A program made the position numbers and the translations under genes. Shown here piece by piece: positions 1 to 64,000 of a stretch of DNA of 64,000 nt; within the stretch, counting starts at the first letter, position 1; every line of letters begins with the position of its first letter. Source of the stretch: Deltaproteobacteria bacterium (GTDB lineage Bacteria > DRYD01); assembly GCA_028276365.1 (NCBI GenBank), contig JAPYWL010000001.1, positions 1-64,000 on the forward strand. Direction: 5' to 3'. The notes below the pieces were generated by a model. That model saw only the letters and a list, made by a program, of their open reading frames with translations, was not told the DNA's origin and searched no databases.

Positions 1-1
1 T

Positions 2-1132
2 ACAATAATAAGTAATACTACTAATATTACAATTACCAAAGATAATAGTAATCCATCTACCAATGAAACTGCAACTGCTTTTCAATACCTTTTTGATCAA
101 CATAAATGGGATTTTGATAAAATGTGGAAAGATAGAGGAAAGTTTGATATTAAGGATAATTATAAAGCTTCTATAAATTCATTACTAAGTTCTGTAATTT
201 TAAATAATAATAATAATAGTTATGAGGGATATCAAGGAGATTCTTTACCTCCTAACTATAGGTGGAGCGGAGCCCCTTCAGATACTTATACTTATCACGT
301 TTTAAGGATTCCTGTTACTGTTGGTAGTACTACTTACACTATACAATTAACAGGAACCAAAAATAATAATGGCAAAACTGATCTTGAATTAAAGGTATTT
401 GACATGTATAATAATTCAATATATACTTCTAATTTATCTGATGTGGATCGTGGCAAAGCTATGGGATTATTTGATACTTTAGATGGAACTTGGGATGGTG
501 ATAAATTAACAATAGGAAAGTTAGCGTGGGTTATGAGTGCTTTTACTAAAGGAGACAATAAAATTATTGAAGATGTTAGTCTAGGAATACAGTCAAGAAG
601 TGCAGTAGATGAAACAAAATTAAAAGATAAATCAAAAGATTTTGCTAAAGATCGATTAGAAGGATTATATCAATCTTATTTGAATTACTTAAATCAAAAT
701 AATGGAAATAATAACTTACCTATTACAAGTAAGCCTCAGCCTAATCAAAATTATTTCCCATTTTTGCATAAGAGTTTCGTAGGAAATAATTTTGCTAATA
801 TTAAAGGAGCAGTAAATGATGTAGCCGCAAATGGTAGTAATTCAGTATTAATTGTTAATGGTTATAGTGAAAGGGATGTGAAATTACAGGGTATGGTTTT
901 TGTAGGGAATCAATTAAAAGCCCGAACAGGAGCAAATAATAACTTAGTATTTCAAGGAAACCTAATTGTAGGAAATACTAATATAAATAATAGTGGTAAT
1001 GTTAATATTATGGGAGTTAAAAATACTACATTCTACTTTGATTTAAATAGTATAGATTTAAATCTATTAAATGGTGCTTTTATAAGGTTAGTACCTATTT
1101 TATATAAACAAGAAAGCGTAATATCTAAATAA
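2..1132 (+). CDS. C-terminal part of a large Asn/Gly-rich, probably surface-exposed protein (5' partial)
   Basis: The frame is open from the first bases, so the start lies left of the window and about 376 residues are visible; the internal Met at 122 is not taken as the start. I do not recognise the family. The visible part has no membrane segment, no Cys-rich motif and is very rich in Asn, Gly and Thr. Its last 150 residues contain short repeated beta-like strands such as VLIVNGYSE, MVFVGNQLKA, NLVFQGNLIVGN and GNVNIMG. These resemble the small beta-solenoid ends of PilX-like pilus accessory proteins or bactofilin-type proteins. That comparison is inference from pattern only. A strong terminator follows directly, so this is the last gene of its transcript. 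It could also be an adhesin. Confidence 0.5.
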   Translation, partial: TIISNTTNITITKDNSNPSTNETATAFQYLFDQHKWDFDKMWKDRGKFDIKDNYKASINSLLSSVILNNNNNSYEGYQGDSLPPNYRWSGAPSDTYTYHVLRIPVTVGSTTYTIQLTGTKNNNGKTDLELKVFDMYNNSIYTSNLSDVDRGKAMGLFDTLDGTWDGDKLTIGKLAWVMSAFTKGDNKIIEDVSLGIQSRSAVDETKLKDKSKDFAKDRLEGLYQSYLNYLNQNNGNNNLPITSKPQPNQNYFPFLHKSFVGNNFANIKGAVNDVAANGSNSVLIVNGYSERDVKLQGMVFVGNQLKARTGANNNLVFQGNLIVGNTNINNSGNVNIMGVKNTTFYFDLNSIDLNLLNGAFIRLVPILYKQESVISK

Positions 1133-1160
1133 GATTTTAGGAAGTAAATAAAGGGAAGTA

Positions 1161-1197
1161 AAGGGGAGACATTTTTTACTGTCTTCCCTTTTTTTTA
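1161..1197 (+). terminator. Rho-independent terminator after the partial surface protein
   Basis: An 11-base stem (AAGGGGAGACA at 1161-1171 with TGTCTTCCCTT at 1180-1190, one G-T pair) closes an 8-base loop and runs into a T tract up to 1196. It separates the left-edge gene from the HemY-like gene. Confidence 0.9.
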
Positions 1198-1274
1198 TAT
1201 TTATTATTATAAAAATTAAAAGGTAGAATCATTTTGATATCAAATAACTAAATAAAAAAGTAAATAAAGATATT

Positions 1275-2663
1275 ATGAAAATAGGTTTAATAGGAGCAGG
1301 TGTAAGTGGTTTATCCTTAGCTTTCTTAATAAAAAAATACTTACCCAATGCTTCAATTTATGTAATAGATAAAAACATAAGTGGAAAAATTAAAACTAAA
1401 ATCCTTGAATTTAATAATACAAAATACTTTATAGAACTTGGACCGGATTCATTAGTATATAACGAAAAATTTAATAAAATAAATACCGAGTTTAATTTAG
1501 ATAAACTAAATATCATCTTCTTTAGTAATAACCCTAACTATGTTTTTTTTAACAATAAAATATATAAAATCCCAACTAATATACCAGATTTTTTACTTTC
1601 TAATCTAATTTCTCTTAAATCTAAATTCCAATTTGTTTTAGATTTATTTAAAGAAATAAAATATAGTCAAGATGATACTTTATTAACTTTTTGTCAAAAA
1701 AACTTTAATAATGAATTTAACGAGAAAATATTATATCCTTTGTTTTCTAATGTGTTTTCTACTGATATTGATAAACTCAGTATTATCCCTTTAATCCCTT
1801 ATTTAAAAAATATTAAAACAAATATCTTAAAAAATAAATCAACAAAATTCTTTAACTTTAAAAATGGTTTATATTCATTAACTGAATATCTTTATAATTT
1901 CTTAAAAGATAATAAAGTAAAATTCATTAATGAAAATTTAATAAATTTTGAACTAAAAGATAATGGTTATCTTTTAAAAACGGAAAATAACTATTTAGAA
2001 GTTTCAAAATTATTTTTTACTATCCCCGCTTTTGATTTAAATCAAATAATAAATAATTCTTTGAGTGATTTATCTAATTTAAATAAAAATCCAGTATTAT
2101 TTGATTTATTGAAAAATTTAACGTATTTATTAAAAAGCATATCTTACCATAGCTCTTATATTTATATCTTGGTTTTAAATAAATTTTTAAATAAAAAGAT
2201 AAATGGAATACTCTTTAAAGAACATAACATATTTAAAGCCATCTCATTTTTTAGTAAAAAATGGAATAATTCTATTAACGATAATATTAAAGATGATAAA
2301 AATTATAGTAAAAAAAACAAAATAGAATTTTTAAGGATTTTTTTTAAAAATAAATTTGATAAGGATTTAAATTATCTTATAAAAGAACTAAATAAAATAA
2401 ATTTGCTTGAAAATATAAAGCTAAATGATATTTTATATAGTGAATATGTGGAATGGGAAGATTCTATCTTAACTAATGATATTAATCTATTTAAGAACTT
2501 AAAAGAAATAAAAATAATTGCTAATAAATTAAGGGAATATGATATTTATATTTTAGCTAATTTTATAGGTGGTAGCTCTATCATTGATAGATTACATAAC
2601 TCTATTGAGTTTATCAATGAATTTATTAATGATTATAAAAAAGAGAAATTAAAAATTAAATAA
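1275..2663 (+). CDS. hemY: HemY/HemG-type protoporphyrinogen or coproporphyrinogen III oxidase
   Basis: A flavoprotein of 462 residues, close to the usual size of HemY-type oxidases, which oxidise the porphyrinogen ring late in heme synthesis. The N-terminus carries the FAD dinucleotide-binding loop GAGVSGLS (residues 7-14) after a beta strand, with an acidic residue (VIDK) closing the fold at residues 31-34. The C-terminus ends with ILANFIGGSSIIDRLHNSI, matching the second FAD contact of the family (typically lagn-y-G-gi-d-i-sg). The middle is divergent and Lys/Asn-rich. Ferrochelatase hemH lies far away at 56.8 kb, which supports a heme role. The sequence does not say whether the substrate is proto- or coproporphyrinogen. 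No clear Shine-Dalgarno precedes the ATG. It is the first gene of a + strand run after a terminator. Another amine-oxidase-like flavoprotein is the main alternative. Confidence 0.72.
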   Translation: MKIGLIGAGVSGLSLAFLIKKYLPNASIYVIDKNISGKIKTKILEFNNTKYFIELGPDSLVYNEKFNKINTEFNLDKLNIIFFSNNPNYVFFNNKIYKIPTNIPDFLLSNLISLKSKFQFVLDLFKEIKYSQDDTLLTFCQKNFNNEFNEKILYPLFSNVFSTDIDKLSIIPLIPYLKNIKTNILKNKSTKFFNFKNGLYSLTEYLYNFLKDNKVKFINENLINFELKDNGYLLKTENNYLEVSKLFFTIPAFDLNQIINNSLSDLSNLNKNPVLFDLLKNLTYLLKSISYHSSYIYILVLNKFLNKKINGILFKEHNIFKAISFFSKKWNNSINDNIKDDKNYSKKNKIEFLRIFFKNKFDKDLNYLIKELNKINLLENIKLNDILYSEYVEWEDSILTNDINLFKNLKEIKIIANKLREYDIYILANFIGGSSIIDRLHNSIEFINEFINDYKKEKLKIK

Positions 2664-2688
2664 TAGATATCGAAGGGGTGAATTGGTT

Positions 2689-4227
2689 ATGCTTATAAAA
2701 AGGAGTAGTGGGATTTTATTCCCGATCTTTTCATTTCCTTCTTGTGATAACTTTGATATTTTTATAGGGGATTTCACTATTATATATAAAACTAATTTTA
2801 TTGAGTTAATAAAAAAATTAGGGTTTTCTAAGATACAAATATTACCGATTAACCCTATAGATAGGTTATCATTTTCCCCCTATAGTAGTTATTCAGCTTT
2901 TGCAGGAAACCCATATTTCATTAGCATATATAAACTAATTCAAGATAATTTAATCACTTATGAACAGGTAAATAATATTTTTAATGAAATACTTGATAAA
3001 TACTCAGTTGATCTAAATAATTTAATTTTAGATAAAGTTAATTATAAATTAGCTTTTGAATTTAAGGATAAGGTATTAAGATTAGCTTTTAATAATATTA
3101 AAAACTCAACTGCTAAAATTAAAATAGAAGCAGAATTGGAGATTTTTAAAAACAATAATAAATATTGGATATATGATTATTCAATTTATAGATATTTAAA
3201 GAAAGTGAATAATGAAAAACAGTGGAATCAATGGGATATTAAATTTAAAGAAAATATAAATATCAATGAATTAGACAATGAAGAAATAGAGTTTTATATT
3301 TTTGAGCAATATTTATTTTATAAGCAGTACTTTGAATTTAAGGAAGTACTTAATGAGGAAGGGATAGAAGTAATAGGGGATATACCTATTTATGTGTCTT
3401 ATGATAGTGTAGATGTTTGGGCTAATAGAGAATTATTTAAATTAGATAATGAAGGTAATATGGTAGTAGTTGCTGGAGTACCACCTGATTATTTTTCTCA
3501 AACCGGACAGCTATGGGGAAACCCTATATATAACTGGGATATACTCTCTAAAACAGGTTTTAAATGGTGGATTAAAAGATTATTACACTCTTTTAAAATA
3601 TATGATTTAGTTAGGATAGATCATTTTAGGGGATTAGTAGCTTTTTGGGAGGTACCTGCTAATGAAAATACTGCTATTAACGGTAAATGGGTTAATGCTA
3701 AACCATATGAACTATTTAATACTTTATTAAACTATAAATCTGTTTTACCTATAATAGCAGAGGATTTAGGGGTTATAACAGAAGATGTAGAACTGTTTAG
3801 AGAAAAATACCAAATACCTACAATGAGAGTTTTACAATTTGCATGGGATAATATAGAAACTAATCCTCATATACCCCATAACTATCCTTCTAATAGTGTA
3901 GTCTATACTGCTACTCACGATAATAATACCACTAAAGGATGGTACTTAACAGAAGCTACAGATTATCAAAAACAACTGATTAATAAATATTTTTCAAAAG
4001 AAATAAATGAAAATAATGTTTCTATTGAGTTTATTAGATTACTTTTAGCTTCTAATTCTAATTTAGTAATTATTCCTGTTTTTGATTTATTAAATTTAGA
4101 TCAAAATTATAGAATAAATACCCCTGGAACTACTTATAATAATTGGTTATATAGAGATAATTTGCTTTTTAATATGGATAATGGATATAAAAATTATATT
4201 TGTGAATTGAATAGAATTTATAGGTAA
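2689..4227 (+). CDS. malQ: 4-alpha-glucanotransferase (amylomaltase, GH77)
   Basis: Transfers alpha-1,4-glucan segments between maltodextrins in glycogen or starch metabolism; cytosolic. All three GH77 active-site motifs are visible: VRIDHFRG with the nucleophile Asp, IAEDLG with the acid/base Glu, and ATHDNNT with the third Asp, at about residues 311, 358 and 411 counted from this start. The spacing matches bacterial amylomaltases of about 500 residues. The N-terminus has the substrate motif SPYSSYSAFAGNP. A TTG at 2683 is in frame, but the Shine-Dalgarno AAGGGGTG ends at 2680, only two bases before it. The ATG at 2689 has normal spacing and is preferred, giving 512 residues. It follows the HemY-like gene by 25 bases, so the two are probably co-transcribed. 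Confidence 0.95.
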   Translation: MLIKRSSGILFPIFSFPSCDNFDIFIGDFTIIYKTNFIELIKKLGFSKIQILPINPIDRLSFSPYSSYSAFAGNPYFISIYKLIQDNLITYEQVNNIFNEILDKYSVDLNNLILDKVNYKLAFEFKDKVLRLAFNNIKNSTAKIKIEAELEIFKNNNKYWIYDYSIYRYLKKVNNEKQWNQWDIKFKENININELDNEEIEFYIFEQYLFYKQYFEFKEVLNEEGIEVIGDIPIYVSYDSVDVWANRELFKLDNEGNMVVVAGVPPDYFSQTGQLWGNPIYNWDILSKTGFKWWIKRLLHSFKIYDLVRIDHFRGLVAFWEVPANENTAINGKWVNAKPYELFNTLLNYKSVLPIIAEDLGVITEDVELFREKYQIPTMRVLQFAWDNIETNPHIPHNYPSNSVVYTATHDNNTTKGWYLTEATDYQKQLINKYFSKEINENNVSIEFIRLLLASNSNLVIIPVFDLLNLDQNYRINTPGTTYNNWLYRDNLLFNMDNGYKNYICELNRIYR

Positions 4228-4356
4228 TTATAAATAAGAGGTTTATTTTTAATTTGGAGAATGTTTAATAATATAAAAGGAGAAGTGGATATTTTTGTAG
4301 AAAATTTAAAGTAAAGAATATAGAATAAAATTAAGATTCAAGGGGTGAAAGTTTAA

Positions 4357-6279
4357 ATGTTTGGAACAGGGTTCTTTACTATAGGAGTTATAATATTAGT
4401 TATTATACTTATTGTTATTATTAATGCTCTTTTAAATATGTATAGGAAAGTTCCTCCAAATAGGGCATTAATAGTAACGGGTTTTAGAGGAAAGAGAGTA
4501 GTAGCTGGTGGAGGAACAATAGTTTTCCCATTATTAGAACAAGCTTCAGAATTATCTTTAGAAGCTAGAATAATTGATATAAAAAGTCCTGAGATTTTAA
4601 CAAGGGATAAAGTACCTTTAGCAGTTGAAGCAGTTGCTACTGTTAAAATAGGTAGTCTTCAAGACGATATTATAAAAGCTTCTGAAAGATTCTTAGGTAA
4701 AACTGATCAAGAAATAGATAAAAATATAAAAGAAATATTAGAAGGCCATACCAGAGAAGTTATAGCTAGAACTTCTTTACAACAATTATTACATGATAGG
4801 GAATCAGTAGTAGCAGAAGTAAATAAAAGTGCAGTAAGTGATTTCCAAAAATTGGGATTAATAATAGATGCTTACACTATTAAGGATATAGTAGATACTC
4901 GAGTATCTATAAAGTTAGCATTATCAAGCTTAATAATAGATGTAACTACTCCAAAAATCCTTACATCTGATAAGATCCCAGTAAGTGTTAGTGCTACTGC
5001 TGCTGTTAAGTTTAATTTAGATGATTTAGAAAAAGCAGGTGGTAGATTCTTAAATAGGAAATCTGATGAGGTTATTGCTAGTATTAGAGAAATATTAGAA
5101 GGGAAAACAAGGGAAGTTATTGCAGCTGTTACTTTAGAAAAATTATTACATGAAAGAGAAGAGATTGTTAAAAAAGTAGAAGAGGCAATAAAAGATGATT
5201 TTGCTAAAATGGGGTTAATCTTGGATACGTTTGCTATCAAGGACATAGGTGATCCTGAAAAAGCTATAGAATTCAGAGTAGCACCTCAAATAAAAGAACA
5301 AGAAACCCAAGCTCGTATGAAACAAGCAGAACTCGAAAAAACTGCTAAAAACTATGAATTAGAACAGGCATTAGAGATAGCAAAGCGACAAGCTGAGACT
5401 GAAAAAGAAAAGAGAGTGTTTACGGCTCAACAGGATGCAGAAGCTAAGGCTCAGGAAGCAAAACAATTAGCAGAAGCAAGGAAAGCAGCTGCAGAAGCTG
5501 ATGCACAAGCTGCTGAAAAAGAAGCTGAAGCTAACCAACGAAAACAAGTAGCTCAAATAGAAGCTGATATCAAGGTTAGTGAGGAACGTAGGAAAGCAGA
5601 AGCTAAACGTGCTGAAGCTGATATGGCTTACCATATTACTGAAAAAGAAAAGCAAATAGAACTCCAAAACTTAGAAACTATGAGAAAAGAAAAGGAATTA
5701 GAAGCAACTGTAAAGAAACCAGCTGAAGCTGAAAGATTTAAAATCGAGCAATTGGCTGAAGCAGAAAAACTAAGACAAATAGCATTAGCACAAGCAGAAG
5801 CCGAGAAAATTAAATTAGCGGGTCAAGCTGAAGCAGAAGCTATAAAAGCTAAAGGATTAGCTGAAGCTGAGATAACAGAAGCCCAAGGTATGGCTATAGC
5901 TAAGGCTATGATGAAGAAAGCAGAAGCTTGGAGACTATATAATAACGCTGCTATTGCTGAAATAATGATAGAAAGATTACCAGAAATAGCAGAAAAAGTA
6001 TCTGCTCCGTTAAATAGAGTAGATAAAGTTATTATGATAGGAGGCTCTAATGGTGCCGGGTTTTCTAATTTAACTAAAGATATAGCAGGTACTGTTGCCA
6101 CTGTACCAGAGGTACTTAAAAATTTAACAGGATTTGATATACTTGAAGCTATTAAATCTATTCAACAAAGTCAAGCTACTACTTCTACAGCTACTCAAAC
6201 TACTACCACTGCTCAATCACAACAATTACAGCAACCCCAAAGACCAAATATTCCGCCATCTAATCCTAATATAAAATAA
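4357..6279 (+). CDS. Flotillin-like protein with a tandemly duplicated SPFH core
   Basis: Flotillins are membrane scaffold proteins with one N-terminal membrane anchor, one SPFH (band 7) domain and a long coiled coil. Here residues 7-28 form the membrane anchor, followed by KVPPNRALIVTG. The SPFH core then occurs twice: about residues 68-180 and again 190-299. Both copies carry ILT-DK-P, EILEG-TREVIA, LL-(H)-RE and GLI-D---IKDI in the same order. Residues 305-535 are an Ala/Glu/Lys-rich coiled coil. The tail (about 595-640) is Thr/Gln/Pro-rich. At 640 residues it is about 120 longer than usual flotillins, which is the length of one extra core. The Shine-Dalgarno AAGGGGTGA precedes the ATG. 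The next gene is an ABC permease. The family call is firm; the effect of the duplication is unknown. Confidence 0.85.
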   Translation: MFGTGFFTIGVIILVIILIVIINALLNMYRKVPPNRALIVTGFRGKRVVAGGGTIVFPLLEQASELSLEARIIDIKSPEILTRDKVPLAVEAVATVKIGSLQDDIIKASERFLGKTDQEIDKNIKEILEGHTREVIARTSLQQLLHDRESVVAEVNKSAVSDFQKLGLIIDAYTIKDIVDTRVSIKLALSSLIIDVTTPKILTSDKIPVSVSATAAVKFNLDDLEKAGGRFLNRKSDEVIASIREILEGKTREVIAAVTLEKLLHEREEIVKKVEEAIKDDFAKMGLILDTFAIKDIGDPEKAIEFRVAPQIKEQETQARMKQAELEKTAKNYELEQALEIAKRQAETEKEKRVFTAQQDAEAKAQEAKQLAEARKAAAEADAQAAEKEAEANQRKQVAQIEADIKVSEERRKAEAKRAEADMAYHITEKEKQIELQNLETMRKEKELEATVKKPAEAERFKIEQLAEAEKLRQIALAQAEAEKIKLAGQAEAEAIKAKGLAEAEITEAQGMAIAKAMMKKAEAWRLYNNAAIAEIMIERLPEIAEKVSAPLNRVDKVIMIGGSNGAGFSNLTKDIAGTVATVPEVLKNLTGFDILEAIKSIQQSQATTSTATQTTTTAQSQQLQQPQRPNIPPSNPNIK

Positions 6280-6343
6280 TAATATAAAATAATTAAGATA
6301 AATAAATGAGATTAAGCAATGATATCAATAGGAGTGATTTAGA

Positions 6344-7129
6344 ATGAATATAAGGAATGTACTTGCTTTAGTAAGGAAGGATTTATTGGAAAATAGTAGT
6401 AATTTATTTGCACCGATTGCAATGACTATAGCTCTATTTTTTTTAATGTTAGTATTTGTTGGAGCAGTTATGAGTTTTTTTAATATTATACCTGTTGTAT
6501 TACAATTTCCTTCATGGGCTTCTAAATTTAATGTTAATGACCAAATAATTAATCCGTATATAGGGTTTGTAGCTTTTTTGAGTATAATAATATTACCTAT
6601 AATAGGTGCTAAGGCTTTTTCTCAAGAAAAAAAATTAAAAACTATGGAATTATTATTAACTTATCCATTTAATGAGGTGGAATTGGTTTTAGCAAAAGTA
6701 ATTAGTACTTTCTTAATTTATTTTATCTTTTTATCTTTTGCATTGTTGTATTTAGTTATATTTATATTCTTTTATTCTTTTTTGAATAAAGGGTTTATAG
6801 ATTTTGGGAATACATGGAGTGGATTCTTAGGCTTAATTTTATTAGTTTTAGCTATTATATCTTTAAGTGTTTATATATCTACATTATTTAATGATGTAGT
6901 ACCTGCGTGGATAGTTTCTTTAGTTATTGTCTTGTTTTTATGGATTATGGGATATATGGCAGATTTAATGCCTATTAAAGTTAAAAATATTTTGACTACT
7001 ATTTCTTTATCTTCTAATTTTGATAATTTCTCTAAAGGGGTAATCGATTTAAAGAATGTAGTATTTTTCTTAGTATTTAGTTTATTATTTATTTATTTAG
7101 CTATTACAAATTTAATCGATAGAAAATGA
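6344..7129 (+). CDS. ABC-2 type transporter permease
   Basis: A 261-residue integral membrane protein with about six hydrophobic segments. The N-terminus (NVLALVRKDLLENSSNLFAP) and the segment AKAFSQEKKLKTMELLLTYPFNEVELVLAK (described by its ends: AKAFSQEKK ... ELVLAK) are typical of the GldF/NosY group, where a permease reads R/K-KE near the membrane and E--LLTYP in the cytosolic loop. The transported substrate cannot be read from sequence. No ATPase subunit is adjacent: the flotillin lies upstream and proline dehydrogenase downstream, so the ATPase must be elsewhere. A good Shine-Dalgarno (AGGAGTGATT) sets the ATG at 6344. It stops with TGA. Confidence 0.8.
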   Translation: MNIRNVLALVRKDLLENSSNLFAPIAMTIALFFLMLVFVGAVMSFFNIIPVVLQFPSWASKFNVNDQIINPYIGFVAFLSIIILPIIGAKAFSQEKKLKTMELLLTYPFNEVELVLAKVISTFLIYFIFLSFALLYLVIFIFFYSFLNKGFIDFGNTWSGFLGLILLVLAIISLSVYISTLFNDVVPAWIVSLVIVLFLWIMGYMADLMPIKVKNILTTISLSSNFDNFSKGVIDLKNVVFFLVFSLLFIYLAITNLIDRK

Positions 7130-7141
7130 ATAGATATCAAT

Positions 7142-7181
7142 AGTAATGAAAAATTTAATTAAGTAATGAAAAATTTAATTA
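7142..7181 (+). repeat. Perfect 20-bp tandem duplication over the proline dehydrogenase start
   Basis: The unit AGTAATGAAAAATTTAATTA occurs at 7142-7161 and again, identical, at 7162-7181. Each copy has its own ATG (7146 and 7166). Twenty is not a multiple of three, so the first ATG reads a six-codon ORF (MKNLIK) whose TAA stop at 7164-7166 shares its last A with the ATG of the real gene. Confidence 0.95.
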
Positions 7182-8101
7182 TATCTTTATTAACAAATCC
7201 GTTTTTTAAAAATATAGCACTAAATAAGAATATAAAAAAAATAGTTTTTAAATACATAGCTGCTGAGGATTTAAAAGATACTATAAATATAGTTAAAGAA
7301 TTAATTAGTCAAAATTTTTTTATTACAGTTTCTTTTTTAGGAGAGAATTTTAATGATAAGGAAAAAATTGAACAATACTTAACTGAAATTTTTAATCTTA
7401 TAAATGTTATCAATGAAAATGAATTATCAAAAAATGTAAGTGTATCTTTAAAATTATCTTCGTTAGGGTTATTATTTGATTTTGATTATACTTTAAATAA
7501 TTTATCAAAAATCTTAGAGTTAGCTAATAATGTAAGGATACATATAGATATGGAAGATAGTAAGCTAATTGATGACACTTTTAAGATATTTGATATTTTA
7601 AGATATGAAAAAGGGTATTCAAATTTAGATATCACATTACAAGCTTATTTATACAGAACTGATAGGGATCTAAATGAGAAAATATTAGCTAAACAAGATA
7701 GGAATAATTTAATAATAAGATTATGTAAAGGTGCTTATAAAGAGAGTTATGATAAGATTTTTCCTAATAAAAAAAGTATAGACGAAAATTATATAAAGTT
7801 AGCAATGAAATTAATAGATAACATAGATAAGGTTTATCCTGCTTTTGCTACACACGATATTAATATAATTAAAAAAATTCAAAATTATGCACATCTAAAA
7901 GGACTAAATTACGATAAATTTGAATTTCAGATGCTTTATGGAGTACTACCTAAATTACAAAATAAAATAATAGCTGAGAAATATAAGCTAAGGTTGTATT
8001 TGCCTTACGGAATTAATTGGTATGATTATATTGTAAGAAGAATAGCAGAAAAACCATCTAATATTTTCTATATTATCTCCTCTTTATTTAATAAAGACTA
8101 A
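7166..8101 (+). CDS. Proline dehydrogenase (monofunctional PRODH)
   Basis: An FAD enzyme that oxidises proline to pyrroline-5-carboxylate. The 311-residue length fits the small stand-alone PRODH form found in Thermus and Gram-positive bacteria, not the long PutA fusion. Visible family motifs in order: VSLKLSSLG, HIDMEDS, TLQAYLYRT, RLCKGAYKE, ATHD, and near the end LPYGINWYDYIVRRIAEKPSN, where the paired Arg and the Glu bind the proline carboxylate and amino group. No pyrroline-5-carboxylate dehydrogenase is adjacent. The start at 7166 is chosen because PRODH homology runs to the N-terminus in this frame. It overlaps a six-codon minicistron made by the 20-bp duplication, and there is no Shine-Dalgarno. 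It lies 36 bases after the ABC permease. Confidence 0.9.
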   Translation: MKNLIISLLTNPFFKNIALNKNIKKIVFKYIAAEDLKDTINIVKELISQNFFITVSFLGENFNDKEKIEQYLTEIFNLINVINENELSKNVSVSLKLSSLGLLFDFDYTLNNLSKILELANNVRIHIDMEDSKLIDDTFKIFDILRYEKGYSNLDITLQAYLYRTDRDLNEKILAKQDRNNLIIRLCKGAYKESYDKIFPNKKSIDENYIKLAMKLIDNIDKVYPAFATHDINIIKKIQNYAHLKGLNYDKFEFQMLYGVLPKLQNKIIAEKYKLRLYLPYGINWYDYIVRRIAEKPSNIFYIISSLFNKD

Positions 8102-8118
8102 ATTTAATAAAAGCTATA

Positions 8119-8778
8119 ATGATTAGTAGTACTAATAAATTATATAAATTTGATAATATTTCGATATATCAATTTATTCTTGGACCATTAGAAACTAATA
8201 ATTACCTTATAGTTAATAATAAAAGACAAGCTATTTTAATAGATTGTACCTCTAGTAAAGAAATTATTGAATTTATAAAGAATAATGATTTGGAATTAGT
8301 TTATATTTTATTAACTCATTGTCATGTAGATCATATATGTGGTGTTAATTCAGTTTATAATAATTTTAAATGTAGAGTTATGTTAAATGAAAGGGAATTT
8401 TATCACTTAAATGAGTCTAAGTTGATTTATAGGGTATATGGTTTTGAAGAAGAACCTAATATTTATGAGTATGAGCTATTAAAGGAAGGAGATATTGTGA
8501 AAATAGAAGATTTTGAATTAAAAGTTTTATTTACTCCTGGGCATACCTTAGGATCTTTATCTTTTTATAATCAAAAGAATAATATTTTATTTAGTGGAGA
8601 TGTATTATTTTATGAATCTATAGGTAGAACAGATCTTCCAGGTGGAGATTTTAATTTATTAATAAAAACAATAAAAGAAAAAATATTTAAGTTACCTGAT
8701 AATACATTAATTTTTCCGGGACATTATATATCAACTACTATTTTCCATGAAAAATCTAATAATCCATTTTTAAAATGA
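8119..8778 (+). CDS. MBL-fold metallohydrolase (glyoxalase II-like)
   Basis: A 219-residue metallo-beta-lactamase fold hydrolase. The metal motif THCHVDH gives ligands His67, His69, Asp71 and His72. Further ligands fit TPGHTLGS (His) and GDVLF (Asp), and the last His lies in FPGHYIST. The segment SIGRTDLPGGD is typical of the glyoxalase II-like subgroup of thiolesterases. The natural substrate is not determined: the C-terminal glutathione-binding helix region of true glyoxalase II is missing, so hydroxyacylglutathione is unlikely. It lies 17 bases after proline dehydrogenase and before the flavoprotein gene, apparently in one operon. There is no clear Shine-Dalgarno. Confidence 0.85.
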   Translation: MISSTNKLYKFDNISIYQFILGPLETNNYLIVNNKRQAILIDCTSSKEIIEFIKNNDLELVYILLTHCHVDHICGVNSVYNNFKCRVMLNEREFYHLNESKLIYRVYGFEEEPNIYEYELLKEGDIVKIEDFELKVLFTPGHTLGSLSFYNQKNNILFSGDVLFYESIGRTDLPGGDFNLLIKTIKEKIFKLPDNTLIFPGHYISTTIFHEKSNNPFLK

Positions 8779-8804
8779 TAGAAAGTAGTAAAATATAAAG
8801 AAAT

Positions 8805-9983
8805 ATGAATTTTGATATAATAATAGTAGGTAATACAGCGGGAGCTTTATTTAGTAAATATTTTATATCAAAAAGATATAAGGTAAAAATAGCTAATATT
8901 ATACCACCTATTAGTATATTAAAAAACACGTATTTATTGATGTTTTCTGCTACTTTTAGATTACTTAAAGTTCAATTTAGATCAATTTTATCTAATCCCA
9001 TCTTTAAATATTATAAATCTTTTTCTTTTAAATTTGCTAATAAAATTTTTAATATAGATGTAGATAAGAGTGTTTTTTTTGTAACAGAGTTAGAACTTTT
9101 AAAACAGTATATTAATTCTATTATTTCTGATAATATTTATCAAAAATCTTTTAGTAACTCCATTAAGGATATTTACTATGATAATTCAAAGTGGTATGTT
9201 AAATTAGATAATAATAAAGTAATTATTGGGCAATATTTATTAATATGTGAGGATTTTTGGGGATTAACTTGGAATATTTTGAATATTTCACTAAAACATA
9301 ATGGTGGCTGGATTATTAAAGTACCTAATTTTGAAAAAAATAATGATTCTAAGCAACAAAAGATTATTTTTTCATTTGGAGATACTAAAAAGAGCGTAAT
9401 CTGGGGAAATGCTTCTTTTGTCTTTGCTAATTATATTGATAGAGAATACTCTATTGATAATACTATTAATAAATTTTTATTAAATAATTTCGAGATTTTT
9501 AGGAATTATAAAATTGTTTCTTGGGATAAGTATGTTTTACCTTTTGCTTATAAATCTGATGAAATAAAAGAAAATTATTTAAAACTTGATTCTAAGTTAT
9601 TGAATTCAAAATTATTTATAATTTCTGAATATTTAGGCTTGACTTCTACTTTATATCCTGACTTAACTTATTTAACAGCTTTATTAGCTAATGATATTAT
9701 TAATTCGTTAGATCGTAATGATTATAATTTCAATTATTCTATTGAGCATATTTTAAAAACTATAGAAGCTAATTATGTTTTCTACAAGATAATGAATTTT
9801 ATATATAGATATCCTTTAGTTTTTATAAATAATTTTGAAACTAATTTTAAAGATTATTTTATTAATTTTTTACTGGGAGATCTTAGTTTATTTGAATTTG
9901 ATAAAATTTTAGCTAATAATTTTGGTAATTATTATGAACCAATACAAATAACACTTAGTGATAAAGCTTTACAAGATAATTAA
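8805..9983 (+). CDS. Divergent FAD-dependent oxidoreductase-like protein
   Basis: 392 residues, not firmly recognised. The N-terminus (FDIIIVGNTAGALFSKYFISKRYKVKIA, residues 3-30, quoted as FDIIIVGNTAGA ... KVKIA) has the strand-loop-helix of a Rossmann FAD site, but the loop reads GNTAGA instead of GxGxxG. Late in the protein, LFIISEYLGLTSTLYPDLTYLTALLANDIINSL sits where geranylgeranyl-reductase and lycopene-cyclase type flavoproteins have GDAaG---P--geGI--Am. The catalytic glycines are only partly kept. A prenyl-reductase-like or halogenase-like flavoprotein is the best guess; loss of FAD binding is possible. It sits in the + strand run, 26 bases after the MBL hydrolase and 54 before a glycosyltransferase, so a lipid-related role would fit the context, though weakly. 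Confidence 0.45.
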   Translation: MNFDIIIVGNTAGALFSKYFISKRYKVKIANIIPPISILKNTYLLMFSATFRLLKVQFRSILSNPIFKYYKSFSFKFANKIFNIDVDKSVFFVTELELLKQYINSIISDNIYQKSFSNSIKDIYYDNSKWYVKLDNNKVIIGQYLLICEDFWGLTWNILNISLKHNGGWIIKVPNFEKNNDSKQQKIIFSFGDTKKSVIWGNASFVFANYIDREYSIDNTINKFLLNNFEIFRNYKIVSWDKYVLPFAYKSDEIKENYLKLDSKLLNSKLFIISEYLGLTSTLYPDLTYLTALLANDIINSLDRNDYNFNYSIEHILKTIEANYVFYKIMNFIYRYPLVFINNFETNFKDYFINFLLGDLSLFEFDKILANNFGNYYEPIQITLSDKALQDN

Positions 9984-10037
9984 ATATTTATTATAATATT
10001 TTTTTTAAGAAATTATCTTATAAAGGAAATATTTTCA

Positions 10038-11261
10038 ATGAAGCAAATTATAATTCATTTTAGTGATTGCTTTTATCCAAGAATAAATGGGGTTACCTCT
10101 GCTATCTCTTCTATTGTTTACTCACTAAAAGATGATTTTATTAATGTCTTAATAGCTCCTAATTATGAACAAAAAAATAATGATAAAATAGAAATAGAAA
10201 ATTATAAAGATTACTTAACAGTTGTTAGAGTACCATCTTATGTATTTTTATTTAATAAAGAAGATAGATTTATGAGTTTTTCTAATAATGTTGTTAAACA
10301 AATTTTTTACTTTATTTATAATAATTTCACTTCTTATAATTGGATTATTTTTAATCACAATATATTTAACTCTTTTTTTATTGCTTTAAAATTTTATAAA
10401 TATTTTATTAATTACAATGTTAAAATGAACAAAAACAATAATATAAAAAAAATATTTTATTTTCATACATTTTGGGAATATTATATTCATTATGTACCTT
10501 TACCCTCTTATATTTCTAAATTTATTTTGAAATTACTTAATAGAAAAGTTATAGAAAATTCTGATGTAATATTAGTAGCTAATGAATATGTTAAAAATTA
10601 TATTCTACAAAATTATTTTAAGAATTTTAATAATGATATAATTAATAGAATAAAGGTTTTACCTTTACCTTTAAATGTGATTTTTTGGGAAGATAAGGAA
10701 CTTGAAATTGATCAAACTTTAAAGAATAAGAAATATATAATGTATGCTGGTAGATTAGCTAAAGAAAAAAATTTATTTTTTTTAATAGATATTTTTAAAG
10801 AGATTAGTTTAATGGATAATAGTTTTGAATTTTATATATGTGGAGATGGACCTGATAAAAATAAATTAGTTAATTATGTTATTAAAAATAATCTACAACA
10901 TAAAGTAATATTTACAGGTTATTTAGATCAAGAGTTAATTAGAAGGTATTATAAATTTAGTCAAGCAGTTTTATTTGTATCAAAAACAGAAACTTTAGGA
11001 TTAGTTTTACTTGAAGCTATGGCCCAAAAAACTCTTGTCATAGCTCTAAACGTTAAACCCTTTAATAATATAATTACAAATAATTATAACGGTTTACTTA
11101 TTGATACTGAAGATCCTAAATTATTTGCTATTAAAATAATAGAAGCTCTTAATAATAAAGAACTAATTAATAAAGTAAAGGAAAATGGATTTAATTTCTC
11201 ATTAAATTATCATCCTAAAACTTTTAATCAAAATTTTATTAAAATAATTAATTATGAATAA
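10038..11261 (+). CDS. GT4-family glycosyltransferase
   Basis: A cytosolic or membrane-associated GT-B fold enzyme of 407 residues that uses a nucleotide sugar. The N-terminus FYPRINGVTSAISSI is typical of the GT4 subgroup that makes glycolipids (diacylglycerol glucosyltransferases, PimB-like mannosyltransferases). The C-terminal donor domain has GRLAKEKN, then the E-x7-E motif in SKTETLGLVLLEAMAQ. Residues 130-145 are Lys/Asn-rich and probably a surface loop. The exact donor and acceptor cannot be told. It is followed after 8 bases by the pseudouridine synthase gene. A weak Shine-Dalgarno (AAAGGA) lies about 12 bases before the ATG. Confidence 0.85.
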   Translation: MKQIIIHFSDCFYPRINGVTSAISSIVYSLKDDFINVLIAPNYEQKNNDKIEIENYKDYLTVVRVPSYVFLFNKEDRFMSFSNNVVKQIFYFIYNNFTSYNWIIFNHNIFNSFFIALKFYKYFINYNVKMNKNNNIKKIFYFHTFWEYYIHYVPLPSYISKFILKLLNRKVIENSDVILVANEYVKNYILQNYFKNFNNDIINRIKVLPLPLNVIFWEDKELEIDQTLKNKKYIMYAGRLAKEKNLFFLIDIFKEISLMDNSFEFYICGDGPDKNKLVNYVIKNNLQHKVIFTGYLDQELIRRYYKFSQAVLFVSKTETLGLVLLEAMAQKTLVIALNVKPFNNIITNNYNGLLIDTEDPKLFAIKIIEALNNKELINKVKENGFNFSLNYHPKTFNQNFIKIINYE

Positions 11262-11269
11262 TTTTAATT

Positions 11270-12259
11270 ATGAGTAATTTACAATTTTTAATAGAAAATG
11301 ATTATAATCGAAGGATAGATAAATTTTTATCTGAAAAACTTAACCTAAGTAGAAGCTACATAAAATATTTAATTGAAAATAATTTAGTTAAAGTTAATAA
11401 TAAAATAATTAAGAGTAGTTATATCTTAAAAAAGGGAGATGAAATTATTATTAACTTAAAAAATAAAAATACAATATATACTAATGATAAAACTTTTGGT
11501 AATGATTTAATATATAATAAAGATCAAAATTTTATTAAGCTTATTATGGAAAATACTAAAATTTTATATGAAGATGAAGAGGTTATTATAATTGAAAAAT
11601 TACCTATAGTAGTTAATAAGGTTAGTAAAGATAGTTTTTCAGTTATTGATTATCTTTTGTTAAAAAGAATAGATCCGTTTATAGTACATAGGTTAGATAG
11701 ACAGACTACGGGATGCTTAATCGTTGCTAAAAATTATGAAACTGCTTTAAAATTATCTGAACTCTTTAAAAATAGAAAAGTTATAAAGAAATATTATGCA
11801 ATCGTTGAAGGTGATTTCCCTTATAATTCTATAAACATAGAAGGAGATATATTTAGCACTAAGAATCCTTTAAAAAAAGAGATTGTATCTTATGGAAAAA
11901 ATGCTATCACTATTGTTAATAAGATAAAAACTATTCCTTCTAATAATTTCCTTAATTTACTTAAAGATAAATATGAATTTGAAATTATAAATCCCTATAA
12001 TAATATAAAATATTTTTCTTTAGTTAATATAAATATCCTAACTGGTAGGACTCATCAAATCAGAGTACATCTTAGTTATCTTAAATACCCTATTGTAGGA
12101 GATTATAAATACAATAGTAATTTTAAATTTTATCTTAAGCTTTATATTGATGATGTTTTATATAAATTAGAAACTTTTTTTTTACATTCTTATTACTTAG
12201 AGCTAGATAAATACAAAGTTATATCTAAACCTGTTTGGCTAGATTTTATAATTTTTTAA
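11270..12259 (+). CDS. RluA-family 23S rRNA pseudouridine synthase
   Basis: Converts uridine to pseudouridine in RNA, most likely 23S rRNA. An S4 RNA-binding domain occupies about residues 12-65 (RRIDKFLSEKL, SRSYIKYLIENNLVKVN, YILKKGDEI). The catalytic domain has HRLDRQTTG with the catalytic Asp at residue 143. It ends with the family motif TGRTHQIRVHL and then YPIVGDYKY. At 329 residues the length is normal for RluD-type enzymes with an N-terminal S4 domain. Which uridines it modifies (RluC or RluD sites) cannot be decided. The ATG lies 8 bases after the glycosyltransferase stop and has no Shine-Dalgarno, which suggests translational coupling. Confidence 0.92.
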   Translation: MSNLQFLIENDYNRRIDKFLSEKLNLSRSYIKYLIENNLVKVNNKIIKSSYILKKGDEIIINLKNKNTIYTNDKTFGNDLIYNKDQNFIKLIMENTKILYEDEEVIIIEKLPIVVNKVSKDSFSVIDYLLLKRIDPFIVHRLDRQTTGCLIVAKNYETALKLSELFKNRKVIKKYYAIVEGDFPYNSINIEGDIFSTKNPLKKEIVSYGKNAITIVNKIKTIPSNNFLNLLKDKYEFEIINPYNNIKYFSLVNINILTGRTHQIRVHLSYLKYPIVGDYKYNSNFKFYLKLYIDDVLYKLETFFLHSYYLELDKYKVISKPVWLDFIIF

Positions 12260-12345
12260 AAATTTTAAAGCTAAAAGGAAAAAGCTAATAAAAGGTAGTA
12301 AATATAATATAGCACTATAAATATTAGGGTAATTATAATAAGAAT

Positions 12346-13332
12346 ATGTTGATATTTTTGGTAGGTTTTATTGTATTTTTAGTAGTCTATTTTTTAATAG
12401 GGTATTATATAAGGTTTTATGGTTTTAAAGTAGGTCAAGAGATTAGAGAAGATGCTCCTAAACATCATATCCTAAAAAAAGGCACTCCTACTGCTGCAGG
12501 TGTTATTTTTATTACTATCCCCTCTATTTTTTCTTTTTTCGTTTTACTTAAATATGCTAATTTATATTTATCGCTGCTTTTTATTATTTTAGTATTAGGT
12601 TCTATGTTAATTGGATTTATTGATGATTATTTTAAAATAATTAATAAAAGAAATCTAGGACTAAAAGCAAGACATAAAATATTTTTACAAATCATAATAA
12701 CTACTTTATCTTTTTTACTATTATATTTTTCTAATAGTTTTTTTGTGAATAATTTCAATATCAACTTTACTCAAATTAAGGTGGTAAATAGTGTATATGA
12801 TTTAGGATATATTGGATATTATTTATTTTTATTTTTTTTAATTTCGGGTGTTAGTAATGCTACTAATTTAACTGATGGATTAGATGGATTAGCTGCTACT
12901 TTAAGTATTATTACTTTGATAGGATTTATAATAATTTGTTTAATGTTTTCTAAACTTGTTTTTGTAAGTATAGTTTTATTTTTTATATTTTCTTTGATTG
13001 CGTTTTTGATTTATAATTTTCCTAAAGCTAAGGTTATGATGGGAGATAGTGGGTCTTTAAGTTTAGGAGCTCTATTTACGTTCTTGGCTATTATACTTAA
13101 AATTGAGCCTGTTTTGTTGTTTTTGGGATTTATGTTTTTTATAGTTACTTTATCTGTTATTCTTCAAGTTATTTATTTTAAAATTACTAAAGGAAAAAGA
13201 TTATTTTATATAACTCCTTTACATCATCATTACGAAATGTTAGGATATACAGAAAAAGAAATATTACTTAGATTCTCTTTACTACATAGTTTAGTAGTTT
13301 TTATTGGTATTAGTATTTTAAAATTTTATTAA
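12346..13332 (+). CDS. mraY: Phospho-N-acetylmuramoyl-pentapeptide transferase
   Basis: An integral membrane enzyme of 328 residues that attaches phospho-MurNAc-pentapeptide to undecaprenyl phosphate (lipid I synthesis). Family landmarks: KKGTPTAAGVIF after the first membrane helix, IDDYFK followed by NLGLKARHKI, NATNLTDGLDGLA, MMGDSGSLSLGA, and the MraY-specific ITPLHHHYEMLGYTEKEILLRF. These separate it from the WecA-type relative at 52983-53954. It is the last gene of the first + strand run and converges on sufS. mraY usually sits in a mur/fts cluster; here no other mur gene is near. Eighty-six bases without a gene precede it. Confidence 0.96.
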   Translation: MLIFLVGFIVFLVVYFLIGYYIRFYGFKVGQEIREDAPKHHILKKGTPTAAGVIFITIPSIFSFFVLLKYANLYLSLLFIILVLGSMLIGFIDDYFKIINKRNLGLKARHKIFLQIIITTLSFLLLYFSNSFFVNNFNINFTQIKVVNSVYDLGYIGYYLFLFFLISGVSNATNLTDGLDGLAATLSIITLIGFIIICLMFSKLVFVSIVLFFIFSLIAFLIYNFPKAKVMMGDSGSLSLGALFTFLAIILKIEPVLLFLGFMFFIVTLSVILQVIYFKITKGKRLFYITPLHHHYEMLGYTEKEILLRFSLLHSLVVFIGISILKFY

Positions 13333-13416
13333 AACTAGTTCCTTCATTTTGCTTAATCTTGCTAATTTTTTTTAAGATATATTAGAAAATTTTTAAAGAT
13401 TCAGTAAAAAAGTAGA

Positions 13417-14676
13417 TTATATTTTAAAAATTTTCTTTACTTCTTTTATAGCTTCTATGAGTTTATCTATTTCATCAAAGGTATTATAGAAAGCTAAGCT
13501 TACTCTACATGTAGAATCTACATTTAGTTTTTTATTTATTAATTGAGTACAATGATGACCTACTCTTATAACTATATCAAAATTATCTAATATAGTTGCT
13601 ACATCATGCGAATGTACATTTTTAACATTAAATGGTACTATAGCAAATCTATTATCATTAGGTTTATTTTTATTGTATCCATATAGTTCTATAAATTCTA
13701 ATTTTTTTAATTCATTAACTAAATATTGAGTTAATTCTAATTCATATTCTTGATAATTATAGTATTCTATGTTTTGTAGATATTGTATTACATGAGAAAA
13801 AGAGTATACTTGTGATATAGCGGGTGTACCTGGTTCAAAGAAATAAGGAAAACTTAATAATCCTATGTCTATTAAATCATCATCAATATTAACTTTAGAA
13901 ACAATTCCTCCACCAGATAATGCTGGAATTTTCTTATTTATATTTTTTAAATGCTTTTGATTTATATATACTATACCTAATCCAGTTGGTCCATATAGTT
14001 TATGAGCGCTAAATACCATAAAATCAATATCTAATTCTTTAACATTTATTTTATTATGTACTATTCCCTGAGTAGCATCTACTACTAAAATTATATGTTT
14101 CTCTTTTGCTAATTTTGAAATATTTTTTATATCATTAACCACCCCTAACACATTGGACATATAAGTAATTGATATAGCTTTAGTTTTAGGAGTAATTAAT
14201 TTTTCAAGATCATTTAAATCCAACTCTAAATTATCATTTAACTTCCAAATTTTTATCTTAAAATTAAAAATTTTTGATAGGTAAACAAACGGTAATAGAT
14301 TGGAATGGTGTTCCATTTGAGTTAATATAACTTCATCTCCTTCTTTAAGGTAATTATAAGCTAAGAATAAAGCTAAGTAGTTAAGTCCATAGGTAGCATT
14401 ATATGTAAAGAATATTTCGTTAAAGTTAGAGTTTATGAATTTTGAGATAACATCTCTTGATTTGTCAAAAAGCTCAGTAGTATGAAATGAGAATTTACTA
14501 GCAGTTCTATTAACATTTGAATAATATTTTTCTAGTAATTCTTTTTCTTTTTCTATTAAGATATATGGTTTTTGAGTAGTTGCTGCGTTATCTAAATATA
14601 TTACATTCGGATTATTATAAAAAAACGGAAAATCTTTTCTTATTTTGATTATGTTTTCTTTTGTCATTGTTTTCAT
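13417..14676 (-). CDS. sufS: SufS-type cysteine desulfurase
   Basis: A PLP enzyme that takes sulfur from cysteine for iron-sulfur cluster assembly. LDNAATTQKP near the N-terminus, QMEHHSN, VDATQG (Asp200) and SAHKLYGPTGLG (PLP Lys226) are all typical. The catalytic cysteine is in RVGHHCTQ (Cys376), where SufS enzymes have RxGHHCaQ, which places it in group II desulfurases rather than IscS. Length 419 is normal; an in-frame ATG at codon 4 is an equally good start. SufU, sufB, sufC and sufD are not adjacent. It lies 11 bases after pgk on the same strand and probably shares its transcript. Confidence 0.95.
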   Translation of the reverse strand: MKTMTKENIIKIRKDFPFFYNNPNVIYLDNAATTQKPYILIEKEKELLEKYYSNVNRTASKFSFHTTELFDKSRDVISKFINSNFNEIFFTYNATYGLNYLALFLAYNYLKEGDEVILTQMEHHSNLLPFVYLSKIFNFKIKIWKLNDNLELDLNDLEKLITPKTKAISITYMSNVLGVVNDIKNISKLAKEKHIILVVDATQGIVHNKINVKELDIDFMVFSAHKLYGPTGLGIVYINQKHLKNINKKIPALSGGGIVSKVNIDDDLIDIGLLSFPYFFEPGTPAISQVYSFSHVIQYLQNIEYYNYQEYELELTQYLVNELKKLEFIELYGYNKNKPNDNRFAIVPFNVKNVHSHDVATILDNFDIVIRVGHHCTQLINKKLNVDSTCRVSLAFYNTFDEIDKLIEAIKEVKKIFKI

Positions 14677-14687
14677 TATGTTTTAGT

Positions 14688-15869
14688 TTATATATTACTT
14701 TTAACATTGAGGATATATTCTAAAGCATCAAGGGTTTCTTTTTCAAGGAATTCTAAGGTAGCACCTCCACCGGTTGATATAAAATCTATTTTGGATTTGT
14801 ATTCAGGAACTGTATTTATGAAATTAACGGTGTCTCCTCCTCCTATTACTTTAAAAGCATTTGATTCTGCTAATGTTTTAATTATTTCAAGGCTACCTTG
14901 GTTATAGCCTTTTTCAAAGATCCCAGTAGGCCCATTCCAAAATATAGTATTTGCACTTAAAATTACATTTTTTATTTCTTCATTAATTAAAGCATCTACT
15001 ATTATATCATTATCATTTATTTCTTTTATATTTTTTTTAAATTTATTATTGGGATTATTTATGTCATCTGTTGTTATAAATTCAGTAGGTAATATTATTG
15101 AGCTATTATTTATTAAATTAGATACATTTATTTCTTCAAAAAAGGATTTACCAATATTAAAATTAAGGAATTTATATAAAGTTAAACAAGCTGCACCTGT
15201 TATAATCATTTTATCACATTTATTTAATAAATTATTAATAAGGTTTAATTTATCAGATACTTTAGCACCTCCAAGAATAATTAGATACGGTTTTTTTGGA
15301 TTTAGTAATTTATATAAATTAATAATTTCTTCTTTTACTAATAAACCGAAATAAGTTGGTAAATAATTTGAGATTCCTGCTACTGAGGAATGAACTCTAT
15401 GTAAAGACCCAAAAGCATCATTTACAAAAATGTCCCCTAAATTAGCGTATTTCTTTGCTAATTCCAAATCATTCTTAGTTTCTCCATTAAAAAATCTAAC
15501 ATTTTCTACTAAATAAATATTTTTACCTTTATATTCTATTTGCGTATCTATATCTTCTATAAATTCAAAATTAGAAGAATTAAATAAGTTATTTTCTTTT
15601 ATAAAATTGTAAATAATTTTGGTAGTATATTTTTGTTTATCTTCTTCAGTTTTAGGCCTTCCTAAGTGAGTTAATAAAATTATATCATTATTTTGTTCTA
15701 AAAGGAAGTTAATTGTTTTTAAGGAATTAATGATTCTTGTTGAATCTAATACTGTTTTATTATCTTTTATTGGAACGTTGTAATCTACTCTTAAGATTAC
15801 TCTTTTATTTTTCAGTAAATCCTGATTATTATCTATAAAAAATGGGCTTATTTTATTTAGGATATCCAT
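14688..15869 (-). CDS. pgk: Phosphoglycerate kinase
   Basis: The ATP-generating glycolytic step from 1,3-bisphosphoglycerate to 3-phosphoglycerate. Residues 23-33 RVILRVDYNVP, then LLTHLGRP, VENVRF, NDAFGSLHRVHSS, LGGAKVSDKL, FWNGPTGIFE and the ATP-site loop GGGDTVNF with STGGGATLEFL are the standard PGK signatures in order. The 393-residue length is usual. A good Shine-Dalgarno (AAAGGGGGA) precedes the ATG. It is divergent from the tRNA-Pro/dnaA unit, with 195 bases between. No other glycolytic gene is adjacent. Confidence 0.97.
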   Translation of the reverse strand: MDILNKISPFFIDNNQDLLKNKRVILRVDYNVPIKDNKTVLDSTRIINSLKTINFLLEQNNDIILLTHLGRPKTEEDKQKYTTKIIYNFIKENNLFNSSNFEFIEDIDTQIEYKGKNIYLVENVRFFNGETKNDLELAKKYANLGDIFVNDAFGSLHRVHSSVAGISNYLPTYFGLLVKEEIINLYKLLNPKKPYLIILGGAKVSDKLNLINNLLNKCDKMIITGAACLTLYKFLNFNIGKSFFEEINVSNLINNSSIILPTEFITTDDINNPNNKFKKNIKEINDNDIIVDALINEEIKNVILSANTIFWNGPTGIFEKGYNQGSLEIIKTLAESNAFKVIGGGDTVNFINTVPEYKSKIDFISTGGGATLEFLEKETLDALEYILNVKSNI

Positions 15870-15951
15870 AGCTAAGTCCCCCTTTAGAATTATATTTTAT
15901 TATATTTTATTTTTTATTATTTTTAGTTAATAGATTCTCATTTTTATATTC

Positions 15952-15980
15952 TTTAAGCAAGCTAAAACCCCTTTTATAAT
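15952..15980 (+). promoter_or_regulatory. Possible promoter for tRNA-Pro and dnaA
   Basis: A perfect -10 hexamer TATAAT lies at 15975-15980, 17 bases after a poor -35 (TTTAAG at 15952-15957, three of six matches). A second TATAAT is at 15996-16001. In DNA this AT-rich such matches arise easily, so this is only a suggestion. I see no DnaA boxes in the 195-base divergent spacer. Confidence 0.3.
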
Positions 15981-16064
15981 GAAGTTACATTAAGATATAA
16001 TAAGTTATATTAAAAGAAGGATAATATATTAAAATAGAAAATAAATTAAAAGGAGAAAGTGGAG

Positions 16065-16138
16065 CGGGGTGTAGCTTAGCTTGGGAGAGCGCCATGTTCG
16101 GGACGTGGAGGTCGTGGGTTCAAATCCCACCACCCCGA
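16065..16138 (+). tRNA. tRNA-Pro (anticodon CGG)
   Basis: A full 74-base cloverleaf. The acceptor stem CGGGGTG pairs with CACCCCG, leaving discriminator A at 16138. The D stem GCTT/GAGC, anticodon stem CCATG/CGTGG with loop TTCGGGA, and T stem GTGGG/CCCAC with loop TTCAAAT are all intact. The loop gives anticodon CGG with G37, which reads the proline codon CCG. The C1-G72 pair with A73 is typical of bacterial tRNA-Pro. The CCA end is not encoded. The gene is GC-rich in an AT-rich region and ends 13 bases before the dnaA start codon. Confidence 0.97.
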
Positions 16139-16151
16139 TAAATACTAAACA

Positions 16152-17432
16152 ATGAATACTCAAGAGTTTATTAATGTATTCATAGATGAGTTAGGTCAAG
16201 TTGCTTATGACATATGTTTTAATTTATCTACTACTACCTTAGATTTTAATTTAAAAACTTTAAAAATAGTAACTAATGACAGATCTTTAATGAATTGGAT
16301 TGAAAGTAAATATGTACCTGTTATATCTGAGATATTAGAAAGAGTATATAATGAAAAATGGGAAGTTCAAGTAGTTTTGTCATCTGAAGGTCAAGTTGAA
16401 ACTTTGGAATACCATGAACAATTAAATCCGTTCTTTACTTTTGAGAATTTTGTTGTAGGTAATAGCAATCAATTTGCTTATGCTGCTGCTTTAGCAGTAG
16501 CTCAAAAACCGGGAAAAAATTATAACCCATTATTTATTTATGGATTTACTGGTTTGGGAAAAACTCACTTAATGCACGCTATTGGCAATTATTTAACTCG
16601 CAAAAAAAATACTAAAAAAATAATATATATAAGTAGTGAAAAATTTGTTAATGATTTGATTAATTCAATAAAAGAGAAAAAAATAGAGGAATTTAGAGGT
16701 AAATATAGAAAATCGGATTTGATATTAATAGATGATATCCAGTTTTTAGTTGGTAAGGAAAGAACTCAGGAAGAATTATTCCATACTTTTAATGATTTAT
16801 ACTTATCTAATAAGCAAATAGTGATTACAAGTGATAGACCTCCCAAAGACTTAGAAGGTATAGAAGATAGATTAAAATCAAGATTTCAAGGAGGATTAAT
16901 AGCTGATGTTCAACTACCTGACTTTGAAACTCGTAAAGCTATTGTTAAGAAAAAATTAGAGAAATATAATATAGAGTTAGAAGAAGGGGTTATAGATTAT
17001 TTAGCTAAAAATTTTAGAGATAATGTAAGAGAATTAGAAGGTGCATTGCTTAAAATAATTGCTTTCTCTGATATGGAAAATATTAAAAAAGTATCAGTAG
17101 ATAAAGCAAAAGAAATATTAAAAGATTTGGTCAATATAGAACAGCAGATAAAAGTAGAAGATATTCTAGAAGCTGTCTTAAATTATTTTAATATAACCAA
17201 AGAAGAATTATTTTCTAATTCTCGGGAAAAAAGAATAGTGTATACGAGACAAGTTTTTACTTATTTATTAAGAGATATTTTGGGATTATCTTTTAAAAGT
17301 ATTGGAAATATTTTAGGTGGTAAGGATCACACTACTATTATGCATTCTTATGAAAAAATTAATATTATGCTAGCTAGTCCCAAGGTTTATAATGATATAT
17401 ATACCATAAAAAAATTTTTAAATAGAAACTAA
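16152..17432 (+). CDS. dnaA: Chromosomal replication initiator DnaA
   Basis: The AAA+ protein that opens the replication origin. Domain I occupies about residues 1-75. The linker is short, and the AAA+ domain starts at FTFENFVVGNSN. Walker A is GFTGLGKT (131-138) and Walker B is LILIDDIQFL. The DNA-binding domain IV ends with GGKDHTTIMHSYEKI, the DnaA signature. At 426 residues it is on the short side because domain II is almost absent. The ATG follows the tRNA-Pro 3' end by only 13 bases with no Shine-Dalgarno, so the message may be released by tRNA 3' processing. No dnaN follows; a SemiSWEET gene begins 10 bases after the stop. Confidence 0.97.
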   Translation: MNTQEFINVFIDELGQVAYDICFNLSTTTLDFNLKTLKIVTNDRSLMNWIESKYVPVISEILERVYNEKWEVQVVLSSEGQVETLEYHEQLNPFFTFENFVVGNSNQFAYAAALAVAQKPGKNYNPLFIYGFTGLGKTHLMHAIGNYLTRKKNTKKIIYISSEKFVNDLINSIKEKKIEEFRGKYRKSDLILIDDIQFLVGKERTQEELFHTFNDLYLSNKQIVITSDRPPKDLEGIEDRLKSRFQGGLIADVQLPDFETRKAIVKKKLEKYNIELEEGVIDYLAKNFRDNVRELEGALLKIIAFSDMENIKKVSVDKAKEILKDLVNIEQQIKVEDILEAVLNYFNITKEELFSNSREKRIVYTRQVFTYLLRDILGLSFKSIGNILGGKDHTTIMHSYEKINIMLASPKVYNDIYTIKKFLNRN

Positions 17433-17442
17433 AATATATATT

Positions 17443-17721
17443 ATGTTTGAGTTAAATATAAAAAATTTAATAGGATTATTAGGGATGATAATATTGGTAA
17501 GTTCTTGGATACCCCAAACTTTTGAAACTATTAAATCTAAAAAATGCCCTTTAAATATTAATTTTATTTTACTTTACACTTTTTCTTCTTTATTATTAAC
17601 TATTTATTCTCTGTTAATAAAGGATCTTGTATTTTTAATACTTAATTTTTTAGCTTTTTTACAAAGTTTTATTAATTTATATATTAAATTGTTTTATGAA
17701 AAACTGAAGAAAGAAAATTGA
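17443..17721 (+). CDS. SemiSWEET-type PQ-loop sugar transporter
   Basis: A 92-residue membrane protein with three hydrophobic helices, the size of one SemiSWEET half-transporter that works as a dimer to let sugars pass. The first helix contains the PQ motif in LVSSWIPQTFETIKSKKC, followed by helices around residues 38-55 and 60-82. The short charged tail KLKKEN is cytosolic. It starts 10 bases after dnaA with no Shine-Dalgarno, and so is probably translated by coupling. The transported sugar is unknown. A PQ-loop protein of another function is possible, but the motif position and size fit well. Confidence 0.8.
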   Translation: MFELNIKNLIGLLGMIILVSSWIPQTFETIKSKKCPLNINFILLYTFSSLLLTIYSLLIKDLVFLILNFLAFLQSFINLYIKLFYEKLKKEN

Positions 17722-17770
17722 AAAAGGATTATAAATAAAATAAGAAAATAAAAAGAAGGGAGCTATTTAA

Positions 17771-18643
17771 ATGGGGCATAGTAATTTAATAAATTTATTT
17801 ATAGATATAGGTAATACTCATACTGTTTTTGGAATAGATAAGGGATTTAGTTATCAAAATTTTAATAATTTTAATCAAATAAATGAAAATGAAATAAAAA
17901 AAATTCTTGAGAATATAGAAAGTTCTTTAGTGGAAATAAGGTTTTCAACTAATACTATTGATACTTCTGATGATATATTTAATAAAATAAGTACTTTTTT
18001 TAATTTAAATGCTGTAGATTTTCAAGATAATAGGTATTATATAGATAGGTGTGTAGTTAGTTCTGTAGTTCCTCAGATAAATTTTGTAATAGAAGATTTT
18101 ATAAGAAAGTACCTAAAATTAAGAGATAATTTTTATTTTTTAGAAGCTAATGGTAACTTAGGGATTAATTGGAATACTGATAATTATAAAGAAATGGGAG
18201 CAGATAGAGTAGCAGATATATTAGGTGCTATGTTTTTATTTAAAGATAATTTTATTGTAATAGATTTTGGTACTGCTATTACTATTGATATTATTAGAAA
18301 TAGAACTTATATAGGAGGAGCTATATTACCTGGTTTTTTATTAAATATTAAATCTCTATTTTTAAATACTGCTAAATTACCGATGGTTGAGGTTAAACCT
18401 GCTAATAAGTTATACGATAATACTACTATTGGACAAATTCAAATAGGATGCGTTGATATTGTCTGTAAAGGAATTAATTCTATTATCTTAGATATTCTAA
18501 AAGATTATCCTGATACTAAAGTAATACTTACTGGTGGATTTTCTAATATAATTAAAGATTTAGTTATAAATCATTTTGTTATTCATAAATTGCAATTTAT
18601 TGGAATGAAATACTATGTTGATATGAATAATGAAATAATTTAA
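17771..18643 (+). CDS. coaX: Type III pantothenate kinase
   Basis: Phosphorylates pantothenate in the first step of coenzyme A synthesis. The ASKHA-fold motifs are present: phosphate loop IDIGNTHTVFGI near the N-terminus, GADRVADILGA in the middle, VIDFGTAITIDII, and YIGGAILPGF. LTGGFSN near the C-terminus completes the ATP site. The 290-residue length is slightly above the common 255-260. The ATG at 17771 is supported by AAGGGAG. It is followed by leuA after 25 bases. Confidence 0.93.
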   Translation: MGHSNLINLFIDIGNTHTVFGIDKGFSYQNFNNFNQINENEIKKILENIESSLVEIRFSTNTIDTSDDIFNKISTFFNLNAVDFQDNRYYIDRCVVSSVVPQINFVIEDFIRKYLKLRDNFYFLEANGNLGINWNTDNYKEMGADRVADILGAMFLFKDNFIVIDFGTAITIDIIRNRTYIGGAILPGFLLNIKSLFLNTAKLPMVEVKPANKLYDNTTIGQIQIGCVDIVCKGINSIILDILKDYPDTKVILTGGFSNIIKDLVINHFVIHKLQFIGMKYYVDMNNEII

Positions 18644-18668
18644 GTAAGTTTGGTGGAGGTTTTATTTT

Positions 18669-19829
18669 ATGGATAGAGTGTATATTTTTGATACTACTTT
18701 AAGAGATGGGGACCAAACTCCAGGGGTTTCTTTTACTTTAGAACAAAAATTGGAAATAGCGAAACTTTTAGAGGAAATGAAGGTAGATATAATAGAGGCA
18801 GGATTTGCTGCTGCTTCTGAAGGAGAATTTAATACTGTTAAAACTATTGCAAAAGAAATTAAGAACTCTGTTGTAGCTACTTTATGTAGAACTGTTCCAA
18901 AAGACATAGATTTAGGTTGGGAAGCTGTTAAATACGCTTTAAATCCTAGAATCCATGTATTTATTTCTACTTCTGATATACATTTACAATATATGATGAA
19001 AAAAACAAGAGAAGAAGTATTAGAAATAACAGAAAATATGGTTAAATATGCTAAAAAATATTGCTCAGATGTTGAGTTTTCTGCTCAAGATGCTACTAGA
19101 AGTGATTTAAACTTTTTATTAAAAGTAATTAAAGTAGCAGTAGATTCAGGTGCTACTACTGTTAATATCCCCGATACTGTAGGCTATATAACTCCTGCTG
19201 AATACTATGATATTATATCAAAAGTAAAAGAAGTAATACAAGATAAGGCTATTATATCAGTACATTGTCATGACGATTTAGGGATGGCAGTAGCTAATAG
19301 TTTATATGCATTAAAAGCTGGAGCTAGACAAGTAGAAGGTACAATAAACGGAATAGGGGAGCGTGCAGGTAATACTGCCTTAGAAGAAGTTATCATGGCT
19401 ATCAAAGTTAGAAAAGATTATTATAATCTATATACTAATATTGATACTACTAAAATTTATAAAGTTAGTCAAACTGTTAGTACATATTCAGGGATACCTA
19501 TTCCGCCTAATAAAGCTATTGTAGGATTGAATGCTTTTAGACACCAATCTGGAGTTCATCAACATGGTGTGGTTTCTAATAGATTGAATTATGAAATAAT
19601 AGATCCTAAAGATATTGGATTAGAAAGAGGGGGAATATTAGTATTGAATAAGAACTCTGGAAGACATGGATTATTTGCTAAATTAAGAGAATTAGGTTAT
19701 GAAGTACCTTATAACTTAATGGAAAATATATTTATAGAGTTTAAAAAATTAGCTGATATTAAAGGAGAAATAAAAGATCCTGATTTAATTGATTTAATGA
19801 AAAAATTTGATATAAAATCAAAATCTTAG
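18669..19829 (+). CDS. leuA: 2-isopropylmalate synthase, short form without the regulatory domain
   Basis: Condenses acetyl-CoA with 2-oxoisovalerate, the first committed step to leucine. The TIM-barrel motifs are clear: [41 protein letters not shown] (metal His-x-His), [17 protein letters not shown], and [12 protein letters not shown] of the LeuA subdomain. The protein stops at residue 386, about 120 short of usual LeuA, so the C-terminal domain that binds leucine for feedback inhibition is absent. Homocitrate synthase or another short relative of the family is the main alternative; NGIGERAGN and SGVHQHGV favour LeuA. The strong Shine-Dalgarno GGTGGAGG sets the start. leuD is at 37.7 kb. Confidence 0.8.
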
Positions 19830-19860
19830 TTTTTTATATTAGAACTTTTTATATTACAAA

Positions 19861-20667
19861 ATGTTTCTAAAAAAATTATTATCTTCTTTTCTTTTGTCAC
19901 CTTTTATTATTATTTTCCTGTTTATACCTTTTTTATTTTTAGCTGATTTTAAAAAAAATAAAAAAATAAAATTATATATCTTTTTTGTTTGCTTTTTAAT
20001 TTATTTTCTTAGTACTGATTTTGGCAAAAATTTTATTTTTTATTTTTTAGAAAAGGATTATATTGATTATAATGTTAAGGATATTGTCTCGAATTTAAAA
20101 GGAATAAAAAATGATAAACTAAATTTAGTAGTAGTTTTAGCAGCAGGTGGAGATTATAGATACCAATTATCTGAGGATTCTTATGATAGATTATTCATAG
20201 CATATTTTTTATATAAAAGATATAATTGTGATATATTTTTAAGTGGAGGAGCTATATCTAATAATATTAATTTAAAAGTCCCTATTTCTAATATTATGTA
20301 TTTTTATTTACAAAATTTAGGGGTTCCTAAAGAAAAAATCTTTATAGATGATAAATCCCTTGATACTTTTCAAAATATTAATAATTTAAAAAAATTTATT
20401 TCTAATAAAAATTATAATAATATTATTATTCTTACTTCTTCTTATCATATACCAAGGACTAAATTATTATTTAATAACTTAATAGATAACAATAAATTAA
20501 AATCTAAGGTTATATTTCTTGGTTGTTCTTTTAAATATTCAAAATACTATGATGTTTATTCTTTTATTCCTTCTTTTTATAACCTATATCTATCTTTTTT
20601 GGGAATCAAAGAATATTTGGGAATTATTTATTATTATTTTTACTTTTATAGGTTGAAAAAATCTTAA
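19861..20667 (+). CDS. YdcF/SanA-like DUF218 membrane protein
   Basis: 268 residues. Two N-terminal hydrophobic segments (about 8-30 and 38-55) anchor it in the membrane. The rest matches the DUF218 fold: LVVVLAAGGDYR, IFLSGGAI, LGVPKEKIFIDDKSLDTFQN and IILTSSYHIPRTKLLFNN, in the usual order. In Gram-negative bacteria the ElyC/SanA/YdcF group affects envelope integrity and undecaprenyl-linked intermediates, but the reaction is unclear. It lies 31 bases after leuA, with no Shine-Dalgarno. uppS, which makes undecaprenyl pyrophosphate, is nearby on the opposite strand, which is only circumstantial. Confidence 0.8.
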   Translation: MFLKKLLSSFLLSPFIIIFLFIPFLFLADFKKNKKIKLYIFFVCFLIYFLSTDFGKNFIFYFLEKDYIDYNVKDIVSNLKGIKNDKLNLVVVLAAGGDYRYQLSEDSYDRLFIAYFLYKRYNCDIFLSGGAISNNINLKVPISNIMYFYLQNLGVPKEKIFIDDKSLDTFQNINNLKKFISNKNYNNIIILTSSYHIPRTKLLFNNLIDNNKLKSKVIFLGCSFKYSKYYDVYSFIPSFYNLYLSFLGIKEYLGIIYYYFYFYRLKKS

Positions 20668-20836
20668 ATAAATAAATTAACTAATTGTTAAAAATTTACT
20701 ATATTTTAATAAAAATTATACCTAATTTGTAAAAAAAATGTTAAAAAATGAAAGATGATTATTTATTTTTTTTTAAATTGATTATATATATATTGTAAGG
20801 AAATAAAAAGTAAACAAAAGATGGAGGTGAAAAAAT

Positions 20837-21475
20837 ATGATAGGTTGGCCTTATAATTATCATTATAACTCAGAGGTAGGTCATTGGGTACCTAATAGAG
20901 AGGGGTTAATAAATAGAATGTTTGATAGAAGATATGTAGGAGATGCTGATTTCTATAGAGAAGCAAGAAGTGGTAGATTAAATAGAGATGAATTTACCTC
21001 TTTACAAATGTATCAAGCAGAAACTGAAAGATTAAGAGCTAAATTCTTAAGCGATGGAATTTTAGATGATAATGAAAGAAGAATTTTAGGAGAAAGGCAA
21101 AGAGAATTGGATAGATTATATAATACTTATCTCCAAGGAGACTATTATCCAAACTATCAAGTTGGGGGTTATAGGAACGGTGATAGAATGGATCGTATAG
21201 TAGATCAAAGAATGATAGATCAATATGGAAGAATCTATGATGGTATAAGAAATGGAGAATTGACCTATAGGGAATATAATAGATTAGATAATAATTTAGA
21301 AGCCATTTCAAGATATAGGGGATATGCTAGTGCTTACGGATGGAATTACAATCCATTTTATAAACCTAACTTACATGCTTCATTAGATTATAATAATAAT
21401 TTATTGAATTATTATAATAATAATTTTGAAAGACAGTGGTGGAGGTATTTTGTACCTACATATGGGATAGCATAA
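20837..21475 (+). CDS. Tyr/Arg/Asn-rich protein with two helical-hairpin repeats
   Basis: 212 residues with no signal peptide, no membrane helix and no cysteine. I do not recognise a named family. A motif is repeated: first around residues 35-95 (EARSGRLNRDEF ... DGILDDNERRIL ... ELDRLYN), then around 120-160 (IRNGELTYREYNRLDNNLEAI). The pattern xG-x-G-x-L-x-x-x-E followed by DG-x-L-x-x-x-E recalls small secreted proteobacterial proteins with paired helices. The DG-x-L-D-x-N-E segment also looks like a degenerate EF-hand loop. The termini are aromatic (MIGWPYNYHYN; RQWWRYFVPTY). An excellent Shine-Dalgarno (GGAGGTGA), its own 169-base upstream spacer and a strong terminator suggest a well-expressed single gene. 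A coat or structural role is a guess. Confidence 0.6.
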   Translation: MIGWPYNYHYNSEVGHWVPNREGLINRMFDRRYVGDADFYREARSGRLNRDEFTSLQMYQAETERLRAKFLSDGILDDNERRILGERQRELDRLYNTYLQGDYYPNYQVGGYRNGDRMDRIVDQRMIDQYGRIYDGIRNGELTYREYNRLDNNLEAISRYRGYASAYGWNYNPFYKPNLHASLDYNNNLLNYYNNNFERQWWRYFVPTYGIA

Positions 21476-21520
21476 TTATTCTTTCAATTAAATAATTACT
21501 ATCTAAATTAAGGAATAAAG

Positions 21521-21550
21521 AAAAAGGGGGAGCTCACGTGCCCCCTTTTT
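21521..21550. terminator. Strong bidirectional terminator between the repeat protein and uppS
   Basis: AAAAAGGGGG (21521-21530) and CCCCCTTTTT (21541-21550) form a perfect 10-bp stem around a 10-base loop. A-tract and T-tract arms serve both strands, so it ends the + gene at 21475 and the - strand uppS at 21569. Confidence 0.93.
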
Positions 21551-21568
21551 TACAATCTTTATTTTTAT

Positions 21569-22294
21569 TTATTTACCTAATCGCCTTTCACGCTTTTGGT
21601 ATTCCAGAATTGCATAGATGTAATCACTTAAAGTAAAATCTGGCCATAATTTAGGAGAAAAATAAAGCTCAGTATATGATATTTGATACAATAAAAAATT
21701 ACTTATTCTATACTCGTTTCCAGTTCTAATAAGTAAATCTGGTTCCTCTACTAATAAGTAAGATTTTATTAATTCTGAATTTATATATTTAGCTTCTATT
21801 TTATCTTCTATTATTTTCTTAATAGCTTGTTCAATATCATATCTACCTGAATAATTTATCATTACATTTACTTTAATAATGTAATCTTTAGAAGTTTCAG
21901 CCTCCATTAAATCAAAGAGATTTAGTATTTCAGACTTTATGTTAAATCTATCTCCAATAAATTTAACAAAAACTTTATCTTCTTTTAATCTAGATAACTC
22001 CCTTTTAATAAGGTATTCCATTAAATTAAAAATGAATTCAATTTCATTTTTATTTCTAGCCCAATTTTCTTTTGAAAAAGCAAAAAAAGATAATTCTTTT
22101 ATTCCTAAATATCTAGATAAATCTATTATATTTTTAAATACGTTAAAACCTTTTTGATGTCCTACATAAGATGGTAAATTTTTAGCTTTAGCCCATCTTC
22201 TATTACCATCCATTATAAAAGCAATATGATTAGGTAATTTAGTTTTATCTATTAATTTTATTAAATCTTCTAATTCACTATCTATTATTAACAT
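21569..22294 (-). CDS. uppS: Undecaprenyl pyrophosphate synthase (cis-prenyltransferase)
   Basis: Makes the C55 lipid carrier for cell-wall and glycan synthesis. HIAFIMDGNRRWAK holds the catalytic Asp and phosphate-binding residues, followed by GHQKGF. LSFFAFSKENWAR and LIRTGNEYRISNFLLYQISYTELYF are the other two family blocks, and WPDF ends the core. 241 residues is normal. In the RTSGE block the sequence is RTGNE, a mild change. It is the last gene of the - strand run, ending at the bidirectional terminator. mraY and a WecA/TagO-type transferase elsewhere in the window use its product. Confidence 0.95.
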   Translation of the reverse strand: MLIIDSELEDLIKLIDKTKLPNHIAFIMDGNRRWAKAKNLPSYVGHQKGFNVFKNIIDLSRYLGIKELSFFAFSKENWARNKNEIEFIFNLMEYLIKRELSRLKEDKVFVKFIGDRFNIKSEILNLFDLMEAETSKDYIIKVNVMINYSGRYDIEQAIKKIIEDKIEAKYINSELIKSYLLVEEPDLLIRTGNEYRISNFLLYQISYTELYFSPKLWPDFTLSDYIYAILEYQKRERRLGK

Positions 22295-22330
22295 ACCTTA
22301 AGTTATTAAGAAAATTTTTTATGAATTACT

Positions 22331-22855
22331 TTAATTTATATTGAATATTACTAATATATTAGTTCCTTTTTCGGATGTATTAATATAAATTTTATTGGCT
22401 AATGTAGAGCATATATTAAATCCGTATCCTAAAGAATCTTCTTTTGAAGAATAATTAGTTAAAGTTACATATGGGATTTTATCCAGATTTATTCCACTTC
22501 CTTCATCATTAAACTCCATTAAAATTAAATTTGGATATATATTTAAAGTAAATGTTCCTCCTTTTGCATGCTTTATCATATTAGTTGCTAATTCACTAAA
22601 TACTAATAAAAGCTGATATATTTTTTGAGGGTTATTTTTTAATTTCTCTATATTAGTTAAAATCTTTTCTAAATTTGACCTACTATAAGATACATCAAAA
22701 TCCTTTAAAATATTTTCTTTTATAACAACTAAAGAAGGACTTTGACTAATTAAATTATGTTTTATTTGAATATATTCATCATACCTTACTAATTCTATTT
22801 TACCTTCTGTTAATTTATAGATTATTTCTTTTATTAATTTTAAATTGGTATTCAT
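22331..22855 (-). CDS. Anti-sigma-factor-type histidine-kinase-like ATPase (RsbW/SpoIIAB group)
   Basis: 174 residues. The C-terminal 90 residues are a GHKL ATPase fold: N box SELATNMIKHA (Glu88, Asn92), G1 box FNDEGSGI (115-122), a lid NYSSKEDSLGYGF with the G2 glycines (142-146), and a final strand GTNILVIFNIN. There is no phosphoacceptor His domain or sensor, so it is not a two-component kinase. Proteins of this shape are serine kinases or anti-sigma switches acting on partner proteins. The N-terminal 75 residues are unique. It lies 37 bases after the roadblock-like gene and before uppS. No anti-anti-sigma (STAS) or PP2C gene is in the window. The partner is unknown. Confidence 0.78.
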   Translation of the reverse strand: MNTNLKLIKEIIYKLTEGKIELVRYDEYIQIKHNLISQSPSLVVIKENILKDFDVSYSRSNLEKILTNIEKLKNNPQKIYQLLLVFSELATNMIKHAKGGTFTLNIYPNLILMEFNDEGSGINLDKIPYVTLTNYSSKEDSLGYGFNICSTLANKIYINTSEKGTNILVIFNIN

Positions 22856-22892
22856 CTATGAAAATATTTTTAATAGATTTTAATAAGAAATT

Positions 22893-23264
22893 TTAATAAG
22901 AATTAAAAGCATAATCAATAGCCATATTGATATATAATTCATTTATACCTTTTGGATAGGTATTATCATACAAAATAACTAAGAAAATATCATCGTTTTT
23001 TATTTCAATAAAATCAACAGTATTTTCTTCAAATTGTAATTTTATTCTTTTTAGATTTTTATCATTTATTATAGAAATATATTTAGAGGATTCTATTTTA
23101 TAGTTTATGAATTTATCTATATAGTCTAAAGCTAGTTCTAAGAAACTTTGAAAATTATTAGGATCTTTAATAGTAGATTCTATTACTTCACCTCCAGCTA
23201 ATCTTGATATAATTAAGGCTCCTTTTATTGAATCGTTTTCTAATAATGTTTCTAAATTTTGCAT
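22893..23264 (-). CDS. Small roadblock/LC7-like protein
   Basis: 123 residues, a tentative call. The start IKGALIISRLAGGEVIES matches the strand-turn-strand with which roadblock/LC7 proteins begin (gali-vsrdG--ias). A helix (FQSFLELALDYIDKFIN) and two further strands (ISIINDKNLKRIKLQF; FIEIKNDDIFLVILYD) follow in roadblock order, and a last helix ends the protein. Roadblock proteins such as MglB are dimers that regulate small GTPases or act as scaffolds. No small GTPase is in the window. The gene is preceded by a 105-base leader with two mutually exclusive hairpins and followed by an anti-sigma-type ATPase, so the two may be a regulatory pair. Confidence 0.5.
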   Translation of the reverse strand: MQNLETLLENDSIKGALIISRLAGGEVIESTIKDPNNFQSFLELALDYIDKFINYKIESSKYISIINDKNLKRIKLQFEENTVDFIEIKNDDIFLVILYDNTYPKGINELYINMAIDYAFNSY

Positions 23265-23281
23265 AACCCTTAAATTTTATT

Positions 23282-23319
23282 TTACCAGCTAATTTATATT
23301 CCGCTTAGCTGGTAAGCGG
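23282..23319 (-). promoter_or_regulatory. Two mutually exclusive hairpins in the leader of the roadblock-like gene
   Basis: On the + strand, TTACCAGCTAA (23282-23292) pairs perfectly with TTAGCTGGTAA (23305-23315). Alternatively CCGCTTA (23301-23307) pairs with TAAGCGG (23313-23319) around a 5-base loop. The two stems share bases 23305-23307 and 23313-23315. In the - strand transcript they lie between the stop of the 916-residue gene and the start of the roadblock-like gene. No T tract follows on that strand, so this is not a classic terminator. Confidence 0.6.
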
Positions 23320-23368
23320 TATTTTCTTATTTTTTATAATTTTTTATTATATTTTTTATAATTTTTAA

Positions 23369-26119
23369 TTATAATAACTCCAATACACTTAATTTACTAA
23401 TTATATTGTTTATTAGCTCTACATCTAATTTACTAATTTCTATAATTATTATTATATTTTTAAAATTTAGTAAAAAGTTATATTTATCAGAAATTTTAAA
23501 TACTAATAAATTTAAATTAATTTTTGGCAGGATACAGGATGAATATAATTTATAAACTAATTTTAATTCATTTATAATTTTTTCTTTAGGAACTAAGCTA
23601 AATTTTTCTTCATTTAATATTTCCCAATCTTTATTCATAATATAATAATTTTCTATTCCCATCTCTTTTATATAATTATCTATATATTCAATGACTTCTT
23701 TTTTATATTTTACTAAAATTTCTTTATTATCAACATTAAAATTATTAATCCAATTAAATTCAATTTCTTTTAAGAAAGAAACACCCAATATCAAACTACT
23801 TATATTTAAAAAACTATAGAAACTAAGTTTATCGTAAATTAATAATAATTCGAATTTCTTTGATGTTATATTTTCTTTTATATTTGATAATTTATTAAAA
23901 ATAATTTCTAATTGATTAGCTATTGGTATATTTTTAGGGAAAATAGTTAATTTATTTGAATATAGAATAATAAGAGTATTTAAAAGTAAAGATTTTGATT
24001 TACTAAATTCTAATATATCCTGTATAACTTTAGGAAAATTATTTTTGCCTTCTTTTGCAAATAATAATATGAAAGTATTAAATATTTCATTGAATATTTT
24101 TATGTTTTTTAAAGAATATAATTCTGTAAATATATTAACTTCCTTAAATGAAATAGAATTAATGTAATTATTTACTAATTCATATTTGTTTAAAATAACC
24201 TTTTCTTCTAATAATTCTTCTTGAATTAATTTTTCTTGCATTTGTTTTTCTTCTATTGTTTCTATTTCTTCTATTGTTTTATCTATACTCATTATATCTA
24301 TATCTATTAACTGTTTTTCATCTTTTGATATAAAATCATTTAATTCAATATCGGATTTGTATTCTGGTTCAGACTTAGTTTTTAATTCAGATTTAATTTC
24401 TTCTTTAATTTCTAATTCAAGTGTGGATTCTAATTGATTAGCATTTGTATTTTCAATAGAAGTTATTGAATTTAAGTTTTCTAAGCCTTGTGTTGATATT
24501 TGTTCTGATTCTTTTGTATTTATCTCAATATTATTGAAAGAGCTTTCACTTTTAAAATCAGATTCTATAATTTTATTATCAATTGTTTTTTCTTCTTTTG
24601 ATGTATTTAAAATTATGTTTTCTTCTAAAATATTATCAATATCTTTAGTTATATTTTCTATTTCTTGTTGATTTATTTTAGTTTCTGTTTGGGGTTGTAA
24701 ACTTACTTTTTCTGTACTTAAAATTTCGCTTGAAGTTTTTTCAATCTGAATTTCTGTAATTATTTCATCTGTATTTTTATCTGTATTTTCAATTATTTTG
24801 TTTATAGCAATTGATTCAATTTCTCTTTCTTTTTCTTCTAATTTATGTAAGATAGGCTTTTCAAAAGATAATAAATCTTCTTTTATTTTTTCTGGGGATC
24901 TTAAAGATATATAATTTACATAATTATTTAAATCAAAATTGATTATAATTTCATTTATATTCTTTTCAAAAATTTTATTATTTATTATTTCTTTTATAAA
25001 ATCCATTTTGTTAACGAAATTATCATAATTAATTTTATCAAAATAAATAATAAATGAATTTGGTAAATTAAAATTGATAAATTTTTCGTTAATCAATTTG
25101 TGATTTGAAATAGGATTTATAACAAAAAACGAACTTGCAATATTAAGTACTTCCATGTCTTTTATATATGAAAAATAATTTATTAAATTAGAATTATTTA
25201 AATTAATTATGAAAATAAAAAATAGTATGGAATTAATATCTATTAACATAATATCTTTTGTGTATTCATATATTTTAAGATTATTAGAAAAATTATTTAA
25301 TAGATATTCTATTATTATATTTTTAAGCCATATACTATTATTTATAAATCTTTCAAAAAATATAGATATCTCAAACTTAGGATCTATAATTTCATTTTTT
25401 AAAGGTTTTTTACAATAAGGACATAAAAAAGTATTGATTACTGATTTTAAATTATTTACATTATTAGTTTGAAATATAAACTCATTTTTTACAGAACACT
25501 TAAATATAAATAAAATTTTTAAAAAATTAATATTTTCTAATTCCTGTAAATATAATAAATTATTTTCGTTTAATTCAATTGGATTTTGATTAAAGATAGA
25601 ATTTATAATATTTATAAAATCTGGAGTAATTATTTTCTTAGATAAATCTAATTCTTTTTGGGAAATATTTAAATTATATTTATTTAAATATTGAGTAAAT
25701 AAAGCGATTTTTTCGTAATCCTTAAAGTATAATTCATAATTACTTATTTCTTCTAATCCTAAAATATTAGCTAATGTTTCTATTATTAATAAATCATTAG
25801 AAAAATTTTTTTCAAAAATAATATAAAAAACTATTAAAAACTCGTCATTTACTTTATTGGGAAAGAAAATTATGATATTATTGATATTAGGATTAAAAAA
25901 ATGAAGAGGCTTAAACAAATAATAATTTTGAGTATTAATCTCTAATTCTTTTACAATATTATAATTTATGAAATTAAAATTTTCTTGTAAAAAAGTATTA
26001 AGTATTTTAGCTTGAATTTCAGTTATTGAATTATTATTTTTTAATTTAAAAATTTTTTTTAATATTAATTTATTTGAGTAGGAACTTTTAATACTATTTT
26101 CTATTTTAGAATTTATCAT
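23369..26119 (-). CDS. Large protein of unknown function with a CxxC knuckle and acidic linker
   Basis: 916 residues; I do not recognise it. Three parts are visible. Residues 1-405 are globular and include a zinc-knuckle-like FLCPYCKKPL (Cys near 233 and 236) with no obvious second pair. Residues about 410-640 are a low-complexity Glu/Lys/Ile/Thr linker, probably disordered with some coiled coil. Residues 650-916 are globular again. The last 90 (YYIMNKDWEIL ... LLNFKNIIIIIEISKLDVEL) have a strand-helix-strand order that could be a roadblock-type domain, which is inference. The Shine-Dalgarno GAGGTGATT lies just before the ATG. It is co-directional with the giant TPR gene 34 bases upstream and the roadblock-like and ATPase genes downstream, suggesting one complex. 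Confidence 0.55.
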   Translation of the reverse strand: MINSKIENSIKSSYSNKLILKKIFKLKNNNSITEIQAKILNTFLQENFNFINYNIVKELEINTQNYYLFKPLHFFNPNINNIIIFFPNKVNDEFLIVFYIIFEKNFSNDLLIIETLANILGLEEISNYELYFKDYEKIALFTQYLNKYNLNISQKELDLSKKIITPDFINIINSIFNQNPIELNENNLLYLQELENINFLKILFIFKCSVKNEFIFQTNNVNNLKSVINTFLCPYCKKPLKNEIIDPKFEISIFFERFINNSIWLKNIIIEYLLNNFSNNLKIYEYTKDIMLIDINSILFFIFIINLNNSNLINYFSYIKDMEVLNIASSFFVINPISNHKLINEKFINFNLPNSFIIYFDKINYDNFVNKMDFIKEIINNKIFEKNINEIIINFDLNNYVNYISLRSPEKIKEDLLSFEKPILHKLEEKEREIESIAINKIIENTDKNTDEIITEIQIEKTSSEILSTEKVSLQPQTETKINQQEIENITKDIDNILEENIILNTSKEEKTIDNKIIESDFKSESSFNNIEINTKESEQISTQGLENLNSITSIENTNANQLESTLELEIKEEIKSELKTKSEPEYKSDIELNDFISKDEKQLIDIDIMSIDKTIEEIETIEEKQMQEKLIQEELLEEKVILNKYELVNNYINSISFKEVNIFTELYSLKNIKIFNEIFNTFILLFAKEGKNNFPKVIQDILEFSKSKSLLLNTLIILYSNKLTIFPKNIPIANQLEIIFNKLSNIKENITSKKFELLLIYDKLSFYSFLNISSLILGVSFLKEIEFNWINNFNVDNKEILVKYKKEVIEYIDNYIKEMGIENYYIMNKDWEILNEEKFSLVPKEKIINELKLVYKLYSSCILPKINLNLLVFKISDKYNFLLNFKNIIIIIEISKLDVELINNIISKLSVLELL

Positions 26120-26153
26120 TAAAAATCACCTCAATTTTCTTAGTTTATAATCT

Positions 26154-29100
26154 TTAGGAATTTATATAATTTATAATTTCTTTTTTAATATTTATATCTA
26201 AATTAGGATTTTTTGCTATATCTTCTTTTATTATTTCTATTCTGTTTTTATCTTTTAATTTTTTATATATTTCGATTAATTTTTTGATAATAATGGGATT
26301 ATTTGGATTATATTCATAAGCCATTTCATAATTATCTCTTGCTTCTATTAATTTATTAATTTTTTCATAAGCAGTACCTATGCTCATATATACATCAGCT
26401 GAAAATGGTTTTATAATCAATGCTTCCTTAAAATATTTTATAGACTCTTCATAATTTCCCTTCTTTAAATTGATAAACCCTAAATGACTTTTAGCTACAA
26501 AATCAAAGCTATTTAATTCATAAGCTTTTAGAAAATCATTCTCAGCTAAATCAAGTTTATTTGCTTTATAATATAATACTCCTCTATTTGAATATAACTC
26601 AGAAGAATCAGGAATATTCTTTATTCCTAAATTATATACATTTAGAGCTTTAACTACTTGATTTGTAGCTAAATAAATTATTGCTAAATATTTATATATC
26701 TCTTCCTTTATAACATTTTCCTCTATTAGTTTAGTTAATATATTTATTGCACTATCATATTTTTTGGTTAATATATAAATATTTACTAAATTTATAGCAA
26801 ACTCTACTGCTTCATAGTATAAATTACTTTTAGTATTACTAAATAAAATATCTTTATATAATTTTAAAAACTTTTTTTCCATTAATTCATAAGCATTTAT
26901 ATTACCTGAATATATCTCTATTAAGCAATTATGATAAATATATAAATTATTATTAGGATTAATTTTTAATAATTTATCAAAAACTTCTTTTGCTAATTTT
27001 AAGTACTTTGATAGCAAATAAGATTTACCTAATAAAAATAACAATAATTCATTTTCATAGTAATTAGATAATTCCAAAAACTGCTCTAAAGCTAAATCAT
27101 ACATATCTCTTAGTAAATAAATACAACCTAAATATAATCTACTTTCATAAAAAAATAAATTATAATTAATACTTTGAGACAATAAAGTGATAGTTTCTTC
27201 TATATTTCCATTAGCTAATTTAAATTTACTAGTAATAAATAAAATATAATATCTATTTTTTTCGTTATATAATTCTTCATTTATTTTATTTAATAATTTT
27301 TCTATTATTTCTAATATTTTCTCATTTTCTATATTAATTTGATTTTTTTCAGAATTAATAAAAAGTCTTATTTTGTCCCATTTTTCATTTATTATATAAT
27401 TATCAAAATCAAGTGTTAGTAAATTTAAAAAAAAGACTCTTAAATCCTCTAAATTTACATCAATTAAATATGAAGGTAATAGGTATATTTTTCGAATCCA
27501 TTCTTTTATGTTAAAATCTAATAATTTTTTACCTATCTCAAAAATTATTTTTACTTCTTTATGTTTTATTTTATCTATATTTAAATAAACATCAAAGAAT
27601 AAATCGTCAATAAAATCTTTTTTATAATCTTTTATTTGATTTAGCAAATTATCTGAAATACCAATACTTAGTTTTACTGATGAAATTAGCAATTCCGTAA
27701 TAAAATATTTTCCATATTTATTTAAAATTGCTTTAATAGATTTTATATCTGATTGATAAATAGAATAATATAAAATAACTCTTATTATGGATATTAAAAT
27801 ATCATTTAAATTATAAAGATTATTTATTATTGTAGCGTGATTTTTTATAACTTCTTGATTATCTATAATATTAACTACCTTTTGATCAATAATCTTTTTT
27901 ATGATATTTCCTAAAACAAAACTTAAGTTTTCTTCTTTCATATTAAAAATTAATTCATAAAAATCAATATTAAATAAATAACTCAAAAATTTTATTGAAT
28001 TATTAATTAAACTAAAAAGTAAATCTTTTTTATTTGAGTTAAATAGATAATGTAAAACAAATATAAAGGAATTATTAAAATAATATACTTCCTCAAAATT
28101 TAAATTTAAAAAATATTTTTTTAAATCTGATAAATAATTATCAAAATTTTCTACAATATTATTAATAATCTCTTCTATCTTTTTGTTGATTTCATTTATA
28201 TTTAAATCAAAAATATAATAATAATACTTTAAGATGAAAAGAGTATCTAAAGTATAATAAATAGTAGAAAAAGTAAAATATTTATAATAACTAATTAAAT
28301 TATAAATTTTTAAATAATCTTGTTTTTTAGATAAGGTAATGATTAAATATTTTAAAATTATACTTAATTGTTGATTATTTAAATTTTTGACATTATTAAT
28401 AAAATAAAAAGCTTTTTCTATTAACTCTTCATAGTTATTTAAATTGTATAATAAACTAAAATAAAATTCTATAGAATTAAAATAATTATTGAAATTAGAA
28501 ATAATTTCATTTTCAATAGAAGTTATTAATTCAAAGGATTTGGAATAATTAGATAATTTTGACAAAACATAAGCATAATAATAAATGAATTCTTTATTAT
28601 TTGGATCACTTATATATAGCTTGCTAATTATTTCATTAGCTAATTTAAAATATTGAATATAATTTTCATTTTCTCCTGTTTTAATTAACGAAATTATATA
28701 TATATAAAGTAACTCTCTTTTATCTTTAAAAAATACATCTTCATTAGATTTTATATCTCCCAAAATGTTGGATAAATTAAGATTACCTATTAAAGATATT
28801 ATCTCTTTATATTTATTTAATTTAAATAATGTTTTTATAATTATTAAATATGAACTAATGGAATTATCAAGATTTTCTATAAATTCAGGAATAAATTTAT
28901 AAGCTTCCTCGTAATTTGATAATTCATAGTTAATAAATATAATTTTTCTTAAAACTTCTAAAAATATCCCTTTATATTTTTTTTGATTTATAAAATCTTT
29001 ATTAGAATATAGTTTATATAAGATATCTAAAGCATTTTTTAAATCCTGTGAATCCCTATTTTCTTTAAGTAAATATATATTAACTAATTCTAAATAATGT

Positions 29101-30368
29101 TCAAATTTTTCTTCTTCTATAAATTTATTTAAAATATTTATTGCTTCATCGTATTTCTTCGCTATTATATATAGCTTAGATATTAATAAGAAGGCATCTT
29201 GTAAATTAGGATCTAATTCGCTGGCTTTAATAGCATAATTTAAAGAATCTTTGTAATTCCTTAATTTGTAATATATTTTTGCTGCTTCTAAATAATAAAT
29301 AGCTTTATTAGATTCTAAATTTATAGCTTTTAATATGTTTTTTAAAGCTCTTGATAATTGACCTACTTTTAAATAACACCTTGCTAAATTATAATAACTA
29401 TAAGAATCATTAGGATCTAAATAAACGGCTCTTAAAAAATGCTTTATTGCTTCATTTATGTTACCAGCGTCTAATAAAGCTACTCCTAAATTATTATGTG
29501 TATAACTATCTAAAGGATTTAAATCAAGAGCTAATCTAAAATATCTTATGGCCTCCTCATAATTACCTAAATTATATAATATTTTTGCTAATTTATAATA
29601 CCAAAAGTAATTATTAGGATTCTTACTGACCGCTATTTTAAAATAATAAATAGCTTTTTCTAAATTTTTTAATTCTTCATAACAAGAACCTAAATAGAAA
29701 TAAGCATCAGCATTATCCTCATTTAGCTCTATTACCTTATTTAAATATTCTATAGCTTCACTAAATTCTTTATTTCTATATAATATTATCCCTATGTTTA
29801 ATAAACTTTCTACATCATCTGGTTTTAATTTTATTACATCTTTCAAAGCATTTAATGCATTATTAAAATCCCCTTTTTTTAACAAAATTAAAGCATATTG
29901 TTTTTGAGTATCTATATCTTCTACTAAACTGGGATTAATATTTGTTTGTAAATTCTGAATCCTTTGAATTTCTTGTAATATCCTTTTTTCTAACCCAATT
30001 GGATCTCCACTTTGCCTTACTAATGATAAAGTTATTTGTAATTCAGATAAGGCCTCAGCATACTTTTTTAACTTACTATACGCTAAAGCTAAATTAAAGT
30101 GAGCACGCGTAAAATGAGGATCTATTGATATTATCTTTTGCCAATACTTTATAGCTTCTTCCAAATTCCCTAAATTAGAATAAATACCACCTAATTCAAA
30201 TAAACCCATCTTATGATTTGGATTTAATTCTAATAATAATTGATAATACTTTAAAGCTTCATCTAATAACTGATTATTAAAATAATAATTAGCTACTTTA
30301 TAAACATCTTCAGGATTAGCTTCTTTTGGATTTAAATTTATCTTTTCCTCTAATTGCTTTATATCCAT
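26154..30368 (-). CDS. Giant tetratricopeptide-repeat protein
   Basis: 1404 residues, cytosolic by sequence: no signal peptide or membrane helix. TPR units of 34 residues fill about residues 1-430 (for example YYFNNQLLDEALKYYQLLLELNPNH, quoted in part: DEALKYYQLLLELNPNH; NLGNYEEAIRYFRLALDLNPLD; NEAIKHFLRAVYLDPND). More fill about 1080-1390 (NLGIKNIPDSSELYSNRG; KGNYEESIKYFKEALIIKP). The middle 650 residues are helical without clear TPR consensus and may be a decayed solenoid. TPR arrays hold partner proteins together. It is preceded by gcvT 14 bases upstream, and followed by the 916-residue unknown, the roadblock-like protein and the ATPase. Its partners are probably these neighbours. Confidence 0.85.
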   Translation of the reverse strand: MDIKQLEEKINLNPKEANPEDVYKVANYYFNNQLLDEALKYYQLLLELNPNHKMGLFELGGIYSNLGNLEEAIKYWQKIISIDPHFTRAHFNLALAYSKLKKYAEALSELQITLSLVRQSGDPIGLEKRILQEIQRIQNLQTNINPSLVEDIDTQKQYALILLKKGDFNNALNALKDVIKLKPDDVESLLNIGIILYRNKEFSEAIEYLNKVIELNEDNADAYFYLGSCYEELKNLEKAIYYFKIAVSKNPNNYFWYYKLAKILYNLGNYEEAIRYFRLALDLNPLDSYTHNNLGVALLDAGNINEAIKHFLRAVYLDPNDSYSYYNLARCYLKVGQLSRALKNILKAINLESNKAIYYLEAAKIYYKLRNYKDSLNYAIKASELDPNLQDAFLLISKLYIIAKKYDEAINILNKFIEEEKFEHYLELVNIYLLKENRDSQDLKNALDILYKLYSNKDFINQKKYKGIFLEVLRKIIFINYELSNYEEAYKFIPEFIENLDNSISSYLIIIKTLFKLNKYKEIISLIGNLNLSNILGDIKSNEDVFFKDKRELLYIYIISLIKTGENENYIQYFKLANEIISKLYISDPNNKEFIYYYAYVLSKLSNYSKSFELITSIENEIISNFNNYFNSIEFYFSLLYNLNNYEELIEKAFYFINNVKNLNNQQLSIILKYLIITLSKKQDYLKIYNLISYYKYFTFSTIYYTLDTLFILKYYYYIFDLNINEINKKIEEIINNIVENFDNYLSDLKKYFLNLNFEEVYYFNNSFIFVLHYLFNSNKKDLLFSLINNSIKFLSYLFNIDFYELIFNMKEENLSFVLGNIIKKIIDQKVVNIIDNQEVIKNHATIINNLYNLNDILISIIRVILYYSIYQSDIKSIKAILNKYGKYFITELLISSVKLSIGISDNLLNQIKDYKKDFIDDLFFDVYLNIDKIKHKEVKIIFEIGKKLLDFNIKEWIRKIYLLPSYLIDVNLEDLRVFFLNLLTLDFDNYIINEKWDKIRLFINSEKNQINIENEKILEIIEKLLNKINEELYNEKNRYYILFITSKFKLANGNIEETITLLSQSINYNLFFYESRLYLGCIYLLRDMYDLALEQFLELSNYYENELLLFLLGKSYLLSKYLKLAKEVFDKLLKINPNNNLYIYHNCLIEIYSGNINAYELMEKKFLKLYKDILFSNTKSNLYYEAVEFAINLVNIYILTKKYDSAINILTKLIEENVIKEEIYKYLAIIYLATNQVVKALNVYNLGIKNIPDSSELYSNRGVLYYKANKLDLAENDFLKAYELNSFDFVAKSHLGFINLKKGNYEESIKYFKEALIIKPFSADVYMSIGTAYEKINKLIEARDNYEMAYEYNPNNPIIIKKLIEIYKKLKDKNRIEIIKEDIAKNPNLDINIKKEIINYINS

Positions 30369-30382
30369 AACATTTAGTTATG

Positions 30383-31483
30383 TTATTTGGTTATCTTTTT
30401 ATAATAATTTAATTTTACAAATGGCAATTTATCTATTTTAAATATAAAGTTTTCTTTATTTTCAATTAATCCTTTATAATCTATTATATTGTTTATATCA
30501 ATAAGATCTAAATTAATAAAAGCTAATCCTATAGGTATTGATAAGATAGGAGAATAAGTACCACTTGTTATAACCCCTATTTCTTTTTGATTAAAATCAT
30601 ATAACTTATAATTGTTTCTTGGAACTTTTTTAGTATTTATTACTTTTATTCCCAATAATTTTTTATTTACTTTAGTATTTTCTATAAATTTATTAAAATA
30701 ACTATTTTTAATAGCCCAAGATAAATTAGCTTCTAATGGATTTGTATTATTATCTATTTCATTACCATATAATACTAATCCCGCTTCTATTCTTAAAACA
30801 TCCCTAGCTCCTAATCCTGCTCCCTTTACATTATTACTTAATAAAAAATCCATTAATTTTAACATCCTTCTATAATCTAAATAAATCTCAAAGCCATCTT
30901 CTCCTGTATATCCAGACCTAGATAATATAAAATTCTTATCTATTACTACATAATCATAAAAATAAACCCTTTTTAAATCAATATTTATATTAAATAATGA
31001 AATTAAAAAATCATTAACAATTTTTTCACTTAAAGGGCCTTGTATAGCTAACATTAAATAATCATCACTTACGTCTATTACATCTATACTGTTTTCTTTT
31101 AATATATTAATATTTTTCTCCTTATTAACTGCGTTACATACTACTAAAAAATAACCATTAAAATACTGATCTAAATCATATATTACAATATCATCTTCTA
31201 TTGTAAACCTATCATTTAATATTAAAGCATATTTAGCTTTAGAGTATTTTATATTATCTATACTTACTGAAAACAAATTATTTATTCTTTCACTTTTTTT
31301 TACTAATAATCTTCCCATATGATATAAATCAAAAAAACTAACAGAATTTCTCGTGTTTAATACTTCATCTATAATACTACTATAATTTAAAGGCATATTA
31401 TAAGAATGAAAATTTATAAATTTAGCACCTAATAATACGTGAAAATCCTTTAATGGACTTTCTTTTAAAATTAAATTACTCAT
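30383..31483 (-). CDS. gcvT: Aminomethyltransferase (glycine cleavage T protein)
   Basis: Transfers the methylene group from lipoyl-H protein to tetrahydrofolate, releasing ammonia. FHSYNMPLNYSSIIDEVLNTRNSVSFFDLYHMG is the family start (key parts MPLNY, VSFFDLYHMG). SRSGYTGEDGFEIY, GAGLGARDVLRIEAGLVLYGNEI with NPLEANLSWAIK, and the C-terminal IGVITSGTYSPILSIPIGLAFI follow in order. About 366 residues, normal. A TTG at 31486 directly precedes the ATG; the Shine-Dalgarno AAGGGGT fits the ATG at 31483. gcvPB is 28 kb away and gcvPA and gcvH are not in the window. No glycine riboswitch is seen upstream. Confidence 0.95.
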   Translation of the reverse strand: MSNLILKESPLKDFHVLLGAKFINFHSYNMPLNYSSIIDEVLNTRNSVSFFDLYHMGRLLVKKSERINNLFSVSIDNIKYSKAKYALILNDRFTIEDDIVIYDLDQYFNGYFLVVCNAVNKEKNINILKENSIDVIDVSDDYLMLAIQGPLSEKIVNDFLISLFNINIDLKRVYFYDYVVIDKNFILSRSGYTGEDGFEIYLDYRRMLKLMDFLLSNNVKGAGLGARDVLRIEAGLVLYGNEIDNNTNPLEANLSWAIKNSYFNKFIENTKVNKKLLGIKVINTKKVPRNNYKLYDFNQKEIGVITSGTYSPILSIPIGLAFINLDLIDINNIIDYKGLIENKENFIFKIDKLPFVKLNYYKKITK

Positions 31484-31539
31484 CAATATCTTACCCCTTA
31501 ATTTTTAATAATTCAAAAATTTGATATAAAAAATTATTA

Positions 31540-32097
31540 TTAATCTACAGGAGTTTTAATTTCGTTTATAATGGGATCATATATTTCATTAAGGATTTCA
31601 TTTTCATATTTTCCATTTGGATATACATATTCTTTAACTAATGCTATCCTTTTAGGTATTATCCCTTCATCATCTGGATAAAACATTAAAAAACGTTCTA
31701 CTATAAAATTACCATTACTTTTATATACTTTAGCAGGTCTTAAGTTATATTTTAAATAAAAATCTTCATCAACACTACCATATGGTTCAAATGGATTTTC
31801 TCCTTTCTTAAATATTTCAATAGCATATAAATCAAAGAACACGTGTAGCTCTGGTTTAGTAAATAATCTTACAAAATCCAATGCAGCTTCTTCATTATCT
31901 ATTAACACTTTATCTTCTAACGATTTAATTGAATTAATTTCTATCTTTTCATCTCCTTTTATTAAATACAATTTTAAACTTGCTTTAACAGGATAAAAAG
32001 AAATACTACTAAACATCATTACTAACCCATACTCACTTTTAAATTTTATTGGAATATTATTAATCCACCCTATATAAAAATTATTTTCCCTACTCAT
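31540..32097 (-). CDS. Conserved-looking hypothetical protein, 185 residues
   Basis: I do not recognise this protein. It is soluble, with no signal peptide, membrane helix or cysteine, and reads as a compact mixed fold rich in beta strands (FYIGWINNIPIKFKSEYGLV; ASLKLYLIKGDEKIEI) with a charged C-terminus (EILNEIYDPIINEIKTPVD). A good Shine-Dalgarno (GAGGT) precedes the ATG. It lies on the - strand between the ACT-domain gene (165-base spacer) and gcvT (56 bases), so it may be co-transcribed with gcvT. The composition matches its neighbours and suggests a real gene. No function is proposed. Confidence 0.6.
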   Translation of the reverse strand: MSRENNFYIGWINNIPIKFKSEYGLVMMFSSISFYPVKASLKLYLIKGDEKIEINSIKSLEDKVLIDNEEAALDFVRLFTKPELHVFFDLYAIEIFKKGENPFEPYGSVDEDFYLKYNLRPAKVYKSNGNFIVERFLMFYPDDEGIIPKRIALVKEYVYPNGKYENEILNEIYDPIINEIKTPVD

Positions 32098-32262
32098 TTT
32101 TTACCTCACTATAATGATTTAAATTGCTTCCCCCCTTTATAAAAAATTAAACTTCTGACTTCATATCTATTTTTTCATCTTTAAATACCTTGTTTAAGCT
32201 ATTTATCTTAAATTTGTAGAAAATAAAGATTTCTTACAGTTTTTTATTAAAAAATAATAATT

Positions 32263-32595
32263 CTAAAACTCAGTTTCAGATGCTATAACTGTTTCTAACC
32301 CATATTTTAAATTAACTACATCAATAGAAGTAGGTTTCCTTATTGCTATTATATTTATTTCCTTTATTTTCTTTAATTCCTGAGTTAGTTTTTCTATATT
32401 TTCATCATTATTTTCTACTAAATGTACTAATAATCTAATTGTTTTAGGTTTAACTTCTGTAGGTATTATCCCTTCTATTCCTGTAGTTAAAGCAGAAATA
32501 TTGGCTTGATTATCTGCTAATATTTGCGCTATTTTAGCTAAAATCCCTGGTTTATCTTCTACTACTTTTGCTTCTATATATAACATTTTTCCCAT
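32263..32595 (-). CDS. ACT-domain protein
   Basis: 110 residues, mostly one ACT domain, a small ligand-binding fold that often senses amino acids. LYIEAKVVEDKPGILAKIAQILADNQANISALTTG is the typical beta-alpha start, where the Gly in DKPGIL sits in the ligand-binding turn. TIRLLVHLVENNDENIEKLTQELKKIKEINIIAI gives the second half of the fold. The last 20 residues are an extension. No enzyme domain is attached, so it probably acts as a separate regulatory subunit or sensor. The Shine-Dalgarno AAGGAGGGG is strong. It lies between AMMECR1 and the unknown 185-residue protein; its ligand is unknown. Confidence 0.8.
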   Translation of the reverse strand: MGKMLYIEAKVVEDKPGILAKIAQILADNQANISALTTGIEGIIPTEVKPKTIRLLVHLVENNDENIEKLTQELKKIKEINIIAIRKPTSIDVVNLKYGLETVIASETEF

Positions 32596-32621
32596 TTATT
32601 TTTCCCCTCCTTAAAATCATT

Positions 32622-33194
32622 CTATATCCTTATTACTTCAAATCTATATATCTCATTTTCTTTTAATAAATTTTCTTTATTATATTTTAATCCTGCTTTA
32701 TTAAAAGCTATTTCTAATTGCTTTTGTATAGTATCTATATTAGGTATATCAGGTAATAAAACACCTCTTTTGTTTTCCTTTTTCACTATAACTCCATATT
32801 TCTTAGGATCTAAACTATCTAAAGAACTTATTTTCTCTATATTTATAATGAAATCTATTTTAACTTGTAAATAAGGATATTCTTCTAAAGAAATAGGATC
32901 AAATCGAGGATCTTTAAATGCTGAAGATATTGAATTATTTATTATTTCTAAAATTACATTATCAAAAACAGGTTCTACTGTACCTACACAACCCCTTAAG
33001 TTATTCTCTATATAAAAACTAACAAAACAACCTAATTTTATATCTTTAAATTCATTAAATAAGAAATTATATCTCTTTCGGGATTCATTTAATAAATTTA
33101 AATTATTTAATTTAAAATAAACTACTTCTAATGCTAATTGTTTTAATTCCTTGGAATAATTTAATATTTTCTCTTTTATTTTATCTATTTCCAT
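32622..33194 (-). CDS. AMMECR1-domain protein (AmmeMemoRadiSam protein A)
   Basis: 190 residues, one AMMECR1 domain. The core motif NLRGCVGTVEP (LRGCIGT in the family), followed by SSAFKDPRFDPISLEEYPYLQVKIDFI and YGVIVKKENKRGVLLPDI, is unmistakable. In bacteria and archaea this domain is often paired with a Memo-type protein and a radical SAM enzyme in the AmmeMemoRadiSam set, whose exact reaction is unclear. A Memo gene is present at 36638, 3.4 kb away on the other strand, which supports the pairing; the radical SAM partner is not in the window. It lies 26 bases from the ACT gene and 27 from the SPOR gene. Confidence 0.92.
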   Translation of the reverse strand: MEIDKIKEKILNYSKELKQLALEVVYFKLNNLNLLNESRKRYNFLFNEFKDIKLGCFVSFYIENNLRGCVGTVEPVFDNVILEIINNSISSAFKDPRFDPISLEEYPYLQVKIDFIINIEKISSLDSLDPKKYGVIVKKENKRGVLLPDIPNIDTIQKQLEIAFNKAGLKYNKENLLKENEIYRFEVIRI

Positions 33195-33221
33195 AGGATT
33201 ATTTTAAATTTTTTAATTACT

Positions 33222-34112
33222 TTAAAATTTTCTAACTAAAGGATTAAATCCTTCATTTTCTATTATTTTGGAAATTTCATTAGCTTTATCCATATTTTTA
33301 AAAGGACCTACTATTACTCTATACATTTTTGTATTTTTAATTATTACTTCATCTATAGAACAATATATACCTTTATTTTTTAATGTTTCGCTTACGTACT
33401 TAGCATTATTATATACTGAAAATAATCCAACTTGTATGTAATAATTTCCTTCTGAATCAGGTAAAATATTATTGTTAGTGTTATTTTGATTTTCTTCTTT
33501 ATCTTTATTATCTTTATTAAGATTATTTTTTTCATTATTAGCTTCTTTAGAATTAATGTTTTCTGGTGGATTTTTTAAAGAAGATTCTATAGTTTTAGAA
33601 TTTTCTATAGATTTTGAATTTTCTAATATTTTTTGATCTTCTTTAGTTTCTGTTTTATTAGTGTTTATTTCATTTGAATTTGTTGTTAAAGTATTACTAG
33701 TTATAGTTTTTTCGTTTTGTTTTAAATTGGTTTCTTTATTTTCTATTTTTTTATCATTTAATTTATCATTTAATTTGGGAATTAATACATATTCATTAGA
33801 AGTAGGATTATTGGTATTATAATCTATATTTTTCTTTTCAGTTATTAATGGAGCTATTAGTGAGGTTTGAGATATATTTTGAGGCTTTATTTTTTGAATA
33901 TAAAAGTATTGCCCCGCAAAATACCCACCTATTATAACTACTAAAATAATTACAAAGAAAATAATAACCCTTATAAACATAGTTATATAACCTTTTGACT
34001 GATTATTTTCATAAGAAACTGTAGATGAATTTGCTAAGTTATCTCCTGTTTTCTTAGTTCTATTGCTGCTTTTTCTGGAAGCATTGGATTTATATATGTA
34101 CCTGTTCCCCAT
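33222..34112 (-). CDS. Membrane-anchored SPOR-domain protein
   Basis: 296 residues in bitopic layout. A basic N-terminal tail (residues 1-42) precedes one membrane helix (about 45-70). A long Asn/Lys/Glu/Thr-rich disordered linker follows (about 85-215). The C-terminal SPOR domain (about 218-296) reads NYYIQVGLFSVYNNAKYVSETL and YRVIVGPFKNMDKANEISKII. SPOR domains bind denuded peptidoglycan at division sites. The start at 34112 overlaps the 3' end of galT by 79 bases in another frame; AGGATTTGA lies just before it. The only other Met is residue 45, at the edge of the membrane helix, which would remove the basic tail. The upstream start is preferred, with some doubt. Confidence 0.85.
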   Translation of the reverse strand: MGNRYIYKSNASRKSSNRTKKTGDNLANSSTVSYENNQSKGYITMFIRVIIFFVIILVVIIGGYFAGQYFYIQKIKPQNISQTSLIAPLITEKKNIDYNTNNPTSNEYVLIPKLNDKLNDKKIENKETNLKQNEKTITSNTLTTNSNEINTNKTETKEDQKILENSKSIENSKTIESSLKNPPENINSKEANNEKNNLNKDNKDKEENQNNTNNNILPDSEGNYYIQVGLFSVYNNAKYVSETLKNKGIYCSIDEVIIKNTKMYRVIVGPFKNMDKANEISKIIENEGFNPLVRKF

Positions 34113-35047
34113 TCAAATCCTGCTACCTCCGTTAACCTGGGAATTATCTCTATATGCCAATGATAATATTCTTTACTATTGGAATTAGGTGGGGCAGTGT
34201 GTAACATCATATTAAATGGTGGATTATCTAAAAGTAAATATAACTTAGAAAAAACCGATTTTAAAGTTTGAGCTAAATCTACTACATGATTCTTATCTAT
34301 ATCTTCAAATCGATGAGAATGCTTTTTAGGAATTATCCAAGTTTCAAATGGAAATGCAGAAGCAAATGGACAGAAAGCAATAAATGAATTGTTCTCAAAT
34401 ACTATTCTGTCTTGGTGCCCCAATTCCTGAGTAACTATATCGCAAAATAAACACCTATCTCTTAGCTCAAAGTATTCTTTAGCATTATCTATTTCATTTT
34501 TAATAACTGCAGGAATTATAGGAGTTGCTATTATTTGAGAATGAGGATGAAATAGTGAAGCACCTGCTCCTTTCCCATGGTTCTTAAATATTATCACATA
34601 CTTTATCCTAACATCTTTTGATAACTCTATTATCCTATCTCTATAACCCCATATAATCTCTTCAAATTGAGAACTACTCATTGACAAAGGGGTAGCAAAA
34701 TGGTCATCTGTTTCTATTAATACTTCATGATATCCTACCCCATTCATCATGTCATAAATTCCTATCCCTTTTTTATCTAAGGATCCCTCTGGATTTAGAG
34801 CAGGAAATTTATTATTTACAACTCTTATCCACCAACCTGGTCCATTTGCTAAAGTTCCTGGTTTCCTATATGCTAGTACTTCAGGAGGAGTCATAAATTC
34901 ATTACCTGGACAAAAGGGACATTTTGATAAATCTTGATTAGCAGGAAAATCCTCTCTCTTTTTTTTAAAATCATTTGGTCTACTTGCTCGCTCTGTTGCT
35001 ATTATTACCCACCTCTTTAGTACTGGATCTTTCCTAAGCTCAGGCAT
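34034..35047 (-). CDS. galT: Galactose-1-phosphate uridylyltransferase
   Basis: Exchanges UMP between UDP-glucose and galactose-1-phosphate in the Leloir pathway. LRKDPVLKRWVIIATERASRP opens the protein (key part RWVIIATERASRP). CPFCPGNE holds the first zinc cysteines; a later DRCLFCDIV pair also looks metal-binding. The nucleophilic His is in FHPHSQIIATP. FPFETWIIPKKHSHRFEDI and YYHWHIEIIPRLTEVAGFEWGTG complete the HIT-like fold. Length 337 is normal. A strong Shine-Dalgarno (AAGGAG) precedes the ATG. It is the first gene of the 13-kb - strand run, downstream of a 500-base gene-poor spacer. No galK or galE is adjacent. Confidence 0.96.
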   Translation of the reverse strand: MPELRKDPVLKRWVIIATERASRPNDFKKKREDFPANQDLSKCPFCPGNEFMTPPEVLAYRKPGTLANGPGWWIRVVNNKFPALNPEGSLDKKGIGIYDMMNGVGYHEVLIETDDHFATPLSMSSSQFEEIIWGYRDRIIELSKDVRIKYVIIFKNHGKGAGASLFHPHSQIIATPIIPAVIKNEIDNAKEYFELRDRCLFCDIVTQELGHQDRIVFENNSFIAFCPFASAFPFETWIIPKKHSHRFEDIDKNHVVDLAQTLKSVFSKLYLLLDNPPFNMMLHTAPPNSNSKEYYHWHIEIIPRLTEVAGFEWGTGTYINPMLPEKAAIELRKQEIT

Positions 35048-35550
35048 ACTAAAATTCTCCTTCCTTATCTCTTTTCTATTAAAAGTAATTCTCTTTTACT
35101 CTTAATTTTATTAAATTTTTCTTTTTTTATTATTCTACATTTTTTTATATAACCTTCTATTTTTTTTAATAAGAAAAATATTCTTGGTATTAGTTCTTAA
35201 AATTTTAGGAGTATTTTTTATTATATTGCTATTAATGATAGTTATTTTATTTTTTATTAATTTTTTAATTAATTTTTTTATTTTTTTATACATTAACTAT
35301 TAATTGTAGCAATTATAATTTTAGGAAAAGGAAATAATTGGTTTTACCTTGTTATGAAATAAGCTGTAATTTGGCTTTGAATTAGAATTTGATCTTACTG
35401 CTGTCATATTTTATCTTTCCTTAAAAATTTTTTTTATATTTAATTAATAATTTAGCTTTTATTTCAATTATTTTTAATTTATTTAAAAATAAATAAAAAA
35501 GGAAGATAATTTTATTAAAAAGAATAATAAAAAGGGAATATAAAAAGTCT
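35048..35550. other. 503-base spacer between divergent galT and pseudopilin genes
   Basis: This spacer is extremely A/T-rich with long T runs and carries the promoters of both flanking genes, which I cannot place with confidence. A short inverted repeat (TAATTG-TAG-CAATTA, 35301-35315) and one small - strand ORF (35321-35407) are the only structure I see. There is no RNA gene, no direct repeat array and no attachment-site pattern. Confidence 0.5.
35321..35407 (-). CDS. Possible 28-residue small protein
   Basis: An ATG at 35407 with AAGGA about ten bases upstream opens a 28-codon frame ending in TAA at 35321. The product is MTAVRSNSNSKPNYSLFHNK (first 20), Ser/Asn-rich and basic, ending KPIISFS. 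It stands out because it is less A/T-rich than the surrounding spacer. No known family or membrane helix is visible. It could equally be a chance frame within the galT leader region. Confidence 0.25.
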   Translation of the reverse strand: MTAVRSNSNSKPNYSLFHNKVKPIISFS

Positions 35551-36039
35551 ATGTTTTTAAGAAGATATAGAGGTTTTTCTTTAATTGAGATTTTAGTTGC
35601 CATGTTGTTTTTACTTATTTTATTATTAAGTTTTTTTAATTTGTATATAATTATAAATAAATTAAATAAGGAACACGAGTTTTCAAGTGAAGCTTTATCT
35701 ATTGCTTCTTCTAGATTAGAAACAATTTTGTATAACTCTCATTTGCTTACCCTAAAAAAAGTTTCTGGAAGTTTTGTTATTTATAATTTGATAGATCAAA
35801 AAGAATTAATTTATAATTCCGCAATTAATGTGTATGATGCTTTTAAAAAAAATTATTTAGCTAATCAAATCCCTTATTATTTCCCTATTAGTTATATTTA
35901 TTATGGAATAGCTACAAGAATTAGAGTATATGATAAAAACTATCAACAGTTTTATAATGTTTCTGTTTATGTTTACCATAAAAATAATCCCCAAAAAAAA
36001 TATTCTATATCTACTATTATCAAAAGTAATTATCAATAA
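35551..36039 (+). CDS. Type IV pilin-like pseudopilin
   Basis: 162 residues with a class III signal: basic leader MFLRRYRG, then FSLIEILVAMLFLLILLLSFF. Prepilin peptidase would cut after Gly8; mature Phe1 and Glu5 (Glu13 here) are both kept. The long hydrophobic helix is followed by a small globular domain. The size fits minor pilins or type II secretion pseudopilins (PilV/PilW or GspI-like). No other pilus gene is adjacent, so it is a stand-alone copy. It starts the + strand half after the galT spacer. A weak A/T hairpin after the stop may end transcription. Confidence 0.88.
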   Translation: MFLRRYRGFSLIEILVAMLFLLILLLSFFNLYIIINKLNKEHEFSSEALSIASSRLETILYNSHLLTLKKVSGSFVIYNLIDQKELIYNSAINVYDAFKKNYLANQIPYYFPISYIYYGIATRIRVYDKNYQQFYNVSVYVYHKNNPQKKYSISTIIKSNYQ

Positions 36040-36047
36040 TTTTTCAC

Positions 36048-36067
36048 TAAAAACTCTCAAGTTTTTA
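36048..36067 (+). terminator. Weak hairpin after the pseudopilin gene
   Basis: TAAAAACT (36048-36055) pairs with AGTTTTTA (36060-36067) around a CTCA loop, just after the stop codon. The stem is almost pure A/T and no long T tract follows, so termination would be inefficient. Confidence 0.4.
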
Positions 36068-36166
36068 TAAGGTGGAGATAAATTTCAAAAAGCTGAAAGA
36101 TTTAATTTTAGAATATAAGTTTTATAAAAAAGAGGGAGAAATAAAAAAATATAGAAATATATAAAC

Positions 36167-36285
36167 GGGTGGTGCCAATAGCGGTGGGGAAACACCCGGT
36201 TTCCATTCCGAACCCGGAAGTTAAGCCCACCAGCGCCGATGGTACTAATGGGGCGACCTTGTGGGAGAGTAGGTCGGTGCCACCC
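36167..36285 (+). rRNA. rrf: 5S ribosomal RNA
   Basis: About 119 bases. GGGTGGTGCC at the 5' end pairs with GGTGCCACCC at the 3' end (with two G-T pairs) as helix I. The internal conserved parts of bacterial 5S are visible: ACACCCGGTTTCCATTCCGA, ACCCGGAAGTTAAGCCC, CAGCGCCGATGGTACT and GTGGGAGAGTAGG. By hand count 73 of 119 bases are G or C, far above the genome. A T run follows helix I. No 16S or 23S gene is in the window, so the 5S is not part of a complete rRNA operon here; a 64-kb window cannot exclude a nearby operon only if it were beyond the edges. Confidence 0.97.
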
Positions 36286-36637
36286 TTTTTTAATTAAAAA
36301 TATCAAGAAATATCGAGTTTGTATAAAGCAAAGATAAATTGTTAAAAAAAGTACTTATATTAAATTAGAAAGTTATTACTAAAAGACTTAGATCTAAAAT
36401 GATCTAAACTGAAACCTTTAAAGTATGCTCTGGTAGATAGCTGTATCCTTTAGCCTAAAAAATCTATCTTATATTCAAGTAGGAAGATCAACACTCTATA
36501 AGTTTGAAGAGTTCAATATTTTCGAGTGTTTTTATAATTTTATTTTTGTAATTCATAGAAGGTAGGAATTTTATTTTTATAGAAATTATAATTGAAATAA
36601 ATTAATTTAATAAGGATTATAAAAAAATAGTTTATTT
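36286..36637. other. 352-base spacer between 5S rRNA and the Memo gene
   Basis: No protein gene is seen here. The middle (about 36384-36535) holds several hairpins and ends in a terminator, and is listed as a possible non-coding RNA. The remaining parts are A/T-rich and should carry the promoter for the Memo gene. Confidence 0.5.
36384..36535 (+). ncRNA. Possible structured small RNA downstream of 5S
   Basis: A non-coding stretch with less extreme A/T content and several stems. TAGATC/GATCTA form a hairpin near 36389-36406. AGATAG (about 36434) pairs with CTATCT (about 36473). TTGAA-GAG-TTCAA lies inside a terminal stem AACACTC/GAGTGTT (about 36490-36530) that runs into TTTTTATAATTTT, an intrinsic terminator. 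I tried to match it to 6S, SRP RNA and riboswitch families and found no convincing fit. It could be an independent RNA or the leader of the Memo gene. Confidence 0.4.
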
Positions 36638-37516
36638 ATGAAAGTAAGAAATCCAATAGTAGTTAATAAATTCTATCCTGAAAGCTATATGGAATTATTA
36701 AATGATATCTCTAAAAGTATTTCAAAGGAAGAAATTTATAGTGATAATTTAGATAATAATATAAATGAAAAGATTTTAGGGTTAGTTTTGCCACATGCAG
36801 GTTATATATATAGCGGTAAAACTGCTTTAAAAGCTCTATTTAAGGCTAAAAATTTTATTAAAAATAATAACATTGATACTTTAATTTTAATTGGACCTGA
36901 TCATTATGGATATGGAAAAAATATATCCGTAGATGATAGAAACTATTTAATACCTAAAAATTTAATTTTTCAAACTAATACTGAAATTGTTAAAGATATT
37001 CAAAATACGAAAGAAATTAAAAAAAATTATATTGAGCTAAATTATGAAGCATTTGATTATGAACATTCTTTAGAGGTTATTTTACCTTTATTTTATTTTA
37101 TATTTAATAAAACTTTTAAAATAGTTCCCATTACTATCACTAAGCAAACTCTTAATAATTGTTTAACTTTAGCTAATGTATTATTTAATGTATTAAAAGA
37201 TAGGGAAGATTTTTTAGTTATAGCCTCTTCAGATATGAGTCATTATCTTTCTCATAAACAAGCTATTGCTAAGGATTCAAAAGTATTTAATTATATTGTT
37301 CAAAACGATTCAATTGGATTTTATAGAGCTGTTATTGATAATGAGATAAATTCTTGTGGTTTTGGCTGTATTACTACTTTATTAGAATTTAAAAAATTAT
37401 TTTATTCATATAGAAATATTTATGGTATTGAGAATAAAATAGTAGAATATGAAACTTCAGCACACTATTCAAAAGATTATGATTTTGTGGTAGGTTATCT
37501 TTCTGTTATTGTTTAA
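36638..37516 (+). CDS. Memo-family protein (AmmeMemoRadiSam protein B)
   Basis: 292 residues, full-length Memo domain, related in fold to non-heme iron class III dioxygenases. LVLPHAGYIYSGKTALKALF, LIGPDHYGYGKNISV, YEHSLEVILPLFYF and VIASSDMSHYLSHKQA are the family blocks with the conserved His residues; NSCGFGCI and YETSAHYSKD follow. Bacterial Memo genes usually accompany AMMECR1 and a radical SAM gene. AMMECR1 is present at 32622-33194, though on the opposite strand and separated by five genes. The enzymatic reaction is not established. No strong Shine-Dalgarno precedes the ATG. Confidence 0.93.
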   Translation: MKVRNPIVVNKFYPESYMELLNDISKSISKEEIYSDNLDNNINEKILGLVLPHAGYIYSGKTALKALFKAKNFIKNNNIDTLILIGPDHYGYGKNISVDDRNYLIPKNLIFQTNTEIVKDIQNTKEIKKNYIELNYEAFDYEHSLEVILPLFYFIFNKTFKIVPITITKQTLNNCLTLANVLFNVLKDREDFLVIASSDMSHYLSHKQAIAKDSKVFNYIVQNDSIGFYRAVIDNEINSCGFGCITTLLEFKKLFYSYRNIYGIENKIVEYETSAHYSKDYDFVVGYLSVIV

Positions 37517-37646
37517 TTTAAAAAAAATGAAAGAAGTATTAATGTTTATGTAAAGTTTTAAAATTATGTTATTAAATTGGACAAATTAATTGTATGAAAA
37601 ACCTAAAATGCAAAGCTTATCTAAAGCATGTTCATTTTTAATAGAA

Positions 37647-37674
37647 AAGGAGGTAAAGTTAAGGAGGTAAAGTT
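37647..37674 (+). repeat. Tandemly duplicated ribosome-binding site before leuD
   Basis: AAGGAGGTAAAGTT occurs twice head to tail (37647-37660 and 37661-37674), so two perfect Shine-Dalgarno cores stand in front of the leuD ATG at 37676. The second core has ideal spacing (7 bases). Confidence 0.92.
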
Positions 37675-37675
37675 T

Positions 37676-38302
37676 ATGATTAATGATAGAACATTTTATA
37701 GAGGCTTGGTAGCTCCTTTAGATAGATCTGATATAGATACTGATCAAATAATGCCTAAACAATTTTTAAAAAGAGTTGAAAGAACTGGTTATGGAGAATT
37801 CTTGTTTTATGAATGGAGATATAATCCTGATGGTAGTATTAACAAGGATTTTATACTGAATAAAGAAGAATATAAAGGAGCTAGTATATTAGTAACTGGT
37901 CCTAATTTTGGGACTGGTTCTTCTAGGGAACATGCGGTTTGGGGATTAATTCAATTTGGGTTTAAAGCTGTTATTTCTCCATCTTTTGGTGATATTTTCT
38001 ATTCTAATGCTATTGAAAATAATCTATGGGTTATTAAAGTTAAAGATACTACTAAATTAATTGAAAATGCTAAAAATATTAAAAATTACTACCTTAACAT
38101 AGATTTAGAAAAACGAATAGTTTATGATGATTTTGGTTATTCTTTAGAATTTGAAATTGATCAAGCTTCTAAAACTAAGTTAATTAAAGGATGGGATAAT
38201 ATAGATTTGGTTTTACAATTTGAAGAAAAAATAAAGGAATATGAAAAAAATAGGCCTAGCTTTTATCCTACTACTGATATAGCTAAAATTGTCCTTAAAT
38301 AA
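37676..38302 (+). CDS. leuD: 3-isopropylmalate dehydratase small subunit
   Basis: With LeuC it isomerises 2- to 3-isopropylmalate in leucine synthesis; the small subunit supplies the swivel domain. LDRSDIDTDQIMPKQFLKRV, LVTGPNFGTGSSREHAVWGL and FGDIFYSNAIENNLW are standard. About 208 residues, the longer (LeuD rather than short archaeal-type) form. An upstream GTG or ATG frame from 37628 adds 16 Lys-rich residues that do not match the family. The duplicated Shine-Dalgarno shows the ATG at 37676 is the start. leuC is not adjacent. leuA is at 18.7 kb. Confidence 0.92.
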   Translation: MINDRTFYRGLVAPLDRSDIDTDQIMPKQFLKRVERTGYGEFLFYEWRYNPDGSINKDFILNKEEYKGASILVTGPNFGTGSSREHAVWGLIQFGFKAVISPSFGDIFYSNAIENNLWVIKVKDTTKLIENAKNIKNYYLNIDLEKRIVYDDFGYSLEFEIDQASKTKLIKGWDNIDLVLQFEEKIKEYEKNRPSFYPTTDIAKIVLK

Positions 38303-38359
38303 TAATTTTTTTTATATTTTTATAATTAAAAAATTAAAAATAAAGAGGGGTTTAAAATT

Positions 38360-39622
38360 ATGATAACTGAAGTTTATGAAAAGATAAATAAAGATTTAAA
38401 AGAGATAGATCCTGAGATTTATGATTTAATTGTAAAGGAGATAATAAGACAAGGAGAAGGTATTAATTTAATAGCTTCAGAGAATTATGCTTTTAAAGCT
38501 GTTTTACAAGCAATGGGAACTCCATTATCTAATAAATATGCAGAAGGATATCCTAAAAAGAGATATTATTCTGGGTGTGAGTATGTTGATATTATTGAGG
38601 AATTAGCTATTAAAAGATTAAAGGAATTATATAAAGCTGAATATTGTAATGTACAGCCGCATTCTGGTGCTCAAGCTAATATGGCTGTTTATTTTGCTAT
38701 ACTTAGACCTGGAGATACTATTTTAACAATGAGTTTAAATTGTGGAGGACATTTAACCCATGGTAGTCCTGTTAATTTTAGTGGGATTATTTATAATGTA
38801 GTTCATTATGAAGTATCTAGAGCTAATGAATTAATTGATTATGATATGATAAGAGATTTAGCAATAAAATATAAACCGAGATTAATAGTAGCTGGAGCTT
38901 CTAGTTATCCAAGGGTAATAGATAGTAAGATAATAGCTGAGATTGCTAAAGAAGTAGAAGCGTTTTTTATGTTTGATATGGCACATTATTCAGGACTTAT
39001 TGCTGCAGATTTATATCCTTCTCCTGTTAATCATGCAGATTTTATAACTTCTACTACTCATAAGACTTTAAGAGGGCCAAGAGGAGGAGTTATTATTGCT
39101 AAAAAAGAATATGAAAAGTTAATAAATAAGTGGGTTTTTCCAGGGATACAGGGTGGACCTTTAATGCATGTTATTGCTGCTAAAGCTGTAGCTTTTAAAT
39201 TAGCTCAAAGTCCAGAATTTAAAGATTATCAAAGACAAGTTTTAATTAATGCTAAAATCTTAGCAGAAGAATTAAAAAATCAAGGAATTAGAATAGTAAC
39301 AGATGGTACTGATTCTCATATGGTTTTATGTGATTTAAGATCAATTGGATTAACAGGAAAGGAAGCAGAAAATATTTTAAATGAAGTAGGAATATTTGTT
39401 AATAAAAATGTAATCCCTTTTGATCCTCAAGTTCCTGCTGTAACTAGTGGTATAAGATTAGGTACTCCTGCTATTACTACAAGAGGTTTTAAAGAACAAG
39501 AAACTAAGGAATTAGCTAAATTAATAGCATTAGCTTTAAAAGAACCTAATAAAAAAGATTATATTAAATCTAAAGTTATAGAACTATCACAAGCTTTCCC
39601 AGTTTATAAAATTTATTTATAA
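38360..39622 (+). CDS. glyA: Serine hydroxymethyltransferase
   Basis: A PLP enzyme converting serine and tetrahydrofolate to glycine and methylene-tetrahydrofolate. [65 protein letters not shown], and [16 protein letters not shown] with the PLP lysine are all present. [14 protein letters not shown] closes the folate site. The 420-residue length is typical. A clear Shine-Dalgarno (GAGGGG) precedes the ATG. It belongs to the one-carbon set with gcvT, gcvPB and the FolD-like gene in this window. Confidence 0.97.
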
Positions 39623-39638
39623 ATTATTTATATTTTTT

Positions 39639-41045
39639 ATGTTTAAAAATTTAAGATTGATTTTTATTATCTTTTTTTTTATATTGTTAAGTGTTTTAAG
39701 AAGTGGTTATTCTTTAGATTTAACTTCTTATGATTGGGATAAAGTTATAGATTATAAAAGGAATGAATTTGAAAAAAGTTGGAATAATTTTTTAGATACA
39801 AATTTTTTTGCTTATAACTTAGAGAATTCTAAATTTTATAGTTTCTCTGTTATTTTTAAATATGGATTAAAAGATGAAAATTTAAATCTTATTGGAATTA
39901 GATTTTTGGTTTTTTATTTAATTAAAGAAATACTTTCTAAAAAAATTAAAAAGGAGGGAATATATTTCAAAGACGAACTAATAGTTAATGAAGATTATAT
40001 AGGATTTAATTATACATTGTTTGATTTAAAGGATGTTAAAGATGTTTATAAAATTTTTAGTAATACCTTTGAAAATTATGATAAAATTTATAACGAAATA
40101 TATAATTTAGATTTGGAAGTTTATAAAAATAAAGTAGAGAAAGAAATAAAAAATTATTATGAATTTTCTATAAATCCAGTTTTGTTTTTTTTTAAGCAGC
40201 AGGTTTTTATAGCACATCCTTATTATTACTTACCTTATGGAAATTATAACAATATTAAAAAAATAACACTGAATGATATAAAAGAAATAGATTTTTCTAA
40301 GCTAAATAAGTTTTTTATTTTAATAGGTTCTCAAGCTGATAAAGTTTATCAAGATTTATTTAAAAATCAGTATTTATTTAAAAATTATAGTAATCATTAT
40401 AAGGATATTTTTTATTATAATAATTTTAATAATTTCAGGGGATCTTATGATTATAGTAATTATAGGTTTATAGATATAAAAAAAACAAGGGTTTTAAATT
40501 TTTATATTCAATCAAAGAATAGTTATGATATATTTTTATTTTCGGTTCCTTCATTTTATCAAAATTATAAAGAGTATTTAGCCATGTTGATTATAGATAA
40601 TTTACTCTGTGATAATTTGGTAGGGGTTTTTTATAAAGACCTAAGAGAAGATAAAGGGATTATATATTCATTGTATTCATTTTATCCTACTTTATTTTTG
40701 ACTTCTTATTATTTAATAATTTTTGTAAGTGATTCATCTTCTAGTGAATTTAAGGTATTTTATACTGCTAAAAATATTTTAGAAAATATGGATAAACAAG
40801 CGAATATAGATTATGAAATAAATACTGCAAAAGTTAGAATTATTAATAAGATTTATTTAGCTTTTGATAATCCATATACTTTAGCTAATAGTTTTGTTTA
40901 TTCTTTATTATATAAAAATAAATCAATAAGCCCTTTTTATTTAGTGGATAATTTATATTACTTAGATAATCAGTATATTAAGCAAGTAGCTAAAAAATAT
41001 TTAAATAATTTTTGGGTATTTAGATTAGAAGGAGATAAGAATTGA
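39639..41045 (+). CDS. Exported M16 (insulinase-like) protein lacking the catalytic zinc motif
   Basis: 468 residues with an N-terminal hydrophobic signal or anchor (about 5-25). The fold of an M16B peptidase subunit is suggested by FIAHPYYYLPYGNYNNIKKITLNDIKEI (compare HP-g-p--G-----ki---dl--f) and by NLVGVFYKDLREDKGIIYSLYSF (compare G---Rlf-eiRe-kGlaYsv-s). The N-terminal region, where active members carry HxxEH, reads GIRFLVFYLIKEIL and lacks it. It therefore resembles the non-catalytic partner of heterodimeric M16B proteases, which helps bind substrate. The catalytic partner gene is not adjacent. It starts 16 bases after glyA with no Shine-Dalgarno. Confidence 0.6.
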   Translation: MFKNLRLIFIIFFFILLSVLRSGYSLDLTSYDWDKVIDYKRNEFEKSWNNFLDTNFFAYNLENSKFYSFSVIFKYGLKDENLNLIGIRFLVFYLIKEILSKKIKKEGIYFKDELIVNEDYIGFNYTLFDLKDVKDVYKIFSNTFENYDKIYNEIYNLDLEVYKNKVEKEIKNYYEFSINPVLFFFKQQVFIAHPYYYLPYGNYNNIKKITLNDIKEIDFSKLNKFFILIGSQADKVYQDLFKNQYLFKNYSNHYKDIFYYNNFNNFRGSYDYSNYRFIDIKKTRVLNFYIQSKNSYDIFLFSVPSFYQNYKEYLAMLIIDNLLCDNLVGVFYKDLREDKGIIYSLYSFYPTLFLTSYYLIIFVSDSSSSEFKVFYTAKNILENMDKQANIDYEINTAKVRIINKIYLAFDNPYTLANSFVYSLLYKNKSISPFYLVDNLYYLDNQYIKQVAKKYLNNFWVFRLEGDKN

Positions 41046-41106
41046 ATTTTAAATAAAATTTTTAAACAAGGGATATTTTTATTGAAAGTAGAATAATATA
41101 AAAAGG

Positions 41107-42303
41107 ATGAAAGAGGTAAATATAAATAATTTAAATCAAATAGCAAATAATATTAATAACTTAATTGAGGGCTTAATAAAAAAAAGATTATATAATAATA
41201 CATTTGATAAGTCCAGATTTTTAAGTATAATAAGGAATGGGTTATTAAGTGAAGATAAAAATATAAGGAAAGTTAGTACTAAATTAGTAAGAAGATTAAA
41301 ATTAAATGATTTTGTTGATTATATAAGGTTTTTACTTAATGATGATGACCCTACAATAAGAGCAGTAAGTATTTTAGCACTAGCTCAAATGAGAGACATA
41401 CAATCGTTTGATAAAATAAAGGAATTGTATTTAAAGGATATAAATGCTGTTAAAATAGCGGCTTTAATGTATTTTGGGGTTATTGAAACTAAAGAATCTA
41501 AGGAAATACTAATAGATGCTTTAAAAAATGGGAATGAAGAATTAAAAGAAAATGCTTTTCAGGGATTAACTTGGCATACTAAAGATCAAGATTTTAATTT
41601 AATGAAAGAATTTATATTAAAGGAGTTATCTAATCCTAATTTAGCTGCTAAATTTATAAAAAGCTTAACTGTTGTTAATAAAATAGAGATGATACCTTTT
41701 TTAGAGAGTTTAATTTTAAAATCTGATATTCCTGATAATGTTATTTTAAGTGCTATATATGTATTATCTTTAAAAAATATAAATAAGTATCTATTACTTG
41801 CTGAATCTATTTTAATAAAATATTTTAAGGAAATCCAAGATTTATCAAAACATTTGTATTTTTACCAGATAACAGCTGATAATCTATGGGAAATAAAAAA
41901 AATTCCATTAAATGAACAATATAAAATATCTGAAATTATAAATAATTATTTTACTTATTATAAAGAAAATGAATTAAAATATGTAATAAGAACAGTAAGA
42001 AATCTAAACCCTATTTTTCATAATCTTATTATAAAAATATTTAATTTAGAAAAATTAAGCATAGATTTAAAAGGAGAGTTAATTAATTTTTTAGCTTCTA
42101 AGAATATTGATAAAACTTTAAAAGTATTATTATTAGAATTTTTAAATGATGATGATTTATACATAAGAGAATTAACTTTATTTAATTTGTTATCTAGTAA
42201 TCATATTAAATCTACATTAGCTTATATAGAGGAATATTTATATAAATACGAAGAATTACATTTAAAATTGATTATATTAGCTATTTTGTATTTAAATAGT
42301 TAA
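41107..42303 (+). CDS. HEAT-repeat protein
   Basis: 398 residues, all alpha-helical and soluble. Repeated helix pairs of about 31-35 residues are visible: KNIRKVSTKLVRRLKLNDFV, DDDPTIRAVSILALAQMRDI, INAVKIAALMYFGVIETKES, GNEELKENAFQGLTWHTK, and near the end DDDLYIRELTLFNLLSSNHI. The pattern D-(D/P)-x-(I/V)-R-x-x-A is the HEAT/PBS-lyase type. Such solenoids bind other proteins or nucleic acids, and nothing in the sequence indicates an enzyme. It follows the M16-like gene by 61 bases, and a structured 230-base spacer separates it from ftsE. The partner is unknown. Confidence 0.78.
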   Translation: MKEVNINNLNQIANNINNLIEGLIKKRLYNNTFDKSRFLSIIRNGLLSEDKNIRKVSTKLVRRLKLNDFVDYIRFLLNDDDPTIRAVSILALAQMRDIQSFDKIKELYLKDINAVKIAALMYFGVIETKESKEILIDALKNGNEELKENAFQGLTWHTKDQDFNLMKEFILKELSNPNLAAKFIKSLTVVNKIEMIPFLESLILKSDIPDNVILSAIYVLSLKNINKYLLLAESILIKYFKEIQDLSKHLYFYQITADNLWEIKKIPLNEQYKISEIINNYFTYYKENELKYVIRTVRNLNPIFHNLIIKIFNLEKLSIDLKGELINFLASKNIDKTLKVLLLEFLNDDDLYIRELTLFNLLSSNHIKSTLAYIEEYLYKYEELHLKLIILAILYLNS

Positions 42304-42323
42304 ATAATTTAGTAATTTAATTA

Positions 42324-42424
42324 TATCCTAAAGTTCCGATTGGGCTTGTAAGTGATGATTAAGATATATGGAGGTGTATCATTTTGAAAGTAAGCTTGTA
42401 AAGTAGAGAGGTTTTCTTAGGATA
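42324..42424 (+). ncRNA. Possible structured leader or small RNA before ftsE
   Basis: TATCCTAA (42324-42331) and TTAGGATA (42417-42424) pair perfectly and enclose about 85 bases. Inside, GATGAT (about 42355) can pair with ATCATT (about 42379) and GCTT with AAGC, forming an inner arm whose loop holds GGAGGTG. The region is non-coding apart from a 12-codon frame. It does not match riboswitch or SRP RNA consensus that I know. It lies 117 bases before the ftsE start, so it may act on that gene. Confidence 0.4.
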
Positions 42425-42540
42425 CAATTGATTGAATACCTAAAAAGTTATCTCTATATTTTTTAAAGAAGTGAAAGTTTAAGTAAGTTACAAAAAGGAA
42501 GTAGTTTAAGAGGAATATTTTAGATATTTAGGTGGTTTTT

Positions 42541-43227
42541 ATGATAGAATTTCAGGAAGTGAGCTATATATATCCTAATGGCCATAGGGCATTAAGTAAT
42601 ATAAATTTAGTAATAGAAAAAGGGGAGTTTGTGTTTTTAGTGGGTCATACTGGTGCAGGTAAAACTACTTTATTAAAGTTAATTTACAGAGAGATTTTAC
42701 CTACTACGGGTAAAATCTTTTTTGAAAATCAGGATATATCTTTATTAACCCCTAAGCAAGTTCCTTATTATAGAAGAAGATTAGGTATTGTTTTTCAAGA
42801 TTTTAAATTGCTTAATTATAAAACTGTTTTTTATAATGTTTCTTATCCTTTGGAGGTTACTTTAGTTCCTTTTAATGAGACTATAAGGAAGGTAATGAAA
42901 GTTTTAAAAATAGTGGGATTATTAGAAAAAAGGAATTTTTATCCGGATGAATTATCTGGTGGTGAGCAGCAGCAAGTTTCTATTGCAAGAGCTATTGTAA
43001 ATAATCCTTCTTTATTGATAGCAGATGAACCTACAGGGAACTTAGATGAAAAATCGGCTTATAAGGTTATGGATATTTTACAAGAAATTAATAATATGGG
43101 AACTACTGTTATTGTTTCTACTCATAACCTTGAAATAGTAAAAAAATTAAATAAAAGAGTTATTCAATTAGAAAATGGATACCTTAAAAACGATACTAAA
43201 TCATTAACTTACACTTCATTAATATAA
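42541..43227 (+). CDS. ftsE: Cell-division ABC ATPase FtsE
   Basis: The ATPase that works with FtsX at the division site to control peptidoglycan hydrolases. Walker A is VGHTGAGKTT, the Q loop is IVFQDFKLL, the signature is LSGGEQQQVSIARA, and Walker B is LLIADEPTGNLDEKS, followed by the H-loop STHN. The opening VSYIYPNGHRALSNINL is typical of FtsE. About 228 residues. A GTG at 42532 is in frame, but it lies inside the Shine-Dalgarno AGGTGG, so the ATG at 42541 is chosen. The next gene is not ftsX but an HD-GYP protein, so the partner must be elsewhere or the ATPase serves another permease. Confidence 0.87.
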   Translation: MIEFQEVSYIYPNGHRALSNINLVIEKGEFVFLVGHTGAGKTTLLKLIYREILPTTGKIFFENQDISLLTPKQVPYYRRRLGIVFQDFKLLNYKTVFYNVSYPLEVTLVPFNETIRKVMKVLKIVGLLEKRNFYPDELSGGEQQQVSIARAIVNNPSLLIADEPTGNLDEKSAYKVMDILQEINNMGTTVIVSTHNLEIVKKLNKRVIQLENGYLKNDTKSLTYTSLI

Positions 43228-43232
43228 TAAAT

Positions 43233-45230
43233 ATGTTTAGATTTTGTTATTATTTTAAATCTAAAAAAAATCTTACAAAGTTAAACAATATAATAAAGTA
43301 TTTAAAAAATGAGTTGAAAATTGATTATATTGATATTGTTAATTTAAAAAAAATTATAAAAAATATGAAGCTGGATAATTCTAAGTTTTTTGTTTTTTTT
43401 ATTGATGATTTAGATGATGATTTACTTTATTATCTAAAAAGCTTAGGTAATATTATTAGTGCTATATTTTTTGTTATTTCAAGAGATTCTTCTTTAGATT
43501 TAATTCAAAATTTATATACTAAACTCTACACTTCTTTTGATATTAACAAACAAAATATATTAGTGGATATTATAAATTTTGATAATTTGAATAAAAATGA
43601 ATTTTATTTTAAATTAAAAATGGTTCTAATTAATTTAGTTAGTTTATTTTTTAATTCTCAATTAGAAATAATGAAGGATCAGGATGTTTATTTAATAATA
43701 AAAAATTTTATAAATAATTTAGCTAAGTGTAGCTTGGTAAAAAAAACTTTTATTTATTCTGTTAATCCTTTTAATAGAGTTTCTAATTTATATTTTAATG
43801 AAGATTTAGAGTTATCTAAAAAAAATGAAAGGCAAAATATTATAAATATTTTAAAAAATTATTATATTACTTTAAGGAATTCTAAAAATAATTTTTTATT
43901 TGATAAAAAAGAAAATAGGGTTTTATTTTTATCAAGGATATTTAAAAAAAAAGTAGAATCCGTTTTAATATTAATGTTAGAATTAGATAAGGATGATAAA
44001 TCTTTAAATATTTTTTTAGAAGCTATTGAAAATAATAATAATTTAAGAAATATAGTTGATTTTATAAATGAGAGGTTGTTATTTAAATATGATTTAGAGC
44101 ATTATTCACAGGAAATAAAGACTATATATAATGTTAGTTTATCATTTACTAATTTACATACTGAGGATGAGTTAATGAAATTGATAGTAAAGAAAGCTAA
44201 AAATATATTTAAAGCAGATGTTAGTAGTATTATGCTTTTAAATGAAAATAATGAATTATATATTTATTATTCAGAAGGGTTAAAACCTGAAGTAATAAAG
44301 AATACTAGGCAGAAATTAGGGCAAGGTATTGCTGGAATTGTTGCATTAACAGGGCAATCTTTAATTATCAATGATATAAATACTTATTATACTGATATGG
44401 ATTATGAAAAGGAATTTAGGAGTTCTATTGTAGTTCCTTTGAAGGTTAAAGATAATAAAGTTATTGGGGTTTTAAGTATATCTAAGTATAGTCAGTATCC
44501 TTTTAGTGAATCGGATATGCTCACTTTGTATAATTTAGCTACTATTGCTGCTGCTACTATTGAGAAAGCTAAACTGTATTCTGAAGTACAAAATTACGCT
44601 CAAAAATTAGAAGAAACTTATTTAAGTACTGTAGAATCATTAGCTAAAGCTTTTGAGGCTAAGGATAGGTATAATAAAGGACATATGGAAAGAGTATTAG
44701 AATATGGTTTAGCTATTGCTTCTGAATTAGATCCTAATTTATTAAACGATGATGTACTAAAATTATCCTTATTATTTCATGATATTGGAAAAATAGAGGT
44801 ACCTGATTATATTTTAAATAAACCAGCTAAATTAACTCCAGAAGAATATGAAATAATAAAAAGGCATCCGGTAGCTGGAGAGGAGATATTAAAACCTGTA
44901 AAATTCCTACAAGAGGTAGCTAAAGTTATTAGACAACATCAAGAAAGGTGGGATGGTAAAGGTTATCCTGATGGTTTAAAAGGAGAAGAAATACATTTGT
45001 ATGCGAGGATAGTGGCAGTTGCTGATGCCTTTGATGCTATGACTAGTGATAGGAGCTATAGAAAAGCTATGAAAATAGAAGAGGCCGTAGAAGAAATTCT
45101 ACGAAATAGTGGGACTCAGTTTGATCCTAAAGTGGTTGAAGCTTTTTATAGAGCTTATGAAAACGGATTAATAGTAGTTGAAAATACCTCAGAAAATATT
45201 GAAAATAATCAAAAAACTGAAAAAATTTAG
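43233..45230 (+). CDS. GAF and HD-GYP domain protein, probable cyclic-di-GMP phosphodiesterase
   Basis: 665 residues, soluble. The first 290 are a divergent region with short beta strands (YIDIVNLKKI, FFVFFIDDLDDDL) that could be a degenerate sensor. A GAF domain follows (about 305-450: AKNIFKADVSSIMLLNENN, GIAGIVALTGQ, RSSIVVPLKVKDNKVIGVLSISK). A coiled linker leads into HD-GYP (about 475-640): KGHMERVLEYG, LLFHDIGKIEVPDYIL, RHPVAGEEIL, RQHQERWDGKGYPDGLKGEEI, and AVADAFDAMTSDRSYR. The metal ligands and GYP motif are intact, so cyclic-di-GMP hydrolysis is likely. No diguanylate cyclase is in the window. It starts 5 bases after ftsE with no Shine-Dalgarno. Confidence 0.92.
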   Translation: MFRFCYYFKSKKNLTKLNNIIKYLKNELKIDYIDIVNLKKIIKNMKLDNSKFFVFFIDDLDDDLLYYLKSLGNIISAIFFVISRDSSLDLIQNLYTKLYTSFDINKQNILVDIINFDNLNKNEFYFKLKMVLINLVSLFFNSQLEIMKDQDVYLIIKNFINNLAKCSLVKKTFIYSVNPFNRVSNLYFNEDLELSKKNERQNIINILKNYYITLRNSKNNFLFDKKENRVLFLSRIFKKKVESVLILMLELDKDDKSLNIFLEAIENNNNLRNIVDFINERLLFKYDLEHYSQEIKTIYNVSLSFTNLHTEDELMKLIVKKAKNIFKADVSSIMLLNENNELYIYYSEGLKPEVIKNTRQKLGQGIAGIVALTGQSLIINDINTYYTDMDYEKEFRSSIVVPLKVKDNKVIGVLSISKYSQYPFSESDMLTLYNLATIAAATIEKAKLYSEVQNYAQKLEETYLSTVESLAKAFEAKDRYNKGHMERVLEYGLAIASELDPNLLNDDVLKLSLLFHDIGKIEVPDYILNKPAKLTPEEYEIIKRHPVAGEEILKPVKFLQEVAKVIRQHQERWDGKGYPDGLKGEEIHLYARIVAVADAFDAMTSDRSYRKAMKIEEAVEEILRNSGTQFDPKVVEAFYRAYENGLIVVENTSENIENNQKTEKI

Positions 45231-45238
45231 TATTTATT

Positions 45239-46180
45239 ATGGAAATTACTTTTGCGTTTCCCCAAATTTTTTTATTAGGCTTTATTCTAATTCCCGCTGT
45301 TATTATTTTTTTAATTGTATATTATTATAACAGAAAAAAAAGTGTTATATTGTTTTCAGAATATAGGACTTTAGAAAAAATAGCTGTAAGTAAAATATCT
45401 TTTAAAAGATTTTTTATAGTATTTTTGGATTTATTAGCAATGTTTATATTATTTTTAGCATTAGGTAGGCCACAAGCACCTGTGACTTTACCTGCTAGTG
45501 GTTATGCTGTAGGTATTATTGTAGATATTTCTGGTAGTATGATGGCTACTGATTTCTGGCCTAGTAGAATTTCTGTTGCTAAAGATGCTGCAAAAATATT
45601 AATCAATAATTTAAAAGGTAATTTTGAGGCGTGTTTAGTTACTTTTAATAACAATGTTTTTGTTAATCAGGCATTAACTAATTCAAAAGAAGATTTATTA
45701 TTAGCTTTATCATTAGTTAACGCTAATTATGGAGGTACTGCTATAGGGGATGCTATTATTACTACTTTAGCTATCTTAGAGAATTCTTCTATGCCTCATA
45801 AAGTTATTGTTTTATTAACAGATGGAGAAAACAATGCTGGTATTGATCCCATTATTGCTGCTAAAAAAGCTAAAGATAAGAAAATTCCCATTTATACTAT
45901 CGGTTTAGGTACTTCTACAGGTGCTTATATTCCAGGAATACCTTATCCTGTTAGAATAGATGAAGCTACTTTAAAAGAAATTGCTAAATTAACTGGTGGA
46001 GAATATTATTATGGTAATAATGTAGAAAACTTAAAGAAAGCTTATAAAATTGTATCTGAGAAGGTAGGAAAAATAAAAAAGAACCAGGATATCTCTTCTG
46101 TATTTGCTGGTATAGCTTTTTTTATATTATTAGTAAAATTGATTTTAAATTCACTTTTAATTAGAACTATAGAAGTTTAA
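45239..46180 (+). CDS. BatA-like membrane protein with a von Willebrand A domain
   Basis: 313 residues. Two N-terminal membrane helices (about 8-27 and 58-76) precede a VWA domain, and a helix near 280-300 ends the protein, the usual BatA layout. The metal site is complete: VDISGSMMATDF (DxSxS), the Thr in YGGTAIGDAI, and LLTDGENNAGID. BatA-type proteins are found with MoxR ATPases and BatB, in roles not fully known. No moxR or batB gene is adjacent here, which is unusual. It lies 8 bases after the HD-GYP gene and 21 before the BKACE gene, with no Shine-Dalgarno. Confidence 0.88.
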   Translation: MEITFAFPQIFLLGFILIPAVIIFLIVYYYNRKKSVILFSEYRTLEKIAVSKISFKRFFIVFLDLLAMFILFLALGRPQAPVTLPASGYAVGIIVDISGSMMATDFWPSRISVAKDAAKILINNLKGNFEACLVTFNNNVFVNQALTNSKEDLLLALSLVNANYGGTAIGDAIITTLAILENSSMPHKVIVLLTDGENNAGIDPIIAAKKAKDKKIPIYTIGLGTSTGAYIPGIPYPVRIDEATLKEIAKLTGGEYYYGNNVENLKKAYKIVSEKVGKIKKNQDISSVFAGIAFFILLVKLILNSLLIRTIEV

Positions 46181-46201
46181 TAGAATGGAGGGATGGTAAA
46201 A

Positions 46202-47044
46202 TTGGAACCTTTAATAATAACGGTGGCTTTAACGGGAGCTGAGGTAAAAGTAAGTGATAATCCTTATCTTCCTGTTACCCCTGAGCAGATTGCTAAAGAT
46301 GCTATAGAGTGTTATTATGCAGGTGCTAGAATTGCTCATATTCATGTAAGAGATAATGAAGGTAATCCTTCAGCTGATATTAATTTATTTAAAAAGGTAA
46401 AAGATTTAATAAATAAAGAGGTTCCTATGTTAGTTCAATTTACTACAGGTGGGGCTATTGGGATGACGGAAGATGAAAGAGCTAAAGTATTAGAATTGTT
46501 ACCTGATATGGCTACTTTAAATATGGGATCTATTAATTTTGGGAATGAAGTGTTTATAAATTCTCTTAATTTTATTGAGAAATTAGCATTAAAAATGAAG
46601 GAATTAAATATAAAACCTGAGATTGAAATTTATGATTTTGGTATGTTAGAAACCTTAGTTTATTATGTAAAGAGGGGGTATATTGAAGAGCCTGTTTGGG
46701 TTGATTTTGTGTTGGGTATAAAAGGAGGTGCTCCTGCTGAAGCTAATATATTAATTAATATGATTGATTATCTAAAATTAAAGGGAATAAAATTTTACTG
46801 GTCAGTTGCTTCGGTAGGTAAAAACCAATTACCTATGAATATTTTAGCTATTGTACTTGGTGGTAATGTAAGAACAGGATTAGAAGATAATATTTATTAT
46901 CACAAAGGTATCTTTGCTACTAATTTATCTCTTACTCAAAGGATAGTTAGAATAGCTAATGAAGTTAATAGACCTATTGCTGATATTGATTACGTTATTA
47001 ATACTTTGAATATAAAATCTAGATTAAAAAATAATTTACCTTAA
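46202..47044 (+). CDS. Beta-keto acid cleavage enzyme (BKACE family, Kce-like)
   Basis: Members condense a beta-keto acid with acetyl-CoA; the first known one cleaves 3-keto-5-aminohexanoate in lysine fermentation. PLIITVALTGAEV opens the barrel. Zinc ligands fit IAHIHVRDNEG (His-x-His) and RTGLEDNIYYHKG (Glu). VQFTTGGAIGM and NMGSINFGNEVF bind substrate and acyl groups. About 280 residues, normal. The ATG at 46193 is in frame, but the Shine-Dalgarno GGAGGG abuts it; a TTG at 46202 has normal spacing and gives MEPLIITVALTG, like family starts. No other lysine-fermentation gene is near, so the real substrate is open. Confidence 0.85.
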   Translation: MEPLIITVALTGAEVKVSDNPYLPVTPEQIAKDAIECYYAGARIAHIHVRDNEGNPSADINLFKKVKDLINKEVPMLVQFTTGGAIGMTEDERAKVLELLPDMATLNMGSINFGNEVFINSLNFIEKLALKMKELNIKPEIEIYDFGMLETLVYYVKRGYIEEPVWVDFVLGIKGGAPAEANILINMIDYLKLKGIKFYWSVASVGKNQLPMNILAIVLGGNVRTGLEDNIYYHKGIFATNLSLTQRIVRIANEVNRPIADIDYVINTLNIKSRLKNNLP

Positions 47045-47091
47045 ATTAAAGAGTCTTTATTAGAATTATCTAAAAAAGGAGGATGGTTTTA

Positions 47092-47634
47092 ATGAGTAGT
47101 GAATTTAAAGAAAATGTTAAACAAAAAATTATTGAAAAATTAAAGAAATTATCTCAGGAAGAACAAGATAAGCGTGAAAAAATTCAGGAAACTAAATTAG
47201 AAGGTGGCGATAGTATTGATAATCAAGATTATCAATTTAATTTGGAATCTTTATTAAGAATTCAACAGCAAAAAATGGAATTAAAAGAAAGATTAGAACA
47301 ATTGGAACAATTGGAACAAAATCAAATTAGTACCAAATCCAAAACTAAGCAAAAAGAAGAAATTATATCTTTATTAGGTAAAAAATTTAAACTTGAGGTT
47401 AATTATAATAATAAAAGTGAAATAATTCAAGTTGAAATAGTATCATTATATGAAGAAATTGAGATAGATGAAAATAATAATATATATAAAATAACTACTG
47501 ATTCTCCGTTAGCTAAAGCTATTAGAAAGTATCTCAATGAGGTTAAAGATATATCTAAATTAAAAAATTTAGAATTTACTTTAAATATAAAGGAAAATTT
47601 AATTAAATACAGAATATTAGAAAATTTGAATTAA
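47092..47634 (+). CDS. Divergent GreA-like transcript cleavage factor
   Basis: About 180 residues. An N-terminal charged coiled coil is broken by EGGDSIDNQDYQFNLE, matching the tip of GreA (GDLxENAEYxxAkE) with the acidic pair kept as Asp and Asp. The helix ELKERLEQLEQLEQNQI follows. The C-terminal part fits the Gre FKBP-like domain: LLGKKFKLEVNY, IQVEIVSLYEE, ITTDSPLAKAIRKYL and IKYRILENL (compare ISv-SPLg-AL and YeIl). Gre factors stimulate RNA cleavage in backtracked RNA polymerase. Identity to canonical GreA is low, so a different secondary-channel role is possible. The ATG at 47083 is too close to AAGGAGG; the one at 47092 is used. Confidence 0.65.
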   Translation: MSSEFKENVKQKIIEKLKKLSQEEQDKREKIQETKLEGGDSIDNQDYQFNLESLLRIQQQKMELKERLEQLEQLEQNQISTKSKTKQKEEIISLLGKKFKLEVNYNNKSEIIQVEIVSLYEEIEIDENNNIYKITTDSPLAKAIRKYLNEVKDISKLKNLEFTLNIKENLIKYRILENLN

Positions 47635-47656
47635 ATTAGAAGGGGTGTTTATTTAT

Positions 47657-47866
47657 ATGAGGACTATAGAAAAATTAGAAGAAATAGCTCATGAAGTTAT
47701 GGAGATGCTTAGCGGTTATAAATTAGATGATGAAGAAGCTTTTTATATAATTGGTTATATTGAAAGAAGTTTATATATTCAATTACTTGAAAAAACTTTA
47801 GAAGAGTATGGACTTATTGAAACTGAAGAAGATCTAGAAGATAATAATGATGAAAATATAAAGTAG
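47657..47866 (+). CDS. Small acidic helical protein
   Basis: About 69 residues, not recognised. It is almost entirely helical by composition (TIEKLEEIAHEVMEMLSGYK; EEAFYIIGYIERSLYIQLLE) with a very acidic tail (ETEEDLEDNNDE). No membrane helix or cysteine. The Shine-Dalgarno AAGGGGTG fits the ATG at 47657; an in-frame GTG at 47645 lies inside the Shine-Dalgarno and is not used. It follows the GreA-like gene by 22 bases, so the two are probably co-transcribed, and a link to transcription is possible but unproven. Confidence 0.6.
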   Translation: MRTIEKLEEIAHEVMEMLSGYKLDDEEAFYIIGYIERSLYIQLLEKTLEEYGLIETEEDLEDNNDENIK

Positions 47867-48010
47867 TTTTTTTTATTTTGTTAATTTTTTTTATTTTGTT
47901 AAATTTAGGATTGAAATATCTAGTCTTTTAATTATTATTTGTTAGTGATTAAATTTATTTAAGAAAAATTTCTAAACAAAATTTATAAATAAAATTTATA
48001 AATAAAATTT
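47867..48010 (+). repeat. Two short tandem repeats in an intergenic spacer
   Basis: An 18-base unit (TTTTTTTTATTTTGTTAA) is repeated exactly twice at 47867-47902. Further on, a 13-base unit (AAAATTTATAAAT) is repeated two and a half times at 47978-48010, ending just before the Shine-Dalgarno of the next gene. Both are A/T-rich and may reflect replication slippage. Confidence 0.85.
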
Positions 48011-48023
48011 GGGAGAGATAGTT

Positions 48024-49289
48024 ATGAAAGGAGTGGCAATTAATTTCTTAAGTAACCTAAAAATGAGAATATTGCTTTTATTAATCTTTTTTTTATTTAT
48101 TTTTATTTTTTTATCTTCCTTTAAGTATTATGTTATAAATGTGTTTAATGAGAAAGAGTTAATTTCTCAAAAAATTTTATTTTCTAATAATACTTATAAA
48201 GTTATTAAAAATATCTTTGAAAGTTATAATACTAATGAATATGAAAATTCGATAAATATTCAAAAAAAAGTTATTATTATTGATTTATATAAAAAGTCTT
48301 ATAAAGAGGTTGTTATTGATAATAAATATAAATATATACTTCCTTTAAATTTTAGTACTACTAAGTATCAGTTACTTTCTTATATTGATGATATCATATC
48401 TAAGGATTTTTATAATAATAATAAAAAGGTAAAATATAAGATTCATAAATTTAATTTTGTAAAAGATAAAGTTATTTATGTTTATTTACTTAATTCTATT
48501 GATTTTAATTTTGGTGATAAAAAAATTACTATTTATTATTACAAAGATCAACAAAATTATAAATCTAAAATATACTCTAATTTAAGAAGCTATATCTATG
48601 AAAATTTTTATACACTAATTAATAATAAAAATATTAAACTTGAAAAAATTACTGATATTGATATATTAAACAGAAATGAATATCAATTAGTTTCATTGGA
48701 AAATAATAGCGAGGACAATTATAATTTAAATATAAAAGATTATCAATTAAATTTTAAGGCTCAAATAAGTTATAAAAAAAATATTCAATACAATGTAATT
48801 TATAAATATACTGATAAACTACCATTAGGAACTCAAAAGGTATTAATTAATGGTCAAAATGGTATTTGTATTGTTAAAGAATTAAGGAATTATAGATCTT
48901 GTGATGAATATGGAATTATTTATCAAAGTGAGATTATTTTAAGAAAACCTGTAAATAAAATAGTTTTAGTAGGTATAAAAGAATTAAACTTAAAAGAGGA
49001 TATGATTTTGAAAGTTTTAGAGATGGAAGCAAGTGGTTATACAGGTGGGGTTGGTAATGTTGGGTATTTTACATCTACGGCTCATAGAGTTAGAAAGGGG
49101 GTAGTGGCTGTTGATCCTAATGTCATAAAATTAGGTACAAAATTATATGTTAAAGGTTATGGACATGCTCAAGCTTTGGATGTAGGATCTGCTATTAAAG
49201 GTAATAAAATAGATCTTTATTTTGAAACTTATCAAGAAGCTATTAAGTGGGGACGAAGAAAAGTTAAAGTTTTTATTCTTAAAGATTAA
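48024..49289 (+). CDS. Membrane-anchored protein with G5 and 3D domains
   Basis: About 421 residues. An N-terminal membrane helix (about 15-40 from this start) is followed by a long Asn/Tyr/Lys-rich segment. A G5 domain comes next (about 255-320: YKYTDKLPLGTQKVLINGQNG). The C-terminal 3D domain reads GVVAVDPNVIKLGTKLYVKGYG, QALDVGSAIKGNKIDLYFE, and WGRRKVKVFIL; its three conserved Asp residues (VDP, LDVG, KIDLYF) are present. The combination resembles YabE/resuscitation-type wall-active proteins, suggesting peptidoglycan cleavage. The usual TAY at the start of the 3D domain is altered. A TTG at 48009 overlaps the Shine-Dalgarno GGGAGAG; the ATG at 48024 is used. Confidence 0.87.
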   Translation: MKGVAINFLSNLKMRILLLLIFFLFIFIFLSSFKYYVINVFNEKELISQKILFSNNTYKVIKNIFESYNTNEYENSINIQKKVIIIDLYKKSYKEVVIDNKYKYILPLNFSTTKYQLLSYIDDIISKDFYNNNKKVKYKIHKFNFVKDKVIYVYLLNSIDFNFGDKKITIYYYKDQQNYKSKIYSNLRSYIYENFYTLINNKNIKLEKITDIDILNRNEYQLVSLENNSEDNYNLNIKDYQLNFKAQISYKKNIQYNVIYKYTDKLPLGTQKVLINGQNGICIVKELRNYRSCDEYGIIYQSEIILRKPVNKIVLVGIKELNLKEDMILKVLEMEASGYTGGVGNVGYFTSTAHRVRKGVVAVDPNVIKLGTKLYVKGYGHAQALDVGSAIKGNKIDLYFETYQEAIKWGRRKVKVFILKD

Positions 49290-49325
49290 AAAAAACTAAA
49301 CAGTATATAGGAAGGAGGTTTATAA

Positions 49326-49772
49326 ATGGAAAGAACATTAATTATACTTAAACCTGATGCTATTCAAAGGAAATTAATTGGAAAGATTATAAGCCGTTTA
49401 GAAGATAAGGGTTTTAAAATTGTTGGTTTAAAAATGATTAAAATTAATGAAGATTTAGCTAAAAAACATTATGAAGCTCATGTAAATAAACCATTTTTCC
49501 CTTCTTTATTGAATTTTATTACCTCTACTCCAGTTATTGTTATGGTTTTAGAAGGTGTAGATGTAGTTAATCAGGTTAGAAAATTAGTAGGTGCTACTGA
49601 TTGTAAAAAAGCTGAAGTCGGGACTATTAGATTTGATTTTGGTTTATCTATTCAAAATAATTTAATTCATGCTAGTGAAACTATTCAGGATGCTAATAGG
49701 GAAATATCCATCTTTTTTAATCAAAATGAATTATTTGATTATAAATTATTACTTGATGAAATAATATATTAG
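49326..49772 (+). CDS. ndk: Nucleoside diphosphate kinase
   Basis: Balances nucleoside triphosphates by phosphate transfer through a histidine. ERTLIILKPDAIQRKLIGKII opens the protein, with the Lys of LKPDA. HYEAHVNKPFFPSLLNFITS, MVLEGVDVVNQVRKLVGATD, GTIRFDFG, and NLIHASETIQDANREI with the catalytic His follow. Members usually read NxvHGSDS; here HASET is a conservative variant. Length 148 is normal. A strong Shine-Dalgarno (AAGGAGGTTT) precedes the ATG. Confidence 0.97.
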   Translation: MERTLIILKPDAIQRKLIGKIISRLEDKGFKIVGLKMIKINEDLAKKHYEAHVNKPFFPSLLNFITSTPVIVMVLEGVDVVNQVRKLVGATDCKKAEVGTIRFDFGLSIQNNLIHASETIQDANREISIFFNQNELFDYKLLLDEIIY

Positions 49773-49824
49773 ATTTTTTATCTTTTATTTTTTATTAATT
49801 TTTTTAGTTTTTTTACCTAAAAGA

Positions 49825-51162
49825 ATGAAGTTATTAATAATAACTTATTTTTTTCCTCCTTTAAATTCTATTGCTTCTTTAAGATTATATTCTTTTGCTA
49901 AATATTTAACTGAATTTGGTTTGGATGTAACTGTTTTTACTGCTCCTAAAAAAGTTAATAATATGGATTATTCTAGTAATTTTTTTGTTAATAATGGTTA
50001 TAAATTGATTGAATTACCTATTCCTAAAGTTTTTAAGATTATATCTATAAATAAGTTAGTTAATAAATTTGCGGTAATAACTGGAGCTTATTATAAAAAT
50101 AGGTTTCCAGATGATAGTGATAGGTGGTTAAAACCAGCTTTTAATTACTTAAAAAATTTTTATTTTGATATAGTTATAAGTAGTTATGGACCTTATGTAT
50201 GTCATAATATTGCTTTATTATTAAAAAAAAAATTTAATGTAAGGTATTGGATAGCTGATTTTAGAGATCTTTTTACTGATAGCCCTATTTATACGGGGAT
50301 TCCTATTTTTTATCCTATTGAGAAAAAAATGGAACAAGAGTTTTTTAATAATTCAGACTTAATTACTGTTGTATCTCAAGCTATGAAAAAAGTTTTATCT
50401 AATAAAACTAATAATCCTATAGAGGTTATATATAATGGTTTTTTTGAAGAAAATTTTTCTTTTATTAATGTTAATGATTTTTCTTTTAATTCTATAAAAA
50501 ATAGTTCTATTATTAATATATTTCATAATAAGAATATTTTTAAGATTGTATATACTGGTACTTTTTATAAATCTCAAAAAATTACAAATTTACTTTTAGC
50601 TATTAATCAATTAAAAAATGAAGGAATAATAAATGCTAATAATTTCAGATTAATTATAGCTGGTAGTTATGATATAATCAGTGAGATTAAAAAATATAAT
50701 TTAGGTGATATTTATATTTATTTGGGGTTAGTTAGTTTTAGTGATAGCTTAAAGATACAATATTTAAGTGATATATTATTACTTCCTTTAGAAGAAATTG
50801 ATATTTCAAAATATAACAATACAAAAAACATTAATAAATACAAAGGGATATTAACTGGGAAACTTTTTGAATATTTGGGGTTGAATTTATATAAATTAAC
50901 TCCTATATGGGTTATAAATAAAACTATTGATAGTGAGAAAATAGAGATACTAAATAAAAGCGGAGTAGCTACTATATTTTTTGATGATATTAATAAATTA
51001 AAATCCTATTTAGTTAAGGCTATTAAAAGTAAGGAAGAATTTTTAAGAGAATACAATGTAAATACAGAATTCATAAAGCAATTTAATAGGAAAGATCAAG
51101 CTAAGAAACTTTATAATATAATCCTTGATTTAGTAAAAAACATTTACTTTAATATAATATAA
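49825..51162 (+). CDS. GT4-like glycosyltransferase
   Basis: 445 residues, GT-B fold. The N-terminal acceptor domain starts LLIITYFFPPLNSIASLRLYSFAKYLTEFG, the common opening of polysaccharide GT4 enzymes (key parts YFFPP, RLYSFAKYL). FRDLFTDSP and NNSDLITVVSQAMKKVL, with the VIYNGFFEENF-like segment (IEVIYNGFFEE), mark the hinge. IVYTGTFYKSQKI starts the donor domain, and GKLFEYLGLN corresponds to the GKxFEY motif. The classic E-x7-E is not obvious. It probably builds surface glycan, consistent with a WecA/TagO-type transferase 1.8 kb away on the other strand. It is the last gene of the + strand run. Confidence 0.8.
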   Translation: MKLLIITYFFPPLNSIASLRLYSFAKYLTEFGLDVTVFTAPKKVNNMDYSSNFFVNNGYKLIELPIPKVFKIISINKLVNKFAVITGAYYKNRFPDDSDRWLKPAFNYLKNFYFDIVISSYGPYVCHNIALLLKKKFNVRYWIADFRDLFTDSPIYTGIPIFYPIEKKMEQEFFNNSDLITVVSQAMKKVLSNKTNNPIEVIYNGFFEENFSFINVNDFSFNSIKNSSIINIFHNKNIFKIVYTGTFYKSQKITNLLLAINQLKNEGIINANNFRLIIAGSYDIISEIKKYNLGDIYIYLGLVSFSDSLKIQYLSDILLLPLEEIDISKYNNTKNINKYKGILTGKLFEYLGLNLYKLTPIWVINKTIDSEKIEILNKSGVATIFFDDINKLKSYLVKAIKSKEEFLREYNVNTEFIKQFNRKDQAKKLYNIILDLVKNIYFNII

Positions 51163-51345
51163 TTGATAGTGGGTAATAAATGATTTAAGTATGACGGATG
51201 ATAAGAGTAAGTAATTAGAAGAGTAAGTTTATAATCTAGAAAGAGTATAGTAGAGTATTTAAGCAGTGCTGTTGGTTTAGAGAATTTTTAGGTTAGAAGG
51301 ACAAAATCCATAATAAAACATATAAATGCGTAAGTTCTATTATAA

Positions 51346-52383
51346 TTAGAAATAAGAAAATAATTTATTTTCTAAATTGCTGAAACTATTTTTAAGTTCT
51401 TTTAAATTTACAATTAATTTGTTTTCTTTTTCAAGAATTATGTTATAATCTTTCATTTTTTTGATACTTCTTATTATTACTTCATATGAAATCCCTAAGA
51501 AATTAGCAATTTTTTTAATAGGTAGATTTAATTGATAAATAAGATTATTTTCATTATTATATTCAGGATAATCTTGAATATTTTTTAAATCTATTTTATA
51601 ATAATTTTTTAAGTAAAAATAAATAAAAAATAAGAGTTTATTGTAGCTATCTAAGTTTCTTAAATTTAGTTCTGTTATAATGCTTTGTTGGTGTTTATTT
51701 AAGATATATTTATAAAATATTTTTTTTAAGATAAAATCTGATTTTGGAAGTAAAAAGATGGTTGATTTTTCCCTAAATAATATGTTTATTTTTAATTTTT
51801 CATTAAAAATAAGAGGGAAATAGATAATGTCATAGGGAAATATAAAATCTATTATTAAATCTTTATAAGGGTTATAATAATATCCAAAACCATTAATCAA
51901 GAAAACAATATTATTACTAAATATTTCATCATTTATACTAATTTCAAGTAATCTTTTTAATTTTTTTTTCTGTAAATTTTTATAAAAATAATCTTCTATC
52001 TCTTTTATATTTTTTGGATCCTTTTCATCTAAGAACGTTGCTATATTATCTATCAATTTTTTTAGTAATTCTAAATCTTCTTGATTTGATTTATTTTTGT
52101 TTATTTTTTTATGTATTTTGGTTTCTTTGTATTTTTTAGGTTTATCTACTTTTTTGTTAATGGTTTCTTTTTTTAGCAATTTAGGAGTATCTATTTGGGG
52201 GGGTACGTTTATAGGTTTAGTTTCAATTGCTAATGAACTATTTTCAATATTTTCATAATTTTCATTTGTTTTTGTGGAATTTAATTCAGGATTATCTTCT
52301 TCTAAATCTATATCTAAGTCAAAAATGAAATCAAGAATAGGATCTTGTTTTTTATTTTTATTTTTACTATTTCCTTTATTCAT
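51346..52383 (-). CDS. Crp/Fnr-family regulator with a long disordered N-terminus
   Basis: 345 residues. The C-terminal 70 residues form a winged helix of the Crp type: LPIKKIANFLGISYEVIIRSIKKMKDYNIILEKENKLIV (key parts IANFLGISYEVIIRSIKKM). Before it, about residues 150-250 have the strand pattern of a cyclic-nucleotide-type sensor (IVFLINGFGYYYNP, DIIYFPLIF, TIFLLPKSDF), without obvious phosphate-binding residues or Fe-S cysteines. Residues 1-110 are Lys/Asn/Glu-rich and probably disordered, a large addition compared with normal Crp proteins of about 220. It is the last gene of the right-hand - strand run. Ligand and targets are unknown. Confidence 0.7.
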   Translation of the reverse strand: MNKGNSKNKNKKQDPILDFIFDLDIDLEEDNPELNSTKTNENYENIENSSLAIETKPINVPPQIDTPKLLKKETINKKVDKPKKYKETKIHKKINKNKSNQEDLELLKKLIDNIATFLDEKDPKNIKEIEDYFYKNLQKKKLKRLLEISINDEIFSNNIVFLINGFGYYYNPYKDLIIDFIFPYDIIYFPLIFNEKLKINILFREKSTIFLLPKSDFILKKIFYKYILNKHQQSIITELNLRNLDSYNKLLFFIYFYLKNYYKIDLKNIQDYPEYNNENNLIYQLNLPIKKIANFLGISYEVIIRSIKKMKDYNIILEKENKLIVNLKELKNSFSNLENKLFSYF

Positions 52384-52412
52384 GCTTTTTAGCTTAAGTT
52401 TTTGTTTATATA

Positions 52413-52979
52413 CTAATCTTTTTTTATAAATAACAATTTTAATAAAATTTTCCTTATATATATGTTATCCTTTAGCAAAATATCTCCTTGTAAATAAATA
52501 AAAAGGTAAATATAGTTTTTTTTTACTTCTATAAGATCTAATTTAAAATTCTCTATATTTTTTTCTTGAATTTTTTTTTCATTTATCTCTAGATTAATTA
52601 TTTGGGATGTGTTTAAGTTATAGACTAATTTTAGCGTTATAAATTCATATGGGATTTTATATAGCTTCATATTAGGAATATAATTATTAGTTATAACTTT
52701 TCCTTCTAAATAAATAAGATTTTGAATTATTTTTATTTTACTTTCTGATCTTCCGTAAAATTGAGTGTTAATTTTATTTAAAGTTTTATCATAAAAATTA
52801 AACATTATAATTTGATTTTTAAATGATGGTAATTCAGTTAAAGAATAATAATTCCCACTTTCTAAATTAATTATTTTTTTATCGTTATGAAAAAAATAAT
52901 TGAAAACTAAAAAATATATTAATAAGATTATAAAAAAAATAAATATTAAAATTATTGAGCTATTGTTTTTGTTTTCCAT
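52413..52979 (-). CDS. Single-pass membrane protein of unknown function
   Basis: 188 residues, not recognised. One N-terminal helix (about residues 9-29, ILIFIFFIILLIYFLVFNYF) anchors it, leaving a beta-rich outer domain of about 150 residues. The pattern IIMFNFYDKTLNKINTQFYG and NLIYLEGKVITNN faintly recalls LptC-like proteins of the lipopolysaccharide transport bridge. The match is too weak to assign. It lies between the WecA/TagO-type transferase (3 bases) and the Crp-like gene (29 bases), so a role linked to envelope glycans is conceivable. Confidence 0.5.
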   Translation of the reverse strand: MENKNNSSIILIFIFFIILLIYFLVFNYFFHNDKKIINLESGNYYSLTELPSFKNQIIMFNFYDKTLNKINTQFYGRSESKIKIIQNLIYLEGKVITNNYIPNMKLYKIPYEFITLKLVYNLNTSQIINLEINEKKIQEKNIENFKLDLIEVKKNYIYLFIYLQGDILLKDNIYIRKILLKLLFIKKD

Positions 52980-52982
52980 TAT

Positions 52983-53954
52983 TTACTTAGCAATTGATAT
53001 AACTAAAATAGATAGTAATAATGTGATTAAATAAAATATAATAGCTGTTTGTTTTTGAGATAAACCAGATTTTAATAGTATATGATGTAAATGCTCTTTA
53101 TCGGGTTTGAATATGGGTTGTTTTTTTATTAATCTTCTTATTATAGCCAATGTAGTGTCTAAAATAGGTAAAGCAAATATTAAGATTGGTATAATAAATG
53201 AAATAATAGTAGCTTTTTTGAAGTATCCTAATATGGATATAACTGCCATAAATAAACCTATAAATAAGCTACCTGTGTCTCCTAAAAAAATCTTTGCAGG
53301 ATTAAAATTATATCTTAAAAACGCTAATAAAGCTCCAGCTAAAGAAAAAATAATTATAGCTAACACAGTTTGTCCATTTATTATAGCTAATATCCCCAGA
53401 GTTATAGATATTATAAATGCTACTCCACTTAATAATCCATCTAATCCATCTAATAAATTTATAGCATTCATTAATCCTACTACCCATAAAATTGTAAATA
53501 TATAACTAATTATTTCATTTAATGAAATTATTGTACTATTAAAAGTAAAAAATTCTACTTTAGTGCCTGTAAAAAACAATATATTAGCTATAAGTATTTG
53601 AATAAGCAGCTTTTTTATAGCACTTAAATCTTTTATATCGTCTAATATACCTGTTATTAATATTATTATAAAAGATAAAATTAAGCCTACTATTTGAGTA
53701 AATTTATATTTGAAATACTTTAGTACTAAAAAATTAGGATCAAATATATATAAAGAAGCTAAATAGAGTAAAGAAGTAAAAAGAACACTAATTATAATTG
53801 ATAATCCACCTATTCTAGGAATAGGTTCTTTATGAATTTTCCTTATATCTGGTTTATCTACTATATTATATTTATTTGCTAATTTTATTACAAATGGGGT
53901 AGTTATTAAACATATTACTAAAGATGTTAAAAAAACTAGAAAGTATATTGTCAT
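52983..53954 (-). CDS. WecA/TagO-type UDP-sugar:undecaprenyl-phosphate sugar-1-phosphate transferase
   Basis: 323 residues with about ten membrane helices. It starts surface glycan synthesis by loading a sugar phosphate on undecaprenyl phosphate. DIRKIHKEPIPRIGGLSI, LDDIKDLSAIKKLLIQ, MNAINLLDGLDGLLSG, IFLGDTGSLFIGL and KEHLHHILLKSG are the family motifs, with the catalytic Asp residues. HLHH near the C-terminus marks the WecA/TagO/RgpG branch and separates it from MraY (12346-13332). It is 3 bases from the next gene and 6 from rpiB, so it is clearly in an operon. The sugar is probably GlcNAc. Confidence 0.9.
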   Translation of the reverse strand: MTIYFLVFLTSLVICLITTPFVIKLANKYNIVDKPDIRKIHKEPIPRIGGLSIIISVLFTSLLYLASLYIFDPNFLVLKYFKYKFTQIVGLILSFIIILITGILDDIKDLSAIKKLLIQILIANILFFTGTKVEFFTFNSTIISLNEIISYIFTILWVVGLMNAINLLDGLDGLLSGVAFIISITLGILAIINGQTVLAIIIFSLAGALLAFLRYNFNPAKIFLGDTGSLFIGLFMAVISILGYFKKATIISFIIPILIFALPILDTTLAIIRRLIKKQPIFKPDKEHLHHILLKSGLSQKQTAIIFYLITLLLSILVISIAK

Positions 53955-53960
53955 AAATTA

Positions 53961-54425
53961 CTAATACTCTTCTTCTATTTGAGTTATTTTAATTATTCTA
54001 TTTAAGTGTCTATTACCTTCAAATTCAGTTTTAATAAAGGTATCTACTATATCTTTAGCTAATTCAAAACCTATTATTCTTTGACCTAAGCACAAGATAT
54101 TAGCGTTATTATGTTGTCTAGCTAGTTTAGCAGTAGTTGAATTATAACATAATGCTGCTCTTATCCCCTTTATTTTATTAGCAGCTATTGACATACCTAT
54201 ACCTGTACCACATATTAATATCCCTATTGAATCTTCTTCTTTTAAAACATTTAAACTAACTTCTTTAGCATAATCAGGATAATCACAACTTTCATAACTA
54301 TCTGTTCCTACATTTATAACTTCTATTTCCTGGTAATTATTTTTTAAAAAATTAATTAAAAAATCCTTAAGATCCTTACCTGCATGATCGTTTCCTATAA
54401 ATATTTTCTTTACTTTTTTATTCAT
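53961..54425 (-). CDS. rpiB: Ribose-5-phosphate isomerase B
   Basis: Interconverts ribose-5-phosphate and ribulose-5-phosphate. FIGNDHAGKDLKDFLINFL opens the protein (family GsDHaG). SCDYPDYAKEVSLNV, GILICGTGIGMSIAANKIKGIRAALCYN with the catalytic Cys, RQHNNANILCLGQRIIG, and a short C-terminal helix follow. Length 154 is normal. It lies 6 bases upstream of the WecA/TagO-type gene and 31 after the GNAT gene, with no clear Shine-Dalgarno. An allose or galactose-6-phosphate isomerase of the same fold is possible but less likely. Confidence 0.94.
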   Translation of the reverse strand: MNKKVKKIFIGNDHAGKDLKDFLINFLKNNYQEIEVINVGTDSYESCDYPDYAKEVSLNVLKEEDSIGILICGTGIGMSIAANKIKGIRAALCYNSTTAKLARQHNNANILCLGQRIIGFELAKDIVDTFIKTEFEGNRHLNRIIKITQIEEEY

Positions 54426-54456
54426 ATTAACTACAAATTAATAGAATGTTATTTAA

Positions 54457-55002
54457 TTATAAGTAATCAGAAATGTTTTTAAGATAATCTTCTTTTGTGA
54501 TTTTTAGGTAAAATTTTTGATTATCTTGATTATATATTTTAAATCCTGCTTTCTCAAAACATCTTTTAGCTGGAACATTAAAAATAGCAGTATCTAATAT
54601 AATTTGAGTAACATATTTATATTCTTCAAAGATTAATTTAATTATTTTTTTCATACTAATTGTACCAATGTTTTGGTTCCATAATTTTTTATCACCTATT
54701 ACTATTCCTAATCTAATTGTATCATTACTCTCAAAAGCTAATTGTATAAACCCAATTGTTTTATTATTATATTTAATAGCTTTAAAATTAGATTTATTTA
54801 AAAACATGGTTTTCTTAAGTTTTGATACGTTTTCTTGAACTTGTTTAGTAATTTCTACTACCCCAAATGCTTTTTTTACTATTTCATCATCTTCTAAGTA
54901 TTTAAAAAAAATAAAAATATCTACTATATTTGAATTTTTCAATTCTATTTCCTCGGGTAAAATTTTTTTTATTCTTTCTAACATATTAAAACTAAATAAC
55001 AT
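54457..55002 (-). CDS. GNAT-family N-acetyltransferase
   Basis: 181 residues. The acetyl-CoA fold is visible from about residue 70: FKAIKYNNKTIGFIQLAFES, IRLGIVIGDKKLWNQNIGTISMKKIIKLIFEE (the Q/R-x-x-G-x-G/A loop is QNIGTI), VTQIILDTAIFNVPAKRCFEKAGFKIYNQ with the typical N--A---(Y/F)EKaGF ending. The first 65 residues are unrelated helices. The RimJ/RimL-like subgroup that acetylates ribosomal protein N-termini fits best, but the substrate cannot be read. It lies 6 bases after the FolD-like gene. Confidence 0.85.
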   Translation of the reverse strand: MLFSFNMLERIKKILPEEIELKNSNIVDIFIFFKYLEDDEIVKKAFGVVEITKQVQENVSKLKKTMFLNKSNFKAIKYNNKTIGFIQLAFESNDTIRLGIVIGDKKLWNQNIGTISMKKIIKLIFEEYKYVTQIILDTAIFNVPAKRCFEKAGFKIYNQDNQKFYLKITKEDYLKNISDYL

Positions 55003-55008
55003 TGAAAT

Positions 55009-55917
55009 TTAGATAACATTTGCTCTAAGTAAGTTTTTATATAGATTAAGTAAAGCAGCGTAATTACAGATCCTACCTATCCCGTTTGGTACAATTGATA
55101 CCCCTTGAGCTTTATTTATTAAATCATTTAAATTAACATCACCATATATTTTATTATCATAAACTTCAAAACCTACATCAATAACATAAGCACCATTCTT
55201 TATATAATCTTTATTTACTAAATTAATTACTCCTGTTGAACTTATTAAAATATCTCCTATTTGACTTTTGTTTTTTATATCTTTGGTATATTTATTAAAT
55301 AAGTAAATACTTGATCCAAATTTTAAAAACATTGCACCTATTGAAAAACCTGTATATAAACTATTCCCTAATATAACTATATCTTTTTTAATATAGTCAA
55401 TATTATAGTAATCCAACATTATTTTAACAGCATTTGCTACTGACGGAATTATAACTTCATCCAAATTATTACTATCCTTTGATAAAAATTCATAGTAATT
55501 TATAGGATTTAAACAATCAATATCTTGGTACCTATTTATTTTTAAAAATATTTCAACTTGATATTCTTTATAACTTGGAGGTAATGGTAATTCTATATTT
55601 ATACCTATTGTATCTTTTTCATTGCTTATTTTACTAATTAATTCTATAAAATCTTTTACTTTTATAATATTGGGATTTATTTCTATTAATTTGGAATTAA
55701 TTAACGAATTTTTTGTTTTTATATTATGAAATATTCTTTGCTGATTTTTTGAAAAATAATTATTTTTTGAAGTAGTAAAATAAATTATATAAACATACTT
55801 ATCTTCATAATTGAAATTAACCTTCTCAAATTTTTTTAATAGCTCTTGTTTGTAATTCTTTATAAAATCTGCATTTAATATTTTTGTTTCTATTTTATTG
55901 GTCATTAATTCATTCAT
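55009..55917 (-). CDS. Highly divergent FolD (methylene-THF dehydrogenase/cyclohydrolase) homologue
   Basis: 302 residues with the two-domain FolD layout. Recognisable blocks: TIGINIELPLPPSYKE (family GixVQLPLP), QDIDCLNPIN (family KDVDG), VILGNSLYTGFSIGAMFL (family ViGrSxiVGkPxa-lL), GDILISSTG, YVIDVGF with GDVN, and VSIVPNGIGRICNYAALLNLY (family itPVPGGVGPMT--mLl-N). Many near-invariant residues differ: the VQLPLP Gln is Glu109, the PCTP block is PSVA, VPGGVGPMT is VPNGIGRIC, and the catalytic Lys of the YxxxK motif has no clear match. Either this is the organism's FolD after unusual drift, or it has changed activity. glyA, gcvT and gcvPB in the window need this step. Confidence 0.65.
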   Translation of the reverse strand: MNELMTNKIETKILNADFIKNYKQELLKKFEKVNFNYEDKYVYIIYFTTSKNNYFSKNQQRIFHNIKTKNSLINSKLIEINPNIIKVKDFIELISKISNEKDTIGINIELPLPPSYKEYQVEIFLKINRYQDIDCLNPINYYEFLSKDSNNLDEVIIPSVANAVKIMLDYYNIDYIKKDIVILGNSLYTGFSIGAMFLKFGSSIYLFNKYTKDIKNKSQIGDILISSTGVINLVNKDYIKNGAYVIDVGFEVYDNKIYGDVNLNDLINKAQGVSIVPNGIGRICNYAALLNLYKNLLRANVI

Positions 55918-55948
55918 TTTTTTTATTATTTTAATTTTTATTCAAATT

Positions 55949-56767
55949 TTAATTTTTATTCAAATCTATTTGTTTGTAATTTGAAGGTATTTCAAAATAT
56001 TTTTTATTATATTCAATAAATTTTATTTCTTTTAGTAAGGTTGTAGATGATAATTTATCATTTTCAAATAAATTATATTTTATAGGTATGTTTTCTTTAG
56101 AAACTTTAGAAGCTAATTTATTCCCTAAATCATTAAAATTATTAAATTTATTAAATAAATTAGATTCCAAGTATAACTTTTTGAAATTTTCTTGATCTTT
56201 AGATGAAATTAATTTCTTATAATTTAGTGTATATAATTCTATTAATTTTTTATTATTATAAAAAACAGAATATTTTTCACAAACTAAATTACCGACTTTT
56301 TCATTACCTTCTTTTTTTATAGTTGAATTATTTATTATTTCTTTTATTTGTTTTTCTGAACTTAGAAAAGTATCTATATTTTCTTGGGGAATTATAGCAT
56401 AAACTTTTTGGATATTATCTATAATATAAATATTTAATTTGTTGCTATTATCATCTATAATAATACTTGTATCTGTTACTATTTGATTATTTGATAATTC
56501 CATTGCATTAATTTTTATTTTATTTTCTGATATGTAAAAATCTACTGTATTTTTAATATCTTGTTGATAGTTTTCAGTATTTTCAGGTAATTTTGTGTCT
56601 TGAGGTGATTTTAAATCTAAAGTGTCCATAATATAATTAGTTTCTAATTTATAATATAACACTATATTGTTACTTTCAGAATAAATAAAAATAATTGAAA
56701 ATATAATTGTAACTAAGAAAGAAAAAATAGCTAAAAAAGAAAGATGTAATTTATTTTTATTTTTCAT
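55949..56767 (-). CDS. Exported protein resembling DUF4412
   Basis: 272 residues with an N-terminal signal or anchor (about residues 8-28, FLAIFSFLVTIIFSIIFIY). The outer part is beta-rich: INAMELSNNQIVTDTSIIIDD, KLNIYIIDNIQKVYAIIP, KVGNLVCEKYSVFYNNKKLIELYTLNY (compare V-G--C-kY-v------e-w), and FEIPSNYKQIDL at the end. This is the layout of DUF4412/LolA-like lipid- or protein-binding beta half-barrels. No function is known. It lies 4 bases after hemH, suggesting co-translation, and 31 before the FolD-like gene. Confidence 0.55.
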   Translation of the reverse strand: MKNKNKLHLSFLAIFSFLVTIIFSIIFIYSESNNIVLYYKLETNYIMDTLDLKSPQDTKLPENTENYQQDIKNTVDFYISENKIKINAMELSNNQIVTDTSIIIDDNSNKLNIYIIDNIQKVYAIIPQENIDTFLSSEKQIKEIINNSTIKKEGNEKVGNLVCEKYSVFYNNKKLIELYTLNYKKLISSKDQENFKKLYLESNLFNKFNNFNDLGNKLASKVSKENIPIKYNLFENDKLSSTTLLKEIKFIEYNKKYFEIPSNYKQIDLNKN

Positions 56768-56770
56768 TTT

Positions 56771-57667
56771 TTATCCCCTTTTTTCTATTAAACTTATTAA
56801 ACACTTTATAAAGATATCATTATCATTTAATAATTCTATTCTATAAAAATTAATTCCTTTTTTTAAGACGTTTTCTTTTAAAACTATATCAATGTCATAT
56901 AAAACTTCCAAATGATCATTAATAAATCCAATTGGACAACTTATAACAGTTTCTATTGAGCTGTCTAGTTCTTCTACTATTTCTAATATATCAGGACCTA
57001 ACCACTTTTCCTTAGCATAACTGGGAATACTTTGATAACCTATAGCATATTTAATTATACCTATTTCTTTCACTAATTTCTCTACTATTTCTTTTATTTG
57101 AATAATATAAATATCATTTTGTTCTAGTATTCTATAAGGCAGACTATGGAAACTGAATAAAAATAAAACTTTATCATCTATTTTCAAATTGTTGCTTTTT
57201 AAGACTTTAAATATATTTTCTTTAAAACCATTAATTAAATATTCATTTAAGTGATAACCATATATGTAATTAAATTTTATTTTTTCACTTTTTGTTCTTT
57301 CAAAATAATCTTTAATATTATAATTTGAATAATATGGAGATAAAATAATAGCATAAGATTCAGTAATATTATCTTGTTCCATTTGCTTTACAACTTCTTC
57401 TATATAAGGATTAATATGTTTAAAAGCTAGATAAACTTTATATAAATTAGGGTATTTTTTATCTAATTCAGTTTGAAGTTTTTTAGCTAATGATAAAGAT
57501 ATATCATTTAGAGGGCTTTTTCCCCCTATTTTTATATATTTTTCTTTTAATTCTTCAAGTAGTTCTTTAGTTAATTCTTTTCCTTTTAAGATATGTCTAT
57601 AGTATCTTTCTACATCATCTAAAGTATAAATAGTTCCATAACTTAGTAATAAAATTCCTTTTTTCAT
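56771..57667 (-). CDS. hemH: Ferrochelatase
   Basis: Inserts ferrous iron in the porphyrin ring in the last or next-to-last step of heme synthesis. GILLLSYGTIYTLDDVERYYRHI opens the protein (family GvllmayGtp-s-ddie-yy-hi). IGGKSPLNDISLSLAKKLQ, FLFSFHSLPYRIL with the metal-binding His, SYAKEKWLGPDILEIVEEL and CPIGFINDHLEVLYDIDIV with the second key Glu follow. Length 298 is typical. A HemY-type oxidase is 55 kb away. No hemE or hemN is in the window. Confidence 0.94.
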   Translation of the reverse strand: MKKGILLLSYGTIYTLDDVERYYRHILKGKELTKELLEELKEKYIKIGGKSPLNDISLSLAKKLQTELDKKYPNLYKVYLAFKHINPYIEEVVKQMEQDNITESYAIILSPYYSNYNIKDYFERTKSEKIKFNYIYGYHLNEYLINGFKENIFKVLKSNNLKIDDKVLFLFSFHSLPYRILEQNDIYIIQIKEIVEKLVKEIGIIKYAIGYQSIPSYAKEKWLGPDILEIVEELDSSIETVISCPIGFINDHLEVLYDIDIVLKENVLKKGINFYRIELLNDNDIFIKCLISLIEKRG

Positions 57668-57677
57668 ATATAATTAA

Positions 57678-58271
57678 TTAAAAACTCCTTTCTTTAAACT
57701 CTCCTGTATTATAATCATAGTATCCTATTTTTTTTACTTGTATTTTAATAGGATAATTATCTTGATAAAGATAATAAGGATCATAGTAATTATAATAATA
57801 AGTTGAATAACTTTGAGAATTAGAATAATAAAAATTGGAATAATTTGAGTAATTAGAATGTCTTGAAGAATTTGAAGATTTAAAGCTTATAGAATTTGAA
57901 GATTTGTAATAATCATTAAAAAAAAGATTATAATAAACATAGGAAGGATAGCAAATTGTTTTATACTTTTGTATATAATTACTTGAAGTATTAGAATTAT
58001 ATATAGGATATAATTCAACTGCTCTTATAGGATAAAGAGCATTTGAATGATTATAATTAGTATCGTTACTTTTATATTCTACATACTTATATGTAATGCA
58101 TATGTTATTAGGATAGTAATTATTTAAACAATAGCTTCTTATATAATTACTATTTTTTGATTTAGCAAGAGAATAATCTTTTAAATAAAACATTATAAAT
58201 GATAATATTAAAATAAATATATATAAATCAATTTTTAATTTTATTTTATTTACTTTATTTATTTTACTCAT
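57678..58271 (-). CDS. Exported Tyr/Ser/Asn-rich protein
   Basis: 197 residues, not recognised. A hydrophobic signal (about residues 13-31) is followed by about 165 outer residues with very high Tyr, Ser and Asn content, for example SNYSNYSNFYYSNSQSYSTY and YYNYYDPYYLYQDNYP. Three cysteines lie in the first half. The last 20 residues (KKIGYYDYNTGEFKE) look structured. Such composition suggests a surface or fibrous protein. The Shine-Dalgarno GGGTAGGA precedes the ATG. It sits between gcvPB and hemH with 10 bases to hemH. Confidence 0.6.
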   Translation of the reverse strand: MSKINKVNKIKLKIDLYIFILILSFIMFYLKDYSLAKSKNSNYIRSYCLNNYYPNNICITYKYVEYKSNDTNYNHSNALYPIRAVELYPIYNSNTSSNYIQKYKTICYPSYVYYNLFFNDYYKSSNSISFKSSNSSRHSNYSNYSNFYYSNSQSYSTYYYNYYDPYYLYQDNYPIKIQVKKIGYYDYNTGEFKERSF

Positions 58272-58363
58272 TTTTCCTACCCCTACTTCTTACTATTTAC
58301 TTTATTTATTTAATTTTTTAAAGATATTGAATAAATAGTAAATAAATATTGGTTAAATAATTG

Positions 58364-59860
58364 TTAATAAATAATGGATTTGATAGTAGGTTTAGGTTCT
58401 CTTGAAGCTAAAGCATCATTTATTCTTTTTACAGGAGTAGTTAATGGAGCTTCCTTTAATATTTCTGGATTTGTTTCTATTTCTTTGATTACATTTTCAA
58501 AAGATTTTACAAAATTATCTAAGCTTTCTAAACTTTCTGTTTCTGTAGGTTCTATCATTAAACATTCCTCTACAATTAATGGGAAATAAACAGTTGGAGG
58601 ATGTACATTATAATCTAATAACCTTTTAGCTATATCAAAAGCTTTTATTCCCTTTGATTTATAGTTAGAAGCAGATAATACAAACTCATGACAACAGAAA
58701 CCCTTATATAAATCTACAAAATAATTTTTTAATCTTAATTTTAAATAATTAGCATTTAATACACTATTTTCAGCTACTTTATTTATTTGATTCCCATAGC
58801 TTAATATATAATTCAGTGCTCTAATTAAAACTAAAATATTTCCCCAAAAATCCCTTATCATTCCTATACTATCTGGGTAATCAAAATCTAAATTAAATAC
58901 ATTATTTTTTAGAGAAATTCTAGGGATAGGTAAAAAAGGAGCTAAAAACTCTTTTACAGCAATGGGACCACTGCCTGGACCCCCTGAGCCATGCGGAGTA
59001 GAAAAAGTTTTGTGTAAATTAAGATGTAACATATCAAAACCCATATCCCCAGGTTTTAATTTACCTATTATTGCATTAAAATTTGCACCATCATAATACG
59101 TTAATATATCATTTTCTTTACATATTTTAGTAATTAATTCTATATTTTTTTCATATATTCCTAATGTATTTGGATTAGTTATCATAAATACAGCTATATT
59201 TTCTTTGTTTTGATTAATATAATCTGTTAAATCCTGTAAATCAATTTGTCCTAAGGTATTACTTTTTATAGTTTTTACTTCAAAATTAGCCATTGTAGCT
59301 GATGCGGGATTGGTACCATGTGCACTGTCTGGAATTAATACTATCTTTTTTCTATTTTTATCTCTGTATTTTTTTTCAAAATATTTTTTAGCAATTAATA
59401 AAGAAGCATACTCTCCATGTGCTCCTGCTGCTGGTAATAAACTAACTTCATCCATTCCTACTAATTCCTTTATGTAATTTTCTAATTCTTTTAATATTTT
59501 TAAAATCCCTTGGATATTTTCTTTATTTTCCAAAGGATGTAAATTTAATAACCTTTTATCCTTAGCTATATAATCATTTATTTTGGGATTATATTTCATT
59601 GTACAAGAACCTAATGGATAGATACCTACATCTATCGCCCAGTTTTTTCTACTTAAATTAGTAAAGTGTCTAACAACTGTTAATTCATCTAAATTAGGAT
59701 AAGTTAAATCATCTCTTACTTTATTTAATATTTTTGATTTATCATTTATATTAGCTTGTAAAAATTCTATTAGATTATCATTTATATAATTTGAAGCTAA
59801 ATTATTGGTTTTAAAAAAATTAATTATTTCACTTAAGCCTTTTTCTTGATTTAGTAACAT
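58364..59860 (-). CDS. gcvPB: Glycine dehydrogenase (decarboxylating) subunit 2
   Basis: The PLP-binding half of the P protein in organisms where it is split in two. It decarboxylates glycine and passes the aminomethyl group to the H protein. VDVGIYPLGSCTMKYNPKIND (here AIDVGIYPLGSCTMKYNP), VSLLPAAGAHGEYASLL, IPDSAHGTNPASATMANF, and HLNLHKTFSTPHGSGGPGSGPIAV with the PLP Lys are all standard. MIEPTETESLESLDNF is near the end. 498 residues, normal. The subunit 1 gene normally lies just upstream; here that place is taken by the propeller-like gene, so gcvPA is elsewhere. Confidence 0.96.
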   Translation of the reverse strand: MLLNQEKGLSEIINFFKTNNLASNYINDNLIEFLQANINDKSKILNKVRDDLTYPNLDELTVVRHFTNLSRKNWAIDVGIYPLGSCTMKYNPKINDYIAKDKRLLNLHPLENKENIQGILKILKELENYIKELVGMDEVSLLPAAGAHGEYASLLIAKKYFEKKYRDKNRKKIVLIPDSAHGTNPASATMANFEVKTIKSNTLGQIDLQDLTDYINQNKENIAVFMITNPNTLGIYEKNIELITKICKENDILTYYDGANFNAIIGKLKPGDMGFDMLHLNLHKTFSTPHGSGGPGSGPIAVKEFLAPFLPIPRISLKNNVFNLDFDYPDSIGMIRDFWGNILVLIRALNYILSYGNQINKVAENSVLNANYLKLRLKNYFVDLYKGFCCHEFVLSASNYKSKGIKAFDIAKRLLDYNVHPPTVYFPLIVEECLMIEPTETESLESLDNFVKSFENVIKEIETNPEILKEAPLTTPVKRINDALASREPKPTIKSIIY

Positions 59861-59896
59861 TTTAAATCAACTCTTTCTCCCCCTTTTTAAATTTTC

Positions 59897-61339
59897 CTAA
59901 ATTAAGCTAAATTCCTCTTTTTGGATTGTATCTATTAAATTAAAATTCTGATTAGTTAATAAATTTAAATATGGAATTTTTATCCTTTTTATAGTTGAGT
60001 TAGTATTATAAAAAATGAAATTGTTTAGTTTATCATTATAAATTCTTATTTTTGAATAATTGTATATTTCTTCATCATAAAACAAGCTATAAACATAATC
60101 TTTATAAATAAACCGTATTTTTTTAAATAACGAATCTATAAAAAACAAAGTAGGTATGCTATAATCTTTTAAAAAAGAAATAGATAAAATTTTACCTTTA
60201 ATATTTTCATAACTGTTTAAACCTTTTAATTTAATATGATAGCTTTTAGCTGTATTTATATTTAAGTATCTTATAGCTGAGTATTGATTATCGCTTACAA
60301 ATATGATATCTTCATTTATTGTAATATCTTTTATATTTCCCCATATAGTTTCTCTCCACTCACCATCTACTATTCTCTTCTCAAATGAAATATTAGATCC
60401 TGAAACATTATAAGGAAATAAATTAACATCTTCAAAAATATTAAATAATTGCATATATTCTGGAATTATTTTATAAAAGTAAATTCTATTAAATGAACTT
60501 AATATTATAAAGTTTTTAGCTAATCTTACATGGATTATATTATCTATTTTTAATTTATACTCTTTTTCGTTTATTATTTGAATTTGGTTATTTTCTATTA
60601 GTAATTTATAAAAAATTAATTTTTTATTCAATAAAGAGTAGATTGCTAAGATAAATTCTTTATTATCTAAATAAAAAATATCAAACGATATAAAATCATT
60701 TTTAAATTCTATTGTTTTTTTTAAATTAAAATCTAAATCAAAAAAAACTAAATAACTACTTAAATTATTATAAAAACAAACTAAAATTAAATTTCCTTCT
60801 GGTTTAAATTCTACAATGTTTTTCCTACTTAATATATAATAATCTTTTTGATCATATTCATTTATGATAAAATTATTAATCAAAAACGAGTTATTACAGA
60901 TATTATTTTCAAAGTTTTCCTCTGTAAGAAAAAATACTTCCTTTTTATTAAAACCAAAAATTACTGGTTTTAAAGTTAAATTTAAATTAGTATCAATTAC
61001 TTCTAAAGTAGAATTTTTATTTGTAAGAATATATTTTTTATTGTCTTTATAAAATTCAATTTCAAATATATCAAATAGAATATAACTAGGATAGTTTAAA
61101 TCGTATACTAAATAATCTTCATAATTCTTTACTTTATGAAAAATTATTGGTATTAAATTAACTTTTTTATTCAACTCCTCTAATTTTTTTTGAAACTTTA
61201 GTAATAATTGTATATTGTATAACTCTAAATTAAAAAATAAAAAAAGTTTAGAATTATCTAATTGAAATAAGTAATTTGTATTTAAAGGTAAGAATTTTAG
61301 ATTAAAAAAATCTTTTAAATCTTTTATTTTTTTTATCAT
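59897..61339 (-). CDS. Unknown protein, possibly degenerate thioredoxin fold plus beta-propeller
   Basis: About 480 residues, not recognised. The first 90 residues after the start (LDNSKLFLFFNLELYNIQLLLKFQ, then VNLIPIIFHKV) resemble a thioredoxin or TlpA fold without the CxxC pair. The rest is a long series of short strands with aromatic and Asn residues (NLILVCFYNNLSSYLVFFDL, KNFIILSSFNRIYFYKI, EDIIFVSDNQYSAIRYLNI, IPTLFFIDSLFKKIRFIY), as in NHL- or WD-type propellers. The order recalls NHLRC2-like proteins, which is inference only. An ATG at 61375 would overlap the NAD kinase gene by 25 bases; the ATG at 61339, 12 bases after that stop, is preferred. Confidence 0.5.
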   Translation of the reverse strand: MIKKIKDLKDFFNLKFLPLNTNYLFQLDNSKLFLFFNLELYNIQLLLKFQKKLEELNKKVNLIPIIFHKVKNYEDYLVYDLNYPSYILFDIFEIEFYKDNKKYILTNKNSTLEVIDTNLNLTLKPVIFGFNKKEVFFLTEENFENNICNNSFLINNFIINEYDQKDYYILSRKNIVEFKPEGNLILVCFYNNLSSYLVFFDLDFNLKKTIEFKNDFISFDIFYLDNKEFILAIYSLLNKKLIFYKLLIENNQIQIINEKEYKLKIDNIIHVRLAKNFIILSSFNRIYFYKIIPEYMQLFNIFEDVNLFPYNVSGSNISFEKRIVDGEWRETIWGNIKDITINEDIIFVSDNQYSAIRYLNINTAKSYHIKLKGLNSYENIKGKILSISFLKDYSIPTLFFIDSLFKKIRFIYKDYVYSLFYDEEIYNYSKIRIYNDKLNNFIFYNTNSTIKRIKIPYLNLLTNQNFNLIDTIQKEEFSLI

Positions 61340-61350
61340 AACTAAGAATA

Positions 61351-62256
61351 TTATATGTAAAATGTTTTGTACCATTTATCAAATATATTGGTTTTTCCCA
61401 TTAAATAAAAATAAGAATTATCTAATTCGATTTTTATTGTTTCTTTAGGTTTAAGAATTAAATTATTTAAAATTTGCCCATCTTTGATTATTATTAATTC
61501 ATTATTATCCAAATTTTCTATATATATTTTTTTATCTTTAAAAATTTGGGGTTTATATTTAATAGAATGTGGTGCAATAAAAGTTATTCCTATTAAATTA
61601 TCTATATCTAAATCTATAAATATCCCATTTAATGATAAGAAATATCCTGTAGTTCCAAATTTTGAGAAAACTAATAAACCATCTGATAACTCCTGTATAT
61701 ATATATCAGAATCATTTATATAATATCTTAATTTAACTGGTTTATAATAAATTTTACTTTTTATAAATATGTCCCCTATAAAATACTCTTCTATATCCCT
61801 TATCGTTAGTTTCATAAAAAATCCTTTTAAATAAATAGAATTATTATAATCAATTAAAATTTTATTCACAAAATTATCAATATTATTTATATAGTCTTTA
61901 TCATAGAAACAATAAAAACCTTTACTACCAAAATTTATTGGAAATACAAAGATATTTAAATTAGATTTAATTTTTTTTTTAACTAAAGATTTTTTTATTA
62001 AAGATAAAGAATTAAATAATGTTCCATCTCCACCAAGGGTAATTAAAAATATTTTTGAATCTTCTCTTAATGATAAATTGTCATTAAATTTTTCACTATC
62101 CTTTATAATATCATATATCCCTAATAAATCTATATTACTATTTTTATTCAATAAACTATCATTTTGATTTATATACAAACTTAATTTATTGTAGAAATCT
62201 TGAGCTTTGTTATATTCAATATTAAGAGAATTATAAAATACTAAAAAATAAATCAT
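61351..62256 (-). CDS. nadK: NAD kinase
   Basis: Phosphorylates NAD to NADP. LITLGGDGTLFNSLSLI is the GGDGT nucleotide motif. VFPINFGSKGFYCF corresponds to the N-G-lGF motif, although the Leu is Lys here. SDGLLVFSKFGTTGYFLSLNG matches DG-ivsTPtGStaYslSagG with changes in the TP pair. ITFIAPHSIKYKPQIF fits the PHsl--RP block. 301 residues, normal. It lies 6 bases before the lipoate ligase in the operon direction and overlaps or abuts the propeller-like gene. Confidence 0.85.
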   Translation of the reverse strand: MIYFLVFYNSLNIEYNKAQDFYNKLSLYINQNDSLLNKNSNIDLLGIYDIIKDSEKFNDNLSLREDSKIFLITLGGDGTLFNSLSLIKKSLVKKKIKSNLNIFVFPINFGSKGFYCFYDKDYINNIDNFVNKILIDYNNSIYLKGFFMKLTIRDIEEYFIGDIFIKSKIYYKPVKLRYYINDSDIYIQELSDGLLVFSKFGTTGYFLSLNGIFIDLDIDNLIGITFIAPHSIKYKPQIFKDKKIYIENLDNNELIIIKDGQILNNLILKPKETIKIELDNSYFYLMGKTNIFDKWYKTFYI

Positions 62257-62262
62257 ACATAA

Positions 62263-63108
62263 TTATGACCTTAAATTAAGATAAAGTAAATTAAAATTAT
62301 TATTCAGATTTTCATAAAAATTAATATAAAATTTTTCAATAAATTTATTAATAAAATCTGGATTTGCTAAAGAATTATTTACTAAGTATAATTTAATATT
62401 AGCTTGGAGAATAAATTTATTATTAGCTATTTTTATAGCACTACCAACTATTTTTTGATTGTTATAAGTTAATTCAAATGACATTGGATTGGCAAAACAG
62501 TCAAACTTTTTTAAGTTTTCATCTATTTTTCTGTTATTTCCTTCTATAATTAAGTTATCTAATTTATTATATAATTTTATGTTTAATGAAGTTAAAGTAT
62601 CTTTTACTGTTTTATTAAAAAATTGATGAATAAAATTTAAAATATTTTCTTTATTAAAATTAATTTTTCTAAATATAATAGTATTGCCTATTACGCTAAA
62701 AGTTAGATCTTTTTTAGGTAAATGATATACTGCTTTACCACCTGTTATTCTTCTAACTATTAAATAATTTCTATTTTTATTAATTATTTCTTGATCAATT
62801 TTTTGTAGCTTACCTATTGTAATAGTGTTATTAGAAAATTGGTAAAACCTTATTAATAAGACATTATTAACGTAATTGTTAATATAGTCTAAGTTTTTAA
62901 ATAAAAATTCATCTATTTTCATATGTAAAAAACCACCTAATTTGCTAAATTCTAATATAAACAAATTGATATTTTCACTATCAACATTATATTCAAATAA
63001 TTTTACTAATTTTTTTATATCTTTTAGATACAATAATTTAATTAATTCTTTTAAATCTAATTTATTCTGAAATATAAAATTTGTTTTTGACAAAGAGACA
63101 TTCGTCAT
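62263..63108 (-). CDS. Lipoate-protein ligase A family enzyme
   Basis: Attaches lipoyl or octanoyl groups to proteins such as the glycine cleavage H protein. FLVIRRITGGKAVYHLPKKDLTFSVIG (key part RRITGGKAVYH) is the RRxsGGgaVyHd motif. FDCFANPMSFELTYNNQKIVGSAIKIANNKFILQANIKL includes the conserved catalytic-type Lys (NNQKIVGSA) and the Q-x-(H/N)G-like strand. 281 residues, in the LplA/LipM size range. It could be a lipoate ligase, an octanoyltransferase (LipM) or an amidotransferase (LipL). gcvT and gcvPB nearby give it an obvious target. An AGGAGGG lies 15 bases before the ATG, rather far. Confidence 0.82.
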   Translation of the reverse strand: MTNVSLSKTNFIFQNKLDLKELIKLLYLKDIKKLVKLFEYNVDSENINLFILEFSKLGGFLHMKIDEFLFKNLDYINNYVNNVLLIRFYQFSNNTITIGKLQKIDQEIINKNRNYLIVRRITGGKAVYHLPKKDLTFSVIGNTIIFRKINFNKENILNFIHQFFNKTVKDTLTSLNIKLYNKLDNLIIEGNNRKIDENLKKFDCFANPMSFELTYNNQKIVGSAIKIANNKFILQANIKLYLVNNSLANPDFINKFIEKFYINFYENLNNNFNLLYLNLRS

Positions 63109-63241
63109 TTTTTTATGCTTACCCTCCTGATTTTAAAAATATACTCTTTAAAAAGCAAAATTTTATAAAAAGGATTTATAGGGTATTAAGTTATTTATAT
63201 TTTTATTCTATATTAGTAATTTGCTATTTAGTGTAAAAAAA

Positions 63242-64000
63242 TTAGTAAAGAGTTACATAAGCTTCATCATCATAGTATAATTTTCTTTCTAATTTAACTT
63301 GTTTATTATAAGGGTAATATGGGTTAGGTTTATCTATTAGAATTAATCTATGGAAAGCAGAATTATACCAAGGTTTTTCTGGTTTATTTATATTAACTCC
63401 TAATTTATTAATAGCTTCGGTATATACTTTATAACCTTTACTTACTATATCTTCAGGATTTAAATCATATAATTGGAATTTATCTATTAAATCAGTTATT
63501 ACTAAGTTCATTGAATATAAATTAGAGTGAATTTTATGCCACTTTTTATAAGAAGCTTCTAAATGAGTTAATCCAAAATATACCACTCCTTCTTCTTTTA
63601 ACATGCTAACTCCACGAGATATAAATAGTGTTATCCCTTCTATTGTTTCAACGGGATCAGTTAAGAATGTATCAAATTTGTTTAAAAATTCTTCTTTAAC
63701 TGGATCTTCTACATTATACACTACTGCTTCTAAGTTATTTAGATTTTGCTCTTTTGCTTTTTGATTAATATAGTCTACTAATCTTTTATCAGCTTCTAAA
63801 ACTAATATTTTATTAGGTAAATTAGATAAAGATAATACAATAGAAGTTAAATCATCATCTCCTATTAATACTATATCTTTGTTTTCAATATCTCCTTTAT
63901 AATACATGAAAATTACTCGGGAAATAAGGGTTTTTTCTTCAACTATTCCTTGATCAAATTCAGGTATTGCATTTGGTCTATCTTTTGTTATTTCTAAAAA
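63242..64000 (-). CDS. bpsA: N4-bis(aminopropyl)spermidine synthase (branched polyamine synthase), 5' partial
   Basis: The enzyme adds two aminopropyl groups to one nitrogen of spermidine, making branched polyamines. Such polyamines stabilise nucleic acids at high temperature. IVLIGDDDLTSIVLSLSNLP holds the GDDD motif; FLTDPVETIEGITLFISRG corresponds to the family DPPET block; YFGLTHLEASYKKWHKI and FQLYDLNPEDI follow. An ATG at 63907 is not the real start: the frame stays open to the window edge and reads RPNAIPEFDQGIVEEKTLIS just before it, which is the expected DQ-containing region of this family. The N-terminal winged-helix part lies off the window. Confidence 0.88.
   Translation of the reverse strand, partial: FLEITKDRPNAIPEFDQGIVEEKTLISRVIFMYYKGDIENKDIVLIGDDDLTSIVLSLSNLPNKILVLEADKRLVDYINQKAKEQNLNNLEAVVYNVEDPVKEEFLNKFDTFLTDPVETIEGITLFISRGVSMLKEEGVVYFGLTHLEASYKKWHKIHSNLYSMNLVITDLIDKFQLYDLNPEDIVSKGYKVYTEAINKLGVNINKPEKPWYNSAFHRLILIDKPNPYYPYNKQVKLERKLYYDDEAYVTLY

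Follow-up and report, generated by a model that had tools for sequence, protein, structure and literature searches.

A seven-gene block of Candidatus Calescibacteriota, a little-known lineage of hot-spring bacteria, joins the gene of an ATPase that by its sequence is of the RsbW/SpoIIAB type to genes for a roadblock-fold protein, a 916-aa protein and a giant TPR protein. The linkage is real, and the operon is made of known parts in a new arrangement that does not amount to a known system; its probable function is to control a switch of gene expression, the remaining parts of which are located elsewhere in the genome. The block lies in a window, the whole stretch of 64,000 nucleotides that was analysed, of a metagenome-assembled genome (1.59 Mb, 87% complete) whose host belongs to Candidatus Calescibacteriota according to the taxonomic placement of the genus Candidatus Calescibacterium; a scan with the GHKL alignment gave matches in Candidatus Calescibacterium sp. 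SKYB25 and relatives. This genome (G000) was compared with a sister species (G001), a second genus (G002 to G005) and a second family (G006). The features of the window are as follows:

21528..21545, minus strand: terminator-like hairpin with a T-run, after uppS
21569..22294, minus strand: uppS, last gene of the block (TIGR00055 above cut-off)
22331..22855, minus strand: RsbW/SpoIIAB-like GHKL ATPase by sequence, 174 aa (HATPase_c over cut-off, E 3.9e-9)
22893..23264, minus strand: predicted roadblock-fold protein, 123 aa (AlphaFold model, fold comparison)
23282..23319, minus strand: H-type pseudoknot in the leader of the roadblock gene, CCGCTT-A-CCAGCT-AAGCGG-AATATAAATT-AGCTGG
23369..26119, minus strand: 916-aa protein (orthologues in 4 genomes)
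25412..25423, minus strand: CPYC motif of the 916-aa protein (C233, C236; residues 233-236), invariant in 7 aligned relatives
26154..30368, minus strand: TPR protein, 1404 aa
30383..31486, minus strand: gcvT-like aminomethyltransferase upstream of the TPR gene (PF01571, E 2e-60), adjacency in the block conserved
31540..32097, minus strand: conserved 185-aa protein, first gene of the block (57-88% identity, no Pfam match)

The TPR, 916-aa, roadblock and GHKL genes, described by the first-pass annotation as adjacent and co-directional, are all open reading frames of the minus strand at the coordinates first given, separated by 34, 104 and 37 nt, respectively. Order and strand of the entire block (185-aa protein, gcvT, TPR, 916-aa protein, roadblock, GHKL, uppS) are kept in five genomes of two genera (the window's genome, G001, G002, G003 and G005), so that the four genes stay together across both; in G004, a contig end carries the end of the roadblock gene, then GHKL and uppS, and uppS adjoins the GHKL gene in 6/6 genomes of the family. 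Some gene borders overlap by at least 4 nt in the second genus. Synteny beyond the block is broken between the two genera, and its loss outside a block that is itself kept argues against mere slow rearrangement. Substitutions between the sister species at codon positions 1, 2 and 3 number 24, 10 and 59 in the GHKL gene, 19, 8 and 30 in the roadblock gene, 254, 175 and 329 in the 916-aa gene, and 228, 118 and 400 in the TPR gene; as position 3 changes most, and the order is kept in four other genomes, the four genes are not chance open reading frames. Evidence for the hairpin after uppS is modest, since three such sites occur in the region against 1.0 expected. In G006, the 185-aa protein has a counterpart (L068 4244-4807, 47% identity) whose gene adjoins a smaller TPR gene (416 aa); the STAS gene is found about 4 kb upstream of it, in the same orientation. 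A defence-system reading of the locus was dropped, as PADLOC gave no meaningful match.

Several features assign the 174-aa protein to the RsbW/SpoIIAB-like ATPases. In addition to HATPase_c, it reaches HATPase_c_2 (27.5 bits against a cut-off of 27.4), its best relatives among PDB profiles are SpoIIAB structures (E 6e-4), and the N, G1 and G2 boxes of RsbW-type kinases are intact in a motif alignment. Pfam detects no dimerisation, receiver or sensor domain, which agrees with its initial description as a GHKL ATPase devoid of a kinase sensor and, as in RsbW/SpoIIAB, leaves a stand-alone GHKL protein with no H-box domain. Its match to TIGR01925 is far below cut-off, and the ATP-lid position of SpoIIAB Arg105, a residue that stabilises phosphotransfer and has been discussed for the SypE counterpart (PMC10120452), is not conserved, the family having E-D-S-L-G there. 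The closest sequences outside the family are receiver-GHKL (L063 of G006, L017) or HAMP-GHKL proteins (L015, L016), which share with it, in the alignment, a T-x-GK motif N-terminal to the ATPase domain; the receiver or HAMP input domain fused in these relatives is, in contrast, missing from the 174-aa protein. The HAMP-GHKL gene of L016 is located directly behind a STAS gene.

The usual partner of a roadblock protein is a molecular-switch GTPase. The 123-aa protein is, on its AlphaFold model, a roadblock-fold protein that falls outside PF03259: the model (5 sequences, pLDDT 79.3) has the full roadblock order of elements (alpha-beta-beta-alpha-beta-beta-beta-alpha), and the top ranks of both Foldseek and VIA are all roadblock-type, including LAMTOR and the Rag C-terminal domains. 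The best VIA match is Asgard Roadblock3 (Z 12.8, rmsd 2.5, 113 aligned), and both MglB (Z 12.2) and the Streptomyces Roadblock/LC7 domain 3kye (Z 12.2, rmsd 3.2, 114 aligned) are close. The roadblock likeness first suggested for this protein is thus upheld by the predicted fold. In the profile search, the nearest Pfam profile, SLM4 (Ego3), is matched by 5/5 members of the family at E <= 1 (E 7e-5 for the 123-aa protein, at 23.3 bits under a gathering cut-off of 27), but Robl_LC7 (PF03259) is missed by hmmscan and in the family genomes searched. Ego3/SLM4 and LAMTOR, which provide the best Pfam profile and a strong fold match, differ in being eukaryotic GTPase-scaffold partners. Relatives outside the family are limited to weak, partial matches among 290 genomes. 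G006 has one PF03259 match (L062 3383-3745), to a true Robl_LC7 protein; the next gene encodes an acidic protein, and the neighbourhood differs from the block.

The roadblock gene is preceded by a leader pseudoknot, undescribed before and with no Rfam family match, that combines a CCGC...GCGG stem, an ATATAAA loop and a covarying second stem. Searching Calescibacteriota DNA with a pattern of stem 1 and loop 3 only, stem 2 not being required, yielded 23 distinct instances, not all independent because some are orthologues, each 14-58 nt before an open reading frame start (on L070, L173, L199, L203, L205, L208, L210, L215, L220, L227, L228, L229, L239 and others). Stem 2 pairing averages 18.1 with an instance's own tail against 10.45 (sd 0.72, 200 permutations) with the tails of other instances. 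The same architecture stands upstream of about 20 other genes in the phylum, and the downstream genes, most of them named by eye from sequence starts, include rpsB, rpsD, rplQ, atpH, acpP, asnS, recA, the STAS gene, the short paralogue of the 916-aa protein and the roadblock gene. It was considered as a regulon signal of the last three and dropped: in 1.40 Mb scanned of the sister genome it precedes many housekeeping genes, and so does not tie them together.

The 1404-aa protein is a probable scaffold. In keeping with its first description as a TPR scaffold, it matches many Pfam TPR models (TPR_2, E 9e-81, 14 stretches), with nothing besides TPR-like repeats among the 25 Pfam matches listed. 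Its orthologues share 78% identity within the genus and 45-48% with the other genus, the N-terminal ~430 and C-terminal ~350 residues being conserved between genera and the middle divergent. The 916-aa protein matches nothing in Pfam, NCBIfam or PADLOC, and its layout corroborates the initial picture of a two-domain protein with a CxxC motif and an acidic linker: an N domain (~1-126), a middle domain (~160-385), a linker of ~250 residues (~400-655; 24% D+E against 12% K+R) and a C-terminal region (~655-916). Three cysteines of the middle domain, C208, C233 and C236, are invariant in seven aligned relatives, and C208 together with the CPYC motif likely forms a metal site. Five family genomes and G006 each have two members of this protein family, one long and one of about 400 aa; the long one of G006, in another family of bacteria, has 1185 aa and the same layout, and the other G006 member lies on L156. 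The short paralogue (~398 aa; L136 5684-6880, L152 8521-9714, L153 8182-9378, L154 8129-9322, L155 5469-6665) comprises the N and CxxC domains, and is located between aspS, named by eye from the sequence, and fliF in 5/5 family genomes where it was found. Its cluster also holds long proteins of ~900-1030 aa with no convincing Pfam domain match (L155 10538-13231, L152 13822-16911), and an extended acidic stretch occurs in a related frame of G005 (L136 57-1823).

Could the end of the 916-aa protein itself be roadblock-like, as first proposed? Its order of elements is compatible with this fold, but the model there has a pLDDT of ~47, too low for such a call, and nothing significant came from hhalign against the roadblock alignment, from Pfam, or from sequence and fold searches of the PDB. 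Residues ~155-386 return many restriction-endonuclease-like VIA rows (Can2, VC1899, EcoT38I, DdmD; best Z 8.7) from a weak model, only a hint of a nuclease-like middle region, in which no conserved D...ExK motif was seen by eye. With an overall pLDDT of only 43, neither reading of the 916-aa parts is established.

As first remarked, the immediate neighbourhood has no small GTPase, STAS or PP2C gene; a STAS gene and a PP2C gene, one of each, are nevertheless present elsewhere in the same genome. A search of G000 to G004 and G006 found one STAS gene each in G000 to G003 and G006, unlinked to the operon, and none in G004, which is 71% complete. The DSTGLG site (IDSTGLG) is intact in 5/5 aligned STAS proteins, and that of the window's genome, of the RsbV type, is above the NCBIfam anti-anti-sigma cut-off. 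In G000 to G004 and G006, one SpoIIE-type phosphatase each is likewise found, unlinked to the operon; the catalytic motifs are intact in 5/5 aligned, GAF-type matches occur in 3/3 scanned, and at least ~850 residues precede the catalytic domain. Of seven sigma-70 region 2 matches in the window's genome, one is a SigB/F/G-like sigma, also unlinked (TIGR02980 E 9e-57, 192 bits against a cut-off of 234), and a second is its divergent relative. These STAS, PP2C and SigB/F-type proteins are candidate cognate partners of the GHKL protein. HATPase_c_2 has two or three matches per genome in the order; those outside the operon belong to longer frames, of which the two inspected, one each in G000 and G001, are true histidine kinases. 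No convincing MglA-like GTPase was found by a Roc profile search of seven genomes in which positive controls matched: the matches are frames of ~300 aa or more, or partial, and the single one over cut-off is a 319-aa frame. Despite its closeness to MglB, the 123-aa protein thus appears as an orphan roadblock.

From these parts we infer protein contacts, a kinase activity, a target, and an input role for the roadblock, 916-aa and TPR proteins. A dispersed partner-switching circuit would obtain from the operon both its kinase and, in trans, its input assembly, a reading for which we see about equal chances of being right or wrong. The GHKL protein, with no sensor of its own, would bind and phosphorylate the single RsbV-type STAS protein; once the latter is phosphorylated, the GHKL protein would hold the SigB/F/G-type sigma or another target, and the single GAF-SpoIIE phosphatase would reset the STAS protein. 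Probably as a homodimer, and possibly paired with the 916-aa protein, the roadblock protein would link the GHKL protein to the TPR scaffold; it would thereby stand in for the receiver or HAMP input domain that is fused in the relatives. We judge this dispersed circuit the most likely reading: relatives of the GHKL protein have a fused input domain, STAS and phosphatase genes are present, and a GTPase is missing. It resembles partner switching as described after SpoIIAB/RsbW (PMC10120452) in that a STAS protein with DSTGLG, a SpoIIE-type phosphatase and a SigB/F/G-type sigma are all encoded in the genome, but the genes are dispersed, and the kinase gene is co-transcribed with the roadblock, TPR and 916-aa genes. 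The missing Arg105 equivalent and the lack of linkage of the STAS, PP2C and sigma genes speak against it, as do the TIGR01925 and TIGR02980 matches below their cut-offs; and as the block also contains uppS and gcvT, genes transcribed together do not have to share a pathway.

The initial remark that no described system with this set of genes was known needs one correction. The full set was not found described in the literature searched on roadblock proteins with partner switching, GTPase neighbourhoods or STAS, but a roadblock protein encoded beside a histidine-kinase-type ATPase is known from the actinobacterial conservon (cvnA-D; AGPS) (PMC4316618, PMC13343842), which is the nearest described operon. 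The roadblock protein CvnB has its counterpart, by fold, in the 123-aa protein, but defining parts of the conservon are absent here: the Calescibacteriota operon has no counterpart of the small Ras-like GTPase CvnD and gives no Pfam match for CvnC (DUF742); CvnA is a true histidine kinase with DHp/HAMP, whereas the 174-aa protein is an ATPase domain only; and the Calescibacteriota operon, in a different phylum, adds the giant TPR protein and the 916-aa cysteine-motif and acidic protein. A conservon- or polarity-like module operating without a GTPase, in which the roadblock, GHKL and TPR/916-aa proteins would place or regulate a motility or envelope machine and not a sigma factor, with the STAS and PP2C proteins answering to other regulators, is nevertheless conceivable, but unlikely. 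Roadblock and HATPase genes side by side form the conservon core, the short paralogue of the 916-aa protein lies beside fliF, and neither uppS nor gcvT is a transcription gene; against this count the missing MglA-like GTPase, the missing DUF742, and an ATPase that resembles RsbW and is devoid of the dimerisation domain of histidine kinases.

A role like that of RsbT, which activates RsbU from the stressosome, is improbable. The GHKL protein, freed from the TPR/roadblock/916-aa assembly, would in this case act on the large N-terminal part of the GAF-SpoIIE phosphatase and so activate it. A single phosphatase gene per genome searched, with its long region before the catalytic domain, and a giant scaffold that recalls a sequestering complex would suit such a role, but the operon has no RsbR/RsbS-type STAS proteins, no genome yielded more than one STAS gene, and no RsbT profile was matched. 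Least probable of all is a housekeeping operon of the usual kind with unrelated genes in it, in which the four are neighbours only through slow rearrangement. That gcvT and uppS flank them, that only two genera are available and that the 916-aa protein evolves fast would suit it, but the order of the four survives the loss of outer synteny between genera, and gene borders overlap.

Returning to the dispersed partner-switching circuit, a further, tentative and rather doubtful possibility is that a GTPase-independent roadblock complex serves as a trans-acting input module, a scaffold of roadblock, TPR and cysteine-motif proteins having replaced the fused receiver or HAMP sensor in the Calescibacteriaceae. 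A 2014 survey of prokaryotic small GTPases listed no experimentally characterised example of an orphan roadblock protein, one that has no GTPase partner (PMC4316618). In a lineage in which no MglA-like GTPase was found, the conserved operon described here supplies such an orphan with a serine-kinase-type switch as its concrete candidate partner, and the small soluble proteins of a thermophile bring the question within reach of experiment.
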